Positions 1 to 64,000 of a stretch of 64,000 nucleotides of DNA are shown here, one piece after another (position 1 is the first letter of the stretch; every line of letters starts with the position of its first letter). The notes below the pieces were generated by a model. It did no database searches. It was not told where the DNA came from and was given only the letters and a program-made list of their open reading frames with translations. The DNA is from Neorhizobium sp. SHOUNA12A. GTDB lineage: Bacteria; Pseudomonadota; Alphaproteobacteria; Rhizobiales; Rhizobiaceae. The translations under genes were made by a program, and so were the position numbers. Location: positions 62,001 through 126,000 of the forward strand of contig NZ_JALBGV010000003.1 in the NCBI RefSeq assembly GCF_023006505.1. The letters run 5' to 3'.

Positions 1-34
1 GCAGTGAGGTTCATATCCGGACAGGATGCTATCG

Positions 35-613
35 ATGTCAGCGTCGCAGGAAATTCATACCAAGGTCACGCCTGAAGAACTTGCCCATACATTTGACGAG
101 GCTCCAACTGAGGCCAATCTCAGCGCCTATGCGTTCGAGGACTGGATCACCCTGGCCCTTTTCTGGCTGATGACGGGTTGCGTCTTCCTCCAGTTCTTCA
201 CGCGCTACGTCCTCAACAACAGTTATGCATGGACAGAGGAAATCGCCGTCAACTGCTTGATCGGCGTGGTGTTCCTGGGCGCTGTGATGTGCGTGCGTAC
301 GTCACGCCATATCCAGGTGGATGTCCTCTATCATTACCTGCCCGCCCGCGTGACCCGCGTGATGGCGACGGCGGTGGATCTCATCCGCATCGGCTTCTTC
401 CTCTACGGATCATGGCTGATGTGGCGTTACATGGAGATCGTGGCGGACGAGGAGATGGTGACGGTGCAACTGCCGCGCAACATCGTCTTCTATTCCGTGC
501 TTGCCGCCTTCGTGCTGATGTTGCTGCGCTCGATCCAGGTCTTCATCGCCAACATGCGCCGGGGTTACTCCGTTCTGGAGCGACCGGAAGCTTTCCAGAG
601 CGTGGAGGATTGA
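35..613 (+). CDS. dctQ: TRAP transporter small permease (DctQ family)
   Basis: Small membrane subunit of a tripartite (TRAP) importer for an organic or sugar acid, driven by an ion gradient together with DctM and a periplasmic DctP. About 192 residues with four hydrophobic segments: W-ITLALFW near residue 40, the NCLIGVVFLG segment, RIGFFLYGSW and IVFYSVLAAFVLMLL, as the family has. The ATG at 35 is chosen because AGGA at 23-26 lies eight bases before it; an in-frame ATG at 26 is possible but has a poorer ribosome site. The dctM gene follows after four bases. No dctP is seen downstream, so it probably lies just left of the window. Neighbouring idonate and mannonate enzymes suggest a hexonate or hexuronate substrate (inference). 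Confidence 0.9.
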   Translation: MSASQEIHTKVTPEELAHTFDEAPTEANLSAYAFEDWITLALFWLMTGCVFLQFFTRYVLNNSYAWTEEIAVNCLIGVVFLGAVMCVRTSRHIQVDVLYHYLPARVTRVMATAVDLIRIGFFLYGSWLMWRYMEIVADEEMVTVQLPRNIVFYSVLAAFVLMLLRSIQVFIANMRRGYSVLERPEAFQSVED

Positions 614-617
614 CGCC

Positions 618-2024
618 ATGTTGCTGCTCATAGGTTCGTTTCTTGTCCTGATGCTGATCGGACTTCCGGTCGCCGTCTCCATGGCCGTGTCATCGGTCCT
701 CTACATTGTCTTCTATGACGTCGCGCCAGACATCATTGCCGCGCAGCGGCTGATTGCCGGCGTCGAAAGCTTTCCGCTGCTGGCGGTTCCCTTCTTCATC
801 CTCGCCGGCAACCTGATGAATATCGCGGGCGTCACCGGCCGCATCTACGCCTTCGCCGTTGCCCTTGTCGGCTGGATGAAGGGTGGCCTCGCGCAGGTGA
901 ACATCATCGGCTCGGTGGTGTTTTCCGGCATGTCGGGAACGGCACTGGCAGATGCCGCAGGCATCGGCACCATCGAGATCAAGGCCATGCGCGATCACGG
1001 CTATCCGGTGGAAGCGGCCGTCGGCGTTACCGCGGCCTCTGCCACGCTCGGGCCGATCTTTCCGCCGTCGCTGCCCTTCGTCATCTACGGCATGATGGCA
1101 AATGTCTCGATCGGCGCTCTCTTCATGGCCGGCATCGTGCCCGGCGTCGTCATGACGGTGCTGATGATGGTCACCGTCGCGATCTTTGCCTATGTCAAAC
1201 GCTGGGGCTCGGATGCCCCGTTCAGCATCAAGGGCCTGATCGGCGCGTCGTCGGAGATCCTCGTCGTCATGTTGGTCCCGGCCACCATCTGGGTTCTGCT
1301 CACGCTCGGCCTGTCGCTCAACTTTGCCATTTTCATTGCACTGGCCGCGCTGCTGATATGCGACTGGTATTTCAACTTTTCCGCGGTGATGGCGCTGATG
1401 ACCCCGGTCATCCTGATCGGCGGCATGACCATGGGCTGGTTTACGCCGACGGAAGCAGCCGTCGCGGCCGTTCTCTGGTCGCTGTTCCTCGGCATGGTGC
1501 GCTACCGGACCATGACATTCAGGACGATCGCAAAGGCGACTTTCGACACGATTGAAACGACGGCATCGGTCCTGTTCATCGTGGCCGCAGCCTCCGTGTT
1601 TGCCTGGCTTTTGACGGTCAGCCAGACGGCGCAGCTCCTGTCGGAAGCGATCCTCTCCATCACCAGCAACAAATGGCTCTTCCTCATCCTGGTGAACCTG
1701 CTGATGCTGTTCGTCGGCTGCTTCCTCGATACGATCGCGGCGATCACCATCCTCGTCCCGATCCTGCTGCCGCTGGTCAAGCAGTTCGATATCGATCCGG
1801 TGCATTTCGGGTTGATAATGACGCTGAACCTGATGATCGGCCTCCTCCATCCGCCGCTCGGCATGGTGCTCTTCGTTCTGTCGCGTGTCGCGCGGCTGTC
1901 CGTCGAGCGTACGACGATGGCGATCATTCCCTGGCTGGTGCCGCTCATCATCGCATTGCTGCTGATCACCTTCATCCCGGCTATCACCCTCTGGCTGCCG
2001 ACGGAGATGGGACTGATCCGCTGA
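618..2024 (+). CDS. dctM: TRAP transporter large permease (DctM family), with an extra hydrophobic insert
   Basis: Large translocating subunit of the TRAP importer. Family hallmarks are present: PFFILAGNLMN near residue 60, GSVVFSGMSGTALAD, the GPIFPPSLPFVIYG loop, WFTPTEAA and a hydrophobic C-terminus. At 468 residues it is about 43 longer than the second DctM of this window (425 residues). The excess falls in one place, about residues 215-258, where a hydrophobic stretch (PATIWVLLTLGLSLNF, then AIFIALAALLICDWYF) stands before PVILIGG; this looks like an added pair of membrane helices. Start ATG follows the dctQ stop directly. The substrate is not given by the sequence. Confidence 0.92.
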   Translation: MLLLIGSFLVLMLIGLPVAVSMAVSSVLYIVFYDVAPDIIAAQRLIAGVESFPLLAVPFFILAGNLMNIAGVTGRIYAFAVALVGWMKGGLAQVNIIGSVVFSGMSGTALADAAGIGTIEIKAMRDHGYPVEAAVGVTAASATLGPIFPPSLPFVIYGMMANVSIGALFMAGIVPGVVMTVLMMVTVAIFAYVKRWGSDAPFSIKGLIGASSEILVVMLVPATIWVLLTLGLSLNFAIFIALAALLICDWYFNFSAVMALMTPVILIGGMTMGWFTPTEAAVAAVLWSLFLGMVRYRTMTFRTIAKATFDTIETTASVLFIVAAASVFAWLLTVSQTAQLLSEAILSITSNKWLFLILVNLLMLFVGCFLDTIAAITILVPILLPLVKQFDIDPVHFGLIMTLNLMIGLLHPPLGMVLFVLSRVARLSVERTTMAIIPWLVPLIIALLLITFIPAITLWLPTEMGLIR

Positions 2025-2090
2025 AACCCGGTCCCGTACGGCTTTCTGACGCGTACGGGGCACGATCTCTCTGAAAGAGAAAGGCATCGC

Positions 2091-3146
2091 ATGAAGACGC
2101 GCGTCGCTCGTCTCCACGGTATCCGTGACATCAGGATCGAAGATCTTGATTACCGCACGCCCGGCCCGGGCGAGGTGCTGCTGGCCATGGCGGCGGGCGG
2201 CATCTGCGGCTCGGACCTGCATTATTACCAGGATGGCGGGTTTGGGCCGGTGCGGGTTCGCGAACCCATCATCGCCGGCCACGAGGCCTCCGGCTTCGTC
2301 GAAGCCTTGGGTGCAGGGGTTTCCGGGCTCGATCTTGGGCAACTGGTAGCGGTCAACCCATCGCAGCCCTGCGGCCATTGCCAATACTGCCGGATTGGCC
2401 AGCCGATCCATTGCCTCGACATGCGTTTCATGGGCTCGGCCATGCGCCTGCCGCACGAAAACGGCATGTTCCGCGAAAGGCTGGTCGTCCCCGCGATCCA
2501 GTGCCATCCGCTGGGACAGGATGTGTCGCCGGGCGAGGCTGCCTGTGCGGAACCGCTTGCGGTGTGCCTGCATGCCGTCGCCCAGGCCGGAGACCTGTCG
2601 GGTCGCAACGTGCTGGTCACGGGGGCAGGCCCGATCGGGCTTCTGACGGTTGCCGCGGCCCGGCATGCGGGTGCCGCGAGGATCGTGGTGACGGATCTGG
2701 CTGACGCAGCCCTGTCGCGGGCGCCGTCAATGGGAGCGACGGAAACGATCAACGTGGCCTCCGATCCGGACGGGCTTCTCCCCTTCCAGGAGAACAAGGG
2801 CAGCTTCGACGTGGTGTTCGAATGCTCGGCCTCGGGGCCGGCTCTGCGATCGGCATTTGCCGCGATCAAGCCGCGCGGAACCCTCGTCCAGGTCGGCGTG
2901 ACCGGTGACATGACCATCCCGCTCAATGCGCTGGTCGGCAAGGAGATCGTCTGGCGCGGCTCGCAGCGCTTCCATGCGGAATTTGCCGAGGCGGTCGATC
3001 TGATCGCCACGCGGCGCATCGACGTGCGGCCGATCATCTCGCACAGTTTCCCGCTTGATGCGGCGACCGCGGCTTTCGAACAGGCCGGAGATCGTTCCAG
3101 GGCCTGCAAGGTGCAGATCACATTTAAACAAACTGACAAAGCGTGA
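2091..3146 (+). CDS. Zinc-dependent medium-chain dehydrogenase, L-idonate 5-dehydrogenase type
   Basis: Medium-chain alcohol dehydrogenase of 351 residues. Catalytic zinc site: Cys in GGICGSDLHYY (about residue 39) and GHEASG (about 66). The structural zinc loop has four Cys in PCGHCQYCRIGQPIHC (about 93-107). The nucleotide fold carries GAGPIGLL near 175. L-Idonate 5-dehydrogenases interconvert L-idonate and 5-keto-D-gluconate, and the overall pattern (GGICGSDLHYY, GSAMRLPHENGMF) fits that branch. Location between a TRAP importer and mannonate dehydratase supports oxidation of a hexonate. The exact sugar acid is inferred; other polyol or aldonate dehydrogenases of the same superfamily cannot be excluded. 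Confidence 0.82.
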   Translation: MKTRVARLHGIRDIRIEDLDYRTPGPGEVLLAMAAGGICGSDLHYYQDGGFGPVRVREPIIAGHEASGFVEALGAGVSGLDLGQLVAVNPSQPCGHCQYCRIGQPIHCLDMRFMGSAMRLPHENGMFRERLVVPAIQCHPLGQDVSPGEAACAEPLAVCLHAVAQAGDLSGRNVLVTGAGPIGLLTVAAARHAGAARIVVTDLADAALSRAPSMGATETINVASDPDGLLPFQENKGSFDVVFECSASGPALRSAFAAIKPRGTLVQVGVTGDMTIPLNALVGKEIVWRGSQRFHAEFAEAVDLIATRRIDVRPIISHSFPLDAATAAFEQAGDRSRACKVQITFKQTDKA

Positions 3147-3156
3147 AGGACGAGAC

Positions 3157-4356
3157 ATGAGACATACGTGGCGCTGGTTCGGCCCGGTCGACAAAGTGAG
3201 CGTAAGAGACGCGGCGCAGGCCGGCGCGGAAGGCATCGTTTCGGCGCTCCACCACATTGCGACCGGCGAGGTCTGGCCGGTCGACGAGATTTCCAGGCGA
3301 CACGAGGAGATCAAGGCCGGCGGCCTGGTGTGGGATGTCGTGGAGAGTGTTCCGGTTTCCGAAGACATCAAGACGCAGACAGGCGACTGGAAGCGCCATA
3401 TCGCCAACTGGCAGGAAACGCTGCGGCGCCTCTCGGCCTCCGGCGTCCGCACGGTCTGCTACAATTTTATGCCGATCCTCGATTGGACGCGCACGGACTT
3501 GCGCTGGGACACCCGCCATGGCGCCAAGGCCATGCGGTTCGACCTGACGGATTTTGCCGCCTTCGATATCCATATCCTCAAGCGTCCCGAGGCTTACAGT
3601 GATTACCCGGAATGGCTGCAGGAGGGTGCGGCGGAACGGTTTTCCGAGATGGCGGATGCGAAGATCGCAGCCTTGGGCAAGAACATCGGGGCGGGGCTGC
3701 CGGGCTCGGCGGATGGCTATACGCTCGACCAACTGCTGGAAAAGCTTCGCTCCTACCAGGGTATCAACCGGGAACGGCTGCAGCAGAACCTTGTCGACTT
3801 CCTGACTGAAGTCACGCCGGTGGCGGAAGAGGTCGGCATCAATATCTGCGCCCACGGCGATGATCCGCCCTGGCCGTTGCTTGGCCTTCCGCGCATCCTG
3901 TCGACCGAGGCCGATTACGCACATATGCTGGATCAGGTCGGCGCGCGCGCCAATGGCGTGACGCTCTGCACCGGCTCGCTCGGTGCCAGGCCCGATAACG
4001 ATCTGCCCTTCATCGCCTCGCGCTTTGCCGACCGCATCCATTTCGTGCACCTGCGGAATGTGACACGGGACACCGACACGGTCCCCTGCTCTTTCTTCGA
4101 AGACGAACATCTGGAAGGCGGAACGGACATGGTTGCGGTGATCGCCGCGCTGCTTGCGGAAGAGGCCCGTCGGCGCGAGGAAGGCCGCGGGGATCATCGC
4201 ATCCCCATGCGGCCGGATCACGGGCAGGAAATCCTCGACGATCTGACGCGCGGAGCTCAGCCGGGCTATCCCGCCATCGGACGTCTCAAGGGGCTGGCGG
4301 AGCTTCGCGGCATCGAGAGAACTCTGATACATGCCCGCTACGGCTTGCGGGCATGA
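3157..4356 (+). CDS. uxuA: D-mannonate dehydratase
   Basis: UxuA-type dehydratase, D-mannonate to 2-keto-3-deoxy-D-gluconate plus water, in hexuronate catabolism. 399 residues, the usual length. It starts MRHTWRWFGPVDKVSV, typical of the family, and carries the TIM-barrel patterns VWDVVESVPVSEDIK, CYNFMPILDWTRTDL, GINICAHGDDPPWPLLGLPRI, FVHLRNV and RPDHGQ, which provide the metal ligands. The frame is open upstream, but the ATG at 3157 preceded by GAAGGACGAG is the family start. It is last in the dctQM-dehydrogenase-uxuA operon. The final eight codons form a perfect hairpin (see 4331-4354). Confidence 0.95.
   Translation: MRHTWRWFGPVDKVSVRDAAQAGAEGIVSALHHIATGEVWPVDEISRRHEEIKAGGLVWDVVESVPVSEDIKTQTGDWKRHIANWQETLRRLSASGVRTVCYNFMPILDWTRTDLRWDTRHGAKAMRFDLTDFAAFDIHILKRPEAYSDYPEWLQEGAAERFSEMADAKIAALGKNIGAGLPGSADGYTLDQLLEKLRSYQGINRERLQQNLVDFLTEVTPVAEEVGINICAHGDDPPWPLLGLPRILSTEADYAHMLDQVGARANGVTLCTGSLGARPDNDLPFIASRFADRIHFVHLRNVTRDTDTVPCSFFEDEHLEGGTDMVAVIAALLAEEARRREEGRGDHRIPMRPDHGQEILDDLTRGAQPGYPAIGRLKGLAELRGIERTLIHARYGLRA
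4331..4354. terminator. Hairpin built into the end of uxuA, between convergent operons
   Basis: ATGCCCGC (4331-4338) pairs perfectly with GCGGGCAT (4347-4354) around an eight-base loop; the stem ends at the first base of the uxuA stop codon. There is no clear T-run, so it may terminate poorly or protect the 3' ends of both convergent messages. Confidence 0.5.
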
Positions 4357-4402
4357 TCATGAGCCACTGGTTCGGCATCGCATGCTTAAGGCCGATATCC
4401 GC

Positions 4403-5542
4403 TCACGGATAGGCCGTCGAGCCGTCCGGCTTGCGGGTGATCTTGCGCTCCCAGTGAATGTAATCGTCCTTGGCCAGCACCTTTTCGTCAATCTCGATAC
4501 CCCAGCCGGGGCGATCCGGACGCAGGTTCATATATCCGTCCACCGGCATATAGGGGTCGAGCGCCCAGGGCGCGTGCACATGCGGCTTGAACTCCAGGAT
4601 CTTGAAGTTCGGCTGGGCGGCGGAGAAGTGGATGTTCACCGCGGTTGCGAGCGGCCCCATCGGATTATGCGGTGCGACGGTGACATAGTGGGCTTCCGCG
4701 ATCGCCGCGATGCGGCGCATTTCGCTGACGCCGCCAACGACGCAGATGTCCGGCTGGATGATGTCGGCGCCGCGGGCGGAGAGCAGCGCCAGGAATTCGA
4801 AGCGGTTGTAGAGAGATTCGCCGGTCGCCAGCGGCACCGTTACCTTCGACTTCAATTCCGTCCATGCGGGAATATGTTCAGGCCGGATCGGTTCTTCGTA
4901 GAAAAGCGGATCATAGGGTGCGATCGCCGCAGCCAGCTGGACGGCCTGGTAAGGTTCGTAGATCTTCGCGTGTGCATCGAAGGCAAATTCGAAATGCGAA
5001 GGCGTGATCTCGCGGATCTTGCCGAAATAGTCGCCCGTTTCCTTCACCAGTTCGCCCCAGCGGCTGTTGTGAAGATCGCGGCGATAGGGGCTCAGCTTGA
5101 ACGCGGTATAACCGTAGTCTTCATGGAGCTTGAGCGTCTGATCGAGCGCATCCTGTGGATCCGGTGCGGTATAGACGCCGCAATAGACGCGGACGCGGTC
5201 ACGCACATTGCCGCCGAGCAGCATGTAGACCGGCAGACCCGCAGCCTTGCCGGCGATATCCCACAATGCGTGATCGATTGCGGAAATCGCGGCAAGGCCG
5301 AGCGCCCCGGGAGGAAACCGGCACTGTTGGTTGAGCTTGAGGACGAGGAATTCCACGCGACGCGGGTCTTCGCCCTCGATCTGGTGGAAGAAGTAATCGA
5401 GAAGCGGCGGAAGCGCCCAGTCGGGGCCGTGATTGTAGCATTCGCCCCAGCCGGAAATGCCTTCGCTGGTCTCGATCTTGAGCAGCAGGCGAGGACGGTC
5501 GTCGACGCGCTGCATGTATGTCTTTATTCCGGTAATATGCAC
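4403..5542 (-). CDS. Enolase-superfamily sugar-acid dehydratase, galactonate dehydratase-like
   Basis: Mandelate racemase/muconate lactonizing enzyme family, 379 residues. The metal ligands at the barrel strand ends are visible: Asp in FAFDAHAKI (with the following His, as in DgoD), Glu in FYEEP and Glu in TGES. The Asp-His pair is in QPDICVVGG and APHNPMGP. The strand-2 motif is FKLSP, keeping one Lys where racemases have KxK. D-galactonate dehydratase is the closest well-known member, giving a 2-keto-3-deoxy acid. The start is the GTG at 5542, because GAGGAGG stands just upstream and the family N-terminus (VHITGIKTYMQRVDDRP) begins there; an ATG at 5662 is inside the upstream gene. The DapA-family gene ends 13 bases before it. 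Confidence 0.88.
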   Translation of the reverse strand: MHITGIKTYMQRVDDRPRLLLKIETSEGISGWGECYNHGPDWALPPLLDYFFHQIEGEDPRRVEFLVLKLNQQCRFPPGALGLAAISAIDHALWDIAGKAAGLPVYMLLGGNVRDRVRVYCGVYTAPDPQDALDQTLKLHEDYGYTAFKLSPYRRDLHNSRWGELVKETGDYFGKIREITPSHFEFAFDAHAKIYEPYQAVQLAAAIAPYDPLFYEEPIRPEHIPAWTELKSKVTVPLATGESLYNRFEFLALLSARGADIIQPDICVVGGVSEMRRIAAIAEAHYVTVAPHNPMGPLATAVNIHFSAAQPNFKILEFKPHVHAPWALDPYMPVDGYMNLRPDRPGWGIEIDEKVLAKDDYIHWERKITRKPDGSTAYP

Positions 5543-5555
5543 CTTGGTTTCCTCC

Positions 5556-6476
5556 TCAGGCGGCGAACGTTTCAGTTTTGACGCGGTCGACAATGCCGCG
5601 CAGGATCCGCCGCTCATCCTCGTTGAGAGCGACGACGCCCGGAATGCGCACCGGTCCGACATCGGTGCCGAGCATGCCGAGCGCTTCCTTCACAACCGTC
5701 ACGTTGGCGCCGTTGTTGTATTTCGTGCGCAGCGTTTCGAAGCCGGCGATGCTGTCGATCAATTCTCGCGCCGTCGCATAATTGCCCGCCTCCAGCGCCC
5801 GGTGGATGGCGTGCGAGCGTTCGGGGAAGACGTTGACGAGACCCGAGGTGAAGCCCTTGGCGCCCATGGCGTAAAATGCCGGCGCCCAGCCTTCGGCCAG
5901 ACCGCAGACCCAGATCGCGGGAGCGTCGCGGGTCGCACGAATGACTTCTGCGAGCAGCATCAGGTTCGACGAGGCGAACTTGATGCCGGCGATGTTCGGA
6001 TGCAGTGCGAGTTTGCGAAAATCCTCGACCGAGAAACTATCGCTGCGCACGTAGGCGATGACCGGTACGGTGCAAAACTCCGCCAGTTCCAGGAAATAGC
6101 CGGCCTGATAGGACGGCCCGGCAAACGGGTCCATGGGATGATGGCCCATGATCGCGTCCGCACCTTCGGCAATCGCGTCCTTGGCAAGCGCCTTTGCTTC
6201 GGTCAGCGAGCGACCGACGGCGGCGCTCACCAGCGACATGCCGTCGGCCGCCTTGATCGTGGTGGCATGCACGATGCGAACTTCGTCCATAGTGAGCGTG
6301 AAGAACTCGCCGGTATTGCCAGCCGCCATCAAGTTGTGGACCTTGGCAACCGCCAGGCGCCTGATCAGCTCTCCCAGCTTTTCGACGTCGACAGTCCCGT
6401 CTTGCCGGTAAGGCGTCACGGGAACACCGGAAATGCCGGTCAGCGCCTTTCTTACAGTCTGAAGCCTGTCATTCAC
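5556..6476 (-). CDS. DapA-family class I aldolase/dehydratase for 2-keto-3-deoxy sugar acids
   Basis: Dihydrodipicolinate synthase/N-acetylneuraminate lyase superfamily, 306 residues. Family marks in order: GISGVPVTPYRQDGTVD, AAGNTGEFFTLT (the GxxGE loop binding the carboxylate), the catalytic-type Tyr in VIAYVRSD and the Schiff-base Lys in IAGIKFAS. In this setting, beside dehydratases that make 2-keto-3-deoxy acids, it probably cleaves or dehydrates such an acid, like KDG aldolase or 5-dehydro-4-deoxyglucarate dehydratase. Sequence alone does not decide between lyase and dehydratase. Start is GTG at 6476, overlapping the end of the gntR gene by eight bases, so the two are translationally coupled. 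Confidence 0.87.
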   Translation of the reverse strand: MNDRLQTVRKALTGISGVPVTPYRQDGTVDVEKLGELIRRLAVAKVHNLMAAGNTGEFFTLTMDEVRIVHATTIKAADGMSLVSAAVGRSLTEAKALAKDAIAEGADAIMGHHPMDPFAGPSYQAGYFLELAEFCTVPVIAYVRSDSFSVEDFRKLALHPNIAGIKFASSNLMLLAEVIRATRDAPAIWVCGLAEGWAPAFYAMGAKGFTSGLVNVFPERSHAIHRALEAGNYATARELIDSIAGFETLRTKYNNGANVTVVKEALGMLGTDVGPVRIPGVVALNEDERRILRGIVDRVKTETFAA

Positions 6477-7188
6477 GTCCGATATCCTTTTTGCTGCCGA
6501 AAACGATGTTCAAATAGGTTTCGCCGGAGCGCACGACATGGTTGCGCATCTGCCGCTCGGCGAGATCCGCATCACCGGTGACGATAGCCTTAGCGATGGC
6601 GGTGTGTTCTTCGAGGGCTTTTTGCCGCTCGGCGGGATCCATGTGGATGACGCGGCGGATGCTGGCGTCATAAAATTGCTGCCGCTCGATCAGTTTCGCC
6701 AGATAACTGCAGCGCGAACTGCGGTGAATGTGCTCGTGGAATTGCTCGTTGAGGGAAATGAGGCTGTCCGCATCCGCCGAGGTCGTCGCCTTTGCCATCA
6801 GGTCGGCTATTGCCGTCAGCTCGGCGCCGGCAGGCTTGCCGATGCGCTTGGCGGCCAGGTGCGCAATCATCGATTCGAGCGCCGCGCGGGCAAGAATCAT
6901 CTCCTCCGCCCATCCCATATCGAACCGGATGATGACGCCGCGCCGGGGCAGCGCCTCGACCAGGCCTTCCGTCTCGAGTTGCCGCAGCGCCTCTTTGATC
7001 GGCGTGGTACTGACGCCGAATTGTTCGGCCAGGCTGCGCTCGTTGACCTTCTCCCCCGTTGCGAACCGCCCCGCGAGGATGGCAGCCCTCAAGCTGCGAT
7101 GGACGTGATCGCGCACGGTCATCTGAAATTTCGGGTCGATCTTCGCAAACGGTTCGGACCGTGGGCTTCCAGTGGGCTCAGGAATCAT
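6469..7188 (-). CDS. GntR-family transcriptional regulator (FadR/FCD subfamily)
   Basis: 239 residues. The N-terminal winged helix covers about residues 20-90 (LAGRFATGEKVNERSLAEQFGVSTTPIKEALRQLETEGLVEALPRRGVII). It is followed by an all-helical FCD ligand domain with FHEHIHRSSRC and EEHTAIAKAIVTGDADLAERQMRNHV, which carry the His residues that usually bind metal. First gene of the gntR-lyase-dehydratase operon. A near-perfect palindrome at 7227-7242, 38 bases upstream of its ATG, is the likely operator, so it probably represses its own operon and perhaps the convergent TRAP operon, lifted by a sugar acid (inference). Confidence 0.9.
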   Translation of the reverse strand: MIPEPTGSPRSEPFAKIDPKFQMTVRDHVHRSLRAAILAGRFATGEKVNERSLAEQFGVSTTPIKEALRQLETEGLVEALPRRGVIIRFDMGWAEEMILARAALESMIAHLAAKRIGKPAGAELTAIADLMAKATTSADADSLISLNEQFHEHIHRSSRCSYLAKLIERQQFYDASIRRVIHMDPAERQKALEEHTAIAKAIVTGDADLAERQMRNHVVRSGETYLNIVFGSKKDIGRE

Positions 7189-7226
7189 TTTCGCGAAATC
7201 CGTTGACGAGGCGGTGAGAGTACAGC

Positions 7227-7242
7227 ATCTGATATACCAGAT
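7227..7242. promoter_or_regulatory. Palindrome ATCTGATATACCAGAT, probable GntR operator
   Basis: The two half sites ATCTG and CAGAT flank a TATA core with one mismatched pair. This resembles operators of FCD-type GntR regulators for hexuronates, such as UxuR/ExuR sites with a GGTATACC core. It lies just upstream of the gntR-led operon. Confidence 0.6.
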
Positions 7243-7256
7243 TTCAGATCTATGTC

Positions 7257-7409
7257 GATACGGGTCGCGTTCTGCTTCGCGTGCCGCTGTGCGCGCCGTC
7301 GATCATCATCCGCCCGACCCTCAACATGTCGGGCATCCTCCTCACGGTCGCCGGTCTCGGCTTTCTCGGCCTCGGCGCCAGGGCACAACTGGTGGTGGGA
7401 ACCCGCCGA
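7257..7409 (+). pseudogene. Remnant of a peptide-type ABC permease (DppC C-terminal region)
   Basis: Reading in frame from 7257 gives VLLRVPLCAPSIIIRPTLNM followed by SGILLTVAGLGFLGLGA. This matches the end of DppC/OppC permeases, where the cytoplasmic loop is followed by TLxxGxxILTxAGLxFLGLGAQPP. There is no start codon, no upstream domain, and the frame degenerates after the GLGA and stops at about 7407. The fragment lies between the GntR operator and a glycosyltransferase gene and has no ABC neighbours. It differs from the intact DppC of this window (35398-36243), so it is not a local copy. It marks an old deletion or rearrangement. Confidence 0.7.
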
Positions 7410-7505
7410 CATCGATGACAATCTTCGGCAACATCATATAACAACTATAAACAATCATTCGCGCCGAAGTCGCTTAGACCGTCTCCAGATTATCGATGGA
7501 GCGGC

Positions 7506-8396
7506 ATGTTGGTTACGATTGTTTGCATGAAATGGGGCACGGCTTTCACCACCAGCCATGTCAATGCTCTTTATGCCGGTGTGCTGCGCAACATGGAGGA
7601 GCCGTTCGACTTTGTCTGCCTGACCGACGATCGTCGCGGCCTTGCTTCCGGCATTCTCACTCGTCATATCCCGAATCTCGGCTTGCCTGAGCAGGCGTGG
7701 AGACGAGGGTGCTGGCCCAAGATCGGCGTGTTTGCCCCGGGTCTTTTCCCGCCCGGAGACGTCGTGCTTTTCCTCGATCTCGACGTCATGATCCAACAAT
7801 CCCTCGCCCCGCTGGTCGGCGTGCTTCGGGAGCGCCGTCATTTTGTGATCCAACGGGAATGGAATCCGGATCTCTGGAGCCTTCTCCCAAATAGCTTCAG
7901 GCCGGACAGGGGTGCCCAGTCATCTGTCTTTGGATTTCATGCAGGACATGTCGATGGAATTTACCACGACTTCGTAGGCAAAGCTGAGGCGATCATCGCG
8001 CAATTCAAGAACGACCAGTCCTACCTGACGCAGGCGGTGCGGCAAAAAAGTTACTGGCCGACAGGTTTCTGCGTCAGCTTCAAGAGAAGCTGCACGAAAT
8101 ACTTTCCGATCAATCTGCTCCTGCCGAGGATCAGGCAGCCGCGGAACGCAAAAATCATCGTCTTCCACGGGAAGCCGAGACCTTGGGATACAATGGTCGA
8201 AAAAGGCCAGCGGTGGGGATCGAAAAGGCGATTTGGCGTCGGCCCCGTCCCATGGATCAAACAATATTTCAACCAGGCGGACGCGATGTTGGCTTCCCTC
8301 ACCAATGCTGCAGACAATTTCGACGCGGGCGCCCATGCCTCCGCAGCAAATGCCGGCCCAGAGCGGGCAAACCCGCCGAGTTATAGCCATAGCTGA
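7506..8396 (+). CDS. Putative glycosyltransferase (GT-A-like), orphan
   Basis: 296 residues, no signal peptide or clear membrane segment. The stretch DVVLFLDLDVMI near residue 90 has the DxD-like pattern of GT-A transferases, which binds a metal and nucleotide sugar. Further marks common to small rhizobial glycosyltransferases are NDQSYLTQA (about 160) and AKIIVFHGKPRPWDT (about 215). The C-terminal 40 residues are Ala/Asn-rich and probably disordered. It stands alone between a decayed permease fragment and a two-component system. The ATG at 7506 begins MLVTIVCMKWGTAF with GGAGCGG about ten bases upstream. Donor and acceptor are unknown. Confidence 0.7.
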   Translation: MLVTIVCMKWGTAFTTSHVNALYAGVLRNMEEPFDFVCLTDDRRGLASGILTRHIPNLGLPEQAWRRGCWPKIGVFAPGLFPPGDVVLFLDLDVMIQQSLAPLVGVLRERRHFVIQREWNPDLWSLLPNSFRPDRGAQSSVFGFHAGHVDGIYHDFVGKAEAIIAQFKNDQSYLTQAVRQKSYWPTGFCVSFKRSCTKYFPINLLLPRIRQPRNAKIIVFHGKPRPWDTMVEKGQRWGSKRRFGVGPVPWIKQYFNQADAMLASLTNAADNFDAGAHASAANAGPERANPPSYSHS

Positions 8397-8467
8397 GGTC
8401 CTTACTGCACAGATAGGCGAATCCAGAAAGCACGCTCGCAGGCCGATCAAAGCCATCGCCCAGGCGT

Positions 8468-9811
8468 TCACCGAACCTGCGCGGTGACGCTGTCAGCCTG
8501 GAGATCTGCTGGAAACGTTAACCGCGCCAAGAGGCCGGATGACTCCCCGTCCAACAGTTCCAGCGTTCCTCGGTGAGCTTGCACGATTTCCCCAACGATG
8601 GACAATCCCAGCCCGAACCCGGCGTTGCCGTCAGTCCTCGCCGCATTCAGCTTGAAGAATGGCTCCAACACCTGTGCACGAGATTGCTTCGGTATCCCGG
8701 GGCCATTGTCCGATACGTCGACAACGACCTTGTCTCCGCTTCGCTTCAGCTCGATTGCGACCTTGTCGCCAAATTTCACAGCGTTTTCGCAAAGGTTGGT
8801 CACTGCACGCGTTATCGCGAGGGGCTTGCAATTGGCGGACAGATGATTGGGGCCGATATAGTCGACCTTGTGGCCCACATCGTCAAATTCGCTGCAGATC
8901 GTCTGCAGCGTCGTTGCCAGGTCAATCGTTTCTACCTGCTCTCGATGATGGTCGTCACGCAGATAGCTGAGGCTCTCTTTGAGGAGACTATCGATGCGAG
9001 AGATATCCGCCAGCAACATATCGCGCAATTGCCCGTCGCCGACCCGCTCTATTCGAAGTCTTAGTCTCGTCAATGGCGTGCGCAGATCGTGGCTCACCCC
9101 ACGCAGCATCCGCGTCCTGCCGTGGATCATATCGGTGATACGATCGCTCATCCCGTTCAAGGAGCGCGCAACAGCGACGATCTCTACGCTGCCTTCCTCT
9201 TCGAAGATTACCCGACCAGACGTGATGTCAGCATTCGCAGCCGCGGAAGCAATCTTCCGTAGCGGCCGCGTGATTGCCCAGACCCCGAACGAAGAAAACA
9301 GCACGATCAAAGTAATAACCGCCACCAGATAATCGAGGACCTCGCTCCAGAACGCCGTGCTGGGAAGGCCGTCCAAAACGAGGATTGTTTTATCGTCAAT
9401 CTCAGCTGAGACGACGCGCTTGTCATCAACAAAGGTTTTCCAGCCGCCGAGTGGCGTCTGTCTCCCATCGGGCGAAAAAAGCCAGTCCATCGTAGCGTCC
9501 AGGACGCTTTCCCCCGGCCATGAACTCTTGAACGTTTCCGCCAAGGCGCGAGGTCGCAGAGTGAAGTGCCAACCGGCACGATTGGCTGCTTGAAGAACGA
9601 TGTCGCGCTCTTCGGGCGTGGACGTTTTGAGGATGGAGCTTATCGTGAACACACTGTCGGCGAGTTCCTCAACATCAACTAGCGAGTATCCGGTTTCAAC
9701 CCGCTGCTTGAGAAAAGAGCCGCCTAAAACGGTGATGGCGAGGCTGAGAAGAATGACGCCCGTGATCTGACTATGGATCGTCGATAGGCCTGGAAGCCGG
9801 CGAAAGAACAT
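8468..9811 (-). CDS. Sensor histidine kinase (EnvZ-like)
   Basis: 447 residues. N-terminal membrane helix ITGVILLSLAITVLG, a periplasmic domain of about 130 residues, a second helix YLVAVITLIVLFSSFGVWAI and then HAMP (ITRPLRKIASAA). H-box is GVSHDLRTPLTRLRLRIE, N-box NLCENAVKFG, G1 DNGPGIP and G2 GFGLGLSIVGEIV, so all catalytic parts are intact. It probably senses envelope stress or a drug and phosphorylates the regulator at 11043-11765. The ATG at 9811 follows AAAGGG with five bases of spacing; a GTG at 9889 would add 26 residues. Kinase and regulator genes are separated by the mipA-like gene, yet their promoters share a motif. Confidence 0.9.
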   Translation of the reverse strand: MFFRRLPGLSTIHSQITGVILLSLAITVLGGSFLKQRVETGYSLVDVEELADSVFTISSILKTSTPEERDIVLQAANRAGWHFTLRPRALAETFKSSWPGESVLDATMDWLFSPDGRQTPLGGWKTFVDDKRVVSAEIDDKTILVLDGLPSTAFWSEVLDYLVAVITLIVLFSSFGVWAITRPLRKIASAAANADITSGRVIFEEEGSVEIVAVARSLNGMSDRITDMIHGRTRMLRGVSHDLRTPLTRLRLRIERVGDGQLRDMLLADISRIDSLLKESLSYLRDDHHREQVETIDLATTLQTICSEFDDVGHKVDYIGPNHLSANCKPLAITRAVTNLCENAVKFGDKVAIELKRSGDKVVVDVSDNGPGIPKQSRAQVLEPFFKLNAARTDGNAGFGLGLSIVGEIVQAHRGTLELLDGESSGLLARLTFPADLQADSVTAQVR

Positions 9812-9917
9812 GAGCACCCTTTTGGAATTGAGAAGCGCGCTTGAGCCGAGGCCGCTCGGCGAACCGGAAACATAGTCGAACTCCCTCACAAGATCCCGCG
9901 TTTCCTGCTGCGCGATT

Positions 9918-9934
9918 ATTACGTTTTGTTACGG
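9918..9934. promoter_or_regulatory. Shared motif copy 1 (ATTACGTTTTGTTACGG), upstream of the histidine kinase
   Basis: On the minus strand this reads CCGTAACAAAACGTAAT and continues AAT, a direct repeat of CGTAAYA with a ten-base period. That is the arrangement bound by OmpR-family regulators. It lies 106 bases before the kinase ATG. Copies stand in front of the mipA-like gene, the regulator and the efflux operon. Confidence 0.6.
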
Positions 9935-9965
9935 CGGGGCCGCCTCGTTGCCGATCGCGGCGGGC

Positions 9966-9984
9966 TGCAACAAAGTGCAACAAA
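9966..9984. promoter_or_regulatory. Shared motif copy 2 (TGCAACAAA direct repeat), upstream of mipA-like gene
   Basis: TGCAACAAA occurs at 9966-9974 and again at 9976-9984, a ten-base period, on the plus strand and so facing the mipA-like gene. It aligns with the other three copies read in their own transcription direction. The site ends 88 bases before the ATG at 10073. Confidence 0.55.
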
Positions 9985-10072
9985 AAAACACGCAACCGAG
10001 GGCTTCGGCATGAAACACAAGCCATCGCAGGCTCCTCTGTTGGGGGGACTGATAACCTGTTCTGGAGCCCTT

Positions 10073-10921
10073 ATGCTACATCTTAAAAAAGCCAAGCGGC
10101 GTCTTTCGCCCCTCGCCTTATGCGCCGCATTCAGCGTTGCGGGATTTTCTCCAAACGCCTATGGCGCCGACCAGACCGCCACCGAGCAGACGCCGGAGCC
10201 ACCTTTCGACAAGCAGCGTTTCGACAAACGCCAACCGGAGCGCAATTGGAGCCTGATCCTTGGCGCAGGCGCTTCTTACGAGCCTAAATACGAAGGGAGC
10301 GACGAATTTGAAGTCAGCCCCATTCCCTCCGTCGTGTTTACCTACGGCAAATGGTTGGAAATCGATCCAGGTGGGATCAGCGTCACTGTCCTGGATCAAG
10401 GCGGATTTTCCATTTCCGCTGCGGTTGGCTACGAATCAGGGCGGGATGAGGGTGACGGTGATCGCCTCCGCGGCCTCGGCGACATCGACTTCGCCGCAAC
10501 AGTCGGCGCAAAAGTCGGCTATGATTGGGGTCCGGTCAAAATCTATGCGAGCGTCGACCAGACCATCAATGGCAGTGAAAGCCTGATCGGAAAGTTTGGG
10601 GTAGAGTACTCGGCCCCGGTCACGGAGCGTCTCATTCTGGGCGCACGCGCCGAAGCCACCGTGGCCAATGACAAACATATGCAGGCCTATTTTGGCGTCG
10701 ATGCCGCTCAGTCGGCACGTTCAGGCCTGCCTGAATATAAAGCGGAAGCAGGCTTGAAGCGTGTCGACCTTTCTGCCTCTGCCACATACGCACTGAGCGA
10801 TCATTGGTTGGTGCGTGGTGAAGCAGGCATCGGAGTGCTCACCGGAGATGCCGCGGATAGCCCGATCGTCGAGAAGAAGATCCAGCCTTCCGTTTCTGCT
10901 TTTGTTGGCTACAAGTTCTAA
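10073..10921 (+). CDS. MipA/OmpV-family outer-membrane protein
   Basis: 282 residues from this start. A signal peptide is visible (KKAKRR, then LSPLALCAAFSVAGF, cut after AYGA). It is followed by alternating amphipathic strands (WSLILGAGASYEPKYEGS, ISVTVLDQGGFSISAAVGYESG) and a C-terminal aromatic residue (VGYKF), as in outer-membrane beta-barrels. Members sit in the outer membrane as scaffold or porin-like proteins; this one may alter permeability along with the efflux pump (inference). An ATG at 10010 is in frame, but the start at 10073 puts the basic region at the N-terminus, has GGAG five bases before it and leaves room for the repeat motif at 9966-9984. Confidence 0.87.
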   Translation: MLHLKKAKRRLSPLALCAAFSVAGFSPNAYGADQTATEQTPEPPFDKQRFDKRQPERNWSLILGAGASYEPKYEGSDEFEVSPIPSVVFTYGKWLEIDPGGISVTVLDQGGFSISAAVGYESGRDEGDGDRLRGLGDIDFAATVGAKVGYDWGPVKIYASVDQTINGSESLIGKFGVEYSAPVTERLILGARAEATVANDKHMQAYFGVDAAQSARSGLPEYKAEAGLKRVDLSASATYALSDHWLVRGEAGIGVLTGDAADSPIVEKKIQPSVSAFVGYKF

Positions 10922-10947
10922 AGCCGGCGAGCGAAGATAAATGGCGT

Positions 10948-10983
10948 GTCGCCTGCACGGATCGCATCCGATCCGCAGGCGAC
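10948..10983. terminator. Hairpin between convergent mipA-like and regulator genes
   Basis: GTCGCCTGC and GGATCG on the left pair with CGATCC and GCAGGCGAC on the right, with a two-base bulge and a three-base loop. It starts 27 bases after the mipA-like stop. No T-run follows on either side, so it is a possible terminator only. Confidence 0.45.
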
Positions 10984-11042
10984 ATGCGTTGCCGTGCGCA
11001 ATATGGCAGTTGCGGCGGCGGAGAAAGATCGCGGCCGCTACT

Positions 11043-11765
11043 TCAGACCTCCTCCACCGACGCGGTGAAAGTATATCCTCCCAGCCTGACCGTCTGCAGG
11101 AGCGTTGGCTCGCGAGGATCAGCCTCGATCTTTTGGCGGAGGCGGCTGATATGCACATCGATACTGCGCTCGATCGGCCCAGCCAGCCCGGAATGGGTAA
11201 ACAAGAGCAGCTCCTCGCGGGTGATGACCCTGCCCGGATTTCTGCAGAACGCCAGCAGAAGATCGAATTCCGTCGTTGTCAAAGCGATGCGAGCGTTGCC
11301 GGGGTCGTGAAGCCGGCGCCGCATCGGGTCAATCACCCATCCGTCAAACCGCAGCTTCCTTTGAGCAGAGCTACTTGTCAGGCCGTAAGAGGCGCGACGC
11401 AGGAGACTGCGAATCCGAGCGACCACCTCTCTTGGGCTGAAGGGTTTCGTAATGTAGTCATCGGCGCCGACTTCCAGTCCCACGATCCGGTCGACTTCCT
11501 CTCCGAGTGCCGTCAACAGGATTATGGGGATCGTTCTTTCCGAACGGATGCGTTTGCAAATGCTTAGGCCATCTTCGCCCGGCAGCATGACATCGAGGAT
11601 GATCAGGTCATAGGAATTGCTGCGAAGCAGGGACTGCATCACGTTTCCGTCCTCAGCCACAGTCGGCAGCATCCCGCTTTCCTGAATTGTCGACGCCAGA
11701 AGATTGCCGATTTCGAAGTCGTCTTCCACGATCAATATCTTCGCGGATGCTGAATTGGGCTGCAT
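11043..11765 (-). CDS. Response regulator, OmpR/PhoB family
   Basis: 240 residues. The receiver domain begins AKILIVEDDFEIGNLL, with the phosphoacceptor Asp in LIILDVMLPGEDG (about residue 56), the switch Thr in ILLTALGEE and Lys in ITKPFSPREV. The C-terminal winged helix spans about 140-235 (LTTTEFDLLLAFCRNPGRVITREELL, IDVHISRLRQKIE, TVRLGGYTF). The ATG at 11765 gives MQPNSASAKILIVEDD; upstream codons in the same frame do not belong to the family. It probably receives phosphate from the kinase at 8468-9811 and controls the RND operon transcribed in the same direction, through the shared motif upstream of each gene. Confidence 0.93.
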   Translation of the reverse strand: MQPNSASAKILIVEDDFEIGNLLASTIQESGMLPTVAEDGNVMQSLLRSNSYDLIILDVMLPGEDGLSICKRIRSERTIPIILLTALGEEVDRIVGLEVGADDYITKPFSPREVVARIRSLLRRASYGLTSSSAQRKLRFDGWVIDPMRRRLHDPGNARIALTTTEFDLLLAFCRNPGRVITREELLLFTHSGLAGPIERSIDVHISRLRQKIEADPREPTLLQTVRLGGYTFTASVEEV

Positions 11766-11828
11766 GGGTCTTTTCCTGTTTAAGGACCTGACAATGGGCC
11801 GGCTGTTGGTCCTGGAATATTTCGCTTT

Positions 11829-11845
11829 ATTAAGTTTTGTTGCGG
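11829..11845. promoter_or_regulatory. Shared motif copy 3 (ATTAAGTTTTGTTGCGG), upstream of the response regulator
   Basis: Minus-strand reading CCGCAACAAAACTTAAT continues AAAG, giving CGCAACA and CTTAATA ten bases apart. It starts 63 bases before the regulator ATG, as expected of an autoregulated OmpR-type gene. Confidence 0.6.
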
Positions 11846-11976
11846 TCACTACACGCAGTGATACCAAACGCGCCCAGCCATGGCGATAAGAGCCGCAGCC
11901 GCTCGCATCGCGACGCAGAATTGACGTGACCGGCAAAGTGGCGGCGCTGCGGAAAAAACGCTCTGCGATATACGGC

Positions 11977-12004
11977 AGGGCCGGCCAGGTGGTTGGCCGG
12001 CCCT
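11977..12004. terminator. Strong hairpin downstream of the RND operon
   Basis: AGGGCCGGCCA pairs with TGGCCGGCCCT, eleven perfect base pairs with a six-base loop, 39 bases past the stop of the RND pump gene. No U-run follows, so it may be a factor-assisted terminator or a 3'-end stabiliser. It separates the efflux operon from the regulator promoter. Confidence 0.6.
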
Positions 12005-12043
12005 CCATTGGTAGTGCAAGCGTCCTTGCGGCGCCTGCACCCT

Positions 12044-15000
12044 TCAGATCTCGGCCGACTGGAGGAAGGGCTTGAAGATCCGAGCGGTACGATCGCCAAA
12101 GTCGGAAACGATCAGGTGGAGCGACGGGATGACGATCAACGATAGAACCGTGGACACGAGCAGACCGCCAATCACCGCGATCGCCATCGGCGCCCTGAAT
12201 TCGCCTCCGTCCCCTACCCCGAGCGCGGAGGGGGCCATTCCCCCGATCATAGCGAACGTGGTCATGATGATGGGGCGGACTCGCTCCGAGCAGGCTTCGA
12301 CGATCGCATCGACCCGAGACAGCCCATGGGCTTCGCGTTCAATGGCGAAGTCCAGGAGCATGATGGCGTTTTTCGTCACGATCCCCATCAGCATCAGGAT
12401 ACCGATGACGACGGGAAGCGAGACGGCGTTGCCGCTCAGCATGAGGCCAGCTGCAACGCCGCCGATCGACAGGGGAAGGGAGGCCAGGATGGTCCAGGGC
12501 GCCAGCACGCTTCCGAAGAGGAGGATGAGAACGACAAGCACAAGCATGACGCCCGATCCCATCGCCACCGCAAAGCTTGAGAACACCTCGCCTTCGGTAT
12601 CGGAATCCCCGGTCGCCTGAATGCGCACGCCCGCCGGCAGGCTCTTGACGCTATCGAGCTGTGCCAGCCTGTCGAGACCCTGGCCCGACGTCATGCCGTC
12701 AGCCATGTCCGCTGAGATTTCGATGCGACGCTGGCGATCAAATCGCTCGATGGCGGCGACCCTCTCATCGAAGCTGACGTCGGCGACGGAAGACAACGGA
12801 ACCGACGTCCCTCGCGTCGTCGGTACCGACAGCATTTCAAGGGTTGGCAAATCGTCGCGAGCATCCGTTTGGAGCAGCACACGGATTGGGATCTGTCGGC
12901 CGCCGTCGATGAAGTTGGGCAGTCGGCTGTCGACATCGCCTACCGTCGATACGCGGATCGTGCGCGCAAGCTCTGCCGGAGATACGCCGATCGTTGAGGC
13001 CTTGTCCGCGTCGACTTTCACCCGCAATTCCGGTCGTGTTGCCGCGTTGTCGGCGGTCGGGTTGACGAAGTTTCTGTCGGCTGCGAGCTCCTGCAGTATG
13101 TTATCTGCGGCCCGCTGAGCCAGAACGCCATCCGCGGACAGGACAGCGAAAGATATGTCCCGCCCGCCGCGGGTGTTGAGAAAGCGCAGCCTGACGTCCG
13201 AAATGGAGGAAAGCGCCTTTTCAAGATCGGCTTGTATCGAGAACGATGAACGGTCGCGCTCGGATTTATGGAGCAGATCGATCAGGACGACCGCATATCG
13301 TACGTCTTCCTGTCCGGCCGTACTCGACCCCGCCCTGACGAATACGCCTTCCACCGCGGAATCCCGCCGGATCAGGGCAGCTATTTCGTCCGTCGCCGCC
13401 CTTGTTTCGTGCAAAGCCGCCCCAGGGGGCAGCTCCACCGAGAGGGTCAACCTCCCGGTGTCCTCTTCCGGCAAAAAAGCGGTCGGCAGGGAGGTCAGAG
13501 CGTATAGAGCCAATGCGAAAGCCGCAAATGCGCACCCGACTGTCATCCATCGCCACCGCAGACTGACCTTCAGCAGCCCCTCATAGGCCGACACCAAACG
13601 CCCTTTCCGAATGTGCGACGGAGGAGCGTTCGTCATGATGTATGCAGCCATGATTGGGGTGATCAATCGGGCCACCAGAAGTGAAAAGAACACCGCTATC
13701 GCAACGGTCAGCCCGAATTCTCGAAAGTACAGCCCGACCACGCCGCTCATGAAGCCCACGGGTGTGAAGACAGCCATGATCGTTGCGGATATGGCTATGA
13801 CAGCAAGCCCTATTTCGTCAGAGGCGTCCAACGCAGCCCGGTAGGCGGATTTGCCCATGTCGCGATGACGCACCACGTTTTCGATTTCAACGATCGCATC
13901 GTCCACGAGAATTCCTGTCACCAGGGTGATCGCAAGCAGACTGAGGATGTTGAGGGAAAAGCCCAGGAGATCGATGGCAAAAAAGGTCGGGATGATCGAA
14001 AGCGGAAGCGCGATTGCGGCCACGACCGTGGCCCGCCAGTCGCGCAGGAATAGAAATACGACGACGATTGACAATGCCGCGCCCTCATAGAGGGTATGCA
14101 TGGCCGAGTTGTAGTTGCCCGCCGTGTAGGACATATTGTCGTCGACCAGCTTGACGCGGATCGACGGCTGTTCGAGATGTAGCTTCTCCAGTGCGACGGC
14201 CACTTCCTCCGCAACAGCTAGCTCGCTCGAACCCTTTGAGCGATAGACCGCGAAACCTACAACGTCCTCCTGATCCAAAGTAGCAAAGGCGCGGGCCTCC
14301 GTGATCGTATCCTGGACGCTGCCGACATCTTCCAGTTTCACACTGGCGTCGTCCGACAGGAGGATGCGAGAACCACCCAGTTCTGCAATCGTCTGCGCCG
14401 CCGCGGCGGTCGTCAGCGTCCGTTCTCGGCCATTCAGGTTGCTGCGGCCGCCAGAACGATCCAACTGGCTTGCGATGAGGCTTTCGTTAACGGCATTCGC
14501 CGTCAGGGAGAGCGCCTGCAATCGCGAAGGATCGAGTTCGACATGGATTTCCCTGTCAGCACCTCCGACACGATCAATGCGGCCAACGCCCTTCAGACCC
14601 TGCAACTGCCGGGCAACAACATCGTCGACGAACCACGAAAGCTCAGCAACGGTCATGTCCTGGCTTGTCACGGCATAAGTCACCACCGCCTGCGCTTCTT
14701 CCTCAGCCCGTTCGATGACAGGCTCATCTATTCCATCGGGAAGATCGCTGCGGATTTTCGCAACCGCGTCGCGGACGTCACCCATGGCGCGGTCTGGCGA
14801 AATCACGCCCAACTCAAATTCGACAGCGGTAACAGAACGGCCTTGAGTGACGGTCGACTTGATCTCTTCCACGCCTGCAAGAGACGCTACCGCGTCTTCA
14901 ACAAGACGCGTAACTTCAGTCTCCAACTCGCTCGGCGCGCCGCCGGGTTGGTCGATAATCACATTCACCGCCGGCTCGTCGATGGTCGGGAAGTAGGTAA

Positions 15001-15100
15001 CGGGCAGTCGTGAAAAGCTGTAAAGACCCGCGGTGACAAGGAGTAGGAATAGGAGGATCGAAGGAAGCGGATTGCGGATCGCCCAGGCCGATATGTTCAT
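12044..15100 (-). CDS. RND efflux pump, inner-membrane transporter (HAE1/AcrB-like)
   Basis: 1018 residues, normal for proton-driven hydrophobe/amphiphile efflux pumps. N-terminal helix NPLPSILLFLLLVTAGLYSF, then a porter domain with PTIDEPAVNVIIDQPGGAP. The paired aspartates of the proton relay are in GILVDDAIVEIENVV (about residue 400). A second porter half and the closing helices (GIVTKNAIMLLDFAIE, RVRPIIMTTFAMIGGM) follow. It extrudes compounds from the periplasm with the adaptor encoded just upstream, whose stop it overlaps by four bases. No TolC-like gene is nearby, so a channel encoded elsewhere is needed. Substrate unknown. Confidence 0.95.
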   Translation of the reverse strand: MNISAWAIRNPLPSILLFLLLVTAGLYSFSRLPVTYFPTIDEPAVNVIIDQPGGAPSELETEVTRLVEDAVASLAGVEEIKSTVTQGRSVTAVEFELGVISPDRAMGDVRDAVAKIRSDLPDGIDEPVIERAEEEAQAVVTYAVTSQDMTVAELSWFVDDVVARQLQGLKGVGRIDRVGGADREIHVELDPSRLQALSLTANAVNESLIASQLDRSGGRSNLNGRERTLTTAAAAQTIAELGGSRILLSDDASVKLEDVGSVQDTITEARAFATLDQEDVVGFAVYRSKGSSELAVAEEVAVALEKLHLEQPSIRVKLVDDNMSYTAGNYNSAMHTLYEGAALSIVVVFLFLRDWRATVVAAIALPLSIIPTFFAIDLLGFSLNILSLLAITLVTGILVDDAIVEIENVVRHRDMGKSAYRAALDASDEIGLAVIAISATIMAVFTPVGFMSGVVGLYFREFGLTVAIAVFFSLLVARLITPIMAAYIMTNAPPSHIRKGRLVSAYEGLLKVSLRWRWMTVGCAFAAFALALYALTSLPTAFLPEEDTGRLTLSVELPPGAALHETRAATDEIAALIRRDSAVEGVFVRAGSSTAGQEDVRYAVVLIDLLHKSERDRSSFSIQADLEKALSSISDVRLRFLNTRGGRDISFAVLSADGVLAQRAADNILQELAADRNFVNPTADNAATRPELRVKVDADKASTIGVSPAELARTIRVSTVGDVDSRLPNFIDGGRQIPIRVLLQTDARDDLPTLEMLSVPTTRGTSVPLSSVADVSFDERVAAIERFDRQRRIEISADMADGMTSGQGLDRLAQLDSVKSLPAGVRIQATGDSDTEGEVFSSFAVAMGSGVMLVLVVLILLFGSVLAPWTILASLPLSIGGVAAGLMLSGNAVSLPVVIGILMLMGIVTKNAIMLLDFAIEREAHGLSRVDAIVEACSERVRPIIMTTFAMIGGMAPSALGVGDGGEFRAPMAIAVIGGLLVSTVLSLIVIPSLHLIVSDFGDRTARIFKPFLQSAEI

Positions 15101-16332
15101 TGAAGTCGGGCTCCGAGCCGATTTTGCGTAGATGCGGATGCGTCGGCACGCGTTGCCGGTGTCGCGGCCAATACGGGCCTCACCCGCTCCTGTGCCTTCA
15201 GGAAGGCACCTGATTTCAGGACCACCTCCTCTCCCTCCCGGATGCCGTCTACGATTTCCACGAAGCCGCTTTGCCGTGATCCGATGCGGACCGGGCGGAT
15301 ATCCACGAGCCCGTCTGAAACGACGTAAACGTTGTGGCCGGCCGCCGTGCTTTTGACGGCCGTTCCCGGGAGGAGAACATTCTGCCGCTCTTCGACACTG
15401 ATGTTACCCCGCACAAAAACGCCTGGGACAAGTCCGGCCTTGTCTGCAAGTTCGATCCGCACCGTCCCGCTTCTTGTCTTGGGATCGAGTTGCGCGGCAT
15501 TCAACCGGACGGTTCCCGCGAGGGCTCGGTCGCGTCCTGGCAAGGTAATTTCGGCGCTCATGCCTTCGCGCAGCCGAACGAAGCTCGTCTCCGTCACCTG
15601 CGCCACGAACTCGATATCATCATCGTCAGCAATGACAAAAAGAGGGTCGGCGGAGCTCGATGTCATCCCCCCGACACGCGCTTTCCGGCTCAAGATCCGA
15701 CCCGAGCTGGGGGCTCGCAGGGTGCTTCTCTGAACAGTCAGTTCGATTTCCCGCCGCTCGCTGGCGATCAATTGTTGATCTGCGTTGGCGAGCTCCAACG
15801 ATTGGCGCGCCAGTCGCAATTCCGCGACGGCTCGGGCGTGAGCGTTCAAGTTTTCCTCGAGGACATTGTCGGCGATCGCTCCTTTTGGCTGTAGCGAGCG
15901 ACTGCGTTCCAGCTTCTTGCGCGCTTCGGCTTCGGTGACCATCGCCACCTCTATCTTGCTGCTCTCAACCGCCACGGCAGCACGCGCGCGAAGGAGGCTC
16001 ACCGCATTCTTGTCCAGCAACATCAGTGCTTCGGTCGTGTCCAGGAGCGCGAGCGCCTGGCCGCGTTCAACATGTTGCCCGGCCTCTACCAGAATCTGCC
16101 TGACCTCCTTGCCGAGGACGGCGGGATAGACCTCGATTTCTTCCCGCGCCGCGAGCGAACCAACCACCTCGATCCTTTCCGTCAACGCGCCTCGCTTGGC
16201 GACGATCGTCGTCACCGGCATTTGAGCGTCTGCAAAAGCCACTGTCGAAAACGCACATGCGAGCATCGCTGCTTTACCGAAAAGCGCGCAGCAGCGTCGA
16301 AGCGTGGATGATACGGTCGATAACGCGATCAT
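15097..16332 (-). CDS. RND efflux periplasmic adaptor (membrane fusion protein)
   Basis: 411 residues. Signal peptide with LFGKAAMLACAFSTVAFA cut before DAQ. The lipoyl-like half motifs are in GSLAAREEIEVYPAVLGKEVRQILVEAGQHVERGQALALLD and TLRAPSSGRILSRKARVGG. Between them lies a charged alpha-helical hairpin of about 90 residues, and after them a beta-barrel (MSAEITLPGRDRALAGTVRLNAAQLDPKTRSGTVRIEL). It links the RND pump to an outer-membrane channel. First gene of the two-gene operon; motif copy 4 lies 87 bases before the ATG, pointing to control by the neighbouring two-component system. Confidence 0.93.
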   Translation of the reverse strand: MIALSTVSSTLRRCCALFGKAAMLACAFSTVAFADAQMPVTTIVAKRGALTERIEVVGSLAAREEIEVYPAVLGKEVRQILVEAGQHVERGQALALLDTTEALMLLDKNAVSLLRARAAVAVESSKIEVAMVTEAEARKKLERSRSLQPKGAIADNVLEENLNAHARAVAELRLARQSLELANADQQLIASERREIELTVQRSTLRAPSSGRILSRKARVGGMTSSSADPLFVIADDDDIEFVAQVTETSFVRLREGMSAEITLPGRDRALAGTVRLNAAQLDPKTRSGTVRIELADKAGLVPGVFVRGNISVEERQNVLLPGTAVKSTAAGHNVYVVSDGLVDIRPVRIGSRQSGFVEIVDGIREGEEVVLKSGAFLKAQERVRPVLAATPATRADASASTQNRLGARLQ

Positions 16333-16676
16333 GGAGTGGACCTTTTAACTGGGCCGGCGAGCGCCCTGGCTTGTTTGGTCACACGATAGCGATGGGGAGG
16401 AGCCGCACTGTGTAGTCGCATTAAGAAATGTTGCGGCCCGCTCGTGCCTCGGATTCTCAAGAGGCGCGGCCCGCTAAACTCCGCGTCTGGAAGTAGGACT
16501 AAAGGCTGGCCTGCTGCGGGGCTAAAGTCTGAATCGCGGTGGCGGCCACAGTTTGGTCGGATTTTGCCTGAACTTTTCGGGCTGCAAAAATAGGTTTTCG
16601 GGGTTCCAAACAAAGCACGGCGGCAAAATACAAGCGAAGCGGGAGTTATCACAAGTTCTGCTCAACTGGGGGCTCC
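16333..16676. other. Divergent intergenic region, efflux operon/polysaccharide operon
   Basis: 344 bases without a convincing gene. It contains the regulator motif at 16420-16436. The part next to the acyltransferase is AT-richer than its surroundings and should hold that operon's promoter, but no clear -35/-10 pair stands out. Confidence 0.6.
16420..16436. promoter_or_regulatory. Shared motif copy 4 (ATTAAGAAATGTTGCGG), upstream of RND operon
   Basis: Differs from copy 3 at three adjacent spacer bases only. Minus-strand reading CCGCAACATTTCTTAAT. It has the same orientation relative to its gene as copies 1 and 3. Confidence 0.6.
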
Positions 16677-17849
16677 ATGCTTCATGCACGCGACCGACAA
16701 TTGGATGGTCTTAGAACTCTTGCCATCTCAATGGTTCTATACGCGCATTTTTTCGCGGCCGACGGGTCGCATTGGGGCCATATCGGCGTACGCCTGTTCT
16801 TCGTTCTCAGCGGCTTCCTGATAACGCGAGTTTTGCTGGAAGCGCGCTCCACCGCCCAGTACGAACCACGCACCGCGATAGGATCGTTCTATATTCGCCG
16901 GGCGCTGCGCATATTTCCGCCGTACTTTGCGGTGCTGAGCTTCGTCTGGCTGGTCAACCTCGAGCAGGCGCGTGGTAGCATCAAATGGCATGCGCTTTAT
17001 CTCTCGAATTTCTGGTATGCCCTTCGCGATGAATGGACGCCCTGGGTACTTTGTCACACCTGGAGCCTGAGCATAGAAGAGCAGTTCTATGTCGTGTGGC
17101 CGCTCGTCATCCTGCTCGCCCCGCGTCGCTGGCTTGAGCCGATCTGCATGGCTCTCATCGCATGCTCGCTCGCCTATCGGTTCTATTGGCCGTTCACGGG
17201 GACGCCTTCGCTCGCGCGGGATCTTCTTCCTCCAGCGTCGATGGACGCCCTGGTGGCCGGCGCGCTCCTTGCGCTCCATCGAGCGCGATCTCAGACATTG
17301 CCGCAGTGGATGCGGCTAAGCTCGGCACCCTTGCTTGTTGCAACAGCCATTTTGATGTGGCTGAAACCGCTCCCATTGTCACCGACGCTTGCCTGGATGA
17401 ATTGGATCGGCTTGGAGGTCCTTCCTCTTGTTCCGCTCACGGCCTTGGTCGGATACTGTTCGTCGGGCCTGCGGGGAACTCCCGGCCGTCTATTGGAATC
17501 CGCTCCGATTAACGCTGTCGGACGTGTCAGCTACGGGGTTTACCTGTTCCATCCGATCGTCCTCTCCTTCGTCGTAGGCGCACAACCCTGGATTCCGTTC
17601 AACGTCTCGGAACAGGGTTTCGGTCGCCTCATCTTAGGAACCACCGGAACATTGGTATTGGCCGCGATCTCGTGGCTGGCGTTCGAAAAACCACTCAACC
17701 AGTTCAAGCGCTATTTCCCATACGTCCCCCAAAGAAGGCTTGACCCGACGTATGACGCGCCGTCTGCCGCAGCCATTTCGAAGGCTGGGCAAGTACAGGA
17801 ACTTCAAATTGCCACGCCATTGCGAGTCGAACGATGTCCTCCCCGCTGA
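16677..17849 (+). CDS. Acyltransferase 3 family membrane protein (OafA-like)
   Basis: 390 residues with about ten hydrophobic helices. It starts RQLDGLRTLAISMVLYAHF, the family opening whose His is catalytic, continues with GHIGVRLFFVLSGFLIT and FYIRRALRIFPPYF, and has the WSLSIEEQFYVVWPL motif (about residue 135). Such enzymes add acetyl or other acyl groups to sugars of O-antigen, exopolysaccharide or Nod-type molecules at the inner membrane. The stop overlaps the start of the next glycosyltransferase by 16 bases. It is first in a four-gene operon, so decoration of a surface glycan is likely (inference). Confidence 0.92.
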   Translation: MLHARDRQLDGLRTLAISMVLYAHFFAADGSHWGHIGVRLFFVLSGFLITRVLLEARSTAQYEPRTAIGSFYIRRALRIFPPYFAVLSFVWLVNLEQARGSIKWHALYLSNFWYALRDEWTPWVLCHTWSLSIEEQFYVVWPLVILLAPRRWLEPICMALIACSLAYRFYWPFTGTPSLARDLLPPASMDALVAGALLALHRARSQTLPQWMRLSSAPLLVATAILMWLKPLPLSPTLAWMNWIGLEVLPLVPLTALVGYCSSGLRGTPGRLLESAPINAVGRVSYGVYLFHPIVLSFVVGAQPWIPFNVSEQGFGRLILGTTGTLVLAAISWLAFEKPLNQFKRYFPYVPQRRLDPTYDAPSAAAISKAGQVQELQIATPLRVERCPPR

Positions 17850-18937
17850 TCTCCGTCGTATTGCCCGTCTACAACGGCGAACCTTATCTCGCTGCGGCGG
17901 TCGAGAGCATTCTGCGCCAGGACTACAAGCGCTTTGAGATCGTCGCCATCGACGATGGTTCAAACGATCTCTCGCTGGATATTCTGCACCGATATCAGAA
18001 GCTTGACGATCGCGTTCGCATCGTCTCGCGCGAGAACCGCGGGCTGATCGCGACCTTGAACGAGGGCATCGCCCTGGCTAGAGGTGACCTGATCGCCCGA
18101 ATGGACGCGGATGATATCTCCTATCCAACCCGCTTTTCCCGCCAGGTCGCACTCTTTGAGCAGCAGCCCCAGCTTGCGATCTGCGGAACGGAAGTCGATC
18201 GGCTTCTCGGCAACCGCGTCGTGCGCAGCACGCCAAATCCCATTTATCAGTCAGGAGATTGGCACATACTGTCGCTGTTCTTCACGATCTTCCTGCATTC
18301 GACGGTGATGTACAATCGCAAGATCATTCCGGAAGATATGCTGGTTTATGACGCAAGCTATGTCCATGCGGAGGACTTCGATCTCTTCAGGCGCATTACC
18401 CGCGCGTTTCCGGCGGCGATGATCGACGAGAGCCTGATCGCCTATCGTATCCACAGCGACAGCGTTACCAACAGGCACAGGCGCCAAATGCGCAGAACCC
18501 ACCTGAAGATCGTCGCCGAGAACCTCGAACGCGAGGCTCTTAACGACGATCCCGGCGCTCTTCTTGCCATCGGCGCGGCCGTTACGCCGGAAACGGTGCG
18601 CCGAGCCGCCGATTGCATGCTCGCGATCGAAGGAAAGGTCGCCGAGCAAGTTGGTGCAAGCGCCAGCAGTTACGCAGAGGGCGCCTTGTGCTTCTTCTAT
18701 TTCCTCTACCAATTCATTGCTGATGAGCACCGTCCGGAGTTGACCCACGCATTTCTTATGCGAACGGGAAAATGGGACGTCATCCGGCGGCGGGAGCGTT
18801 ATGGCCTTCGAGCCGCCGTCGCTGCGCCCTGGTTGAGCCGCATGTCGGAAGAGGCGATCCGGCGGCTCGATGGGGTGGCACGGTACTATCAATCGGTGCC
18901 GGCCAAGACGGTGTTACCGCTTCGAGGGCTCGCCTGA
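17834..18937 (+). CDS. Family 2 glycosyltransferase
   Basis: 367 residues. The GT2 fold begins PLISVVLPVYNGEPYLAAAVESIL and continues with EIVAIDDGSNDLSLDIL and the metal-binding ARMDADDISYPTRF (DxD near residue 95). DEDFDLFRRI-like residues (HAEDFDLFRRITRAF, about 180) fill the acceptor side. The C-terminal 150 residues are helical. No membrane helices, so it acts on the cytoplasmic face on a lipid-linked glycan. Overlaps both neighbours in coding sequence. Donor sugar unknown. Confidence 0.92.
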   Translation: MSSPLISVVLPVYNGEPYLAAAVESILRQDYKRFEIVAIDDGSNDLSLDILHRYQKLDDRVRIVSRENRGLIATLNEGIALARGDLIARMDADDISYPTRFSRQVALFEQQPQLAICGTEVDRLLGNRVVRSTPNPIYQSGDWHILSLFFTIFLHSTVMYNRKIIPEDMLVYDASYVHAEDFDLFRRITRAFPAAMIDESLIAYRIHSDSVTNRHRRQMRRTHLKIVAENLEREALNDDPGALLAIGAAVTPETVRRAADCMLAIEGKVAEQVGASASSYAEGALCFFYFLYQFIADEHRPELTHAFLMRTGKWDVIRRRERYGLRAAVAAPWLSRMSEEAIRRLDGVARYYQSVPAKTVLPLRGLA

Positions 18938-19935
18938 TGCCCAGAGAGCGTCCCCCTCTGTCCCCCGATGGGGGTCACCCCATCGATGCAAGCTTTATCG
19001 TCTGCACCCGCAACAGGGCGGCCGCGCTCGAGGCATGTATCAGCTCGATCGAAGCCGCCTGCGAAGCCTGTTCCCTCAACTGCGAGCTGGTGGTGGTCGA
19101 CAATGGATCCACCGACGATACCGCCACGCGTTTATCCCGCATCGCGGCGAAATCCGCTGTTCCCGTCAGATGGATGGTGGAGCCGCGGCCTGGCCTTGCT
19201 GCCGCGCGCAATACGGGAATGGAGCGGGCGCGAGGCAGGCTTCTGATCTTTGTCGATGATGACTGCGTCGTCGACGGTTCCTACCTCCAGGATCTGAACC
19301 GGCATTATTCGGCAGGCGAGCGATGCATCGTCCGGGGCGGCCGCGTCGATCTCGGCAGCCCGCACGATCTGCCTTTTACAATCAAGCGGTCGCGATTCCG
19401 GGCCCGTTTCACGCCGGATGTTCATCCGGGCGGGTTCGTGCTTGGCTGCAACATGACCATGCATCGAGAAGCGGCAGCCTGCATCGGGCGCTTTGACGAG
19501 CGGTTCGGGGCCGGCGGCCCGCTGCGGTCCGCAGAAGACACGGATTACCTCGTCCGTGCCTATCAACTCGGCATTCCAATCGAATATGTTCCCGACATGA
19601 CGGTCCAGCATTTTCACGGGCGAACCACACGCGATGCAATCGAACAACTTCACCGGGATTACAGCCTTGGAAACGGCGGTCTTTGCATCAAGCATGCGTT
19701 CAAGGCTCCCTGGCTGCTTCGTCATTTCTGCTGGACGACCCGATCGGCCTGGCGGGAACTGTTCGGCGGCTACCGTTTCGATCCGGAGATTTCCCTCTCC
19801 CACCTGACGATCGTGGGCATGAACCTGGTCGGAGCAGCCAAGTTTGCCTTGCTTGCCATTCGGTGGCCCAAACAGGCGGATCCTGGGACGACCAGCCATC
19901 TGCCCCGTCCGCAACGGGAATCGCCGCCATGCTAG
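18937..19935 (+). CDS. Family 2 glycosyltransferase
   Basis: 332 residues. It opens DASFIVCTRNRAAALEACISSI and has VVVDNGSTDDTA, GLAAARNTGMERARG and the DxD loop LIFVDDDCVVD (about residue 105). Acceptor-side GCNMTMHREAA, GRFDERFGAGGPLRSAEDTDYLVRA (ED motif) and VQHFHGR follow. The start is ATG at 18937, sharing one base with the stop of the previous gene (TGATG), a usual coupling signal. It differs enough from its neighbour to be a separate enzyme rather than a recent duplicate. The stop lies seven bases inside the ABC exporter gene. Confidence 0.92.
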   Translation: MPRERPPLSPDGGHPIDASFIVCTRNRAAALEACISSIEAACEACSLNCELVVVDNGSTDDTATRLSRIAAKSAVPVRWMVEPRPGLAAARNTGMERARGRLLIFVDDDCVVDGSYLQDLNRHYSAGERCIVRGGRVDLGSPHDLPFTIKRSRFRARFTPDVHPGGFVLGCNMTMHREAAACIGRFDERFGAGGPLRSAEDTDYLVRAYQLGIPIEYVPDMTVQHFHGRTTRDAIEQLHRDYSLGNGGLCIKHAFKAPWLLRHFCWTTRSAWRELFGGYRFDPEISLSHLTIVGMNLVGAAKFALLAIRWPKQADPGTTSHLPRPQRESPPC

Positions 19936-21722
19936 ATGTCCTCACATCGAGTTCTCACCTCCTGCGCAACGCTCTGGGGAAAAACACCGGTCTGTTGGCT
20001 ATCGTCGTCATCCTGGGACTGAGCAGCGCCGTTCTCGAAGGCACCGGCATTGGTCTTGTCATTCCCATGCTCAGCATCATTGCCGGTGAAAATGATGCTT
20101 CGGGAATGGCCGGCCTTTCCGCCGTTTTTCAGCGGGTGGGAACCGGATTGGACGATCAAACCCGGCTGATCGTCATCGCGGCCGCCATTCTCGGATTGAT
20201 CACCGTGAAGAACGTGCTGGCTTTTGCCAACGCGGTGCTTGCCAATTTCATATACGGCAAGGCCGGCCATTCGATCCGGAACCGTCTCGCGGACCAGCTT
20301 TTGACGATCGGCTATCCGTTCTTCCTGCAGCAAAGCCCGGGGCGGTTGCTGAACATCATCTCCAACGAGTCCTGGCGGGCCTCGGATGCTGTCCAGACCA
20401 TCCTTGCAGCGATCGTGAATGCGTCAGCCGCCATTATCCTGCTCGCATTTTTGCTGCTTCTTTCGTGGCAGATGTCGCTGTGTGTCACACTTGGGCTTGT
20501 CCTGATCCAGGCCATCCATGCTTTGCTATCGGCAGGCCTGAAGGGCCCGAGCCGCAACGTCACGTCGTTCAACAGTGAGCTTGCCGCGAGGATGCTTCAC
20601 CTCGTTCATGCCGGGCGCCTCATCCGCGCATTCGGACAGGAACAACGTGAAGGAACGATCTTCGACGCGGCTTCGAATGCCGTGCGAAAGGCGGGTTTCG
20701 TTCTTAACAGCCGCCAGGCAGCTCTCCCCCCGCTAACCGAAGTCCTGCATTCCGCCCTCTTTCTGGGTGTGGTTGTCAGCGCATGGCGGATTGGGGTCGG
20801 TTTCCCGGTCATCGTGGCTTTTGTCGTCCTGCTTTATAGGCTGCAACCGCATGTCCGCGCGCTGCAGATGGCCTGGAGCCAGATTCAGGGATGGAGTGGG
20901 GCGCTGGAAGAGGTTGGATGGCTACTGGATTCCTCCGACAAACCGGCGGCGCCCCAGGGTAGCCACCCGATCCAGGGGCTCCGCCGGCAGATCAAGTTCG
21001 ACCAGGTGACCTTCAGGTATCCGGGCTCCAGCACACGGCCCGTGGTCCTGCGTTCGGTAAGCTTTGATATTCGCCAGGGCCGCTCGACGGCAATTATCGG
21101 ACGGTCGGGCGCCGGCAAGAGCACGATCGTCAATCTCCTATGCCGGTTTGTGGAGCCTGATCAGGGGAATATTCTTGTCGACGGCATTCCACTCGACCAA
21201 ATCGATCCCGCCGAGTGGCGCCGACAGATTGCGCTTGCCAGCCAGGATCTTGAACTGGTTGATGGCACCATTTTCGAGAATATCGTCTACGGCCACGAGA
21301 CCTCCCTTCTCGCGGCGGAAAACGCGGCCAGACTTGCCGAGGCGCATGAATTTATCGAGAAGCTGCCTGACGGATATGAAACTGTCGTCGGCTACCGGGG
21401 AGCGAGCCTGTCTGCCGGTCAACGACAGCGGATCGCCCTGGCAAGAGCTCTGGTCCGCGATCCGGAAATCCTGATCCTCGACGAGGCCACGAATGCCATG
21501 GACGGCTTGTCCGAGGCATCGATCGTGGAGACGTTGAAATTAAGAGCCGGGCGCCGCACCACGATCGTTGTCAGCCATCATCACAGCACCATTTCCTTCT
21601 GCGACGAGGTTGTCATTCTCGGTGCCGGCCGCGTCCGCAATCAGACGCCCTTTGCCGAAGTTGCATCCTTGAGCATGGAACAGCTTTACGAACATGAGAT
21701 GTCGCATGGCAGCCAATCGTGA
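19929..21722 (+). CDS. ABC exporter, fused membrane and ATPase domains (MsbA-like)
   Basis: 597 residues. Six-helix membrane domain over about 1-320, beginning LLAIVVILGLSSAVLEGTGIGLVIPML. The ATPase half has Walker A GRSGAGKST (about 400), Q-loop LASQDLEL, signature LSAGQRQRIALARAL, Walker B ILILDEATNAMD and the switch His in VVSHHHST. Half-transporters of this type flip lipid-linked sugars or lipids as homodimers. With the acyltransferase and two glycosyltransferases it should export the finished glycan unit. The ATG at 19929 overlaps the preceding gene by seven bases; longer upstream starts lie inside that gene. Confidence 0.93.
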   Translation: MLDVLTSSSHLLRNALGKNTGLLAIVVILGLSSAVLEGTGIGLVIPMLSIIAGENDASGMAGLSAVFQRVGTGLDDQTRLIVIAAAILGLITVKNVLAFANAVLANFIYGKAGHSIRNRLADQLLTIGYPFFLQQSPGRLLNIISNESWRASDAVQTILAAIVNASAAIILLAFLLLLSWQMSLCVTLGLVLIQAIHALLSAGLKGPSRNVTSFNSELAARMLHLVHAGRLIRAFGQEQREGTIFDAASNAVRKAGFVLNSRQAALPPLTEVLHSALFLGVVVSAWRIGVGFPVIVAFVVLLYRLQPHVRALQMAWSQIQGWSGALEEVGWLLDSSDKPAAPQGSHPIQGLRRQIKFDQVTFRYPGSSTRPVVLRSVSFDIRQGRSTAIIGRSGAGKSTIVNLLCRFVEPDQGNILVDGIPLDQIDPAEWRRQIALASQDLELVDGTIFENIVYGHETSLLAAENAARLAEAHEFIEKLPDGYETVVGYRGASLSAGQRQRIALARALVRDPEILILDEATNAMDGLSEASIVETLKLRAGRRTTIVVSHHHSTISFCDEVVILGAGRVRNQTPFAEVASLSMEQLYEHEMSHGSQS

Positions 21723-21913
21723 AAATCCCGTTCAAATCCGCAAAGTTGCTGCGCTCTCACAATCGACTGCCAAGCGACAATCGACGCTGCCCCTGATGAT
21801 CCGACGATCGGGGTGTGTCGGCAGCGGCCTCGTTCTGAAGCATTCGGACATCTGAGCGAAGGCCACCGTTCGTTTTGAAGGACAAACCCTTTAGTCGCCG
21901 CGCGGATTTCTCA

Positions 21914-22897
21914 TCACGCGCAGCCTCCGAGCTCATCCTCGATGTGGACCCGGATGATCTCGTCGAAATTTTTCTCCGCGGTAAAGCCGAGGGCGGTGGC
22001 GCGTTTTGCCTCGAAACCGGGCGCCCAGCCCGCAACCATTTTCATGATCATCTCGTCCGGTACCCGACGAATGAGGTTTACCGCTCTTTCGCCCCCCACC
22101 CGGCGGAGCGCATCGATCTGCTCGCCGACGGTCGCACTGACGCCCGGCATGGAAAGATTGCGATGCGGGCCGACCTGATCGAGATCCATATTCGCCGCAT
22201 GGACGAGGTATCCGACGGCCGAGCGAGGCGACGTATGCCAGTGGCGCACGTCATCCGACACGGGCAGGATCGCCTCCTGCCCGATCAACGGCTCCCGCAG
22301 AATGTTGGAAAAGAAGCCGGATGCGGCCTTGTTCGGTTTGCCGGGCCTGATGCACACGGTCGGCAGTCGAATGCCGATGCCCTCGAAGAAACCGCGGCGG
22401 GTGTAGTCCGAAAGAAGCAGCTCTGAAATGGCCTTCTGGGTGCCATAGCTGGTAAGCGGCGTCAGGTGGAAATCATCGGGAATGGGGAATGGCAGCGGGG
22501 CACCCGCGACAGCGATGGACGACGTGAAGACGACCCGCGGCCTGTAGCCGTCCTCGCCATTTGCGAGGCGGATCGCATCGAACAGGTAGCGGGTGCCATC
22601 CAGGTTGACCCGGTAGCCCTTTTCGAAATCGAGTTCAGCCTCCGCCGAAACGATCGCGGCAAGGTGGAAGATCACGTCGGGGCGGGTCCTGATGAGTTTT
22701 TCAGCCTCGCCCGGCATCGAGAGGTCGGCATCGCTCGACACCACGGAGCCGGAAACCCCCTGTGGGTGCTCGGGCTTCACGACGTCGACGAGGGTCAGCT
22801 TGTCGATCGGCTTGCCGAGAATGCCGCCCTCCGCAATGAGACGCGCCGTCAGTTTGCGGCCTACCATCCCGGCCGCGCCTATGATCAGAATATGCAT
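21914..22897 (-). CDS. denD: NAD-dependent epimerase/dehydratase family, D-erythronate dehydrogenase-like
   Basis: 327-residue extended short-chain dehydrogenase. Nucleotide motif LIIGAAGMVGRKL at the N-terminus, PDVIFHLAAIVSAEAE near 75, the catalytic Ser in VVFTSSIAVAG, and YGTQKAISELLL giving the YxxxK pair (about 150). The family called DenD oxidises D-erythronate at C2 to 2-oxo-tetronate; its opening and GTRYLFDAIR agree with this branch. The start is ATG at 22897, with GGGAGGAAGC before it. It is divergent from the FAD-oxidase gene. The DUF1537 kinase that usually follows DenD is not in this window, so the exact substrate is uncertain. Confidence 0.78.
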   Translation of the reverse strand: MHILIIGAAGMVGRKLTARLIAEGGILGKPIDKLTLVDVVKPEHPQGVSGSVVSSDADLSMPGEAEKLIRTRPDVIFHLAAIVSAEAELDFEKGYRVNLDGTRYLFDAIRLANGEDGYRPRVVFTSSIAVAGAPLPFPIPDDFHLTPLTSYGTQKAISELLLSDYTRRGFFEGIGIRLPTVCIRPGKPNKAASGFFSNILREPLIGQEAILPVSDDVRHWHTSPRSAVGYLVHAANMDLDQVGPHRNLSMPGVSATVGEQIDALRRVGGERAVNLIRRVPDEMIMKMVAGWAPGFEAKRATALGFTAEKNFDEIIRVHIEDELGGCA

Positions 22898-22958
22898 GCT
22901 TCCTCCCGTCTCGACCCGAGGCGACGACTGCCCGGATACGCTAATATTTATATTGTAC

Positions 22959-22973
22959 GGTTGTCTGATAACC
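22959..22973. promoter_or_regulatory. Imperfect palindrome GGTTGTCTGATAACC, probable GntR (FCD) operator
   Basis: The inner TTGTCTGATAA differs at one base from the TTGTCNGACAA pattern often bound by FadR-subfamily regulators. It is in the divergent promoter between the DenD-like gene and the FAD-oxidase gene, 61 bases from the former's start. The same half site recurs before the TRAP operon (25377-25395). Confidence 0.55.
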
Positions 22974-23077
22974 TTATATGCTTCCGTTGAAAACAGGATA
23001 GTTGTGCGCCGAGACAAGGCGCAGAGCAAATCAAACTATCCAGCCAAGGGACGGATCTTCCAAAGGAACCACCGAGA

Positions 23078-24523
23078 ATGACGAGCCTGCAAACTGACCC
23101 GTCCGGAGAGCATCGCCTCCTCCTGCGATCGATGCTTGGCGAAGACCTTGTCTTGACGGATGCGGATGCGATGGCGCGGTATTGTCGCGACTGGCACGGC
23201 GACGTCACGAGTTCGGCGGTTGCCGTCCTCAGGCCGCGGTCGACGGAAGACGTGGCCGCTTGCGTCAAAGCCTGCCGTGAACTCGGCCTCGCGGTTGTCC
23301 CGCAGGGAGGCAATACCGGCCTGGTGCTGGGCGCTATCCCGGATATGCCGGAGCGTCAGGTCGTTCTCAGCCTCGAACGCATGAACCGCATCCGCAAGAT
23401 CGACGCCGACGACTTTTCCGCCGTCGTCGAGGCGGGCTGCATCCTGTGGGAACTGAAGGAAGCTATCGCCGCAGAGGGGATGTTCTTTCCGCTGGCACTC
23501 GGTGCGCAGGGAAGCTGCCGGATCGGCGGCAATATTTCGACCAATGCCGGCGGCATCAACGTGCTCCGATACGGCATGACGCGCGAACTGGTGCTGGGCC
23601 TGGAGGTCGTCCTGCCGGACGGCACGATTTTCGACGGGCTTTCAACGCTCCGGAAGGACAATCGCGGCATAGATCTAAAGCAGCTCTTCATCGGCGCCGA
23701 GGGAACGCTCGGCATCGTCACCGCCGCATCGATCAAGCTGACGCCCTATCCGGATCAGGTTACGACCGCCCTTGTCGGTCTCGCATCCCTGGAGGATGCG
23801 ATCACCCTCTATCGCCGTGCCCGGCGCGACTGCAGCGACCTGATGTCAGCCTTCGAATTCATGCCGCCGCTTGCCTTCACGCTCGCCCGTGAGGCCATTC
23901 CGGACCTGCCGATCCCGATGGCGACCGATTATCCCTGCTATGTCCTCATGGAAGTATCCGGCTCGGGCCTCGTCGATATCGACAACCTGATGCAGCGGTT
24001 CCTCGAAGGGGTCATGGAAGATGGCATCGTCGTCGACGGCGCGATTGCCTCGTCACAGGCGCAGGCGAGAAACCTTTGGCTGATTCGTGAAGGAATGAAC
24101 GAGGGTCAGGCGAAACGTGGAGTTCATATGCGCAGCGACGTTTCGGTTCCGCTCTCCAAGGTACCTTCCTTTGTCGCCGAGGCCGAAAAGGCGATCCACG
24201 AAGCGCTGCCCGATTGCGTCTGTGTCTCCTACGGTCATGTCGGAGATGGAAATGTTCATCTCAACGTTCTGCCGTCCGTGGAACTGCCCCATCAGCAGCG
24301 GCTCGAAAGGATCTATCAGTCGAAAACGATCCTGAACCAGGTGCTGGATCGTTTCCACGGCAGCCTCAGCGCCGAACATGGCATCGGCCGGCTCAAGCGG
24401 GCGGATTTCGATGCACGCCTCCCCGAAACCAAGCGCCGACTGCTGACGGCTATCAAGAATGCCATCGATCCTGACATGGTGATGAACCCGGGCTGCCAGT
24501 TGAATTTTACCGGGAAGTCGTAG
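23078..24523 (+). CDS. FAD-linked oxidase of the GlcD/D-2-hydroxyacid dehydrogenase type
   Basis: 481 residues. The FAD domain (PCMH type) covers about 40-220: VAVLRPRSTEDVAACVKACRELGLAVVPQGGNTGLV and GGNISTNAGGINVLRYGMTRELVLGLEVVLPDG. The C-terminal FAD-oxidase domain ends SYGHVGDGNVHLN and SAEHGIGRLKRADF, holding the His residues for metal and substrate. Members oxidise 2-hydroxy acids such as D-lactate, glycolate or D-2-hydroxyglutarate, passing electrons to the respiratory chain. Here it may act on a tetronic or related hydroxy acid made in the same locus. AAAGGA ten bases before the ATG is the ribosome site. Confidence 0.9.
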   Translation: MTSLQTDPSGEHRLLLRSMLGEDLVLTDADAMARYCRDWHGDVTSSAVAVLRPRSTEDVAACVKACRELGLAVVPQGGNTGLVLGAIPDMPERQVVLSLERMNRIRKIDADDFSAVVEAGCILWELKEAIAAEGMFFPLALGAQGSCRIGGNISTNAGGINVLRYGMTRELVLGLEVVLPDGTIFDGLSTLRKDNRGIDLKQLFIGAEGTLGIVTAASIKLTPYPDQVTTALVGLASLEDAITLYRRARRDCSDLMSAFEFMPPLAFTLAREAIPDLPIPMATDYPCYVLMEVSGSGLVDIDNLMQRFLEGVMEDGIVVDGAIASSQAQARNLWLIREGMNEGQAKRGVHMRSDVSVPLSKVPSFVAEAEKAIHEALPDCVCVSYGHVGDGNVHLNVLPSVELPHQQRLERIYQSKTILNQVLDRFHGSLSAEHGIGRLKRADFDARLPETKRRLLTAIKNAIDPDMVMNPGCQLNFTGKS

Positions 24524-24552
24524 AAGAGCGTCACAAGGGGAGAGCCGGCGCC

Positions 24553-25293
24553 GTGGTAATGGACTTCAGCCAGATCAGACGAAACGAACACCTGCCCGCC
24601 CGGATCGCGTCGCAGATCGGACGCGAGATCAGCGACGGCCGGATAACGGCCGGCGAAAAATTGCCCACCGAACATATTCTGGCAAAGACCTTTGGCGTCA
24701 GCCGGTCTGTCGTGCGCGAGGCGATCGCGCAGCTTCGCAATGAGGGCCTGGTCGAGACCCGGCAGGGTGTCGGAGCGTTTGCCACCGATATCGAGCACCG
24801 CCATTCGATTCGCATCGAACAGGGCAATCTCGCCCACCGAGCCAGTTTTCAAAGCCTGTTTCAGCTGAGGCTGCCACTGGAGATCGAAGCTGCCGGTCTC
24901 GCCGCGGTCAATCACACGGACGAAGACCTTGTGAGGCTCGACGAAGCGCTCGAGCAGATGACGGGCGGAGAGAAGTGGACCGAAAAAGGCATTCTCGCCG
25001 ACCTCGCCTTTCATCGCCAGATCGCGGCTTCCACGCATAACGAATACTTCCTGCTATTCATCGGTTTCATCGCGGAGCGAATTCATCTTGCCATCAATAC
25101 GGCTCGGGAGGCAGCCGTATTGACGGAAATCGTCGAGGTGACGATCGCCGAACATGTCGCGATCCGCGACGCCCTCGCGAGCCGCGATCCGGTCCGTGCC
25201 CGGGAAGCGATGCGCCATCATCTCCACGGCGCGGCAAGCCGCCTCGACCTTCAATTGGAGGTTTATTGGGGTGTCGGCCGGGGCTCAAGTTAG
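24553..25293 (+). CDS. GntR-family transcriptional regulator (FadR/FCD subfamily)
   Basis: 246 residues. The winged helix at about 15-80 reads ISDGRITAGEKLPTEHILAKTFGVSRSVVREAIAQLRNEGLVETRQGVGAF. The FCD domain follows (LRLPLEIEAAGLAAVNHTDEDL, FHRQIAASTHN, EHVAIRDALASRDPVRAREAMRHHLHGAASRL), with its His residues kept. The GTG at 24553 is best placed relative to GGGGAG; ATG at 24559 is the alternative. It follows the FAD-oxidase gene by 29 bases. Probable targets are the TTGTC-containing palindromes at 22959 and 25377, making it the local regulator. Confidence 0.9.
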   Translation: MVMDFSQIRRNEHLPARIASQIGREISDGRITAGEKLPTEHILAKTFGVSRSVVREAIAQLRNEGLVETRQGVGAFATDIEHRHSIRIEQGNLAHRASFQSLFQLRLPLEIEAAGLAAVNHTDEDLVRLDEALEQMTGGEKWTEKGILADLAFHRQIAASTHNEYFLLFIGFIAERIHLAINTAREAAVLTEIVEVTIAEHVAIRDALASRDPVRAREAMRHHLHGAASRLDLQLEVYWGVGRGSS

Positions 25294-25605
25294 ATCGATC
25301 CAGCGATTTCCTGAAACAGGCCAAGGGCCGCTGGACAGCGGGTAAAACTGTCTTTAGAGATACCGCAGGTGGAGGGTTGTCAGACATCCTGACAATTGAG
25401 GGGGCGCTGGAGAGGTCTTTGCGATGGAGGAGAGGCTGATCGCATATCAAATAGGAAACCGCATCGTGACGTCCAGCCTGCCGCTTGAGCCGCTGGTCGA
25501 TGAAGCGGATCATCGGGGCAAATGCCCGGAGCGGAGCTTGAGGTTGTCGACGGTGACGAAGACGCTCGCCCGGCGCGGGCGTTTGTAGGAATTCGGGAGG
25601 GGAAT
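25294..25605. other. Intergenic region before the second TRAP operon
   Basis: 312 bases with no gene I can support. It holds the inverted repeat at 25377-25395. Short open stretches on both strands show no recognisable protein pattern. The end nearest dctQ carries a strong ribosome site, GGGAGGGG, before the ATG at 25606. Confidence 0.6.
25377..25395. promoter_or_regulatory. Inverted repeat TTGTCAG-N5-CTGACAA before the TRAP operon
   Basis: Two perfect seven-base arms around ACATC. Each arm contains the TTGTC half site seen at 22959-22973, and TTGTCAGACAT alone differs from TTGTCNGACAA at one base. It is about 210 bases before dctQ and 84 bases after the regulator gene, in a good place for local control of the importer. 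Confidence 0.55.
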
Positions 25606-26139
25606 ATGCAAAAGGCAATCGATCTATTTTTTAAGGCATTGGAAGTCCTATTGATCCTGCTGCTTTCAGCAATGGCGATCATGGTGTTTGCCAATGTGGT
25701 TCTTCGCTACGCCTTCAATTCCGGCATGTCCGTCTCTGAGGAATTGTCCCGCTACTTCTTCGTCTGGCTGAGCTTCGTCGGCGCAGTCGTCGCCTTTCGC
25801 GAACATGGTCACCTTGGCGTCGAAAGTGTCGTGGCGCTTTTCGGCCGCAAGGGCCGGCTCGTCTGCATGATCCTGTCTAACCTCATCATCCTCGCTTGCT
25901 CGATGATCTTTTTCTGGGGGACCTGGCAGCAGTTCGACATCAACGCCAGCATGAGCGCGCCGGTGACCGGCATTTCGATGATCTGGGTCTACGGCATCGG
26001 CCTGTTTACCGGCGCCGGCTTGTCGCTGATCGCGCTGGAGCGGCTGTTCCGCTATGTCACCGGCCGCGCGACGGCGGAGGAGATCAGCATCTTTGCCGGT
26101 GAAAACCTGACGATCGAGCAGATGGCGGAGCGTACCTGA
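25606..26139 (+). CDS. dctQ: TRAP transporter small permease (DctQ family)
   Basis: 177 residues and four membrane helices, the first ALEVLLILLLSAMAIMVFANVVLRYAF. FVWLSFVGAVVAFREHGHLGVE is the conserved region after helix two. Start ATG 25606 follows GGGAGGGGAAT; a longer upstream frame lacks hydrophobic character. The last base of the stop region overlaps the dctM start (ATGA). Forms the membrane unit with the next gene. Confidence 0.92.
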   Translation: MQKAIDLFFKALEVLLILLLSAMAIMVFANVVLRYAFNSGMSVSEELSRYFFVWLSFVGAVVAFREHGHLGVESVVALFGRKGRLVCMILSNLIILACSMIFFWGTWQQFDINASMSAPVTGISMIWVYGIGLFTGAGLSLIALERLFRYVTGRATAEEISIFAGENLTIEQMAERT

Positions 26140-27416
26140 TGACACTTATCGTATTCATCGTATCGCTTCTCGGAGCCATGGCGATTGGCGTGCCCGTCGC
26201 GTTCTCACTGATGTTCTGCGGCGTCGTGCTCATGTGGTACATGGACATGTTCAACACCCAGATCATCGCCCAGAACATGATCGCCGGTGTCGACACCTTT
26301 ACCCTGCTTGCCATTCCATTCTTCATCCTGGCCGGTGAGCTGATGAACTCCGGCGGCCTGTCGCGCCGCATCATCGATTTCGCGATTGCCTGTGTCGGCC
26401 ATATCCGCGGCGGCCTCGGCATTGTCGCGATCATGGCAGCCGTCATCATGGCCAGCATTTCGGGCTCGGCCGCTGCCGATACGGCAGCCCTTGCCGCCAT
26501 CCTTATCCCGATGATGGCGAAGGCTGGCTATAACGTGCCCCGTTCCGGCGGTCTTATAGCGGCGGGCGGCATTATCGCGCCGATCATTCCGCCGTCGATG
26601 GCCTTTATCGTATTCGGCGTCGCGGCCAACGTGTCGATTACCCAGCTTTTCCTCGCCGGCATCTTTCCCGGCATCCTGATGGGCGCGGCGCTGGTCATCG
26701 CCTGGCTGATCACCGTGCGCCGGGACAAGGTCCAGCCGTTACCGAAAGCGCCGATGAGCGAGCGGCTGCATGTGACCGGCAGGGCCGCTTGGGCGCTCGG
26801 CATGCCGGTGATCATTCTTGGCGGCATCAAGGCCGGCATCATGACGCCGACCGAAGCTGCGGTGGTTGCCGCCGCCTATGCGCTCTTCGTCGGCATGGTC
26901 ATCTATCGGGAGCTTAAACCGAGCGAACTGCCGCGTGTCATCCTGCAGGCTGCCAAGACCACATCGGTCATCATGTTCCTGGTGGCTTCGGCACTGGTGT
27001 CCTCATGGCTGATCACCGCCGCCAATATTCCGTCCGAGATCGTCGGTTATATCGAGCCGCTGATCGACCGTCCGATGCTGCTGATGTTCGCCATCATGAT
27101 CCTGGTGCTGGTCGTCGGCACGGCGCTCGATCTGACGCCGACCATCCTGATCCTGACGCCGGTCCTGATGCCGATCGTCAAGCAGGCGGGAATTGATCCG
27201 GTCTATTTCGGGGTGCTGTTCATCATGAACAACTCCATCGGCCTCATCACTCCGCCGGTCGGCGTCGTATTGAACGTGGTCAGCGGCGTAGCGCGCATTC
27301 CGCTTGGCAAGGTGACGGCCGGGGTCTGGCCGTTCCTGATTGCCGAAACGATTGTGCTGTTCCTGCTGGTCCTGTTTCCAGACCTCGTGCTCGTGCCTGC
27401 ACGCTGGCTCCATTAA
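26139..27416 (+). CDS. dctM: TRAP transporter large permease (DctM family)
   Basis: 425 residues, the standard length. Contains PFFILAGELMNSGGLSRRIIDFA, IMASISGSAAADTAALAAILIPMM, GIIAPIIPPSMAFIVFG, MTPTEAAVVAA and the closing GLITPPVGVVLNVV. It moves the substrate delivered by the DctP protein encoded next. Compared with the DctM at 618-2024 it lacks the extra hydrophobic segment before PVIILGG. Confidence 0.95.
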   Translation: MTLIVFIVSLLGAMAIGVPVAFSLMFCGVVLMWYMDMFNTQIIAQNMIAGVDTFTLLAIPFFILAGELMNSGGLSRRIIDFAIACVGHIRGGLGIVAIMAAVIMASISGSAAADTAALAAILIPMMAKAGYNVPRSGGLIAAGGIIAPIIPPSMAFIVFGVAANVSITQLFLAGIFPGILMGAALVIAWLITVRRDKVQPLPKAPMSERLHVTGRAAWALGMPVIILGGIKAGIMTPTEAAVVAAAYALFVGMVIYRELKPSELPRVILQAAKTTSVIMFLVASALVSSWLITAANIPSEIVGYIEPLIDRPMLLMFAIMILVLVVGTALDLTPTILILTPVLMPIVKQAGIDPVYFGVLFIMNNSIGLITPPVGVVLNVVSGVARIPLGKVTAGVWPFLIAETIVLFLLVLFPDLVLVPARWLH

Positions 27417-27448
27417 ACCTGTCTCAAGCTCATCCATGGGAGGATAAT

Positions 27449-28456
27449 ATGAGAAAACTGTTACTGACGACCACCGCCCTTGCCATCGCATGCGCGTCGG
27501 CCGTACCGGCCTTCGCCGAATTCAAGGCGCGCAACATCCGCGTCTCGAACGGCATCAATGCCGACCATCCGGTTGGAAACGGCATCAATGCGATGCAGAA
27601 ATGCCTGGACGAGAAGTCTGGCGGCAAGATGAAGTTGACCGCCTTCTGGGGCGGCGCACTCGGCGGCGACCTGCAGGCCACCCAGGCGCTGCGTTCCGGC
27701 GTCCAGGAAGCCGTGGTGACGTCGTCGTCGCCGCTGGTCGGCATCGTCCCCGCCCTCGGCGTTTTCGATCTGCCCTTCCTCTTCGGCAACGCCCAGGAAG
27801 CCTACAAGGTCCTCGACGGCAAGTTCGGCGACATGATGAACCAGAAGCTCGACGCTGCCGGCCTCGTCAACCTCGCCTATTGGGAAAACGGCTTCCGCAA
27901 CCTGTCGAACTCGGTTCGCCCCGTCACCAAGTGGGAAGACTTCTCGGGGATGAAGGTTCGCGTCATGCAGAACAACATCTTCCTCGATACCTTCCAGAAC
28001 CTCGGCGCCAACGCCACCCCGATGGCTTTCGGCGAAGTCTTCTCGGCTCTCGAAACCAAGGCGATCGACGCGCAGGAAAATCCCTACGTGACGATCGACA
28101 CGTCGAAGTTCTTCGAAGTGCAGAAATATGTCACGGAGACGAACCACGCCTACACGCCATTCCTCTTCCTGTTCTCCAAGGCGATATTCAACACCTATGC
28201 GCCGGACGAGCAGGCAGCCTTGCGCGCCTGCGCAGTCGTCGGACGCGACGTGGAGCGCCAGGTGATCGGCGATTTGAACAAGAAGTCGCTCGAGAAGATC
28301 AAGGCGGCTGGCCTGCAGGTCAACACGCTGTCGCCGGAAGAGCAGCAGCGCATCCGCGAAAAGTCCGCGGTCGTCTATGAGAAGCACAAGGCTGAAATCG
28401 GCGCCGAGGTGGTCGATAACATTGTCGCCGAGCTCAAGGAAGTCCGCAAGAAGTAA
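27449..28456 (+). CDS. dctP: TRAP transporter substrate-binding protein (DctP family)
   Basis: 335 residues. Signal peptide KLLLTTTALAIACASAVPAFA. The family core includes HPVGNGINAMQKCLDEKSGGKMKLTAFWGGALGGD, YWENGFRNLSNSVRPV and the signature FSGMKVRVMQNNIFLDTFQNLGANATPMAFGEVFSALETKAIDAQENP, with the Arg that binds the substrate carboxylate. It captures an organic acid in the periplasm. Good ribosome site GGGAGGAT. The hairpin at 28489-28516 closes the operon. The ligand is probably the acid consumed by the DenD-like and enolase-like enzymes around it. Confidence 0.95.
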   Translation: MRKLLLTTTALAIACASAVPAFAEFKARNIRVSNGINADHPVGNGINAMQKCLDEKSGGKMKLTAFWGGALGGDLQATQALRSGVQEAVVTSSSPLVGIVPALGVFDLPFLFGNAQEAYKVLDGKFGDMMNQKLDAAGLVNLAYWENGFRNLSNSVRPVTKWEDFSGMKVRVMQNNIFLDTFQNLGANATPMAFGEVFSALETKAIDAQENPYVTIDTSKFFEVQKYVTETNHAYTPFLFLFSKAIFNTYAPDEQAALRACAVVGRDVERQVIGDLNKKSLEKIKAAGLQVNTLSPEEQQRIREKSAVVYEKHKAEIGAEVVDNIVAELKEVRKK

Positions 28457-28488
28457 GCCGAAGGCTTTGCGCGACAGCGACCATTTGG

Positions 28489-28516
28489 GAAAGCCCGCGA
28501 GCGATCGCGGGCTTTC
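28489..28516. terminator. Bidirectional terminator hairpin
   Basis: GAAAGCCCGCGA (28489-28500) pairs perfectly with TCGCGGGCTTTC (28505-28516), a twelve-base stem with the tetraloop GCGA and pyrimidine-rich flanks. It lies exactly between the convergent dctP and DMT-permease genes and can serve both. Confidence 0.85.
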
Positions 28517-28517
28517 T

Positions 28518-29432
28518 CTATTCGGGAATGGCGGGAAGCACGCTCTGGCGCTTCTTGAGCATTTGTTCGCGGATGAAGATGAAGAGGCCGGAAGCGACGA
28601 TCAGGGCTGCCCCGATCATCATGCCGAGCCTCGGCATATCGCCGAAAAACATCCAGCCGAAGATCACCGCCCAGAGCAGCAACGTATATTGAAGCGGCGC
28701 GACGGTCGCAGCATCGGAGATCTTGAGGGCGCGGTTGACCAGCATATGCGCCGCCATGGCGACGATGCCGAGCAGTCCGAGCAGAACAAGGTCACGGTTC
28801 GACGCGATCGGCGACCAGTCCAAGGGCGCGAAGGCGAGGCCGGCGATGCCGGCGCCAACGACCTGGAAAAACACCAGCGCACTATCCGGCGTACCGCGCA
28901 GGAAACGTCCGGAAATCAGCATGAAGGCAAACGCGGCGCTGCCGACGATCGAAATGACCGCCGGCATGCTGAACATGGCGCTCGAAGGTTCGAGCGTGAT
29001 GATGACGCCGACAAAGCCGACGGCAATCGCCGTCCAGCGTCGCCAGCCGACCTTCTCGCCAAGCAGAAAGGGCGAGCAGGCCGCGACATAGATCGGCGCC
29101 GCCAGCCAATAGGTCATGACGTCAGCGAGCGGCAGATACATGACCGCATAATAGAAGCAGAACACCTCAGCCGTCGAAAATGCCACGCGGAAGAACTGCA
29201 TGCCGGGCCGTTCGACGGTCAGCAGATTGCTAAAACCTGCCTTCCAGACCATCGGCACCAGGATGATCAGCGCCGCAAGGCTGCGGATCAGGACAACCTG
29301 ACCCAGCCCATAATTCGCGACGAGCCATTTGCCCATGGCGTCGTTCAAGGCAAACATCAACATGCCGAGAAGCATCAGCATCGGGCCGGTCATGCTCGCG
29401 GTTCTGAGCATGGTCGCCGAGGATATCGTCAT
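28518..29432 (-). CDS. DMT-superfamily permease (EamA domains)
   Basis: 304 residues, ten hydrophobic helices in two five-helix EamA repeats. It starts MLMLLGMLMFALNDAMGKWLV, has the end of repeat one at AIAVGFVGVIITL, and repeat two with ALVFFQVVGAGIAGLAF and VAPLQYTLLLWAVIFGWMFFGD. Such proteins move metabolites across the inner membrane, often outward. It starts 12 bases after the enolase-like gene, so the two are co-transcribed. Possible roles are overflow export of a sugar-acid product or import of a related compound; the sequence does not tell. Confidence 0.9.
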   Translation of the reverse strand: MTISSATMLRTASMTGPMLMLLGMLMFALNDAMGKWLVANYGLGQVVLIRSLAALIILVPMVWKAGFSNLLTVERPGMQFFRVAFSTAEVFCFYYAVMYLPLADVMTYWLAAPIYVAACSPFLLGEKVGWRRWTAIAVGFVGVIITLEPSSAMFSMPAVISIVGSAAFAFMLISGRFLRGTPDSALVFFQVVGAGIAGLAFAPLDWSPIASNRDLVLLGLLGIVAMAAHMLVNRALKISDAATVAPLQYTLLLWAVIFGWMFFGDMPRLGMMIGAALIVASGLFIFIREQMLKKRQSVLPAIPE

Positions 29433-29444
29433 TTCAGTCGCACC

Positions 29445-30647
29445 TTAGAAAATGGAGGCGTCGGACGTCCGCCGGCTGACGGTGAAGGCACGATCGAGCT
29501 CAGGGTTGAGCTCCAGCCCAAGACCCGGACCTGGCGGAACAGTAATCATGCCGTTCTTCACCTCCGGCAGCGCCGTCACCAGATCGCGATACCACGTCCT
29601 GTAGAACGCGCGCACGCTTTCCTGCACCAGTGCATTCGGCGCGTTGAGAGACAGATGGGTGGACGCGCAGAGAACGACCGGGCCGGTGCAGTCGTGCGGC
29701 GCGACCGGCAGATGCCAGGCTTCCGCCATGGACGCGATCTTGCGGGCTTCCGAAAGGCCGCCGCACCAGGAAATGTCGAGCATGACGATGCCGGCGACGC
29801 CGGTTTCCAGGTAGTCGCGAAATCCCCAGCGGGTCGCGAGCGTCTCCGAGGCTGAGATCGGCGCCGGCGATACGTCCGCATAACGCTTCAGGCTCGACAG
29901 GCTGTCCATCTTGATCGGATCTTCATGCCAGAAGGTCTGGTAAGGGGTCAGGGCCTTGGCGATCTGCATGGCCGGCAGGAGCTGCCACATGGAATGGAAC
30001 TCGACCATGATATCCATCCTGTCGCCAACGGCCTTGCGGATCTTCTCGAAAGGCTGAAGCGCAAGCTTCAGGTCCGGCATCGAGATATACTGGCCCTTCG
30101 TCCTTTCCGCAGCCGCGTCGAACGGCCAAATCTTCATCGCCGTGATGCCCTCCTCGAGCAGCGACAAGGCCAGTTCGTCGGCACGATGCAGAAAGCCGTT
30201 CAAATCGTCGTAAGCTGTGCCGCCGGTCAGACCGTAGTTGGCGGTCGCCTGGCCGGTGGCCTTCTTGATATATTCCGTGCCGGCGCAGGTATTGTAGGTG
30301 CGGATTTCCCTACGGCTGAAGCCTCCGAGCAGTTGGGCGATCGGCTGGTCCGTGACTTTTCCGAAAATGTCCCAGAGGGCGATATCGAACGCCGAATTGC
30401 CCCGCACTTCCGCGCCTGAGGATCGAAACCCGATATAACCGACCAGTTCCTGCGCCAGGAGGTCGATCTGGAGCGGGTCGCGGCCGATGACCCTTGGAGC
30501 GACATATTCGTGGATGTAGCTCTCCACGGTCTCGGCGCCGAAAAAGGTTTCGCCGAGGCCGGTAATTCCCTCGTCGGTGTGGACAAGGACCCACAACAGG
30601 TTCGCACGCTCTGCGACGCGCACAGTTTCAAGCTTGGTGATTTTCAT
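29445..30647 (-). CDS. Enolase-superfamily protein (mandelate racemase/muconate lactonizing type), unassigned acid-sugar dehydratase
   Basis: 400 residues. N-terminal cap MKITKLETVRVAERANLLWVLVHTDEGITGLGET. Metal ligands on the barrel are Glu in MVEFHSMW, Glu in FWHEDPI and Glu in SASETLA; the Asp-His pair is in MLDISWCGG and APHDCTGP. The strand-2 motif is MKIWPFD, one Lys then Trp, not the KxK of racemases. These residues predict abstraction of a proton alpha to a carboxylate, most likely dehydration of an acid sugar. ATG 30647 follows GGGAGGAAAC. The specific substrate cannot be read off. Divergent from the peptide ABC operon. Confidence 0.85.
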   Translation of the reverse strand: MKITKLETVRVAERANLLWVLVHTDEGITGLGETFFGAETVESYIHEYVAPRVIGRDPLQIDLLAQELVGYIGFRSSGAEVRGNSAFDIALWDIFGKVTDQPIAQLLGGFSRREIRTYNTCAGTEYIKKATGQATANYGLTGGTAYDDLNGFLHRADELALSLLEEGITAMKIWPFDAAAERTKGQYISMPDLKLALQPFEKIRKAVGDRMDIMVEFHSMWQLLPAMQIAKALTPYQTFWHEDPIKMDSLSSLKRYADVSPAPISASETLATRWGFRDYLETGVAGIVMLDISWCGGLSEARKIASMAEAWHLPVAPHDCTGPVVLCASTHLSLNAPNALVQESVRAFYRTWYRDLVTALPEVKNGMITVPPGPGLGLELNPELDRAFTVSRRTSDASIF

Positions 30648-30996
30648 GTTTCCTCCCTTGGCGAAATTCAACCACAGGCCGCGGTCTTTGGTAAGGCAGG
30701 ATTTGCATTTTCCCGCCCGCAGAACACCACGACCTGGGCTGGGCAAAATCAGCCTATTGCGCCGTTGACAAAATGTCGACAAAGTGATGACATATTCTTA
30801 TCAAGGCAAGGGTGAGGCAGGTGACGGAAAAACCGAAAGAAATTCGGGGCCGCCATACATGGGAGAGCAGGCAGATGACGGTGAGCGTGGCTGCCGACAG
30901 CTGCCGTGCCAAACGTCATGAGCATCTTATGGATCCCGCCGTCGACGCCCTCATTCGAGCGGCCTGCGCCGCCATTATCCGGTAGGAGTTCCCCGA
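30648..30996. other. Divergent promoter region, enolase-like gene/peptide ABC operon
   Basis: 349 bases. TTGACA at 30765-30770 and two GACAA repeats eleven bases apart (30767 and 30778) around TGTCGACA are the only sequence marks; they resemble the TTGTC/GACAA half sites of the local GntR regulator but do not make a clean palindrome. A 36-codon frame at 30875-30985 ends inside the ribosome site of the ABC gene and could be a leader peptide, with no protein match I know. Confidence 0.5.
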
Positions 30997-32829
<1,833 letters not shown>

Positions 32830-32866
32830 CGATTTGACATTCGGTTTTTCAACAGGAGCAAAAACG

Positions 32867-34402
32867 ATGATAAAAATGCAGAGGGGTTTGCGGACGGCAT
32901 TTGTGGCGATGGCGCTCGCAGGCGTCGCATTCGCGCCGGTCTCGGCTCTCGCGGCCGGCAAGCTGACCGTGTCTTCGCCGCAGGATCCGGGCAGCTGGGA
33001 TCCGATCGACACATTCCTGGTCAACTGGGCCTCTGTCTCGACCAATATCTTCGACGGCCTTACCTATCGCGGCCCCGACCTGAAGCTCGTCCCGGGTCTT
33101 GCGACCTCCTGGGAAGTGCTCGACAACGGCATGCGCATCCGCTTCAAGCTGCGTGAAGGCGTCAAATTCCACAATGGCGAGGCCTTCAATGCCGATGCGG
33201 TGAAGTTCACCTTCGACCGCCTGCTCGGCCCGGAAGGCGCCAAGGGGCCGCAGCAATCCAACTACAATTCGATCGGCAGCGTCGACGTTGTCGATGCCAA
33301 CACGATCGACATGAAGCTGAAGGTGGCCGATCCGGTCATCCTGACGAAGCTTGCCGGTTACGGCGGCATGATCGTGCCGCCGAAATACATCACCGAAAAG
33401 GGCGATGCCTATTTCAACGCCCATCCGGTCGGCACCGGCGCCTTCAAGTTCGTTTCCTACGAGCCGAAGGTGAACATCGTTCTCGCCGCCAATGCCGATT
33501 ACTTCGGCGGCGCGCCGAAAATCTCGGACCTCGAATATAAGTTCATCTCCGAGCCGGCGACAGCCGTTGCCGAACTCCAGGCCGGCCGCGTCGACCTCGT
33601 CATTCCGCCGACCATTCCGATCGGCATGATCCCGACCATCCAGGGCAATGCCAAGCTTGCCGTGGTCACCTCGCCGGGCCCGACGGTCTATGCGCTGCGC
33701 TTCAACACGCGCGACGGCATCACCAAGGATCCGAAGGTTCGCCAGGCGCTGATCATGGGGGTCGATCGCGATGCGATCATCAAGTCGATCCTCGGCGGCC
33801 AGGCACAGCCGATCGCAAGCTTCCAGGGGCCGCTGTCCTTCGGCTTCGACAAGGCCATGAAGCCGCTTCCCTACGATCCGGTCAAGGCACAGGCTTTGCT
33901 GAAGGAAGCCGGCGTCGCGCCGGGCGCTGCCGTACAAATCGACCTTCGCGGCAACGAAGCGACCTTCATCGAAGTCGCCCAGGCGATCTCCGCCTATCTG
34001 CAGACGATCGGCATCACCGCGACGATCAAGCCCTATGAGACCAACGTTCTCCTGAACGACATCATTCCGGGCGGCAAGACCGGCGCGATGTTCCAGCAGT
34101 CCTGGGGCGGCTGGACGCTCGACTACGACAACACGGCCGTCGCCATGTACCATACCGGCGAAAAGTGGAACCCCTACGACAGCGACCCGAAGATGGACGA
34201 ACTGCTTGCCAAGCAGCGCACCATCACCAATGTCGCCGAGCGCGAGAAGGTTCTGCAGGAAATCGCCCATTACGCAGCAGACCGGGCGCTGGAAATGCCG
34301 CTCTACAACTTGAACGCCATCTTCGGCATCAGCAAGCGCGTGAAGAACTTTACGCCGGTGCCGGACAGCCGTTTGAAGTTCACCGACGTCACCGTCGACT
34401 AA
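32867..34402 (+). CDS. ABC importer substrate-binding protein, family 5 (peptide type)
   Basis: 511 residues. Signal peptide RGLRTAFVAMALAGVAFAPVSALA. Family 5 signatures: VSTNIFDGLTYRGPDLKLVPGLATSWEVLDNGMRIRFKLREGVKFHNGEAFNADAVKFTFDRLL near the N-terminus and VRQALIMGVDRDAIIKSI about residue 290. It binds peptides or other small ligands in the periplasm for the flanking ABC subunits. The start is ATG 32867 because AGGAG stands eight bases upstream and the signal peptide begins there. The neighbouring M14 peptidase favours a peptide or amide substrate. Confidence 0.94.
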   Translation: MIKMQRGLRTAFVAMALAGVAFAPVSALAAGKLTVSSPQDPGSWDPIDTFLVNWASVSTNIFDGLTYRGPDLKLVPGLATSWEVLDNGMRIRFKLREGVKFHNGEAFNADAVKFTFDRLLGPEGAKGPQQSNYNSIGSVDVVDANTIDMKLKVADPVILTKLAGYGGMIVPPKYITEKGDAYFNAHPVGTGAFKFVSYEPKVNIVLAANADYFGGAPKISDLEYKFISEPATAVAELQAGRVDLVIPPTIPIGMIPTIQGNAKLAVVTSPGPTVYALRFNTRDGITKDPKVRQALIMGVDRDAIIKSILGGQAQPIASFQGPLSFGFDKAMKPLPYDPVKAQALLKEAGVAPGAAVQIDLRGNEATFIEVAQAISAYLQTIGITATIKPYETNVLLNDIIPGGKTGAMFQQSWGGWTLDYDNTAVAMYHTGEKWNPYDSDPKMDELLAKQRTITNVAEREKVLQEIAHYAADRALEMPLYNLNAIFGISKRVKNFTPVPDSRLKFTDVTVD

Positions 34403-34468
34403 GACTTCGCGGAGCCGCCGCCTTCGAGTGGAGGCGGCGGCTCCGACAAGAAAACGAGGAACGAGAGA

Positions 34469-35392
34469 TTGGCCGTATTCCTGGTAAAACGCCTTTTGCA
34501 GGCGATTTTCGTCGTGATTGCCGTGACGCTGACGGTCGCTTTCGCGATCCGCCTCACCGGTGACCCGGCGCTGATGCTGACGCAAGGCGCCGGCAGCGTC
34601 ACCGAGGCCGATCTCGTGCGCATCCGCGAGGGTCTCGGCCTCAACGAACCGTTCTTCGTTCAGTACCTGAATTTCCTGAAGGGCATCTTCACGCTCGATT
34701 TCGGCAAGAGCTTTCTGGGCGGCACGCCGGTGTCGCTGCTGATCGGCAAGGCGCTGCCGGCGACGCTGGCGCTCGCTTTCACCTCGCTGTTCGTCTCGAT
34801 CGTCATTTCCATTCCGCTCGGCATCAAGGCCGCCACCGCGCGTGGCAAGTGGGCCGACCAGATGATCCGCATCCTGTCGCTCGTCGGCCTGTCCTTCCCC
34901 AATTTCTGGCTGGCCACCATGCTCGTGCTGCTGTTCGCGATTGCAGTGCCGCTGCTTCCGCCAAGCGGCATGGACGGATTTGAAAGCTTCATCCTACCGG
35001 CCGTCACCATGGGCATCATCCTGACGGCGACCAATGTCCGCCTCGTGCGCACCACCATGCTGGAGACGCTGCGCTCGCAATATATCATGGTCGCCCGTGC
35101 CAAGGGCCTCAGCGAAAACGCGGTGCTCTACAAGCACGCGCTGCGCAACTGCGCCATTCCGCTGATCACCTATTTCGGCCTGCAGTTCGGCGGCCTGCTT
35201 GGCGGTATCGTCGTCGTCGAACGCGTCTTCAACTGGCCGGGCCTCGGCACGCTCGCCTTCGATGCCGTCGGCGCCCGTGATTATCCGGTGCTGCAGGCGG
35301 TCATCACCGTCCTGTCGCTGATGATCATCGGCATCAATCTCATCGTCGACATCGCCTACGGCCTCGTCGATCCCCGTATCCGGACGGAGTGA
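34469..35392 (+). CDS. Peptide-type ABC importer permease (DppB-like)
   Basis: 307 residues, six helices. It opens AVFLVKRLLQAIFVVIAVTLTVAFAIRLTGDPA and has the inner-membrane permease loop VRLVRTTMLETLRSQYIMVARAKGLSENAVLYKHALRN (the EAA region, about 190-225), closing with VVVERVFNWPGLGTLAFDAV. Start codon is TTG at 34469, preceded by GAGGAACGAG. Pairs with the next gene to form the channel. Confidence 0.94.
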   Translation: MAVFLVKRLLQAIFVVIAVTLTVAFAIRLTGDPALMLTQGAGSVTEADLVRIREGLGLNEPFFVQYLNFLKGIFTLDFGKSFLGGTPVSLLIGKALPATLALAFTSLFVSIVISIPLGIKAATARGKWADQMIRILSLVGLSFPNFWLATMLVLLFAIAVPLLPPSGMDGFESFILPAVTMGIILTATNVRLVRTTMLETLRSQYIMVARAKGLSENAVLYKHALRNCAIPLITYFGLQFGGLLGGIVVVERVFNWPGLGTLAFDAVGARDYPVLQAVITVLSLMIIGINLIVDIAYGLVDPRIRTE

Positions 35393-35397
35393 GAGCC

Positions 35398-36243
35398 ATG
35401 GCCTCGCGCACTGCTTCCTCGAATTTCCTGAAGCTCGAATTTGTCCTCGGCGCCCTGCTGGTCGGCGTGATCGGCCTTGCCGTCATCTTCTCCGGCGTGA
35501 TCTTTCCCGGCGGCGCCGACAAGATCGACCTGATGTCGCGCCTCGTGCCACCCTTCGTCAGGCCGGCACATGTCTTCGGCACCGACCCGCTCGGGCGCGA
35601 CGTGCTTGCGCGCGTCATGGCCGGCGGCAAGATCTCGCTTCTGGTCGGCTTCGTCTCCGTCGCCGGCGGCGTCACGATAGGTGTCTTCATGGGCCTGATC
35701 GCCGGTTATTACCGTGGCATCTGGGACATGCTGGTGATGCGTTTTGCCGATATCCAGCTGGCGCTCCCCTTCATCCTGCTCGCCATCACCTTCATCGCCA
35801 TCGTCGGTGGCGGGCTGACGAACACCATCATCCTGCTGATCGTCTCGCAATGGGTGCAATATGCCCGCCTGGTGCGCGGCTCTGTGCTGACGCTGCGCGA
35901 GCGCGAATTCATCCTTTCGGCCCGTGCCATCGGGGTCAAGAACTGGCGCATCATCGTCCAGCATCTGCTGCCCAACCTGATCGGCCCGGTCATCGTGCTG
36001 ATGACGCTCAACGTCGCCACCAACATCCTGCTCGAATCGAGCCTCACCTTCCTCGGCCTCGGCATCGATCCGACCATTCCGAGTTGGGGCGGCATGCTCG
36101 CCGAAGGCCGCACCTATCTGCAGACCGCCTGGTGGGTCAGCGTCTTCCCGGGCCTTGCCATCCTCCTCACCGTCCTTGGCCTCAACCTCCTCGGCGACTG
36201 GCTGCGCGACAGTCTCGATCCCACAGGCAGAACCTCCGCATGA
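35398..36243 (+). CDS. Peptide-type ABC importer permease (DppC-like)
   Basis: 281 residues. Contains HVFGTDPLGRDVLARVMAGGKISLLVGF, typical of DppC subunits, the EAA loop REREFILSARAIGVKNWRIIVQHLLPNLIG and ESSLTFLGLGIDPTIPSWGGMLAEG. The ATG at 35398 is eight bases after GGAG; GTG at 35389, overlapping the dppB-like stop, is the alternative. Its stop overlaps the start of the peptidase gene (ATGA). Confidence 0.93.
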   Translation: MASRTASSNFLKLEFVLGALLVGVIGLAVIFSGVIFPGGADKIDLMSRLVPPFVRPAHVFGTDPLGRDVLARVMAGGKISLLVGFVSVAGGVTIGVFMGLIAGYYRGIWDMLVMRFADIQLALPFILLAITFIAIVGGGLTNTIILLIVSQWVQYARLVRGSVLTLREREFILSARAIGVKNWRIIVQHLLPNLIGPVIVLMTLNVATNILLESSLTFLGLGIDPTIPSWGGMLAEGRTYLQTAWWVSVFPGLAILLTVLGLNLLGDWLRDSLDPTGRTSA

Positions 36244-37976
36244 CACTGATCCACGAACAGCAGGTCGAGCGCACGCTCGATGCCCTCGTCGCACGTTTTT
36301 CCGGCACCAAGGGCACGAAGATCGAAGCCTGGGTTTTCGACGACGAGAAGAGCCGCAGGCAGGCCGAAGCGAAGCTCGCCGCCACCGGCGTCGAGGCGAA
36401 GTTCCGCAGCGCCTATAAGCCCCTGCTGCATTTCCTCCTCGAAGAGGTCGAGCTCGACAACCTCTCGGCCCTGCACATCGTTTATCCGGTTCACACGGCC
36501 TGCCCGAAAAACCGTTTCCTGCTCGAGGCCTATCCTCTGGCCGGTCTTGTAAACGAAGCGCGGCTGACCTTCGAAGCGGGGGCTGAAGATGCCTTTTACG
36601 CTCTGACGCTGACCGCAAAGGACGGCAGCACCGAAGCCCATAAGGTTTTTGCGCCGAACCGGCTCCACACCGATTTCATCGGCGAAACGCTGCTGTCGCC
36701 GACCGGCTGGCTGTGCCTCGACGGGGGGGCCGGCGAACGGCTGGAGACTGACTACGAGCTCCTGTTCTCCTCGGCCGTCGAAGCCATCGCGGCGCATGAT
36801 TGGGGGGCGACGGAGCCTTATTTCGACGAGCTCAACATCGCCGTCACCCTGCCGGCCGAAGACCGGCGTCTGGCCGTGGGCGAAGAGGCTGTCAGCCTGC
36901 GCGAGGCGCTGCACGAGGATTTCTATTTCTCGCTTCTCGAAGTCTTCCAGAAAAAGGCCGGCCGGCCGATCGGCGACCGCGGCCTGCAGCCGGGCCAGAT
37001 CATCCCGGAAATCCGCGACGGAGAAACCGTCTCCGTCCGCATCGAAACACGGGCACTGTGGACCTCCGAGGCCGTGACCGAGCCGCAGCGCCTTGCCTCC
37101 GCCGTGTCGCCGGTCTCGGTGGCGCAGATCCGCCGGGAACTCGCCGCGATCGATGGCGTCGCCTTCCAAGCCCTCTCGCGGACCGGCCGTGCCGTGGAGG
37201 CCCGCTATCACGCCGGCGGCGACAAACCCGTCATCATCAGCGGCGGCCAGCATGCCAACGAGACGACCGGCATCGTCGGGGCGCTGCGCGCCGCGCAGAC
37301 GCTTCACTCAAGGCCAAATTCGCATTTCGTCATCTCGCCGCTCGAAAATCCCGACGGTTATCAGGTGCATTGGCGCCTTCGCACTGACAACCCGCTGCAC
37401 ATGCATCATGCGGCGCGCTACACCGCGCTCGGCGACGATCTCGAATACCGCTCCGGCAAGGAGCTCTTCGAAAAGGCGATCCGCATCGAGGCGGAAAGCC
37501 TGAGCGGCGCCAAGCTGCACGTCAACCTGCACGGTTATCCCTCGCATGAATGGACGCGGCCGCTTTCCGGCTACGTGCCGCGCACATTCGCCATGTGGAC
37601 GGTGCCGAAGGGCTTTTTCCTCATCATGCGCCATCACGCCGAATGGACCGCTCAGGCGAAAATCCTGATCGACCGCGTCAGCCGCCACCTCGCCGCCATT
37701 CCCGGCCTCGTCGCCTATAACGCGGCCCAGATCAGGCTTTTCGAAACCCATGCCGGCGAGACCGGCTTCCGCATCATCAACGGTTTCCCCTGTCTGATCT
37801 CGATAGACGACCGCCACACGGTTCCGCTGACGCTGATCACCGAATATCCGGACGAAACCATCTATGGCTCGGCCTTCATCCAGGGTCACACGGCGCAGAT
37901 GGAGACCGTGCTTGCCGCCTATGATGCGATCCAGGCGATCGAGGAACCGGCCGCGAGCCCGCAACCTTCGGCATAG
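36240..37976 (+). CDS. M14-family zinc metallocarboxypeptidase with long N-terminal region
   Basis: 578 residues. The M14 catalytic part lies in the C-terminal half: SGGQHANETTGIVGALRAAQ gives the HxxE zinc pair (about residue 336), ISPLENPDGYQVHWRLR follows, and VNLHGYPSHEW (about 427) supplies the third zinc His. The first 300 residues match no domain I recognise and make the protein far longer than the ~300-residue core. No signal peptide, so it should act in the cytoplasm on what the ABC importer brings in. It is translationally coupled to the DppC-like gene by a four-base overlap. It could trim imported peptides or deacylate an amino-acid conjugate. Confidence 0.85.
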   Translation: MTLIHEQQVERTLDALVARFSGTKGTKIEAWVFDDEKSRRQAEAKLAATGVEAKFRSAYKPLLHFLLEEVELDNLSALHIVYPVHTACPKNRFLLEAYPLAGLVNEARLTFEAGAEDAFYALTLTAKDGSTEAHKVFAPNRLHTDFIGETLLSPTGWLCLDGGAGERLETDYELLFSSAVEAIAAHDWGATEPYFDELNIAVTLPAEDRRLAVGEEAVSLREALHEDFYFSLLEVFQKKAGRPIGDRGLQPGQIIPEIRDGETVSVRIETRALWTSEAVTEPQRLASAVSPVSVAQIRRELAAIDGVAFQALSRTGRAVEARYHAGGDKPVIISGGQHANETTGIVGALRAAQTLHSRPNSHFVISPLENPDGYQVHWRLRTDNPLHMHHAARYTALGDDLEYRSGKELFEKAIRIEAESLSGAKLHVNLHGYPSHEWTRPLSGYVPRTFAMWTVPKGFFLIMRHHAEWTAQAKILIDRVSRHLAAIPGLVAYNAAQIRLFETHAGETGFRIINGFPCLISIDDRHTVPLTLITEYPDETIYGSAFIQGHTAQMETVLAAYDAIQAIEEPAASPQPSA

Positions 37977-38006
37977 TTATTTCCGGCAAACACTCGGCAC
38001 GCATTT

Positions 38007-38029
38007 CCTCTTGCTTATCCGGCAAGAGG
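38007..38029. terminator. Hairpin between the peptide operon and the LacI operon
   Basis: CCTCTTGC pairs with GCAAGAGG across seven bases. It begins 30 bases after the peptidase stop and ends one base before the first LacI-type operator. No T-run. Confidence 0.5.
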
Positions 38030-38030
38030 T

Positions 38031-38044
38031 GTTAAACGTTTAAC
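38031..38044. promoter_or_regulatory. LacI-family operator 1, GTTAAACGTTTAAC
   Basis: Perfect 14-base palindrome centred on CG, the classical form of LacI/GalR operators. It stands 27 bases before the lacI-type start codon. Confidence 0.8.
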
Positions 38045-38045
38045 G

Positions 38046-38059
38046 GTAAAACGTTTAAC
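38046..38059. promoter_or_regulatory. LacI-family operator 2, GTAAAACGTTTAAC
   Basis: Second copy, one base different from operator 1, with centres 15 bases apart. The pair probably blocks the promoter of the whole operon, giving autoregulation of the repressor. Confidence 0.75.
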
Positions 38060-38071
38060 AGTGAGGCTGCG

Positions 38072-39172
38072 GTGTCCCGCAAACGTGCAACGCTCAAGGA
38101 AGTCGCCGAACGTGCAGGCGTTTCGATCGCCACCGTGTCGAACGTTTTCAGCGGCCGCAAGCCGGTGAACGACGATCTGCGCGAGAAGGTCGAGCAGGCT
38201 GCGAAGGACCTGTCCTTCCAGATCGACCGCGCCGCTTCGCAGCTGAAATCCGGCAAGGCCCGGGTGGTCGGCGTCCTCGTGCCGGATCTGGACGACACGT
38301 TCTTCACCTCGCTCATCTCGCGCATCGAGGTGATGGCATTGAAGGACGGTTACGACGTCATCGTCGCGAGCTCGCGAGACGACCGGCAACTGGAGGAATC
38401 CAGGCTGCAGACGCTGCTCGGCTGGCGGCCTTCGGGCATTATCGCCGTGCCCTGCTCCGATACGATACCGGCAGCACTTGCCCGCGAAGTTGGGCATCTG
38501 CCGACCGTGCTCGTCGACCGTGTGATCCCGCAATCGGCCGCCGCCGATACGGTGACGATCGACAATTTCGAGGCGGGAGAAATCGCCGGCCGTTATCTCG
38601 TCGAGATGGGCCATACCGATATCGTGCTTGCCGCCTCGCATCTCGATATCGCGCCGATCCGCGAGCGTGTCCGCGGCGCGACGTCGATCGTGCGCGAGAT
38701 GATCGGCCGCGAGCCCGTGGCGATCGCGCTCGGCTCCAATGCCGAACGGGGCGCCGAAATCTTCGCCCACTGGCTCGAACGCCATCCTTTGCCTTCGGCG
38801 GTCTTTGCCCTGACCAACGTCACCACGCTTGCGGTCCTCACCGCGCTCGCAAGGCAGCGGATCGACATTCCCGACCAGGTCTCGATCATCGGCTTCGACG
38901 ACTACACATGGATGAGCGCCCGCAAGACGGCCCTGACCGCGATCCGGCAGCCGGTCGACGGGATCGCCCACCTTGCCTGGGAACGGCTGCAGAAGCGCAT
39001 GCGGGGCGATGCCTCGGCGCCGTCGCCGAGCATTCTCAACACCAGCCTTCAGGTCCGGGATTCGACCCGCCGCCTCGTGTCACCGCCCGTGGAGGGGCTT
39101 CTGAAAGTTGTGGAGGAACAGCCGGCCGATACGCCGGACAAGGTCAAGGAGCGACCGAACCGCATCCACTAG
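38072..39172 (+). CDS. LacI-family transcriptional regulator
   Basis: 366 residues. The helix-turn-helix and hinge are ATLKEVAERAGVSIATVSNVFSGRKPVNDDLREKVEQAAKDL (5-50). The periplasmic-binding-like sensor domain has VVGVLVPDLDDTFFTSLISRIE, PTVLVDR and VSIIGFDDYTWMS. Start is GTG at 38072. It is the first gene of a long co-directional operon (importer, FAD enzyme, dehydrogenase, kinase), with twin operators right before it. The ligand is probably the imported sugar or polyol or its product. An unusually polar 40-residue tail follows the sensor domain. Confidence 0.94.
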   Translation: MSRKRATLKEVAERAGVSIATVSNVFSGRKPVNDDLREKVEQAAKDLSFQIDRAASQLKSGKARVVGVLVPDLDDTFFTSLISRIEVMALKDGYDVIVASSRDDRQLEESRLQTLLGWRPSGIIAVPCSDTIPAALAREVGHLPTVLVDRVIPQSAAADTVTIDNFEAGEIAGRYLVEMGHTDIVLAASHLDIAPIRERVRGATSIVREMIGREPVAIALGSNAERGAEIFAHWLERHPLPSAVFALTNVTTLAVLTALARQRIDIPDQVSIIGFDDYTWMSARKTALTAIRQPVDGIAHLAWERLQKRMRGDASAPSPSILNTSLQVRDSTRRLVSPPVEGLLKVVEEQPADTPDKVKERPNRIH

Positions 39173-39223
39173 GCGTCGGGCAAGAACGCCAGTCAAAGAC
39201 TACGCTCGCATGGGAGGAGCATT

Positions 39224-40099
39224 TTGCGTTTGAACAAGATCACCGAGGTCGTGCCATTCCTGGCGCCGGTACAGATACTGATCCTCAGTGTCATCGTCAT
39301 ACCGTCGTTTTATGTCGTATGGCTCAGCCTGCATGCCTCCAGTTTCGGGCAGTCCGCGACTTTCGTGGGCCTTCAGAACTATATCAAGGTGCTGACCGAT
39401 CCGGCCTTCCTGCTGGCGCTCGGCAACACCGTCCTCATCGTCATCTTCGCAGTCCATCTGGAACTGGCGCTCGGGCTTGGAATGGCGCTGCTGTTTGCAA
39501 GCGGCCTGCCGTGCCGGCGCGTTCTCCTTGTTGCGGTCCTGGCGCCCTATGCCGTCAGCGAAGTCATCGCCGTCGCCATGTGGCGTTTCCTGTTCGATCC
39601 GGATGTCGGTCCGGTCACCGCCATGCTGACATGGCTCGGGCTGCCGATGCTCGACTGGTCCTTCGAGCCGTCTCACGCGCTGATCATGATCGGCCTGCTG
39701 ACCATCTGGCTGCACCTGCCCTTCACCTTCATCATTCTTTATGCGGCGCGCCTGGCGATCCCGAAGGATCTCTACGAGGCGGCCCGCATCGACGGCGCCA
39801 AACCTTTCGATGCCTTCCGCCGCGTGACGATACCGCTGCTCGGGCCGGCGATCGTCGTGGCGCTGCTGTTCCGCTATATCTTCGCCTTCCGCATCTTCTC
39901 GGAAGTCTGGCTGATGACCCAGGGCGGGCCTGCCCGTTCGACGGAGGTCGTCGCGGTCTATCTCTATCAGGAGGCGTTCAGCTTCAACGCCTTCGGCACG
40001 GCGGCCGCCACCGCCTGGATCATGGTGCTCGCGTCGCTGCTTCTGGCGACCGGTTATGTCTTCCTCCTTCGCAAGCAGGTGGCCGGCAATGCGCACTGA
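39224..40099 (+). CDS. Sugar ABC importer permease (MalF/UgpA type)
   Basis: 291 residues and six helices, the first VQILILSVIVIPSFYVVWLSL. The conserved cytoplasmic loop is LYEAARIDGAKPFDAFRRVTIPLLGPAI (EAA motif, about 180-210). It starts with TTG at 39224 after GGGAGGAGCAT. Overlaps the next permease by eleven bases. Forms the channel with it, energised by the ATPase at 43953-45014. Confidence 0.93.
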   Translation: MRLNKITEVVPFLAPVQILILSVIVIPSFYVVWLSLHASSFGQSATFVGLQNYIKVLTDPAFLLALGNTVLIVIFAVHLELALGLGMALLFASGLPCRRVLLVAVLAPYAVSEVIAVAMWRFLFDPDVGPVTAMLTWLGLPMLDWSFEPSHALIMIGLLTIWLHLPFTFIILYAARLAIPKDLYEAARIDGAKPFDAFRRVTIPLLGPAIVVALLFRYIFAFRIFSEVWLMTQGGPARSTEVVAVYLYQEAFSFNAFGTAAATAWIMVLASLLLATGYVFLLRKQVAGNAH

Positions 40100-40922
40100 C
40101 AAGCTCGCCATCGGCCTTGGAAAAACAGTCGCGGTCGCGGTCATCCTCGTCTGGTCGCTGTTTCCGATCGCCTTCCTCGTTTTGTCGTCGTTCAAGCCCG
40201 GCCAGGACATTTTCGCCGTGCCGCCGAAACTCGTCTTTTCGCCGACAGTGCAGCACTATGTCGAACTCTGGAACGGCTGGGGCGTGTTCTTTTCCGGACT
40301 TCTGAACAGCACCATCATCACTGCCGGTGCGACCATCATCGCGATCACCACCAGCACGGCGGCGGGTTACGTCTACTCGCGCTATAGCAGCCGGATGCTG
40401 GATGCGAGCGTGATGTTCCTGATCATCGTGCGCCTCATTCCGCCGATCGTGGTGACGCTGCCGCTGTTTCCGATCATCAACGCGATCGGCCTCAACGACA
40501 CGCATATCGTGCTGATGGTGCTTTACGCGACCTTCTTCGTGTCGCTCGGCACGGTGCTGATGCGCACCTTCATCGACCAGATTCCGCGTGAACTCGACGA
40601 AGCGGCCCAGATCGATGGCGCCAAGCGGCTGACGATCTTAAGGCGCGTCATCGTGCCGCTCGCGGCACCCGGCATTCTCGCGGTCGCCGTCTTCGTCGTC
40701 GTCTTTGCCTGGAATGAGTTCCTGTTCGCCTTCATCTTCACCGCGACCAAGGCCAAGACCGCACCGCTGGTGATCTCCGAAATGATCGGATCGATCGACG
40801 GCGTCGACTGGGGCGTGCTGTTTGCGGCGTCCACCGTCCAGCTCATACCGGTTCTGCTCTTCGTCATCTTCATGAACCGCTATCTCGTGGCCGGCCTCAC
40901 CGCCGGCGCGACCAAGGGTTAG
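40089..40922 (+). CDS. Sugar ABC importer permease (MalG/UgpE type)
   Basis: 277 residues. N-terminal helix VAVAVILVWSLFPIAFLVLSSFKPGQDIFAVPP, typical of the second permease, and EAA loop LDEAAQIDGAKRLTILRRVIVPLAAPGI (about 170-200). Start ATG 40089 lies inside the end of the previous gene, as is usual in these pairs. Confidence 0.93.
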   Translation: MRTDKLAIGLGKTVAVAVILVWSLFPIAFLVLSSFKPGQDIFAVPPKLVFSPTVQHYVELWNGWGVFFSGLLNSTIITAGATIIAITTSTAAGYVYSRYSSRMLDASVMFLIIVRLIPPIVVTLPLFPIINAIGLNDTHIVLMVLYATFFVSLGTVLMRTFIDQIPRELDEAAQIDGAKRLTILRRVIVPLAAPGILAVAVFVVVFAWNEFLFAFIFTATKAKTAPLVISEMIGSIDGVDWGVLFAASTVQLIPVLLFVIFMNRYLVAGLTAGATKG

Positions 40923-40961
40923 TCACCAGGGTTATTCAACTGTCTGCAAGGGAGGGAAATC

Positions 40962-42257
40962 ATGTCAGACAAATCGCTTACCAACATCACACGGCGCGGC
41001 TTCTTAGGCACCGCGATGGGAGGAGCGGCGATGCTCGCCGCAGGGCCGTCGTTTGCGGCGGGCAAGACGCTCAACGTCTTGAGCCACAAGGTGCACCAGA
41101 CGGTGCTCGGCACCGGCGACGGTGACCTGCTCAAGGACTGGCGCGCGACAAACGATGCAGACGTCGTCTGGACGACGTTCGATTCCAATCCGCTGCAGGA
41201 TCGCCTGTTCCGCGAGGCGAGCCTCAGCGCTACCGATTTCAATGTCGGTTACATCGTCGACAATCGCCCGACCAAGCAGATCGCCGCGATGTTCGAGCCG
41301 CTCGATGCCTATCTCAAGAAGGATGCCATCGAGGACTTCGGCGATATCGCACCGGGCCTCGTGCAAGGCATGACCGTCGACGGCAGACTGATCGGCATTC
41401 CGGTCCGCCACGCGACCCAAGGCCTCTTCTATAACGAAGCGCTCCTCGAAGAGCAGGGCATCACCGCGCCGCCGACGACGCTCGAAGAACTGGTGGAGCA
41501 GGCCCAGAAGCTTACCTTCACCTCCAAGGCCGGCACGCCGGTCGCCGGCATGGTGCTGGCAAGCGACCTCGCCGTCTTCCCGGTCATGTTCGCCCGCGCC
41601 TTCGGCGGCGATTTCATCAACGCCAAGTTCGAACTGCTGCCGAATCCAGAGGCCATGGAAAAGGGCCTGACCATCCTTCGCAAGATGTTCGAGGGCGGCG
41701 CCCTGCCGCGCAGCTACGCGACCACCAAAAACGACGACCAGGTGACCTGGCTGCAGCAGGGCCGCGCCGCCTTCACCGTGCTGCCCTTCGCGCGCTTCGC
41801 TCAACTCAACAACAAGGAACAGAGCAAGTACCCCGGCAAGATCAAGGCGATCGAATTCCCGATCTCGGCGGGCCTCAAGGGCAAGATGCCGATGTCCTCG
41901 ATCGTCGAGGCCTGGGGCATGGTCATCCCCGCGAACTCCAAGGACAAGGACCTGTCCTGGAAGTTCATCAAGGAAGTCTCCAGCAAGCGCGCCACGCTCG
42001 GCATGGCCAAGAATGGCAATGGCCCGGTCCGCGTCTCCACCTATGCAGACCAGTCCTTCGCCGCGAACAGCCCGGTCGCCGCCGTCGAGGCCGCGGTGCT
42101 GAAGAATGCTCGCGGCGCCTTCCCGCCCTTCCCCGAAGCGGCACGCGCCCAGTCGATCTTCCTGGAGGAAGTCCAGCTCGCTGTCCTCGGCCGCAAGGAG
42201 GTCAAGGAAGCAGTGGCCTCGATCGCCACGCGCGTGAAGCCCCTGCTTCAGGCCTGA
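40962..42257 (+). CDS. Sugar ABC importer substrate-binding protein, Tat-exported
   Basis: 431 residues, extracellular solute-binding protein family 1. The N-terminus NITRRGFLGTAMGGAAMLAAGPSFA has the twin-arginine motif RRGFLG, so it is probably folded before export by Tat. Core patterns include AMFEPLDAYLKKD, IPVRHATQGLFYNEALLEEQGI, PPTTLEELVEQAQKL and a C-terminal WKFIKEVSS. It selects the carbohydrate of the operon, which I cannot name from sequence. Ribosome site GGGAGGG. A GC-rich hairpin follows the stop at 42272-42296. Confidence 0.92.
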   Translation: MSDKSLTNITRRGFLGTAMGGAAMLAAGPSFAAGKTLNVLSHKVHQTVLGTGDGDLLKDWRATNDADVVWTTFDSNPLQDRLFREASLSATDFNVGYIVDNRPTKQIAAMFEPLDAYLKKDAIEDFGDIAPGLVQGMTVDGRLIGIPVRHATQGLFYNEALLEEQGITAPPTTLEELVEQAQKLTFTSKAGTPVAGMVLASDLAVFPVMFARAFGGDFINAKFELLPNPEAMEKGLTILRKMFEGGALPRSYATTKNDDQVTWLQQGRAAFTVLPFARFAQLNNKEQSKYPGKIKAIEFPISAGLKGKMPMSSIVEAWGMVIPANSKDKDLSWKFIKEVSSKRATLGMAKNGNGPVRVSTYADQSFAANSPVAAVEAAVLKNARGAFPPFPEAARAQSIFLEEVQLAVLGRKEVKEAVASIATRVKPLLQA

Positions 42258-42271
42258 ACATTTGTGAAGAC

Positions 42272-42296
42272 CGTCCGGGCGCCAGCCGCCCGGACG
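42272..42296. terminator. Intra-operon hairpin after the binding-protein gene
   Basis: CGTCCGGGCG and CGCCCGGACG form a perfect ten-base stem around CCAGC, 14 bases past the stop. The next gene continues in the same direction, so it is more likely a message-stabilising or attenuating element than a full terminator. Confidence 0.65.
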
Positions 42297-42366
42297 TCGG
42301 ATATCGCCGAAATTAGCATGATTGATGCGGGACCCTGAAGGTCCATCCACGAAAGAGACAAGGACA

Positions 42367-43800
42367 ATGTTGAACACCACCAGTCGATCGATCCAGGAGC
42401 CCGCCCGGGCAACCCCCATCATGGCGGAATATGACGTGCTCGTTATCGGCGGCGGACCGGCCGGCCTGACCTCGGCGCTCGCCGCCGCGGAAGACGGGCT
42501 TCGGGTGGGACTTATCGAAAGCCGCAGCTTCGTCGGCGGCAACATGACCATCGGCCTTCCGGTCCTCGGTTTCCTCGGCCAGAAGGGCAACCAGATCATC
42601 GAAGGCCTGCCACAGAAATTCATCGACCGCCTCAAGGCACGCGACGGCGCCAGCGAACACCGGCCCTGCCCGCTCCACATGGGCATCACGCTGGTCGAAC
42701 CGGAAGCAGTGAAGACCGTGGCGCTCGAAATGCTGACGGAAGCGGGCGTCGAGGTGCTGTTTTACACCTTCTGCGCCGGCGTCGTGATGGACGGCGACAT
42801 GATCCGCGGGGTCATCACCGAGAGCAAGAGCGGCCGCGGCGCGATCCTCGGCAAGGTCGTCATCGACTGCACCGGTGACGCGGACGTCGCCTATCGCGCC
42901 GGCGTCCCCTGCGAGAAGGGCAACGAAAATGGCGGCATGCAGCCGCCAACGCTGATGTTCTGCATAGCCGGCGTCGATACCGAAAAGCTGCGCCTCAGCA
43001 TCGCCAACCAGCCGCCACAGGCACGCACCTATCTCACCGACTTCATCCCGGCGGAGTATTTCGGTCAGAACAATCAGTTCATCGTGGTTGGCCTGCGCGA
43101 GCTGATCATCAAGGCGGAGGCCGAGATGGGTCTGAAGATCGCCAATGAACGCACGATCATCATCACCGGCCTGAAGGCCGGCGAAGTCTGGATCAACATG
43201 ACCCGCGTCAAGGGCGTCGATGGGACGGATGCATCCAGCCTCACGATGGGCGAAATCGAGGCCCGCGGCCAGATCGACGACATCGTCACCTACCTGATCA
43301 ACTACGTCCCGGGTTTCGAGAAGGCCTATTTCACCAAGACGGCGCCTTTCCTCGGCATCCGCGAAACACGCCGGATCATCGGCGAATATGTGATGAACCA
43401 GGAGGACGTGCTCGGCTGCCGCCATTTCGACGACTCGATTGCCGTTGCCAGCTATCCGATCGACATCCACCGCCCTGCCGACGACGGCTGCACGCTGATC
43501 TGGTGCGGCGACTGCTACGACATTCCTTACCGCTCTCTCATCCCAACCAAGGTCAGCAACCTGATCGTCGCAGGCCGGGCGATTTCCACCACCCATGAGG
43601 CTATGGGCGCGATCCGCGTCATGGCGACCTGCATGGCGATGGGCGAAGCGGCAGGGCGGGCGGCAAAGATCTCGGTGCGCAGCAACCGCGCGCCGGCCGA
43701 TATCGACGTCAAGGAACTCCGCCGCCAGCTGATCGCCAAGGGCGCCTATCTGCGCGTCAAGGACAGCACCGAGCGCGCAAGGGAACTGGAAGACGCCTGA
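42367..43800 (+). CDS. FAD-dependent oxidoreductase (FAD_oxidored type)
   Basis: 477 residues. A Rossmann FAD motif lies near residue 25 (YDVLVIGGGPAGLTSALAAAEDGLRVGLIE), followed by GGNMTIGLPVLGFLG and a second FAD-contact region VVIDCTGDADVAYRAG. The C-terminal FAD stretch is NLIVAGRAISTTHEAMGAIRVMATCMAMGEAAGRAA. Proteins of this family are described mainly by fold; few have a known substrate. It lies inside a carbohydrate operon between the binding protein and the ATPase, so oxidation of the imported compound is the simplest guess. Start ATG 42367 has AAGGAC upstream; ATG 42421 would trim 18 residues. Confidence 0.85.
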   Translation: MLNTTSRSIQEPARATPIMAEYDVLVIGGGPAGLTSALAAAEDGLRVGLIESRSFVGGNMTIGLPVLGFLGQKGNQIIEGLPQKFIDRLKARDGASEHRPCPLHMGITLVEPEAVKTVALEMLTEAGVEVLFYTFCAGVVMDGDMIRGVITESKSGRGAILGKVVIDCTGDADVAYRAGVPCEKGNENGGMQPPTLMFCIAGVDTEKLRLSIANQPPQARTYLTDFIPAEYFGQNNQFIVVGLRELIIKAEAEMGLKIANERTIIITGLKAGEVWINMTRVKGVDGTDASSLTMGEIEARGQIDDIVTYLINYVPGFEKAYFTKTAPFLGIRETRRIIGEYVMNQEDVLGCRHFDDSIAVASYPIDIHRPADDGCTLIWCGDCYDIPYRSLIPTKVSNLIVAGRAISTTHEAMGAIRVMATCMAMGEAAGRAAKISVRSNRAPADIDVKELRRQLIAKGAYLRVKDSTERARELEDA

Positions 43801-43952
43801 CCGCAAACCGGCAGGCCCGGCGGTGCACGCTGCCGGGAATGGGATGGTTTGGAACGTTTGTTTTGCCCACAGGCGGACCGTGGGCGACGGGTGCGGTCCG
43901 GTGGCTTGTCCGCCGGTGCCGTGCTCGAAGATTTCAAGGAAAGTGAGGAAGC

Positions 43953-45014
43953 ATGGCAAGTTTGCGTCTGGCCGGGCTCAAGAAGAGTTTTGGCGCGGTG
44001 GATATCATCAAGGGCGTCAACCTCGAGATCAAGGACGGCGAATTCGTGGTGTTTGTCGGGCCTTCCGGCTGCGGCAAGTCCACGCTGCTGCGGATGATCG
44101 CGGGTCTCGAAGACATATCCGGCGGCGAGCTTTATATCGGCGACCGGCTCTGCAACGAGGTGCAGCCGCGCGAGCGCGGGATCGCCATGGTATTCCAGTC
44201 CTATGCGCTTTATCCGCATATGACCGTCTACGACAACATGGGCTTCGGGCTTTCCCTGAACAAGACGCCGAAACCCGAGCTCGATGCGCGGGTGCGCGAG
44301 GCGGCCCGTATCCTGAAGATGGAGCATCTGCTGGAGCGCAAGCCGAGCCAGCTTTCCGGCGGCCAGCGCCAGCGCGTCGCCATCGGCCGGGCGATCGTGC
44401 GCAAGCCCGGTGTCTTCCTGTTCGACGAACCGCTTTCGAACCTTGACGCAGCACTTCGCGTGGACATGCGCATGGAGCTTGCCAAGCTGCATCGCGACCT
44501 GGGGGCGACGATGATCTACGTCACCCACGACCAGATCGAAGCGATGACGCTTGCCGACAAGATCGTCGTGCTCGACGGCGGCCTGGTGCAGCAGGTCGGC
44601 TCGCCGATGGAACTCTACAAGAACCCGGCAAACAAGTTCGTGGCAGGCTTTATCGGTGCGCCGAAGATGAATTTCCTGCCCGTGAAGGTGCAGTCGGTCG
44701 CCGGCGATACTGCGATGGTCGCCTCCGATACGATGTCCCCGATCCCGGTCAAGGGAAGAGGCTTTTCGGTTGGTGATCCGGCTTGGCTCGGGATCAGGCC
44801 GCAATTCCTGAAACCTGGCCCGCCGACGGACGGCGAAGGAGCTCTTCGCGGGCGCATTGCGCTGGTCGAGCGTCTGGGAACCGAGACGATCATCGCGGTC
44901 GATACCGCCGAAAACGAGCGCGTGGTCGCCGCAATCCCGGTGGATGTGGAACTGGCGTTCGGGGATGCCGCCGAGTTTCAGTTCAACCCGCAGGCTGCGC
45001 ATCTGTTTCACTGA
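43953..45014 (+). CDS. Sugar ABC importer ATP-binding protein (MalK/UgpC type)
   Basis: 353 residues. Walker [10 protein letters not shown] (about 37), Q-loop [16 protein letters not shown], signature [15 protein letters not shown], Walker [13 protein letters not shown] and switch His [13 protein letters not shown]. The C-terminal third is the OB-fold/TOBE domain ([22 protein letters not shown]) of carbohydrate importers. Preceded by GTGAGGAAGC. Drives the permeases at 39224-40922. Confidence 0.95.
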
Positions 45015-45100
45015 TCGGGGCACAAGCCAAGCCGGGCCACGGCAATCGGCTCCAACGCGGCTCCCATACCGACTGTAATAATATTGAAGCAAGGAACGAC

Positions 45101-45829
45101 ATGAGACAGGATCTTTCCGGAAAGGTGGCCGCAGTGACCGGTGCGGCGTCGGGCATCGGCCTCGAATGCGCCCGAGCCCTGTTGGCCGAAGGCGTCAGCG
45201 TCGCACTTGTCGACAGGGCGGGCGATACGCTCGATAAGCTATGCTCTGAACTGGGGCCGAACGCCTTTCCGCTGGCGATCGATCTGACCGATTCCTCCAG
45301 CGTCGCAACGATGATGCCGCGCATCCTCGACCGGTTCGGCAAGCTCGATATCTTCCACGCCAATGCCGGCGCCTATATCGGCGGAGAGGTGGTCGAGGGC
45401 GACCCGGATGCCTGGGACCGCATGCTCAATCTCAACATCAATGCCGCCTTCCGTTCCGTCCAGGCCGTGCTGCCGCATATGGTCGAGCGCAAGACCGGCG
45501 ACATCATCATGACCAGCTCGATTGCCGGCCTGGTGCCGGTCGTCTGGGAGCCGATCTACACCGCCTCCAAACATGCGGTGCAGGCGTTCGTTCACACCGT
45601 GCGGCGCCAGGTCGCCAGACACGGCATCCGCGTCGGCGCGGTCGCACCCGGGCCTGTCATCACCGCATTGATCAGCGATTGGCCCCAGGCGAAACTCGAT
45701 GAGGCGATCGCGGCGGGAGGTTTGATGGAGGCGACGGAAGTCGCCGAAGCCGTGATGTTCATGCTCTCGAGACCCCGCAACATCACTATTCGCGATCTCG
45801 TCATTTTGCCTCTCAGCACGGATCTCTAG
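45101..45829 (+). CDS. Short-chain dehydrogenase, ribitol 2-dehydrogenase-like
   Basis: 242 residues, classical [11 protein letters not shown] cofactor motif (about 13-20), NAG in [12 protein letters not shown], catalytic Ser in [10 protein letters not shown] and YTASK giving Tyr-xxx-Lys (about 152-156). [35 protein letters not shown] resembles ribitol dehydrogenases, which make D-ribulose. The FGGY kinase starts two bases after its stop, and a ribulokinase would take that product on, so a pentitol is the likely substrate (inference). Start ATG 45101 follows AAGGAAC. Confidence 0.85.
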
Positions 45830-45831
45830 TC

Positions 45832-47469
45832 ATGACCCGCTTCTTTATCGGCATCGATGTGGGAACAGGCAGCGCGCGGGCCGGCGTGTTCGATGAAGCC
45901 GGGACGCTGCTGGCATCCGCCAAACGCCCGATCACCATCTGGCACGAGCCCGGCAATATCGTCGAGCAATCCAGCCGACAGATATGGCAGGCGGTCTGCG
46001 AGAGCGTCCGGGAAGCCGTCGGTTCTGCCCGTATCCCGCTGTCGGCGGTTGCGGGAATAGGTGTCGACGCGACCTGCTCGCTGGTCGTCGTCAACGCTGA
46101 CGGGATGCCGGTCTCGGTCAGCCCCTCGGGAGAGGCCGACCGCAATGTCATCGTCTGGATGGATCACCGCGCCGCCGGCGAGGCGGCCGAGATCAACGGC
46201 AGGCGGCACGAGGTCCTGCGTTATGTCGGGGGCAAAATTTCGCCGGAGATGGAAACGCCGAAGCTTCTCTGGCTGAAGCGCAACCTGCCACGATCGTTTG
46301 CCGATGCCGGACATTTCTTCGATCTCGCCGACTATCTGACCTTTCGCGCGACAGGATCGCTCAGCCGGTCGGCCTGCACGGTCACCTGCAAATGGACCTA
46401 TCTCGCCCATGAGAAGCGCTGGGACGGCCAGTACTTCAGGGCGATTGGCCTTGGAGAACTCGCCGACGAAGGCTTCAAGCGGATCGGAACCGACATCGTC
46501 GATCCGGGAACGCCGGTTGCAGACGGCCTGACGGAACAGGCCGCTGCCGATCTCGGCCTGAGGCCGGGAACCCCTGTCGGTGCAGGCCTGATCGACGCCC
46601 ATGCGGGCGGCATCGGCACGCTCGGCGGTCAAGATCCAGAAGGCCGCGCAGACGTTCGAAACAGGCTCGCCTATATTTTCGGGACATCCGCCTGTTCCAT
46701 GGCCTCCAGCGACAATCCCGTGTTTGTCGATGGTGTATGGGGCCCCTATTATTCGTCGATGGTCCCTGGACTGTGGTTGACCGAAGGTGGCCAGTCGGCA
46801 GCCGGCGCTGCCATCGATCACCTGGTCACGATGCACCCGGCATCCGCTGAAGCGCGCTCCAGGGCCGAAGCCGACGGGATATCGCTCGTAAGCTGGCTCG
46901 ACCGCGAAGCGACGAGACTGCGTCCAAATCTCACCCAGGCCGTCGAACTTGCCGGCACCATCCACGTCCTGCCCGAATTCATGGGCAACCGGTCGCCGCA
47001 TGCGGACCCCGATGCGCGGGCCGTCATTGCGGGGCTCGGGCTGGAAACCGATATTGCCAGCCTGATCTCGCTGTTTGTCGCCGGGCTCTGCGGCATCGGT
47101 TACGGCCTCAGGCAGCTGCTGGACAAGCTGTCACAGAACGGCATGGCCTTCGACCTGATCATCGCCAGCGGTGGTGCCGCGCAAAGTCACCTCGTGCGGC
47201 AGATCCTGGCGGACACGACAAATCTGCCGGTGGCTGTCGCCGATACGGAGGAACCGGTCCTGCTCGGCAGCGCGATGCTTGGAGCCGCCGCCGGGGGCCG
47301 ATACGGATCGCTGCAGGAAGCCATGAGCGCGATGTCACGTCTCTCGACGGTCTACAGGCCGGCCGGAGGCACGGTCCGTCAAATGCACGATCACCGATAC
47401 CGCGCTTTTGGTCGGCTTCAGGAGATGGAACGGCAGATACGGTCAGATCGCAGAACGCTATCGTCTTGA
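45832..47469 (+). CDS. FGGY-family carbohydrate kinase, ribulokinase-like
   Basis: 545 residues. The N-terminal phosphate motif is FFIGIDVGTGSARAGVFDEAG. VIVWMDHRAAGEA (about 105) and GAGLIDAHAGGIGTLGG (about 245) line the sugar site, and the C-terminal ATPase half has GLCGIGYGLRQLLD and IIASGGAAQSHLVRQILAD. This length and pattern fit the FGGY branch that phosphorylates D-ribulose or related ketoses. Last gene of the LacI operon, two bases after the SDR. D-Ribulose 5-phosphate would feed the pentose phosphate pathway. The 5-carbon assignment rests on family and neighbour. Confidence 0.9.
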   Translation: MTRFFIGIDVGTGSARAGVFDEAGTLLASAKRPITIWHEPGNIVEQSSRQIWQAVCESVREAVGSARIPLSAVAGIGVDATCSLVVVNADGMPVSVSPSGEADRNVIVWMDHRAAGEAAEINGRRHEVLRYVGGKISPEMETPKLLWLKRNLPRSFADAGHFFDLADYLTFRATGSLSRSACTVTCKWTYLAHEKRWDGQYFRAIGLGELADEGFKRIGTDIVDPGTPVADGLTEQAAADLGLRPGTPVGAGLIDAHAGGIGTLGGQDPEGRADVRNRLAYIFGTSACSMASSDNPVFVDGVWGPYYSSMVPGLWLTEGGQSAAGAAIDHLVTMHPASAEARSRAEADGISLVSWLDREATRLRPNLTQAVELAGTIHVLPEFMGNRSPHADPDARAVIAGLGLETDIASLISLFVAGLCGIGYGLRQLLDKLSQNGMAFDLIIASGGAAQSHLVRQILADTTNLPVAVADTEEPVLLGSAMLGAAAGGRYGSLQEAMSAMSRLSTVYRPAGGTVRQMHDHRYRAFGRLQEMERQIRSDRRTLSS

Positions 47470-47530
47470 GAGATCTGGACTGAGGGCTCGCTTCCAGCTC
47501 CACATGACATTGATAGCGCAGTGGCGTCGC

Positions 47531-48256
47531 CTAGCTCTCTCCGCCGGGTGTAAACCGGGCGACCAATGCGTGCCGGTCGCCCGGATAGGTGAAGCGCACG
47601 AATGTTACCGGACCGGTGCTGCCCCAGGTCCGTCGTTCGATGGCCAGACAGGCCGCGTTCCTGGAAATGTCGAGCCTCTTTGCGACCTCCGCGCCGGCCG
47701 ACTGGGCATAGATCCGATGTTCCGCTGTGCTCCACGGGATCTGGCTGATGAGCCAGGTCCCCGGCGCCGACTTCGAAAAATCCTCGCTCTCCGCTTCGGG
47801 CACGGTCGTCAGGTTGATCAGCCGCTCCTCAAGGCAGAACGGCCGTTCGCCGGCATGGTGAAGGCAGACGAGATCGAGGACCGAGGCCGTTTCCGAAAGC
47901 TCCAGATGTTGCCGGTCTAGGGGGGTTGCTTCGCGTCGAACCCGATTTTCCAGCCGGTAGGAATAGGCAAGCTTAAGGGAGCGGACCTCCGCCTCGATAC
48001 TATGGATTTCGAGCACCGCGGCCTGCGTCACCGGTTGCGCCACGAAACTGCCGGACTTCTTGCGCCGCTCGATCAGCCCAGCCCTCGCCAGATGCGTCAG
48101 CACCTTGTTGGCGGTCATCCGCGAGCAGCCGTATTGTACGGCAAGGTCGACCTCGAAAGGCAGGCGATACCCGGGAGGCCATTCGCCGGAAACGATCCGT
48201 CCCTCTATGTCGCTCAAAATGCGATGATGGAGGGTAGCTTCCTTGCCATTCGTCAT
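47531..48256 (-). CDS. hutC: Histidine utilisation repressor HutC (GntR family)
   Basis: 241 residues. Winged helix at 10-75 (ILSDIEGRIVSGEWPPGYRLPFEVDLAVQYGCSRMTANKVLTHLARAGLIERRKKSGSFV) and a UTRA ligand domain after it (CLHHAGERPFCLEERLINLTTVPEAESEDFSKSAPGTWLISQIPWSTAEHRIYAQ). HutC senses urocanate and represses hut genes. Start ATG 48256 overlaps the hutF stop by four bases, so it is made from the hutF message. Its operator is probably the palindrome at 49657-49668. Confidence 0.95.
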   Translation of the reverse strand: MTNGKEATLHHRILSDIEGRIVSGEWPPGYRLPFEVDLAVQYGCSRMTANKVLTHLARAGLIERRKKSGSFVAQPVTQAAVLEIHSIEAEVRSLKLAYSYRLENRVRREATPLDRQHLELSETASVLDLVCLHHAGERPFCLEERLINLTTVPEAESEDFSKSAPGTWLISQIPWSTAEHRIYAQSAGAEVAKRLDISRNAACLAIERRTWGSTGPVTFVRFTYPGDRHALVARFTPGGES

Positions 48257-49599
48257 GCTGTCAGCAATTCCTGCATTACCATCCTGAACCGGCGGCCGAT
48301 CGCGTCCCGCTGGACATGTCGCCCGCCTTCGACCTGCTTGCGGCCAAGCGCCCAGACGCAATCCACGGCAATGCCGCCCGCAAATATCCAATGATCGAGA
48401 ATCTGATCGGCAGCAAGATAGGGAACTTCATTGACGTCGAGCGAGACGATATCGGCGTAATTGCCAGCTACCAAGCCGGCAGTCGCATCGAGGGCCGTCG
48501 CGCCGCCCGACAGCGCCGTCTCGAATAGCCGCCGACCCGTCGAACCTTCCGGCTGCGCAAGGACGTTGCGCTTCTTCAAGCCGAGGCGCTGGGAATATTC
48601 GAGCTGACGCAGCTCCTGCGCCACGGAAATCAGTAGGTTCGAATCCGAGCCGATGCCGAAGCGGCCCTTCTGCGCGACAAAGTCTTCGCCGGGAAAGATG
48701 CCGTCGCCGAGATTGGCTTCGGTGATCGGGCAAAGCCCGGCGATCGCGCCGCTGTCCGCCATGCGGCGGGTTTCATCCTCTGTCATATGCGTCGCGTGGA
48801 TGAGACACCAGCGTTCGGTCACCGGCATGTTTGCGAGCAGCCAGTCGACGGGCCGGGCGCCGGACCAGGCAAGGCAGTCCTCGACCTCCTTCACCTGTTC
48901 GGCGATGTGGATATGCACAGGCCCTTCGCCTGCCATCTGCACGACCTCATGGAGTTCCTGCGGAATTACTGCGCGGAGGCTATGGGGCGCGACGCCAAGT
49001 TTGGCGCCGGGCATGGCCGCAGTCAGGCGACGGCAACCTTCCATCGTCTTGGCGAAATCCTCGACAGAATGGATGAAACGGCGCTGGCCTTCGATCGGCG
49101 AAACGCCGCCGAAGCCGGAATGCGCATAGAAGACCGGCAGGAGGGTCAGGCCGATTCCCGCCTCCGCACTCGCCGCGCCGATGCGCTCGGCCATCTCGGC
49201 GATATTGGCGTAGTGGCCGCCATCCCTGTCGTGGTGGAGATAGTGGAATTCCCCCACCCGCGAAAAGCCGGCTTCCAGCATTTCCATATAGAGCTGTGAG
49301 GCAACGGCCTCGACCTGTTCCGGGGTGATCGACAGCGCAAACCTGTACATCAGCGTCCGCCAGCTCCAGAAACTGTCGTCGCCGGGGCCTCGAACTTCCG
49401 TGAGACCCGCCATGGCGCGCTGGAAGGCATGGCTGTGCAGGTTCGGCATCGCAGGCACCAGGACTTTGTGACGCTCGTCTTCGGTCGCCGCCTCGATGCC
49501 GACCTCCACTCCCGCAAGTCGGCCTGCCTCGATCGTCAACCTTACATTCTGCTGCCAGCCTTCCGGCAGAAGAGCCAATTGCGCATGAAGCGTGGCCAT
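48253..49599 (-). CDS. hutF: Formimidoylglutamate deiminase
   Basis: 448 residues, amidohydrolase fold. Metal site His pair in [16 protein letters not shown] (about 56-60), then [26 protein letters not shown] and the Asp in [16 protein letters not shown]. It converts N-formimidoyl-L-glutamate to N-formyl-L-glutamate and ammonia, which HutG then splits. This is the five-enzyme histidine route of pseudomonads and rhizobia. ATG 49599 follows the GGAAGGGC region; an upstream ATG would add 23 basic residues absent from the family. Confidence 0.95.
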
Positions 49600-49656
49600 G
49601 GACGCCCTTCCCTTTTCCTTGCGGAGACCAAATTTCTTCTTGTCACTCGGATTATT

Positions 49657-49668
49657 ATGTATATACAT
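49657..49668. promoter_or_regulatory. Perfect palindrome ATGTATATACAT, probable HutC operator
   Basis: It contains GTATATAC, matching the GT-N-TA-N-AC core bound by HutC-subfamily GntR proteins. It lies between divergent hutF (58 bases) and hutI (30 bases), so one site can control both operons. Confidence 0.8.
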
Positions 49669-49697
49669 GTTCGCTCATAAGGAAAGGCGAAAAGCTT

Positions 49698-50951
49698 ATG
49701 GATGGGGAAGATTCTTCAAAATCTGCAGCAGGCTCCACGTCGCTTTGGCACAATGCGCGGATCGCCACTTTTGCTCCCTCGGCATCCGGTTTCGGCATAA
49801 TCGAAGCCGGTGCGATCGCCGTGCGCGATGGGCGGATAGCTTTCGTCGGCGCATTCGCCGACCTGCCTGCCGATTTTGAGAAATCTGAACACAAAACCGA
49901 TTGCGGCGGGCGGTGGATCACCGCGGCCCTGATCGACTGCCATACCCATCTGGTATTCGGCGGCGACCGCGCGATGGAATTCGAAATGCGCCTGGCGGGA
50001 TCGACCTACGAGGAGATCGCACGGGCCGGCGGCGGCATCATCTCCTCTGTGAAGGCAACCAATGCCCTCTCGGAAGACGAGCTCCTTGAGCAAGCGCTCC
50101 GCAGGCTGGACACGCTTCTGGCCGAGGGCCTCTGCACGGTCGAGATCAAATCCGGCTATGCGCTGAATATCGAAGGCGAGCTGAAAATACTGCGGGTTGC
50201 CCGCCGCCTCGCCGAAGTCAGGCCGGTGCGGATCGTCACGAGCTGGCTTGCCGCGCACGCGACACCGCCGGACTACAAGGGCCGTAACGGCGATTACATC
50301 ACCGACGTGGTCCTGCCGGGCCTTGAGGCGGCGCATACGCAAGGGCTCGTCGATGCGGTCGACGGTTTCTGTGAAGGCATTGCCTTCTCGCCCGCCGAAA
50401 TCGCCCGGGTTTTCGACAAGGCGAAGGCGCTTGGCCTTCCCGTCAAGCTGCACGCGGAACAGCTCTCCGATCTTGGCGGCGCGCGCCTCGCCGCCTCCTA
50501 TGGCGCATTGTCAGCCGATCATCTCGAATATCTTTCGGCGGCGGATGCCAGGGCGATGGCGCAGGCAGGTACGGTCGCCGTGCTGCTGCCGGGCGCCTTC
50601 TATACGCTTCGCGAAAAGCAGGCACCGCCCGTCCAGGCGCTGCGCGATGCCGGCACCCGTATCGCGCTGGCGACCGACAGCAATCCCGGCACCTCGCCGC
50701 TGACCTCGCTGCTGATGACCATGAACATGGGCGCGACGCTGTTCGGTCTGACGGTCGAGGAATGCCTTGCCGGCGTCACGCGGGAAGCCGCCCGCGCCCT
50801 CGGTCTCCAGGCTGAAACAGGCACGCTCGAAGCTGGGAAATCCGCCGACTTCGCGATCTGGGATATCGAACGGCCGGCGGAGCTTGTCTATCGCATCGGC
50901 TTCAATCCGCTGCAGACGCGGATATTCAAGGGCGAGAGGGTCTCCGCATGA
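49698..50951 (+). CDS. hutI: Imidazolonepropionase
   Basis: 417 residues, amidohydrolase superfamily. [19 protein letters not shown] (about 82) supplies the first metal His pair; [49 protein letters not shown] and [14 protein letters not shown] complete the site. Opens the imidazolone ring to N-formimidoyl-L-glutamate. The stop overlaps hutH by four bases. The first 20 residues are more polar than usual; ATG 49698 is the first start after the operator. Confidence 0.97.
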
Positions 50952-52483
50952 GCATCGTTCTGACACCCGGCTCAGTGAGCCTTCGCGAGCTCCAGGACAT
51001 CTACTGGAACGGCACACCGGCTCGGATAGATCCTGCGTTCGACGCCGGCATTGAGAAGGCCGCCGCCCGGATCGCCCAGATCGCCGCCGGCAATGAACCG
51101 GTCTACGGCATCAACACCGGCTTCGGAAAACTGGCCTCGATCAAGATCGAAAGTGCCGATGTCGCGACGCTCCAGCGCAATCTGATCCTGTCGCATTGCT
51201 GCGGTGTCGGCGCCCCGCTTGCCGAAAATATCGTTCGCCTGATCATGGCGCTGAAACTGATTTCGCTTGGGCGCGGCGCCTCCGGCGTCCGGCTCGAACT
51301 GGTGCGCCTGATCGAGGCGATGCTGGAAAAGGGCGTGATCCCGCTCATTCCGGAAAAAGGCTCGGTCGGCGCGTCCGGCGATCTGGCGCCGCTTGCGCAT
51401 ATGGCGGCCGTGATGATGGGCGAAGGCGAGGCCTTTTATCAGGGCACATTGCTGCCGGCTGCCGAGGCCCTTGCGAAAGCCGGATTGAAACCGGTCGTGC
51501 TGGCCGCCAAGGAAGGCCTTGCCCTGATCAACGGCACCCAGACCTCCACGGCTCTGGCACTGGCCGGCCTGTTCCGCGCCCACCGTGCTGCCCAGACAGC
51601 GCTGGTGACCGGCGCGATGTCGACGGATGCCGCCATGGGCTCCTCCGCACCTTTCCATCCGGATATCCACACACTTCGCGGCCACAAGGGCCAGATCGAT
51701 GCTGCCGCGGCTCTGCGCGCGCTATTGTCGGGCTCGGTCATCCGCGAAAGCCATCTGCAGGGCGACGAACGGGTGCAGGATCCCTATTGCATCCGCTGCC
51801 AGCCGCAGGTGGATGGCGCCTGCCTCGATCTGCTGCGATCGGTCGCCCGCACGCTCGAGATCGAAGCCAATGCGGTAACCGACAATCCGCTGGTGCTTTC
51901 GGATGACACCGTCGTTTCCGGTGGCAATTTCCACGCCGAGCCGGTGGCCTTTGCCGCCGACCAGATCGCGCTTGCCGTCTGCGAAATCGGCGCGATCGCC
52001 CAGCGCCGAATTGCGCTGCTGGTGGACCCGGCCCTCTCCTATGGACTGCCGGCGTTTCTTGCGAAAAAGCCGGGGCTCAATTCCGGGCTGATGATCGCGG
52101 AAGTCACGTCCGCCGCCCTGATGTCGGAAAACAAGCAGATGTCGCATCCGGCCTCGGTCGATTCGACGCCAACTTCCGCCAATCAGGAAGACCACGTTTC
52201 GATGGCCTGCCATGGCGCGCGCCGGCTTCTGCAGATGACCGACAACCTTGCAACCATCATCGGCATCGAGGCGCTGACGGCGGCACAGGGCGTGGAACTG
52301 CGCAAGCCGCTGACGACCAGCCCTGAACTCCAGAAGGTGATCGCCACCATCCGCTCCGCCGTTCCGAGCCTGGAAGAGGATCGCTACATGGCAAACGACC
52401 TCAAGGCGGCGACAGATCTCGTCGCTTCAGGCGCGCTCGCCGCGTCCGTTTCAGCGGACATCCTGCCGGTCCTGGAGGCGTAA
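50948..52483 (+). CDS. hutH: Histidine ammonia-lyase
   Basis: 511 residues. The Ala-Ser-Gly triplet that cyclises to the MIO cofactor is at 142-144 in [26 protein letters not shown] (about 53), [27 protein letters not shown] and [12 protein letters not shown] are standard. Removes ammonia from L-histidine to give urocanate, the HutC inducer. Its TAA is followed at once by the hutG ATG. Confidence 0.98.
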
Positions 52484-53302
52484 ATGGCTATTGTCGAAAC
52501 CAGACAAGGCGCCTCCCCCGTCATTCTCGGCTTTCCGCATACCGGAACCGACGTGCCCCAGCCGATCTGGGAGCGGCTGAACGACAACGGCCGCCTGCTC
52601 GCCGATACCGACTGGCATATCCATCAGCTCTATGACGGATTTCTGGCGGATGCGACGACGGTGCGAGCCACGTTCCACCGCTACGTGATCGACGCCAACC
52701 GCGATCCGCAAGGCGCCAGCCTCTATCCCGGCCAGAACACCACCGGCCTGATCCCGGAGACGGATTTCGACGGCAAGAGCATCTGGAAACAGGGCGCCGC
52801 GCCGACCGAGGCCGACACCACTGAGCGGCTGCGCGATTTCCATGCGCCCTATCACGCGGCGCTTGCAGCCGAAATCGAACGGGTCAAATCCATCCACGGC
52901 ATTGCGGTGCTCTACGATTGTCACTCGATCCGCTCACACATTCCGTTCCTGTTCGAAGGCACCCTGCCTGACCTCAACATCGGCACGGACATGGGCCAAA
53001 CCTGCGCCCCGGCAATCGAACAGGCGGCGCTCGATGTGGCAACTGCGGCTTCGGGCTACACTAGCATTCTGAACGGTCGCTTCAAGGGCGGCTGGACGAC
53101 ACGGTTTTACGGCAAGCCGGAAACCGGCGTCCATGCCATCCAGATGGAACTTGCCCAGTCCACCCATCTCGCGGCGGAGGCCCTGCCCTTTGCCTATGAT
53201 CCGGCCAAGGCAGAGCAGCTGCGGGTCCATCTGAAAAATATCCTGACGCGGATCGAGCGGATCGCGCTCGGCCTCGCGTCGCAGAAAAACAACAACCGAT
53301 AA
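52484..53302 (+). CDS. hutG: N-formylglutamate deformylase/amidohydrolase
   Basis: 272 residues. The N-formylglutamate amidohydrolase pattern is visible: [13 protein letters not shown] near the start, [44 protein letters not shown] and [19 protein letters not shown], whose His residues bind zinc. Releases formate and L-glutamate, finishing the route begun by HutF. This is not the arginase-like formiminoglutamase used in the four-step route. Confidence 0.95.
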
Positions 53303-53315
53303 AGGGAACGTTCCG

Positions 53316-54989
53316 ATGACCAATCCCCGCCACAATATCCGCGAAATCCGCGCCCCGCGCGGCAACCAGCTCAACGCCAAAAGCTGGATGACGGAAGCGC
53401 CCCTGCGGATGCTGATGAACAATCTCGATCCCGACGTGGCGGAAAACCCCAATGAACTGGTCGTTTATGGCGGCATCGGACGCGCTGCCCGTACCTGGGA
53501 CGATTTCGACCGGATCGTTGCAACGCTGAAGACGCTGACGGAGGAAGAAACGCTTCTGGTGCAGTCCGGCAAGCCGGTCGGCGTGTTCCGCACCCACAAG
53601 GACGCCCCACGCGTGCTGATCGCCAACTCGAACCTCGTGCCCCATTGGGCGACCTGGGACCATTTCAACGAGCTCGATAAGAAGGGGCTGGCCATGTATG
53701 GCCAGATGACCGCCGGTTCGTGGATCTATATCGGCACCCAGGGCATCGTGCAGGGCACTTACGAGACGTTCGTGGAAGCCGGACGCCAGCATTATGGCGG
53801 CAACCTCAAAGGAAAATGGATCCTGACCGGCGGTCTCGGCGGCATGGGTGGCGCCCAGCCGCTTGCCGCCGTCATGGCCGGCGCCTGCTGCCTGGCCGTC
53901 GAGTGCAATCCCGACAGTATCGATTTTCGGCTGCGCACCCGCTATGTCGACGCGAAAGCGGAAACGCTCGACGAGGCCATGGAGATGATCACCCGCTGGA
54001 CGGCAGCCGGCGAGGCAAAATCCGTCGGCCTGCTCGGCAATGCGGCGGAAATCCTCCCCGAGATGGTCCGTCGCGGCATTCGTCCGGACATGGTCACCGA
54101 TCAGACCTCCGCCCATGACCCGATCAACGGCTACCTGCCGAAGGGCTGGACGATCGCCGAATGGAAAGCGAAACGCGAGACCGATCCGAAGGCGGTGGAA
54201 AAAGCCGCCCGCGCGTCGATGCGCGAACATGTGGAGGCGATGATTGCCTTCTGGAACGCCGGCATCCCGACGCTCGACTACGGCAACAACATCCGCCAGG
54301 TCGCCAAGGACGAGGGGCTGGAAAACGCCTTCGCTTTCCCCGGCTTCGTGCCGGCCTATATCCGTCCGCTGTTCTGCCGCGGCATCGGGCCGTTCCGCTG
54401 GGCAGCCCTTTCCGGCGATCCGGAAGACATCTATCGCACCGATGCCAAGGTGAAGGAACTGCTGCCGGACAACGCGCATCTCCACAACTGGCTCGACATG
54501 GCGCGCGAGCGGATTTCCTTCCAGGGCCTGCCGGCGCGCATCTGCTGGGTGGGCCTGGGCGTGCGCCACAAGCTCGGCCTCGCCTTCAACGAGATGGTCC
54601 GCAACGGTGAGCTGAAAGCGCCGATCGTGATCGGCCGCGACCATCTGGACTCCGGATCGGTCGCCTCTCCCAATCGGGAGACGGAAGCGATGAAGGACGG
54701 CTCGGATGCGGTGTCCGACTGGCCGCTGCTGAACGCGCTCCTGAACACGGCCTCCGGTGCCACCTGGGTGTCACTGCATCACGGCGGCGGCGTCGGCATG
54801 GGTTATTCGCAGCATTCCGGCATGGTCATCTGCTGCGACGGCAGCGAGGACGCCGACCGCCGGATCGAACGCGTGCTCTGGAACGACCCCGCCACCGGCG
54901 TCATGCGCCATGCGGATGCGGGCTACGAGATCGCCGTGGATTGCGCCAAGGAAAACGGACTGCGCCTGCCCGGCATCCTCGGGAAGTGA
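53316..54989 (+). CDS. hutU: Urocanate hydratase
   Basis: 557 residues, the standard length. It begins [43 protein letters not shown], has the NAD-binding [33 protein letters not shown] and a C-terminal [20 protein letters not shown]. Converts urocanate to imidazolonepropionate with NAD as an electrophile. AAAGGGAACG precedes the ATG. Confidence 0.98.
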
Positions 54990-54993
54990 ACCC

Positions 54994-55572
54994 ATGAAAA
55001 TCCTGCGCGCCTCCGACCACAAGCGAATGCCGTGGAAGAACGGCGGCGGTGAGACGGTGGAGATCGCCGTCTTTCCCGCCGGCGCATCGATCGAGGATTT
55101 CGACTGGCGCATCAGCTTGGCGACCGTCGCCTCCGACGGACCGTTCTCGATCTTTCCGGGCGTGGACAGAACCCTGTCGATCCTCTCCGGCGCGGGCATG
55201 GAGCTGACGATCGATGGCGGCGAGCCCCTGATCCTCGATCTCGATTCCGAGCCCTGCCCATTTCCGGCCGACAAACCGGCTTCGGCAAGGCTTGCGAACG
55301 GCATCGTAACCGACCTCAACATTATGACGCGGCGCGGTCGGTTTTCCCACCGTATCATCAGGCAGCCGACGCCGGTTTCGCTGCCGCCATCCCCATCTTT
55401 GAGGTTCATTCTTGCGACCGGAAAACACGCGATTGCGTTCGGGTCGGAGAAAGCTGACCTCGGGCCCTTTGACTGCTTGGCCCTTGAGTCCGACGGCGCC
55501 GGCAACTTCGTTGTCTCAGGGGGCAAAGATGTTTTCCTGATAGAACTGTATCCCGAAGTCGGAGATGAGTGA
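54994..55572 (+). CDS. hutD: HutD-family protein
   Basis: 192 residues, cupin-like. Opening ILRASDHKRMPWKNGGGETVEIAVFP and DFDWRISLATVASDGPFSIFPGVDRTLSILSGAGMELTI are the HutD signature; FDCLALE is near the end. HutD is thought to bind a hut intermediate and moderate flux or regulation rather than catalyse a main step. It follows hutU by four bases and ends the hutIHGUD operon, convergent with the AraC-type gene. Confidence 0.93.
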   Translation: MKILRASDHKRMPWKNGGGETVEIAVFPAGASIEDFDWRISLATVASDGPFSIFPGVDRTLSILSGAGMELTIDGGEPLILDLDSEPCPFPADKPASARLANGIVTDLNIMTRRGRFSHRIIRQPTPVSLPPSPSLRFILATGKHAIAFGSEKADLGPFDCLALESDGAGNFVVSGGKDVFLIELYPEVGDE

Positions 55573-55598
55573 TTTACGTTTGACCGATCCAAGCCTCG

Positions 55599-56507
55599 TC
55601 AGCGGGTCAGTGGATAGATCAGCTGGCCATCCTCCTCGCCTCTTGGGAAAGCACCCTCGCGGCTGCGCTTTTCGGACTGCTGGTAGCCCTGTGGGCTGAT
55701 GCCGATATAGCGCTTGAACATGCGGGAGAAATAATAGGCATCCGCATAGCCGGAAAGCTCGGCGGCGCGCTTCACCGTGCAGCCGCCTGCCATAAGGCCC
55801 ATCGCCCGCTCCATCCGCTTGAATTCCTGGAACTTGTCGGGCGTCCAGCCGACCCGCTTCCTGAACTCTCGCTTGAAATAATCCGGATTGTAGGGCGCCG
55901 AATTGATCGTTCTTTCGACGATCTCCTCGCCCAGCGGATCGGCAGCGATCTGGCTGGCGGCCACCATGACTGAAAAGGACAGCGCATCGGGATTGTTGAC
56001 ATTGCCGACCGACTGTTCCTTCCAGCCGATATGGGCCTGCTCGATAAATTCGATCAACAGGAACATAAAAAGATGGTGCTGGAGGAGCGTCGTCGAATAG
56101 GGCGGCGCGTTGTCGTGGTAATAACGCGTCAGCGGCTCCATCATCTCCCACCGGGCGAGCGTGACGGCATGTTTCAGGTTCATCTGAGCGATCAGGTCGA
56201 GCCGCCCGAAGAGGTCGAGGGTAAAATGCTGGGCGATGCCGGTATAGGCCTCCAGCGAGGTCGAATGGCCGGAAAACCAGGTATTCGCAGGCAGCAGCAT
56301 CGCCCTGCCCGGCGCCATGTCGATCGTCTCGCCTTCGACCTCGTAACGCGCCGAACCCGTCAGGCAAATGATCAGGTCGTGCACGCTGTTCGATTTGTCG
56401 ACGCCCCAGGTATGCGAGTGCTGCATCCTTATGGTTGAACGTGTCAGCGTCAACGCCATCGCATTCATCGGAATGGCAGACAGAATGCTACCTTCGATTT
56501 TCTCCAT
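55599..56507 (-). CDS. AraC-family transcriptional regulator
   Basis: 302 residues. An N-terminal cupin-like sensor (HDLIICLTGSARYEVEGETIDMAPGRAMLLPANTWFSG, about 45-85) and a C-terminal pair of helix-turn-helix units (VGWTPDKFQEFKRMERAMGLMAGGCTVKRAAELSGYADAYYFSRMFKRYIGISPQGYQQ). Divergent from the oligogalacturonide-type importer, so it probably activates that operon in response to a uronate-containing oligosaccharide or its breakdown product. Confidence 0.93.
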   Translation of the reverse strand: MEKIEGSILSAIPMNAMALTLTRSTIRMQHSHTWGVDKSNSVHDLIICLTGSARYEVEGETIDMAPGRAMLLPANTWFSGHSTSLEAYTGIAQHFTLDLFGRLDLIAQMNLKHAVTLARWEMMEPLTRYYHDNAPPYSTTLLQHHLFMFLLIEFIEQAHIGWKEQSVGNVNNPDALSFSVMVAASQIAADPLGEEIVERTINSAPYNPDYFKREFRKRVGWTPDKFQEFKRMERAMGLMAGGCTVKRAAELSGYADAYYFSRMFKRYIGISPQGYQQSEKRSREGAFPRGEEDGQLIYPLTR

Positions 56508-56842
56508 CCTTTTCCCCGAATTCGTCGATTTGATCTGACTGGCAAAGTGAGAATATCAGCCTGGGAGCTGAGAACTCAACACGCCTGAGACATTAATGGG
56601 AGGAAATGGCGCTTCAATTGCGGAAGCCTGATGGATCAGGCGTGTCCGCAGACGGAAGGGCCAGAGATCGCGATGCACAATATAGCAAGTGTCTCTTCGT
56701 TCAACGTCGCCTCTATCGGCGGCGGTTCGCTCAACTGCGCGACGAAATCCATGGGCGACTTTGCCTGTGACGGAACCGTCACCGCACATGCCGGCCGGAT
56801 GCTGCGCCTGCCGGATGCACCGGCCGGACTGGGGCAGCCGGC
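56508..56842. other. Divergent promoter region with small open frames, AraC-type gene/pectin operon
   Basis: 335 bases. A strong ribosome site, GGGAGGA at 56598-56604, stands well before the first permease with no matching gene. A perfect hairpin GCCTGA-TGGA-TCAGGC lies at 56626-56641. A frame with ATG at 56673 runs 57 codons and ends in a four-base ATGA overlap with the permease start; its product resembles nothing I know and may be a leader peptide or a decayed gene. Confidence 0.5.
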
Positions 56843-57727
56843 ATGAGCGGCGACAACAAATTTCTGGGGCTGTTCTACCTCTCGCCCTTCATCATCGGGC
56901 TGCTGGTCTTCACCGCCCTGCCCTTCCTCGCATCGCTTTATCTGAGCTTCACCAACTACAACCTGATGAACGAGCCGGTCTTCACCGGCCTGCAGAACTA
57001 TATAAGGCTGTTCACCAACGACCGGACGTTCCGCAAATCGCTGTGGGTGACGCTGGTCTACGTGTTCACGACGGTGCCGCTGAAGCTCGTCTTCGCGCTC
57101 TTCATGGCCGTGATCCTCAATTACAAGCTGAAGTTCATCAACGTGTTCAGGACGGCCTATTACGTGCCCTCGATCCTCGGCGGCTCGATCGCCATCGCCG
57201 TCCTGTGGCGCTACATCTTCGCCGATGTCGGCCTCGTCAACATGGGCCTGCAGCTCATCGGTTTCGAGCCGGTCAACTGGTTCGGCGATCCCACCAACGC
57301 GCTGTTCACCATCACGCTGCTGCGCCTGTGGCAATTCGGCTCGGCCATGGTGATCTTCCTCGCGGCCCTTCAGAGCATCGACAAGACGCTCTACGAGGCG
57401 GCCTCGATCGACGGCGCCGGCAAATGGACGAGCTTCGTCTACATCACCCTGCCGCTGATCACGCCCGTCATCTTCTTCAACCTGATCATGCAGATGGTCC
57501 AGGCCTTCCAGGAGTTCAACGGCCCCTACATCATCACCCAAGGCGGCCCGCTGAAATCCACCTATCTCCTGCCGATCTATATCTATGACGAGGCCTTCAA
57601 GCGCTTCGACATGGGTTATGCCTCGGCGATCGCCTGGGTCCTGTTCCTGATCATCATGGCCCTCACCCTCATCGCCTTCTGGTCTTCGCGCCACTGGGTC
57701 TATTACGCCGGCGACAAGAGGAGCTGA
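56843..57727 (+). CDS. Sugar ABC importer permease, oligogalacturonide type (TogM-like)
   Basis: 294 residues, six helices beginning LGLFYLSPFIIGLLVFTALPFLASLYLSFTNYNL. EAA loop LYEAASIDGAGKWTSFVYITLPLITPVI (about 190-215); INVFRTAYYVPSILGGSIAIAVLWRYIFA is common to oligogalacturonide and related importers. Together with the next permease it forms the channel for oligosaccharides cleaved by the GH28 and GH105 enzymes of the same operon. Confidence 0.9.
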   Translation: MSGDNKFLGLFYLSPFIIGLLVFTALPFLASLYLSFTNYNLMNEPVFTGLQNYIRLFTNDRTFRKSLWVTLVYVFTTVPLKLVFALFMAVILNYKLKFINVFRTAYYVPSILGGSIAIAVLWRYIFADVGLVNMGLQLIGFEPVNWFGDPTNALFTITLLRLWQFGSAMVIFLAALQSIDKTLYEAASIDGAGKWTSFVYITLPLITPVIFFNLIMQMVQAFQEFNGPYIITQGGPLKSTYLLPIYIYDEAFKRFDMGYASAIAWVLFLIIMALTLIAFWSSRHWVYYAGDKRS

Positions 57728-57729
57728 CC

Positions 57730-58638
57730 ATGACCGATCACATCCTCTCCCAGAACTCCGCAGCCGCCCGCGACGTCGACGTCGTCCGCAGCCGCGAAAC
57801 GCGCCGCCACCGCTTCAATGCCGTGCTGCGTTACGCCCTGCTGACCGTGGTCGGGTTGCTTATGCTCTATCCGCTGATCTGGCTGATCGGCGCCTCGTTC
57901 AAGACCAATTCGGAGATCTTCTCCAACCCCGGCTTCTGGCCGGAACACCCGACGCTCGACGGTTATATCAGGGGCTGGAAGACCTCGACGCCCTATTCCT
58001 TCGGCACGTTCTTCATCAACACGCTGTGGATCGTTATCCCGAAGGTGATCGGCACGGCGATATCCTGCACGGCGGTCGCCTACGGCTTCGCCCGCTTCGA
58101 TTTCCCGTTCAAGAAAGTGCTGTTTTCCGCGCTGATCGCGACGCTGCTTTTGCCGAACGTCGTCACCCGCATTCCGCAATACCTGATCTTCCGCGATCTC
58201 GGCTGGCTCGACAGCTACCTGCCGCTCTGGGTGCCTTCGGCGCTGGCGGGCGATGCCTTCTTCGTCTTCATGCTGGTGCAGTTCCTGCGCGCCATCCCGC
58301 GCGACATGGAGGAAGCCGCCCGCGTCGACGGGGCCAATACCATCCAGACGCTGGTCTTCATCGTCGTGCCGCTGTTGATGCCGGCGCTGATCTCGGTCTG
58401 CCTGTTCCAGTTCATGTGGACGATGAACGACTTCCTCGGCCCGCTGATCTATATCTCCTCGGTCGAAAAATACCCGATCTCGCTGGCGCTGAAACTGTCG
58501 ATCGACACGACCGAAGCCTTCGAATGGAACCGGGTTCTGGCGATGTCGGTGCTGTCGCTGGCGCCGGCGCTCGCGGTCTTCTTCCTCGCCCAGAAATATT
58601 TCATCGACGGCATCTCCTCCGGCGGGATCAAAGGATAG
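57730..58638 (+). CDS. Sugar ABC importer permease, oligogalacturonide type (TogN-like)
   Basis: 302 residues. First helix YALLTVVGLLMLYPLIWLIGASFKTNSEIFSNPGFWPEHPTLDGYIRGW, as in MalG-type subunits. EAA loop MEEAARVDGANTIQTLVFIVVPLLMPALI (about 195-220). The N-terminal 30 residues are unusually rich in Arg and His. Starts two bases after the stop of the previous permease. Confidence 0.92.
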   Translation: MTDHILSQNSAAARDVDVVRSRETRRHRFNAVLRYALLTVVGLLMLYPLIWLIGASFKTNSEIFSNPGFWPEHPTLDGYIRGWKTSTPYSFGTFFINTLWIVIPKVIGTAISCTAVAYGFARFDFPFKKVLFSALIATLLLPNVVTRIPQYLIFRDLGWLDSYLPLWVPSALAGDAFFVFMLVQFLRAIPRDMEEAARVDGANTIQTLVFIVVPLLMPALISVCLFQFMWTMNDFLGPLIYISSVEKYPISLALKLSIDTTEAFEWNRVLAMSVLSLAPALAVFFLAQKYFIDGISSGGIKG

Positions 58639-58642
58639 TCAC

Positions 58643-59752
58643 ATGGCGCGTCTTCAGCTGAGAAACCTCGAAAAAGACTATGGTACCTTCCGCGCGGTGC
58701 ATGGCATCAATCTCGATGTCGAGGACGGCGAGTTCATGGTGCTGGTCGGCCCCTCCGGCTGCGCCAAGTCCACCACGCTCAGAATGATCGCAGGGCTGGA
58801 ACGGGTCACCGGCGGCGAGATCCGCATCGGCGGCGAACTGGTCAATGACAAGACGCCGGGCGACCGCGGCATATCCATGGTCTTCCAGAACTACGCGCTC
58901 TATCCGCATATGAAGGTGCGCAAGAACCTCTCCTTCAGCATGCGGCTGAAGCGCCGTCCCAGTGCCGAGATCGAGCAGGCGACGAACCATGTCGCCGGCC
59001 TGCTGGAGATCGACCCCTTGCTTGACCGGCTGCCGAAACAGCTGTCCGGCGGCCAGGCGCAGCGCGTCGCGGTCGGCCGGGCGCTGATCAAGAAACCGCA
59101 GGTCTTCCTGTTCGACGAACCGCTCTCCAATCTCGATGCCAAGCTGCGCGCCTCGATGCGCGTTCGCATCACCGACCTGCACAAGCGGCTGAAGGCGGAA
59201 AACCAGCAGGCGACCGTCATCTACGTCACCCATGACCAGACCGAGGCCATGACCATGGGCGACCGCATCTGCGTCATGAAGGACGGCCACATCATGCAGG
59301 TCGCCGATCCGGTGACGCTCTACAGCCGCCCCGCCAACACCTTCGTCGCCGGCTTCATCGGCAGCCCGGAAATGAACTTCCTCGACGGCACGTTCGAGGG
59401 CGACAACAGCGTGCGGGCGGCGGAACAGCTGGTCACGCTCGGCGACGAGTTCACCAAGCGGATTTCCGGACGCAGCGAACACGTCACGCTCGGCATCCGC
59501 CCGCAGCATCTGCGCATCGCCGCAGCTGAAACGCCCGGCACCATCAGGGGCAAGCTTACCCATATCGAGTTCATGGGCCACGAAGTCTACCTCTATGTCG
59601 ACATCGGCCCGAAACGCCTGATCGCCGTCGTGCCGTCCGCGTCCTACGACCGCGGCGCGCTTCGCGACGACTGGGTCTGGCTCTCCGCCGACCCGAAGGG
59701 TGTCCATCTGTTCGACCGCCAGTCCGGGGAAAACATCAGCCTGGCGATTTGA
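58643..59752 (+). CDS. Sugar ABC importer ATP-binding protein (MalK/UgpC type), variant Walker A
   Basis: 369 residues. Walker A reads GPSGCAKST (about 37), with Ala where the family has Gly. The rest is intact: Q-loop VFQNYALYPHMKVRKN, signature LSGGQAQRVAVGRAL (also a Gln-Ala pair), Walker [13 protein letters not shown], switch His VIYVTHDQTEAM, and the TOBE-type C-terminus (FIGSPEMNFLDG, LGIRPQHLRI). It energises the two permeases just upstream. Confidence 0.94.
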   Translation: MARLQLRNLEKDYGTFRAVHGINLDVEDGEFMVLVGPSGCAKSTTLRMIAGLERVTGGEIRIGGELVNDKTPGDRGISMVFQNYALYPHMKVRKNLSFSMRLKRRPSAEIEQATNHVAGLLEIDPLLDRLPKQLSGGQAQRVAVGRALIKKPQVFLFDEPLSNLDAKLRASMRVRITDLHKRLKAENQQATVIYVTHDQTEAMTMGDRICVMKDGHIMQVADPVTLYSRPANTFVAGFIGSPEMNFLDGTFEGDNSVRAAEQLVTLGDEFTKRISGRSEHVTLGIRPQHLRIAAAETPGTIRGKLTHIEFMGHEVYLYVDIGPKRLIAVVPSASYDRGALRDDWVWLSADPKGVHLFDRQSGENISLAI

Positions 59753-59785
59753 AAACTGCATCGTTCCAACTTGGGAGGAGCCAAA

Positions 59786-61042
59786 ATGAGAACCATGATC
59801 ATGACGGCGGCTTTGTTTGCCGCCACCAGCCTTTCGACCGCATTCGCTTCGGATCTGCGCATGTCCTGGTGGGGCAGCGACGACCGCCATATCGCAACCC
59901 AGGAGGCCCTGAAACTCTGCGGTGCCAAGTTCGGCCACACGATCGCGCCTGAATTCACCGGCTTCCAAGGCCATCAGGAAAAGATCGCCACCCAGCTCGC
60001 CGGCCGCACCGAGGCCGACATCATGCAGGTGAACTGGCCCTGGCTGCCGCTGTTCACCAAGAACGGCGACGGCTTTGCCGATTTGAACCAGTACAAGGAC
60101 ATCATCGACCTCAGCCAGTGGTCGAAGTCGGATCTCGACAGCGGCACCGTCAAGGGCAAGCTGAACGGCATTTCCGTCTCCACCACCGGCCGGGTATTCA
60201 TGTTCAACAAGACCACCTATGACAAGGCCGGCATCCCGATCCCGAAGACCTGGGAGGAGCTGATCGCCGCCGCGCCGAAGATGAAGGAAAAGCTCGGCAA
60301 GGAGTTTTATCCCTTTGAAGGTGCCGCCCTCGATGCCCGCCTCATGGTGATCCTGCGCACCACCCAGAAGACCGGCAAGGACCTGATCGACCCCGCCACC
60401 AACAAGGTCGCCTGGAGCGAAGCCGAACTCGCCGAAGGACTGGAATTCTACAAGACCCTGGTCGACAAGGGCGTCATCGAGAGCTGGAAGACGGTTGCTG
60501 CCGGCGGCAACACCCCGCTGCATGAAAACCAGAAATGGGCCAAGGGCCAGATCGCCGGCACCTACCAGTGGGACAGCACCTACGGCAAGATCGCAACTCC
60601 GATGGAAAAGGGCCAGGAACTGGTGCCCGTCAAGCTGTTGACGATCGAGGGCGCCAAGACCGACGGCGTCTACCGCAAGCCCTCCATGCTGTTCTCGATC
60701 TCCAGGAACAGCAAGGACCCGAAGGGCGCGGCCCAGGTGCTCAATTGCCTGCTCAACGATCCGGCAGCGGTCAAGATCATGGGCGCCACGCGCGGCATTC
60801 CCTCCAGCAAGGTAGCGCTCGATACGCTGACCAAGGAGGGCAAGATCAAACCGGTGCAGATCGAAGCCTACAAGCGGGTGATGGAGCCGACCAGCCCCGG
60901 TGTCTCGCCGCTCAATGAGCATCCGCGCGTCACCGAAGTCTTCGACACCAATTTCGAAGCCTTCGCCTATGGCCAGCAATCCTCCAAGGATGCCGCGACC
61001 GAGATCATCGCCGGCATCAACCAGGCGCTGACGGGGATCTGA
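59786..61042 (+). CDS. Sugar ABC importer substrate-binding protein, oligogalacturonide type (TogB-like)
   Basis: 418 residues, solute-binding family 1. Signal peptide MIMTAALFAATSLSTAFA. Core: RMSWWGSDDRHIATQEALKLC, FTGFQGHQEKIATQLAGRTEADIMQVNWPWLPLF, VFMFNKTTYDKAGIPIPKTWEELI. The QVNWPWL pattern and overall shape fit binding proteins for oligogalacturonides. ATG 59786 follows GGGAGGAGCC. It lies last of the four transport genes, in contrast to the more usual first position. Confidence 0.9.
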   Translation: MRTMIMTAALFAATSLSTAFASDLRMSWWGSDDRHIATQEALKLCGAKFGHTIAPEFTGFQGHQEKIATQLAGRTEADIMQVNWPWLPLFTKNGDGFADLNQYKDIIDLSQWSKSDLDSGTVKGKLNGISVSTTGRVFMFNKTTYDKAGIPIPKTWEELIAAAPKMKEKLGKEFYPFEGAALDARLMVILRTTQKTGKDLIDPATNKVAWSEAELAEGLEFYKTLVDKGVIESWKTVAAGGNTPLHENQKWAKGQIAGTYQWDSTYGKIATPMEKGQELVPVKLLTIEGAKTDGVYRKPSMLFSISRNSKDPKGAAQVLNCLLNDPAAVKIMGATRGIPSSKVALDTLTKEGKIKPVQIEAYKRVMEPTSPGVSPLNEHPRVTEVFDTNFEAFAYGQQSSKDAATEIIAGINQALTGI

Positions 61043-61046
61043 GGAC

Positions 61047-62561
61047 GTGACGGACGTCGCCATCGAACTCCTGATCACCGGCCCCCGCAGCGCGACCTTC
61101 CGCGTCGATGCCGAAAGGCATCTCCACACGCGCAAGGAAGCGCTTGCCTGGCAGGTCCGGAGGCTCGATGGCGCGTTGGCGGCCGAGGGGACGACGTCGA
61201 AGGTCGTCTTCACGGTCGCTTCCCTTGAGCCGGGCGCTGCCTATCACCTGCATGCAGGCGAAGCCCGGCTCGAATTTACCACACGGCAGGAAACGGCCCT
61301 GATCGACATCCGTGATTTCGGCGCCTCGACGGACGCACAGGACAACGCGCCGGCGATCCAGCGGGCCATCGCGGTGCTCGCTCCCGGAGGCACGCTGAGA
61401 ATACCGGCCGGGCACTGGCTGAGCGGTCCGATCTTCCTCAAGAGCGGCATGACCCTGCTCGTCGAAGAGGGTGTGGAACTCGCGGCAATCGCGAGCAGGC
61501 AAGACTTCCCGATCCTGCCGGCGCGTCATGCGGATGGCCGCATTCTCGGCACATGGGAAGGCGTGGCAGAGCCCTGTTACGCCAGCCTGATCAACGCGAT
61601 CGATTGCCGGAACCTGCATCTTACCGGCACCGGCGTCATTGATGGCGGCGGTGATCGTGGCGACTGGTGGTCATGGCCGAAGGAGACCCGCCAGGGCGCC
61701 AGACGCCCCCGTACCGTCTTCCTTTCGGCCTGCGAAAACGTCACGCTTTCCGGCCTCACCATCCGCAACTCGCCGTCCTGGACGGTCCATCCGGTCCTCT
61801 GCAAGGGGCTTGTCGCGGCGGACCTGACGATCAAGAACGATCCGGATTCTCCGAATACCGACGGGTTCAACCCCGAAAGCAGCTCCGATATCCATCTTGT
61901 CGGCCTGCACATTTCGGTCGGCGACGACTGCATCGCACTGAAGGCCGGCAAACGCAGCCCGTTCGGCGGACCGGACCGCCCGACCGAGCATGTGCGGATC
62001 GAGAACTGCCTGATGGAACGCGGCCACGGTGCGGTCGTCATCGGCAGCGAGATGAGCGCCGGCATCAGCGACATCGCCATCCGCAACTGTCACTTCAGGG
62101 GCACCGACCGCGGGCTGCGCATCAAGACGCGCAGGGGACGCGGCGGCACGGTCGCCGACATCCGGCTGACCGACAGCCTGATGGAGGACGTGGCGACCCC
62201 GGTCGCCGTCAATTCCTTCTATTTCTGCGATACCGACGGCCGGTCCGATTACGTCCAGTCCCGGTCGCCGCTGCCGGTCTCCACGGAAACACCGAGCATC
62301 AGCTCGATCACCGTGAAAAACGTCACCGTTTCAGGCGCGCGAACGGCCGCCGCCGTCTTCTACGGACTGCCGGAGGCGGCAATCCGGGACATTGCCTTCG
62401 AAAACTACTCCGTCTCCTTCGCGCCAGATGCCGAGGCCGAAGTGCCGGAAATGGCCTCTCTCCTCCTGCCGCTCCGGCATGCCGGGATCATTGCGGAAAA
62501 CGCCGTTTTCAGCCGCCTTGCGCGACTTTCTCCGGTTTCCATTCATCCAGCTCAAGACTGA
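61047..62561 (+). CDS. Glycoside hydrolase family 28 (polygalacturonase-like), no signal peptide
   Basis: 504 residues. The N-terminal 90 residues resemble an FN3-like module (ATFRVDAERHLHTRKEALAWQVRRLDG). A right-handed beta-helix follows, with the GH28 catalytic set: NTDGFN (about 270), GDDC (about 292), GHG (about 325) and RIK (about 357), all intact. It hydrolyses alpha-1,4 galacturonide bonds, probably as an exo-enzyme releasing monomers. Absence of a signal peptide puts it in the cytoplasm, after import. PicA-type polygalacturonases of Agrobacterium are the nearest described relatives I can recall. GTG start at 61047. Confidence 0.9.
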   Translation: MTDVAIELLITGPRSATFRVDAERHLHTRKEALAWQVRRLDGALAAEGTTSKVVFTVASLEPGAAYHLHAGEARLEFTTRQETALIDIRDFGASTDAQDNAPAIQRAIAVLAPGGTLRIPAGHWLSGPIFLKSGMTLLVEEGVELAAIASRQDFPILPARHADGRILGTWEGVAEPCYASLINAIDCRNLHLTGTGVIDGGGDRGDWWSWPKETRQGARRPRTVFLSACENVTLSGLTIRNSPSWTVHPVLCKGLVAADLTIKNDPDSPNTDGFNPESSSDIHLVGLHISVGDDCIALKAGKRSPFGGPDRPTEHVRIENCLMERGHGAVVIGSEMSAGISDIAIRNCHFRGTDRGLRIKTRRGRGGTVADIRLTDSLMEDVATPVAVNSFYFCDTDGRSDYVQSRSPLPVSTETPSISSITVKNVTVSGARTAAAVFYGLPEAAIRDIAFENYSVSFAPDAEAEVPEMASLLLPLRHAGIIAENAVFSRLARLSPVSIHPAQD

Positions 62562-62567
62562 AATCCG

Positions 62568-63713
62568 ATGCTTCAGGACTATTTCGAGACTTACGCCCGC
62601 GATTACCAATATTACAAAGGCGGCGCCTGGTGTTACGAGGACGGCTGCCTCTATCGCGGCCTGATCGCGCTTTACGAGGCGACCGGCGAGCGCCCATGGC
62701 TGGATCATCTCATCCGGCTGGTGAGCGGCCAGATCGATGCGCAGGGCCGGCTTGTCGGCTACGAGATCGACGAGTTCAACATCGACAACATCCTGCCGGG
62801 CCGTGCCCTTGTCTTTCTCCATCGGCTGACGGGAGAACCCCGTTGGCTCGACGCCGCCGCCCCGCTGGCGCGGCAGCTCGAAACGCATCCGCGCACCGGC
62901 AGCGACGTCTATTGGCACAAGCTGCGTTACCCGCATCAGATCTGGCTGGACGGGCTCTACATGGCGCTGCCCTTCAAGGTCGAATACGCCCGCGCAGCTT
63001 CCGAGCCCCAGATGGTCGAGGAGGCGCTTCGGCAGTTCACCACCGCGCTCGACCTCACCCATGACCGGCAGGCGGATCTTTATCGCCATGGTTACGACGA
63101 GGCCCGGCAACAGGCTTGGGCGGACGCCGAAAGCGGCCTTTCCCCGGCCCATTGGGCAAGATCGATCGGCTGGCTGGCGATGGCCTTCGTCGACATCATC
63201 GAAAACCTGTCCGCCGGCGCTGCGCGGCGGGAGTTGACCGACCGCGCCGCGGCACTGGCGTCCCGGATCATCGCTCTTCGTACTGCGGATCACCGCTGGC
63301 TGCAGGTGATCGACCGGCCGGACGAAGCGCAGAACTACCCGGAAAGCTCGGCGACCGCGATGTTCTCCTATTTCCTCCAGAAGCTCGCGCGGCTCGGCGG
63401 CCCGGCCGGTGTTTCCGAGGCCGGTCGGGCGAGCCTGCAATCGCTCGTCGCACAGGAACTGCGGCGGGATGCGGATGGACGGCTCCGGCTCCATAACATC
63501 TGTTGCGTTGCGGGTCTCGGAGGCTTCAACGGCCGCTATCGCGACGGCACCGTCGGCTATTACCTCTCCGAGGAAATCCGCGCCGACGACATCAAGGGTG
63601 TCGGACCGATGATGATGGCCTATGCGGAAACGCTGCTAGACACGCAATCGATGATGCCCCAGGCTGCGCAGCCGGAGGACCGGGTCGAGCTCACCGCCGT
63701 CGTCAAGCGATAG
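62568..63713 (+). CDS. Glycoside hydrolase family 105/88-type unsaturated glycuronyl hydrolase
   Basis: 381 residues, alpha6/alpha6 barrel. YPHQIWLDGLYMALPF (about 125-140) contains the catalytic Asp, HGYDEARQQAWADAESGLSPAHWARSIGWLAMAFVDI is the substrate loop, and NYPESSATAMFSYFL and GVGPMMMAYAE close the barrel. These enzymes remove the unsaturated uronate that a pectin or rhamnogalacturonan lyase leaves at the non-reducing end. No signal peptide, so cytoplasmic like its partner. Starts seven bases after the GH28 gene. Which of GH105 or GH88 is correct needs alignment. Confidence 0.87.
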   Translation: MLQDYFETYARDYQYYKGGAWCYEDGCLYRGLIALYEATGERPWLDHLIRLVSGQIDAQGRLVGYEIDEFNIDNILPGRALVFLHRLTGEPRWLDAAAPLARQLETHPRTGSDVYWHKLRYPHQIWLDGLYMALPFKVEYARAASEPQMVEEALRQFTTALDLTHDRQADLYRHGYDEARQQAWADAESGLSPAHWARSIGWLAMAFVDIIENLSAGAARRELTDRAAALASRIIALRTADHRWLQVIDRPDEAQNYPESSATAMFSYFLQKLARLGGPAGVSEAGRASLQSLVAQELRRDADGRLRLHNICCVAGLGGFNGRYRDGTVGYYLSEEIRADDIKGVGPMMMAYAETLLDTQSMMPQAAQPEDRVELTAVVKR

Positions 63714-63857
63714 CAGCGCTGGGTAGTGTCTCAGATCGAACTTCTGCTATGGGTGGGAAGCAAAACGCCCGCGTTGTCACCAACTGCCGAAAGTGTGAAG
63801 CGCGCAACGGGCTCTCGCCCATTGTGGGAGTCTTTGTCTCGAGGGAGGAGCGCTACG

Positions 63858-64000
63858 ATGAGCACCGACAGGGACACTGTGCGGTCCTATGATGCGGTCG
63901 CGGCGGAGTACGCTGCTGACGCCGCGGCGATGCCCGAATGGGTCGCGACAGAGATCGATGCGTTCGTGACCGGGCTTGGTGGCTCGGGCAGGGTACTGGA
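63858..64000 (+). CDS. N-terminal part of a probable class I SAM-dependent methyltransferase (runs off the window)
   Basis: ATG 63858 follows GGGAGGAGCG. The 47 visible codons read MSTDRDTVRSYDAVAAEYAA and end with TGLGGSGRVL. The YDAVAAEYA opening and a Gly-rich strand beginning GRVLD are common at the start of methyltransferase domains. The rest lies beyond the window, so neither substrate nor exact family can be given. Confidence 0.6.
   Translation, partial: MSTDRDTVRSYDAVAAEYAADAAAMPEWVATEIDAFVTGLGGSGRVL

Follow-up and report, generated by a model that had tools for sequence, protein, structure and literature searches.

Gene organization of the operon

The window analysed here is a stretch of 64,000 nt from the soil bacterium Neorhizobium sp. 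SHOUNA12A (assembly GCF_023006505.1, contig NZ_JALBGV010000003.1, positions 62,001-126,000), and the coordinates below are those of the window. ORF calls place eight genes between positions 38072 and 47469, all on the plus strand, in the order lacI, permease, permease, binding protein, FAD oxidoreductase, ATPase, SDR and kinase. An earlier note on this DNA had described a co-directional carbohydrate operon with an embedded FAD oxidoreductase. Both parts of this description hold, as Pfam and NCBIfam models support the gene labels and a PF12831 protein covering the full length of its model lies inside the operon. The features are as follows.

38030..38060, no strand assigned: putative tandem LacI-type operator (palindrome search, shuffles, relatives)
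38072..39172, plus strand: LacI-family regulator, first gene (LacI HTH and Peripla_BP_3; Pfam/NCBIfam)
39224..40099, plus strand: ABC permease 1 (BPD_transp_1; Pfam/NCBIfam)
40056..40922, plus strand: ABC permease 2 (BPD_transp_1; overlaps permease 1 by 44 bases as called)
40962..42257, plus strand: substrate-binding protein with a twin-arginine signal (SBP_bac_1)
42367..43800, plus strand: FAD-dependent oxidoreductase (PF12831 FAD_oxidored)
43953..45014, plus strand: ABC ATPase, UgpC/MalK type (above the UgpC subfamily cut-off)
45101..45829, plus strand: SDR, relative of ribitol/sorbitol 2-dehydrogenases (adh_short; YTASK motif read from the sequence)
45832..47469, plus strand: FGGY pentulose kinase, D-ribulokinase type by family (TIGR01315)

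The simplest choice of start for the flavoprotein is the ATG at 42367; the SDR starts at the ATG at 45101. A classical ribitol operon is composed of a regulator, a permease, a dehydrogenase and a kinase only, and has no flavoprotein. The present operon departs from this composition, as it includes an ABC importer and a PF12831 protein of full length.

The SBP_bac_1 binding protein, the two BPD_transp_1 permeases and the UgpC-type ATPase, which scores 461 against a subfamily cut-off of 432, together constitute a carbohydrate ABC importer. In all 31 aligned binding proteins the two arginines of the twin-arginine signal, R11 and R12, are invariant. The structure model of the binding protein (pLDDT 80.4) has a generic sugar-binding fold whose nearest solved counterparts share at most 24% identity and hold mixed sugar ligands; since many structures match at nearly equal Z, a ligand assignment from the model was dropped.

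The best solved relatives of the SDR, both named ribitol 2-dehydrogenase, are 9x6o (E 3.6e-106, residues 2-242) and 5jo9 (E 3e-89, residues 1-242), which places it among the ribitol/alditol 2-dehydrogenases. We take 5jo9 to be the sorbitol dehydrogenase from Bradyrhizobium. A Bradyrhizobium relative of the SDR is described under that name in the available part of its report, according to which promiscuity is possible among alditol 2-dehydrogenases, so that the label 'ribitol' is insecure (PMC12193009). The kinase scores 698 bits against the FGGY pentulose kinase model TIGR01315 (cut-off 408.7), and its family points to D-ribulose as the probable substrate. The earlier proposal that the SDR and the kinase lead to D-ribulose-5-phosphate agrees with these family matches, and also with the gene content of a second phylum, described below, in which an epimerase-family and a ribulokinase-type gene occur.

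The flavoprotein and its conservation in ABC-type loci

The flavoprotein matches PF12831 with 418.4 bits (cut-off 27) over model positions 1-416 of 416. No signal peptide was seen on inspection by eye, and the protein is thus probably cytosolic. When solved structures were searched by sequence, the matches covered mainly the nucleotide-binding part at the N-terminus (residues 18-58, best E 3.6e-6). The structure model, with a mean pLDDT of 90.5, aligned to FixC (7koe_C; Z 20.5, rmsd 4.0 over 305), to FasV (8zop; Z 20.4, rmsd 4.3 over 317) and to the geranylgeranyl reductase-like 3oz2 (Z 20.3, rmsd 3.8 over 301). Because many flavoproteins match the model about equally, no function is derivable from the fold, and an assignment from solved structures was dropped.

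The search found 145 relatives of the flavoprotein, and the counts given here rest on the 80 that were fetched (70-97% identity), with 65 left out. They come from Alphaproteobacteria, Verrucomicrobiota, Bacteroidota and, as the single representative of a fourth phylum, one acidobacterial bin. In the alignment of 81 sequences, 187 of 476 columns are invariant; H97-R98-C100-P101-H103, C350, C374, D381 and C382 are present in every sequence, and C379 in 79, with serine in the other two. Three clade-specific cysteines are spaced C-x4-C-x2-C, and the cysteines of the clade might form a metal or iron-sulphur centre. A quick tree, in which paralogue branches are very long and which was used for clade unity and phylum grouping only, supports the unity of the clade (99) and groups the sequences by phylum with 4 label changes, the minimum possible. 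Pseudomonadota as one side of this tree has a support of only 59, with L048 basal.

Forty-two of the 80 loci, every one alphaproteobacterial, are of the ABC type. Unannotated neighbours were treated by longest-ORF calling and BLAST clustering, and presence was called by tblastn because GC-rich loci give false ORFs; the counts over 42 score three contig-cut loci (L022, L031 and L068) and one split by an insertion sequence (L018) as misses. The order lacI-permease-permease-binding protein-FAD oxidoreductase is kept in 41 of the 42. The putative operator consists of two palindromic sites, 38030-38045 and 38045-38060, with centres 15 bp apart, immediately 5' of the GTG of lacI. Its expected count in 100 shuffles of the window is 0.00, and with at most one mismatch the pattern occurs in the whole genome at two sites only, both at this locus. 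The conserved order and the operator thus show that the arrangement is non-random. The exact operator core is found 23-51 bases 5' of lacI in 30 of the 42 ABC-type loci and in none of the 38 other loci. The LacI regulator is probably autoregulatory.

Among the operon proteins of the ABC-type loci the flavoprotein is the best conserved, with a median identity of 83%, followed by the permeases (76 and 78%), the binding protein (76%), the SDR (73%), the ATPase (69%), LacI (66%) and the kinase (58%). The SDR is present in 36 loci, the kinase in 35, and an ATPase homologue of at least 55% identity in 23, contig ends cutting some of the rest. Neither SDR nor kinase was found in locus L026, and no kinase in L027 and L054. 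A zinc dehydrogenase takes the place of the SDR in L017, next to a kinase 61% identical to that of the window, and in L048 a zinc dehydrogenase accompanies a kinase that resembles xylulokinases (best model XylB, score under the cut-off).

These data bear on another reading, in which the SDR and the kinase suffice for ribitol or D-arabitol and the flavoprotein is accessory, acting in repair, in overflow or on a minor second substrate. A path from ribitol to ribulose-5-phosphate would indeed be explained by these two enzymes alone. However, the flavoprotein is the best conserved member, it persists when the SDR, kinase, transporter and regulator are exchanged, and in Bacteroidota loci no homologue of the window SDR of at least 50% identity was found beside it, which leaves this reading quite improbable. 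Conservation and gene order instead support the flavoprotein as an integral step and not an accessory or chance passenger. The earlier note had read the FAD enzyme as the sign of a possible unrecognised route; the enzyme's place as a conserved step is borne out, while such a route is no more than plausible. Its further suggestion, an imported compound other than plain ribitol, is consistent with the retention of the flavoprotein where another dehydrogenase replaces the SDR or where the SDR was not found locally.

Relative loci with other transporters

In the 38 loci outside the ABC type, one MFS family is present in 34, an EEP-type phosphatase in 26 and an FGGY kinase in 20. No FGGY kinase was found in the other 18 within flanks of up to 10 kb, some on short contigs, save for a 25% match in L080; there, the kinase gene may be located elsewhere or a different pathway may operate. 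Across the loci the dehydrogenase (SDR or zinc type), the kinase, the transporter and the regulator are all exchanged around the flavoprotein. The Verrucomicrobiota locus L152 has, in one direction, genes for a zinc dehydrogenase, an epimerase-family protein, a ribulokinase-type FGGY kinase, an FAD protein, an MFS transporter and a second FAD protein, with a LacI-like gene divergent from the operon. Its epimerase-family (ribulose-phosphate 3-epimerase) gene scores above the subfamily cut-off and below the rpe equivalog cut-off.

Exported phosphatases lie near the flavoprotein in Bacteroidota and Verrucomicrobiota loci, where 22 of the 26 EEP cluster members carry an RR export motif. These neighbourhoods also contain calcineurin-like enzymes, GDPD, phospholipase C-like and type I phosphodiesterase proteins, and SusC/SusD-like partners (labelled by reading). 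Such a gene content would suit the scavenging of phosphodiester-linked pentitols such as poly(ribitol phosphate). In this special case of the alditol reading set out below, exported phosphodiesterases would free the polyol and the FAD enzyme would take a substituted pentitol. We regard this as decidedly unlikely. Homologues of the phosphatases were not found in the ABC-type loci, save for one 28% sulfatase-like match in L022; a free polyol would not need the flavoprotein; and the exported enzymes, whose nearest solved relatives include a mannosyl-6-phosphatase, could act on other phosphoesters.

The MFS family could point to a different class of substrate. The best solved relative of the one member tested, from L072, is a D-galactonate transporter (E 5.9e-35, the next other molecule at 1.6e-12), and its best NCBIfam match is the galactonate-transporter model, at 218.7 below the cut-off of 395. 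The FAD enzyme could then be the unphosphorylated counterpart of 6-phosphogluconate dehydrogenase: it would oxidise an aldonate at C3, the resulting beta-keto acid would lose CO2, and D-ribulose would pass to the kinase, with the SDR or zinc dehydrogenase interconverting precursors. A pentulose kinase is the next enzyme expected here, and two of the six PF12831 paralogue neighbourhoods viewed are sugar-acid-like, that of Deinococcus with a KDPG aldolase, a phosphotriesterase-family protein, an FGGY kinase and an SDR, and that of Pararhizobium with a four-carbon acid sugar kinase and PdxA. On the other hand, the window SDR is nearest to alditol and not sugar-acid dehydrogenases, the alphaproteobacterial transporter is of a general sugar type, and no decarboxylase was seen, although one is possibly not required. 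We hold an aldonate substrate to be doubtful. Sugar transporters are present in three of the six paralogue neighbourhoods and were not seen in two; one of the six, a CoA-type cluster, carries an MFS gene.

Two further candidates were rejected. Breakdown of riboflavin to ribitol was considered because a flavoprotein is found together with a ribitol dehydrogenase and relatives carry phosphatases; in the available part of the report, the reconstituted pathway releases ribose oxidatively (PMC12746152), a Devosia system is a two-component monooxygenase by the title of a cited reference, and no link from PF12831 to such a pathway was found here. An inositol route was considered because of the phosphatases and because the L017 zinc dehydrogenase weakly resembles scyllo-inosose dehydrogenase (198.7 bits, cut-off 450); no ring-cleaving enzyme was recognised among the labelled genes in the part of the neighbours scanned.

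Proposed pathway and relation to known systems

Gene content, conservation, operator and partner exchange are observed directly here. On this basis we consider it rather probable that the genes form a self-contained, LacI-controlled catabolic operon in which an FAD-dependent oxidation, an NAD-dependent dehydrogenase and a pentulose kinase lead in turn to ribulose-5-phosphate. The ABC transporter would bring in a polyhydroxy compound, and the cytosolic FAD oxidoreductase would perform an oxidation essential to the pathway. By family, the NAD-dependent polyol-type dehydrogenase, an SDR here and a zinc enzyme in some relatives, would make or handle the pentulose, and the FGGY kinase would convert D-ribulose into D-ribulose-5-phosphate, as the relative with the ribulose-phosphate 3-epimerase-family gene also suggests. 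The pathway in Bacteroidota and Verrucomicrobiota would begin with exported phosphatases that remove phosphate from an extracellular form. As substrate, an alditol or alditol conjugate ranks first, at a little short of an even chance; the aldonate comes second, with the low likelihood given above, and a cyclitol or another compound takes the rest. It is also conceivable, though we would not expect it, that the clade is a new cytosolic oxidoreductase of sugar acids or polyols. It would then define an oxidative route to D-ribulose that runs through unphosphorylated compounds and parallels, on free sugars, the oxidative pentose phosphate shunt, with lineage-specific transporters, dehydrogenases and kinases.

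Carbohydrate operons of this type are known; what appears new is the flavoenzyme at the core, for which neither a characterised member nor a member with a known activity or ligand was found in the searches made. An uncharacterised step of sugar breakdown is probably present, and the versions in distant phyla probably share the key step. These independent versions, the small operon, the single operator and the screenable binding protein make the clade a favourable entry; a solution would probably assign a reaction to a family of enzymes that has no known part in sugar metabolism, and might uncover a further entry into ribulose-5-phosphate.

The literature searched, largely without subscription papers, held no recognisable description of an operon of this composition and no paper on a role of a PF12831 flavoprotein in carbohydrate breakdown; PF12831 is named there in one paper, in the parts available, for a domain of the sarcosine oxidase alpha subunit. 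The ribitol locus of Klebsiella and Escherichia likewise has a ribitol-dehydrogenase-like SDR beside an FGGY kinase of the D-ribulokinase type (PMC12307932, available part). It has a permease, whereas the window operon has an ABC importer, together with a LacI operator and the conserved flavoprotein. The Rbl system of Citrobacter rodentium for D-ribulose also pairs an ABC importer with a dedicated D-ribulokinase, but has an SBP_2-type binding protein and a KpsF-like isomerase, and the available text mentions no dehydrogenase or flavoprotein (PMC12307932). The rhizobial erythritol/adonitol/L-arabitol locus (mptABCDE, lalA-rbtABC, ery), compared by description and not by sequence, resembles the operon in ABC import of pentitols and in adonitol and L-arabitol catabolism, but the accessible part of its report does not name a PF12831 flavoprotein (PMC3599248). 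A smo-type polyol operon on contig C111 of the same genome differs in its SorC-like regulator and mannitol-dehydrogenase-like enzyme, both read from ORFs, and no flavoprotein was seen in that stretch; it shares an ABC sugar-type transporter, a polyol dehydrogenase and a kinase 45% identical to that of the window.

Content, borders and regulation of the operon

The earlier note had read eight co-directional genes as a carbohydrate operon, and gene calls and profile matches recover all eight on a single strand.

Features of the locus (window positions)
38030-38060: two adjoining palindromes, TGTTAAACGTTTAACG and GGTAAAACGTTTAACA, ending 11 bases 5' of the lacI start
38072-47469, + strand: operon, in the order lacI, two permeases (perm1, perm2), binding protein (SBP), FAD oxidoreductase, ATPase, SDR, kinase
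42367-43800, + strand: FAD oxidoreductase (flavoprotein), covered end to end by a PF12831 (FAD_oxidored) match

The nearest solved chains of the SDR carry the name ribitol 2-dehydrogenase, and the kinase scores above the cut-off of TIGR01315, the FGGY pentulose-kinase model. An opposite-strand regulator, above the HutC cut-off, faces the kinase from its 3' side, and the operon thus ends with the kinase. The 152-base gap between the FAD and ATPase genes (43801-43952) includes a GC-rich, by eye hairpin-capable stretch, which is absent from the terminator-scan list. Upstream of the operon, the protein encoded at 36240-37976 matches Peptidase_M14 weakly (22.7 bits vs a cut-off of 21.6). The genome is 6.56 Mb, and the nearest plasmid-collection records are Neorhizobium megaplasmids, with flavoprotein identities of 99.2, 99.0 and 94.7%.

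With at most one mismatch, the operator pattern occurs at this locus only, in the whole genome and on both strands, while the reversed control pattern has zero matches in the whole genome. The putative regulon looks like one operon, which implies that all enzymes required beyond central metabolism are probably encoded within it. Among 80 fetched loci with flavoprotein relatives, the exact operator core lies 23-51 bases 5' of lacI in 30 of the 42 that have an ABC importer, all alphaproteobacterial, and in none of the 38 non-ABC loci. A palindrome of this kind precedes lacI in 13 of 14 alphaproteobacterial loci inspected directly; L024 has a different one.

The classical ribitol locus has a D-ribulokinase beside ribitol 2-dehydrogenase and a permease, and Citrobacter rodentium has an ABC and D-ribulokinase system, according to excerpts of PMC12307932. 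Rhizobial pentitol loci, in the available portion of PMC3599248, are described without such a flavoprotein. Literature searches, confined to open-licence papers, gave no recognised description either of such an operon or of PF12831 enzymes that take part in carbohydrate catabolism, and no biochemical data for any clade member. Given these precedents and the lack of a recognised description, we rate the operon as a variant of a known general kind, whose core is an uncharacterised enzyme.

The flavoenzyme clade and its partners

Scanning a single genome for each species gathered 145 flavoprotein relatives. The best 80 of these, with identities of 70-97%, come from Alphaproteobacteria, Verrucomicrobiota, Bacteroidota and two bins, one of them acidobacterial and the other under the label Williamsia (Actinomycetota). 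The flavoprotein of the Williamsia-labelled contig (L070) groups inside Bacteroidota, with Chitinophagaceae, and this contig was probably wrongly binned. In the family sample, 6 of 297 genomes, own genome counted, contain a clade member (at least 72% identity), whereas the 4 others shown there as the same genus contain none; the counts are 3 of 296 for the Bacteroidota sample and 2 of 288 for the Verrucomicrobiota sample, each sample-centre genome counted. One more Verrucomicrobiota genome (locus L152) has two intermediate flavoproteins, of 58 and 62%. Among the matches listed for the order sample of 397 genomes (E 1e-60 or better, 27 genomes), identity is at most 41%, except in the own genome, which sets the clade apart.

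In the alignment of 81 flavoproteins, 187 of 476 columns are invariant, among others H97, R98, C100, P101, H103, C350, Y362, C374, D381, C382, H409 and E410; cysteines C379 (in 79) and C198 (in 77) are near-invariant. None of 22 paralogues (32-41% identity) has C100, C374, C379 or C382, and one has C350. Both L152 flavoproteins retain C100, C350, C374 and C379; C382 is missing from one, and one carries arginine at 198.

In 41 of the 42 ABC-type loci, lacI, the two permeases, SBP and FAD are kept in that order; the exception, L048, is without lacI. The downstream order varies: kinase-SDR in 12, ATPase-SDR-kinase in 10, kinase-ATPase-SDR in 7 and other orders in 13.

Median identity to the window proteins in ABC-type loci (hits above 45% identity and 85% coverage)
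FAD: 83.3%, 42 loci
perm2: 78.4%, 42 loci
perm1: 75.7%, 42 loci
SBP: 75.7%, 42 loci
SDR: 72.9%, 36 loci
ATPase: 68.8%, 25 loci
LacI: 65.6%, 41 loci
Kinase: 58.2%, 33 loci

The SDR is present in 36 of the 42 loci and the kinase in 35; the misses of either or both include L022, L031 and L068, where the flank is too short. In L010/L018 (Microvirga sp. VF16 plasmid), an IS6-family transposase directly after the FAD gene breaks the operon, and ATPase, dehydrogenase and kinase are absent from the flank. Neither SDR nor kinase was found in L026, and no kinase in L027 and L054. In L017, a zinc-type dehydrogenase stands where the SDR would be; L048 has a zinc dehydrogenase of 73% identity, and its kinase is matched best by the xylulokinase model, with a score under the cut-off. 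Content, gene order, operator, conservation and partner exchange can all be read directly from the sequence, and on these comparisons the flavoenzyme is the operon core, with partners exchanged between lineages.

In L011 (Neorhizobium sp. EC2-8 plasmid), the annotation splits the flavoprotein (8986-10385) into two pieces that overlap, and the gene table, which omits pseudogenes, has no entry at the expected binding-protein place; the broken genes reflect either decay or sequencing error. All three Devosia loci (L060, L061, L063) have a nucleoside-hydrolase-family gene after the kinase (Pfam on L061).

Proposed route, product and substrate

We consider it fairly probable that the route consists of import, an essential FAD step, a dehydrogenase and a pentulokinase yielding ribulose-5-phosphate. 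The flavoenzyme, in which no signal peptide was seen by eye, would work after import; an NAD-dependent dehydrogenase, SDR or zinc type interchangeably, and a pentulose kinase would complete the route. The non-ABC loci, of which three (L046, L049, L052) are alphaproteobacterial, mostly have another transporter.

Genes in the 38 non-ABC loci
MFS transporter, single family: 34
EEP-type phosphatase: 26
FGGY kinase: 20
Calcineurin-like protein: 17
2-hydroxyacid dehydrogenase: 14
Histidine phosphatase: 11
GDPD: 7
Phospholipase C-like protein: 2

An RR export motif is found in 22 of 26 EEP cluster members, and the exported phosphatases speak for an extracellular phosphorylated form as the putative substrate source in Bacteroidota and Verrucomicrobiota. 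Against the proposed route, 18 of the 38 loci show no FGGY kinase in the flanks that were fetched, except a distant one in L080. AraB-like kinases occur in L047, L053, L058 and L082 (63-68% to that of L047), and the L047 kinase exceeds the PRK04123 ribulokinase cut-off. Both Sphingomonas loci have an SDR, two FGGY kinases, a class II aldolase and a HAD protein.

As an independent check, L152 has a co-directional run of zinc dehydrogenase, ribulose-phosphate 3-epimerase-family protein, ribulokinase-type FGGY kinase (above the PRK04123 cut-off), flavoprotein, MFS transporter, flavoprotein and calcineurin-like phosphoesterase, and upstream, on the opposite strand, are a PAP2-family gene and a gene that reads as LacI-like. 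Its epimerase reaches the PRK05581 subfamily cut-off (169.2 vs 165) and misses that of the rpe equivalog (179.9 vs 212.6). These epimerase-family and ribulokinase-type genes, taken with the window's own D-ribulokinase-type enzyme, point to ribulose-5-phosphate as the predicted product in two phyla.

For the substrate, we rank an alditol or alditol conjugate first, tentatively, on the family of the SDR and on the zinc dehydrogenases, which are sorbitol-dehydrogenase-like among others. An aldonate comes next and is rather unlikely; in its favour, the one tested member of the MFS family has a D-galactonate transporter as its best solved relative, and two paralogues stand in sugar-acid surroundings. 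As a point against, alditol 2-dehydrogenases can be promiscuous (PMC12193009, in the portion available). A second kinase of the same genome (contig C111, 18248-19783), 45% identical to that of the operon, lies in what we read as a SorC-regulated ABC operon for polyols (smo-type, mannitol/arabitol-type), which also encodes a HAD protein and a mannitol-dehydrogenase-like enzyme. The kinase family alone therefore leaves the substrate unfixed, and its assignment does not prove D-ribulose as kinase substrate.

Fe-ADH_2 proteins lie near the flavoprotein in L082, L089 and L017 (Pfam on L082 and L089), and HAD-family proteins also in L082 and L089. This grouping is reminiscent of araL-araM in the arabinose operons of Bacillus.

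A paralogue of 35% identity lies inside an ABC operon on a Deinococcus aetherius plasmid (L134), with an FGGY kinase, an SDR, a phosphotriesterase-family protein, a KDPG aldolase and a sugar isomerase; this is perhaps a second, parallel sugar route. In Pararhizobium and Shinella (L135, L136), paralogues come after a hypothetical protein and an ABC transporter. The Pararhizobium hypothetical protein has an LVIVD-repeat match, and that setting also has a four-carbon acid sugar kinase, PdxA and a sialidase-like protein.
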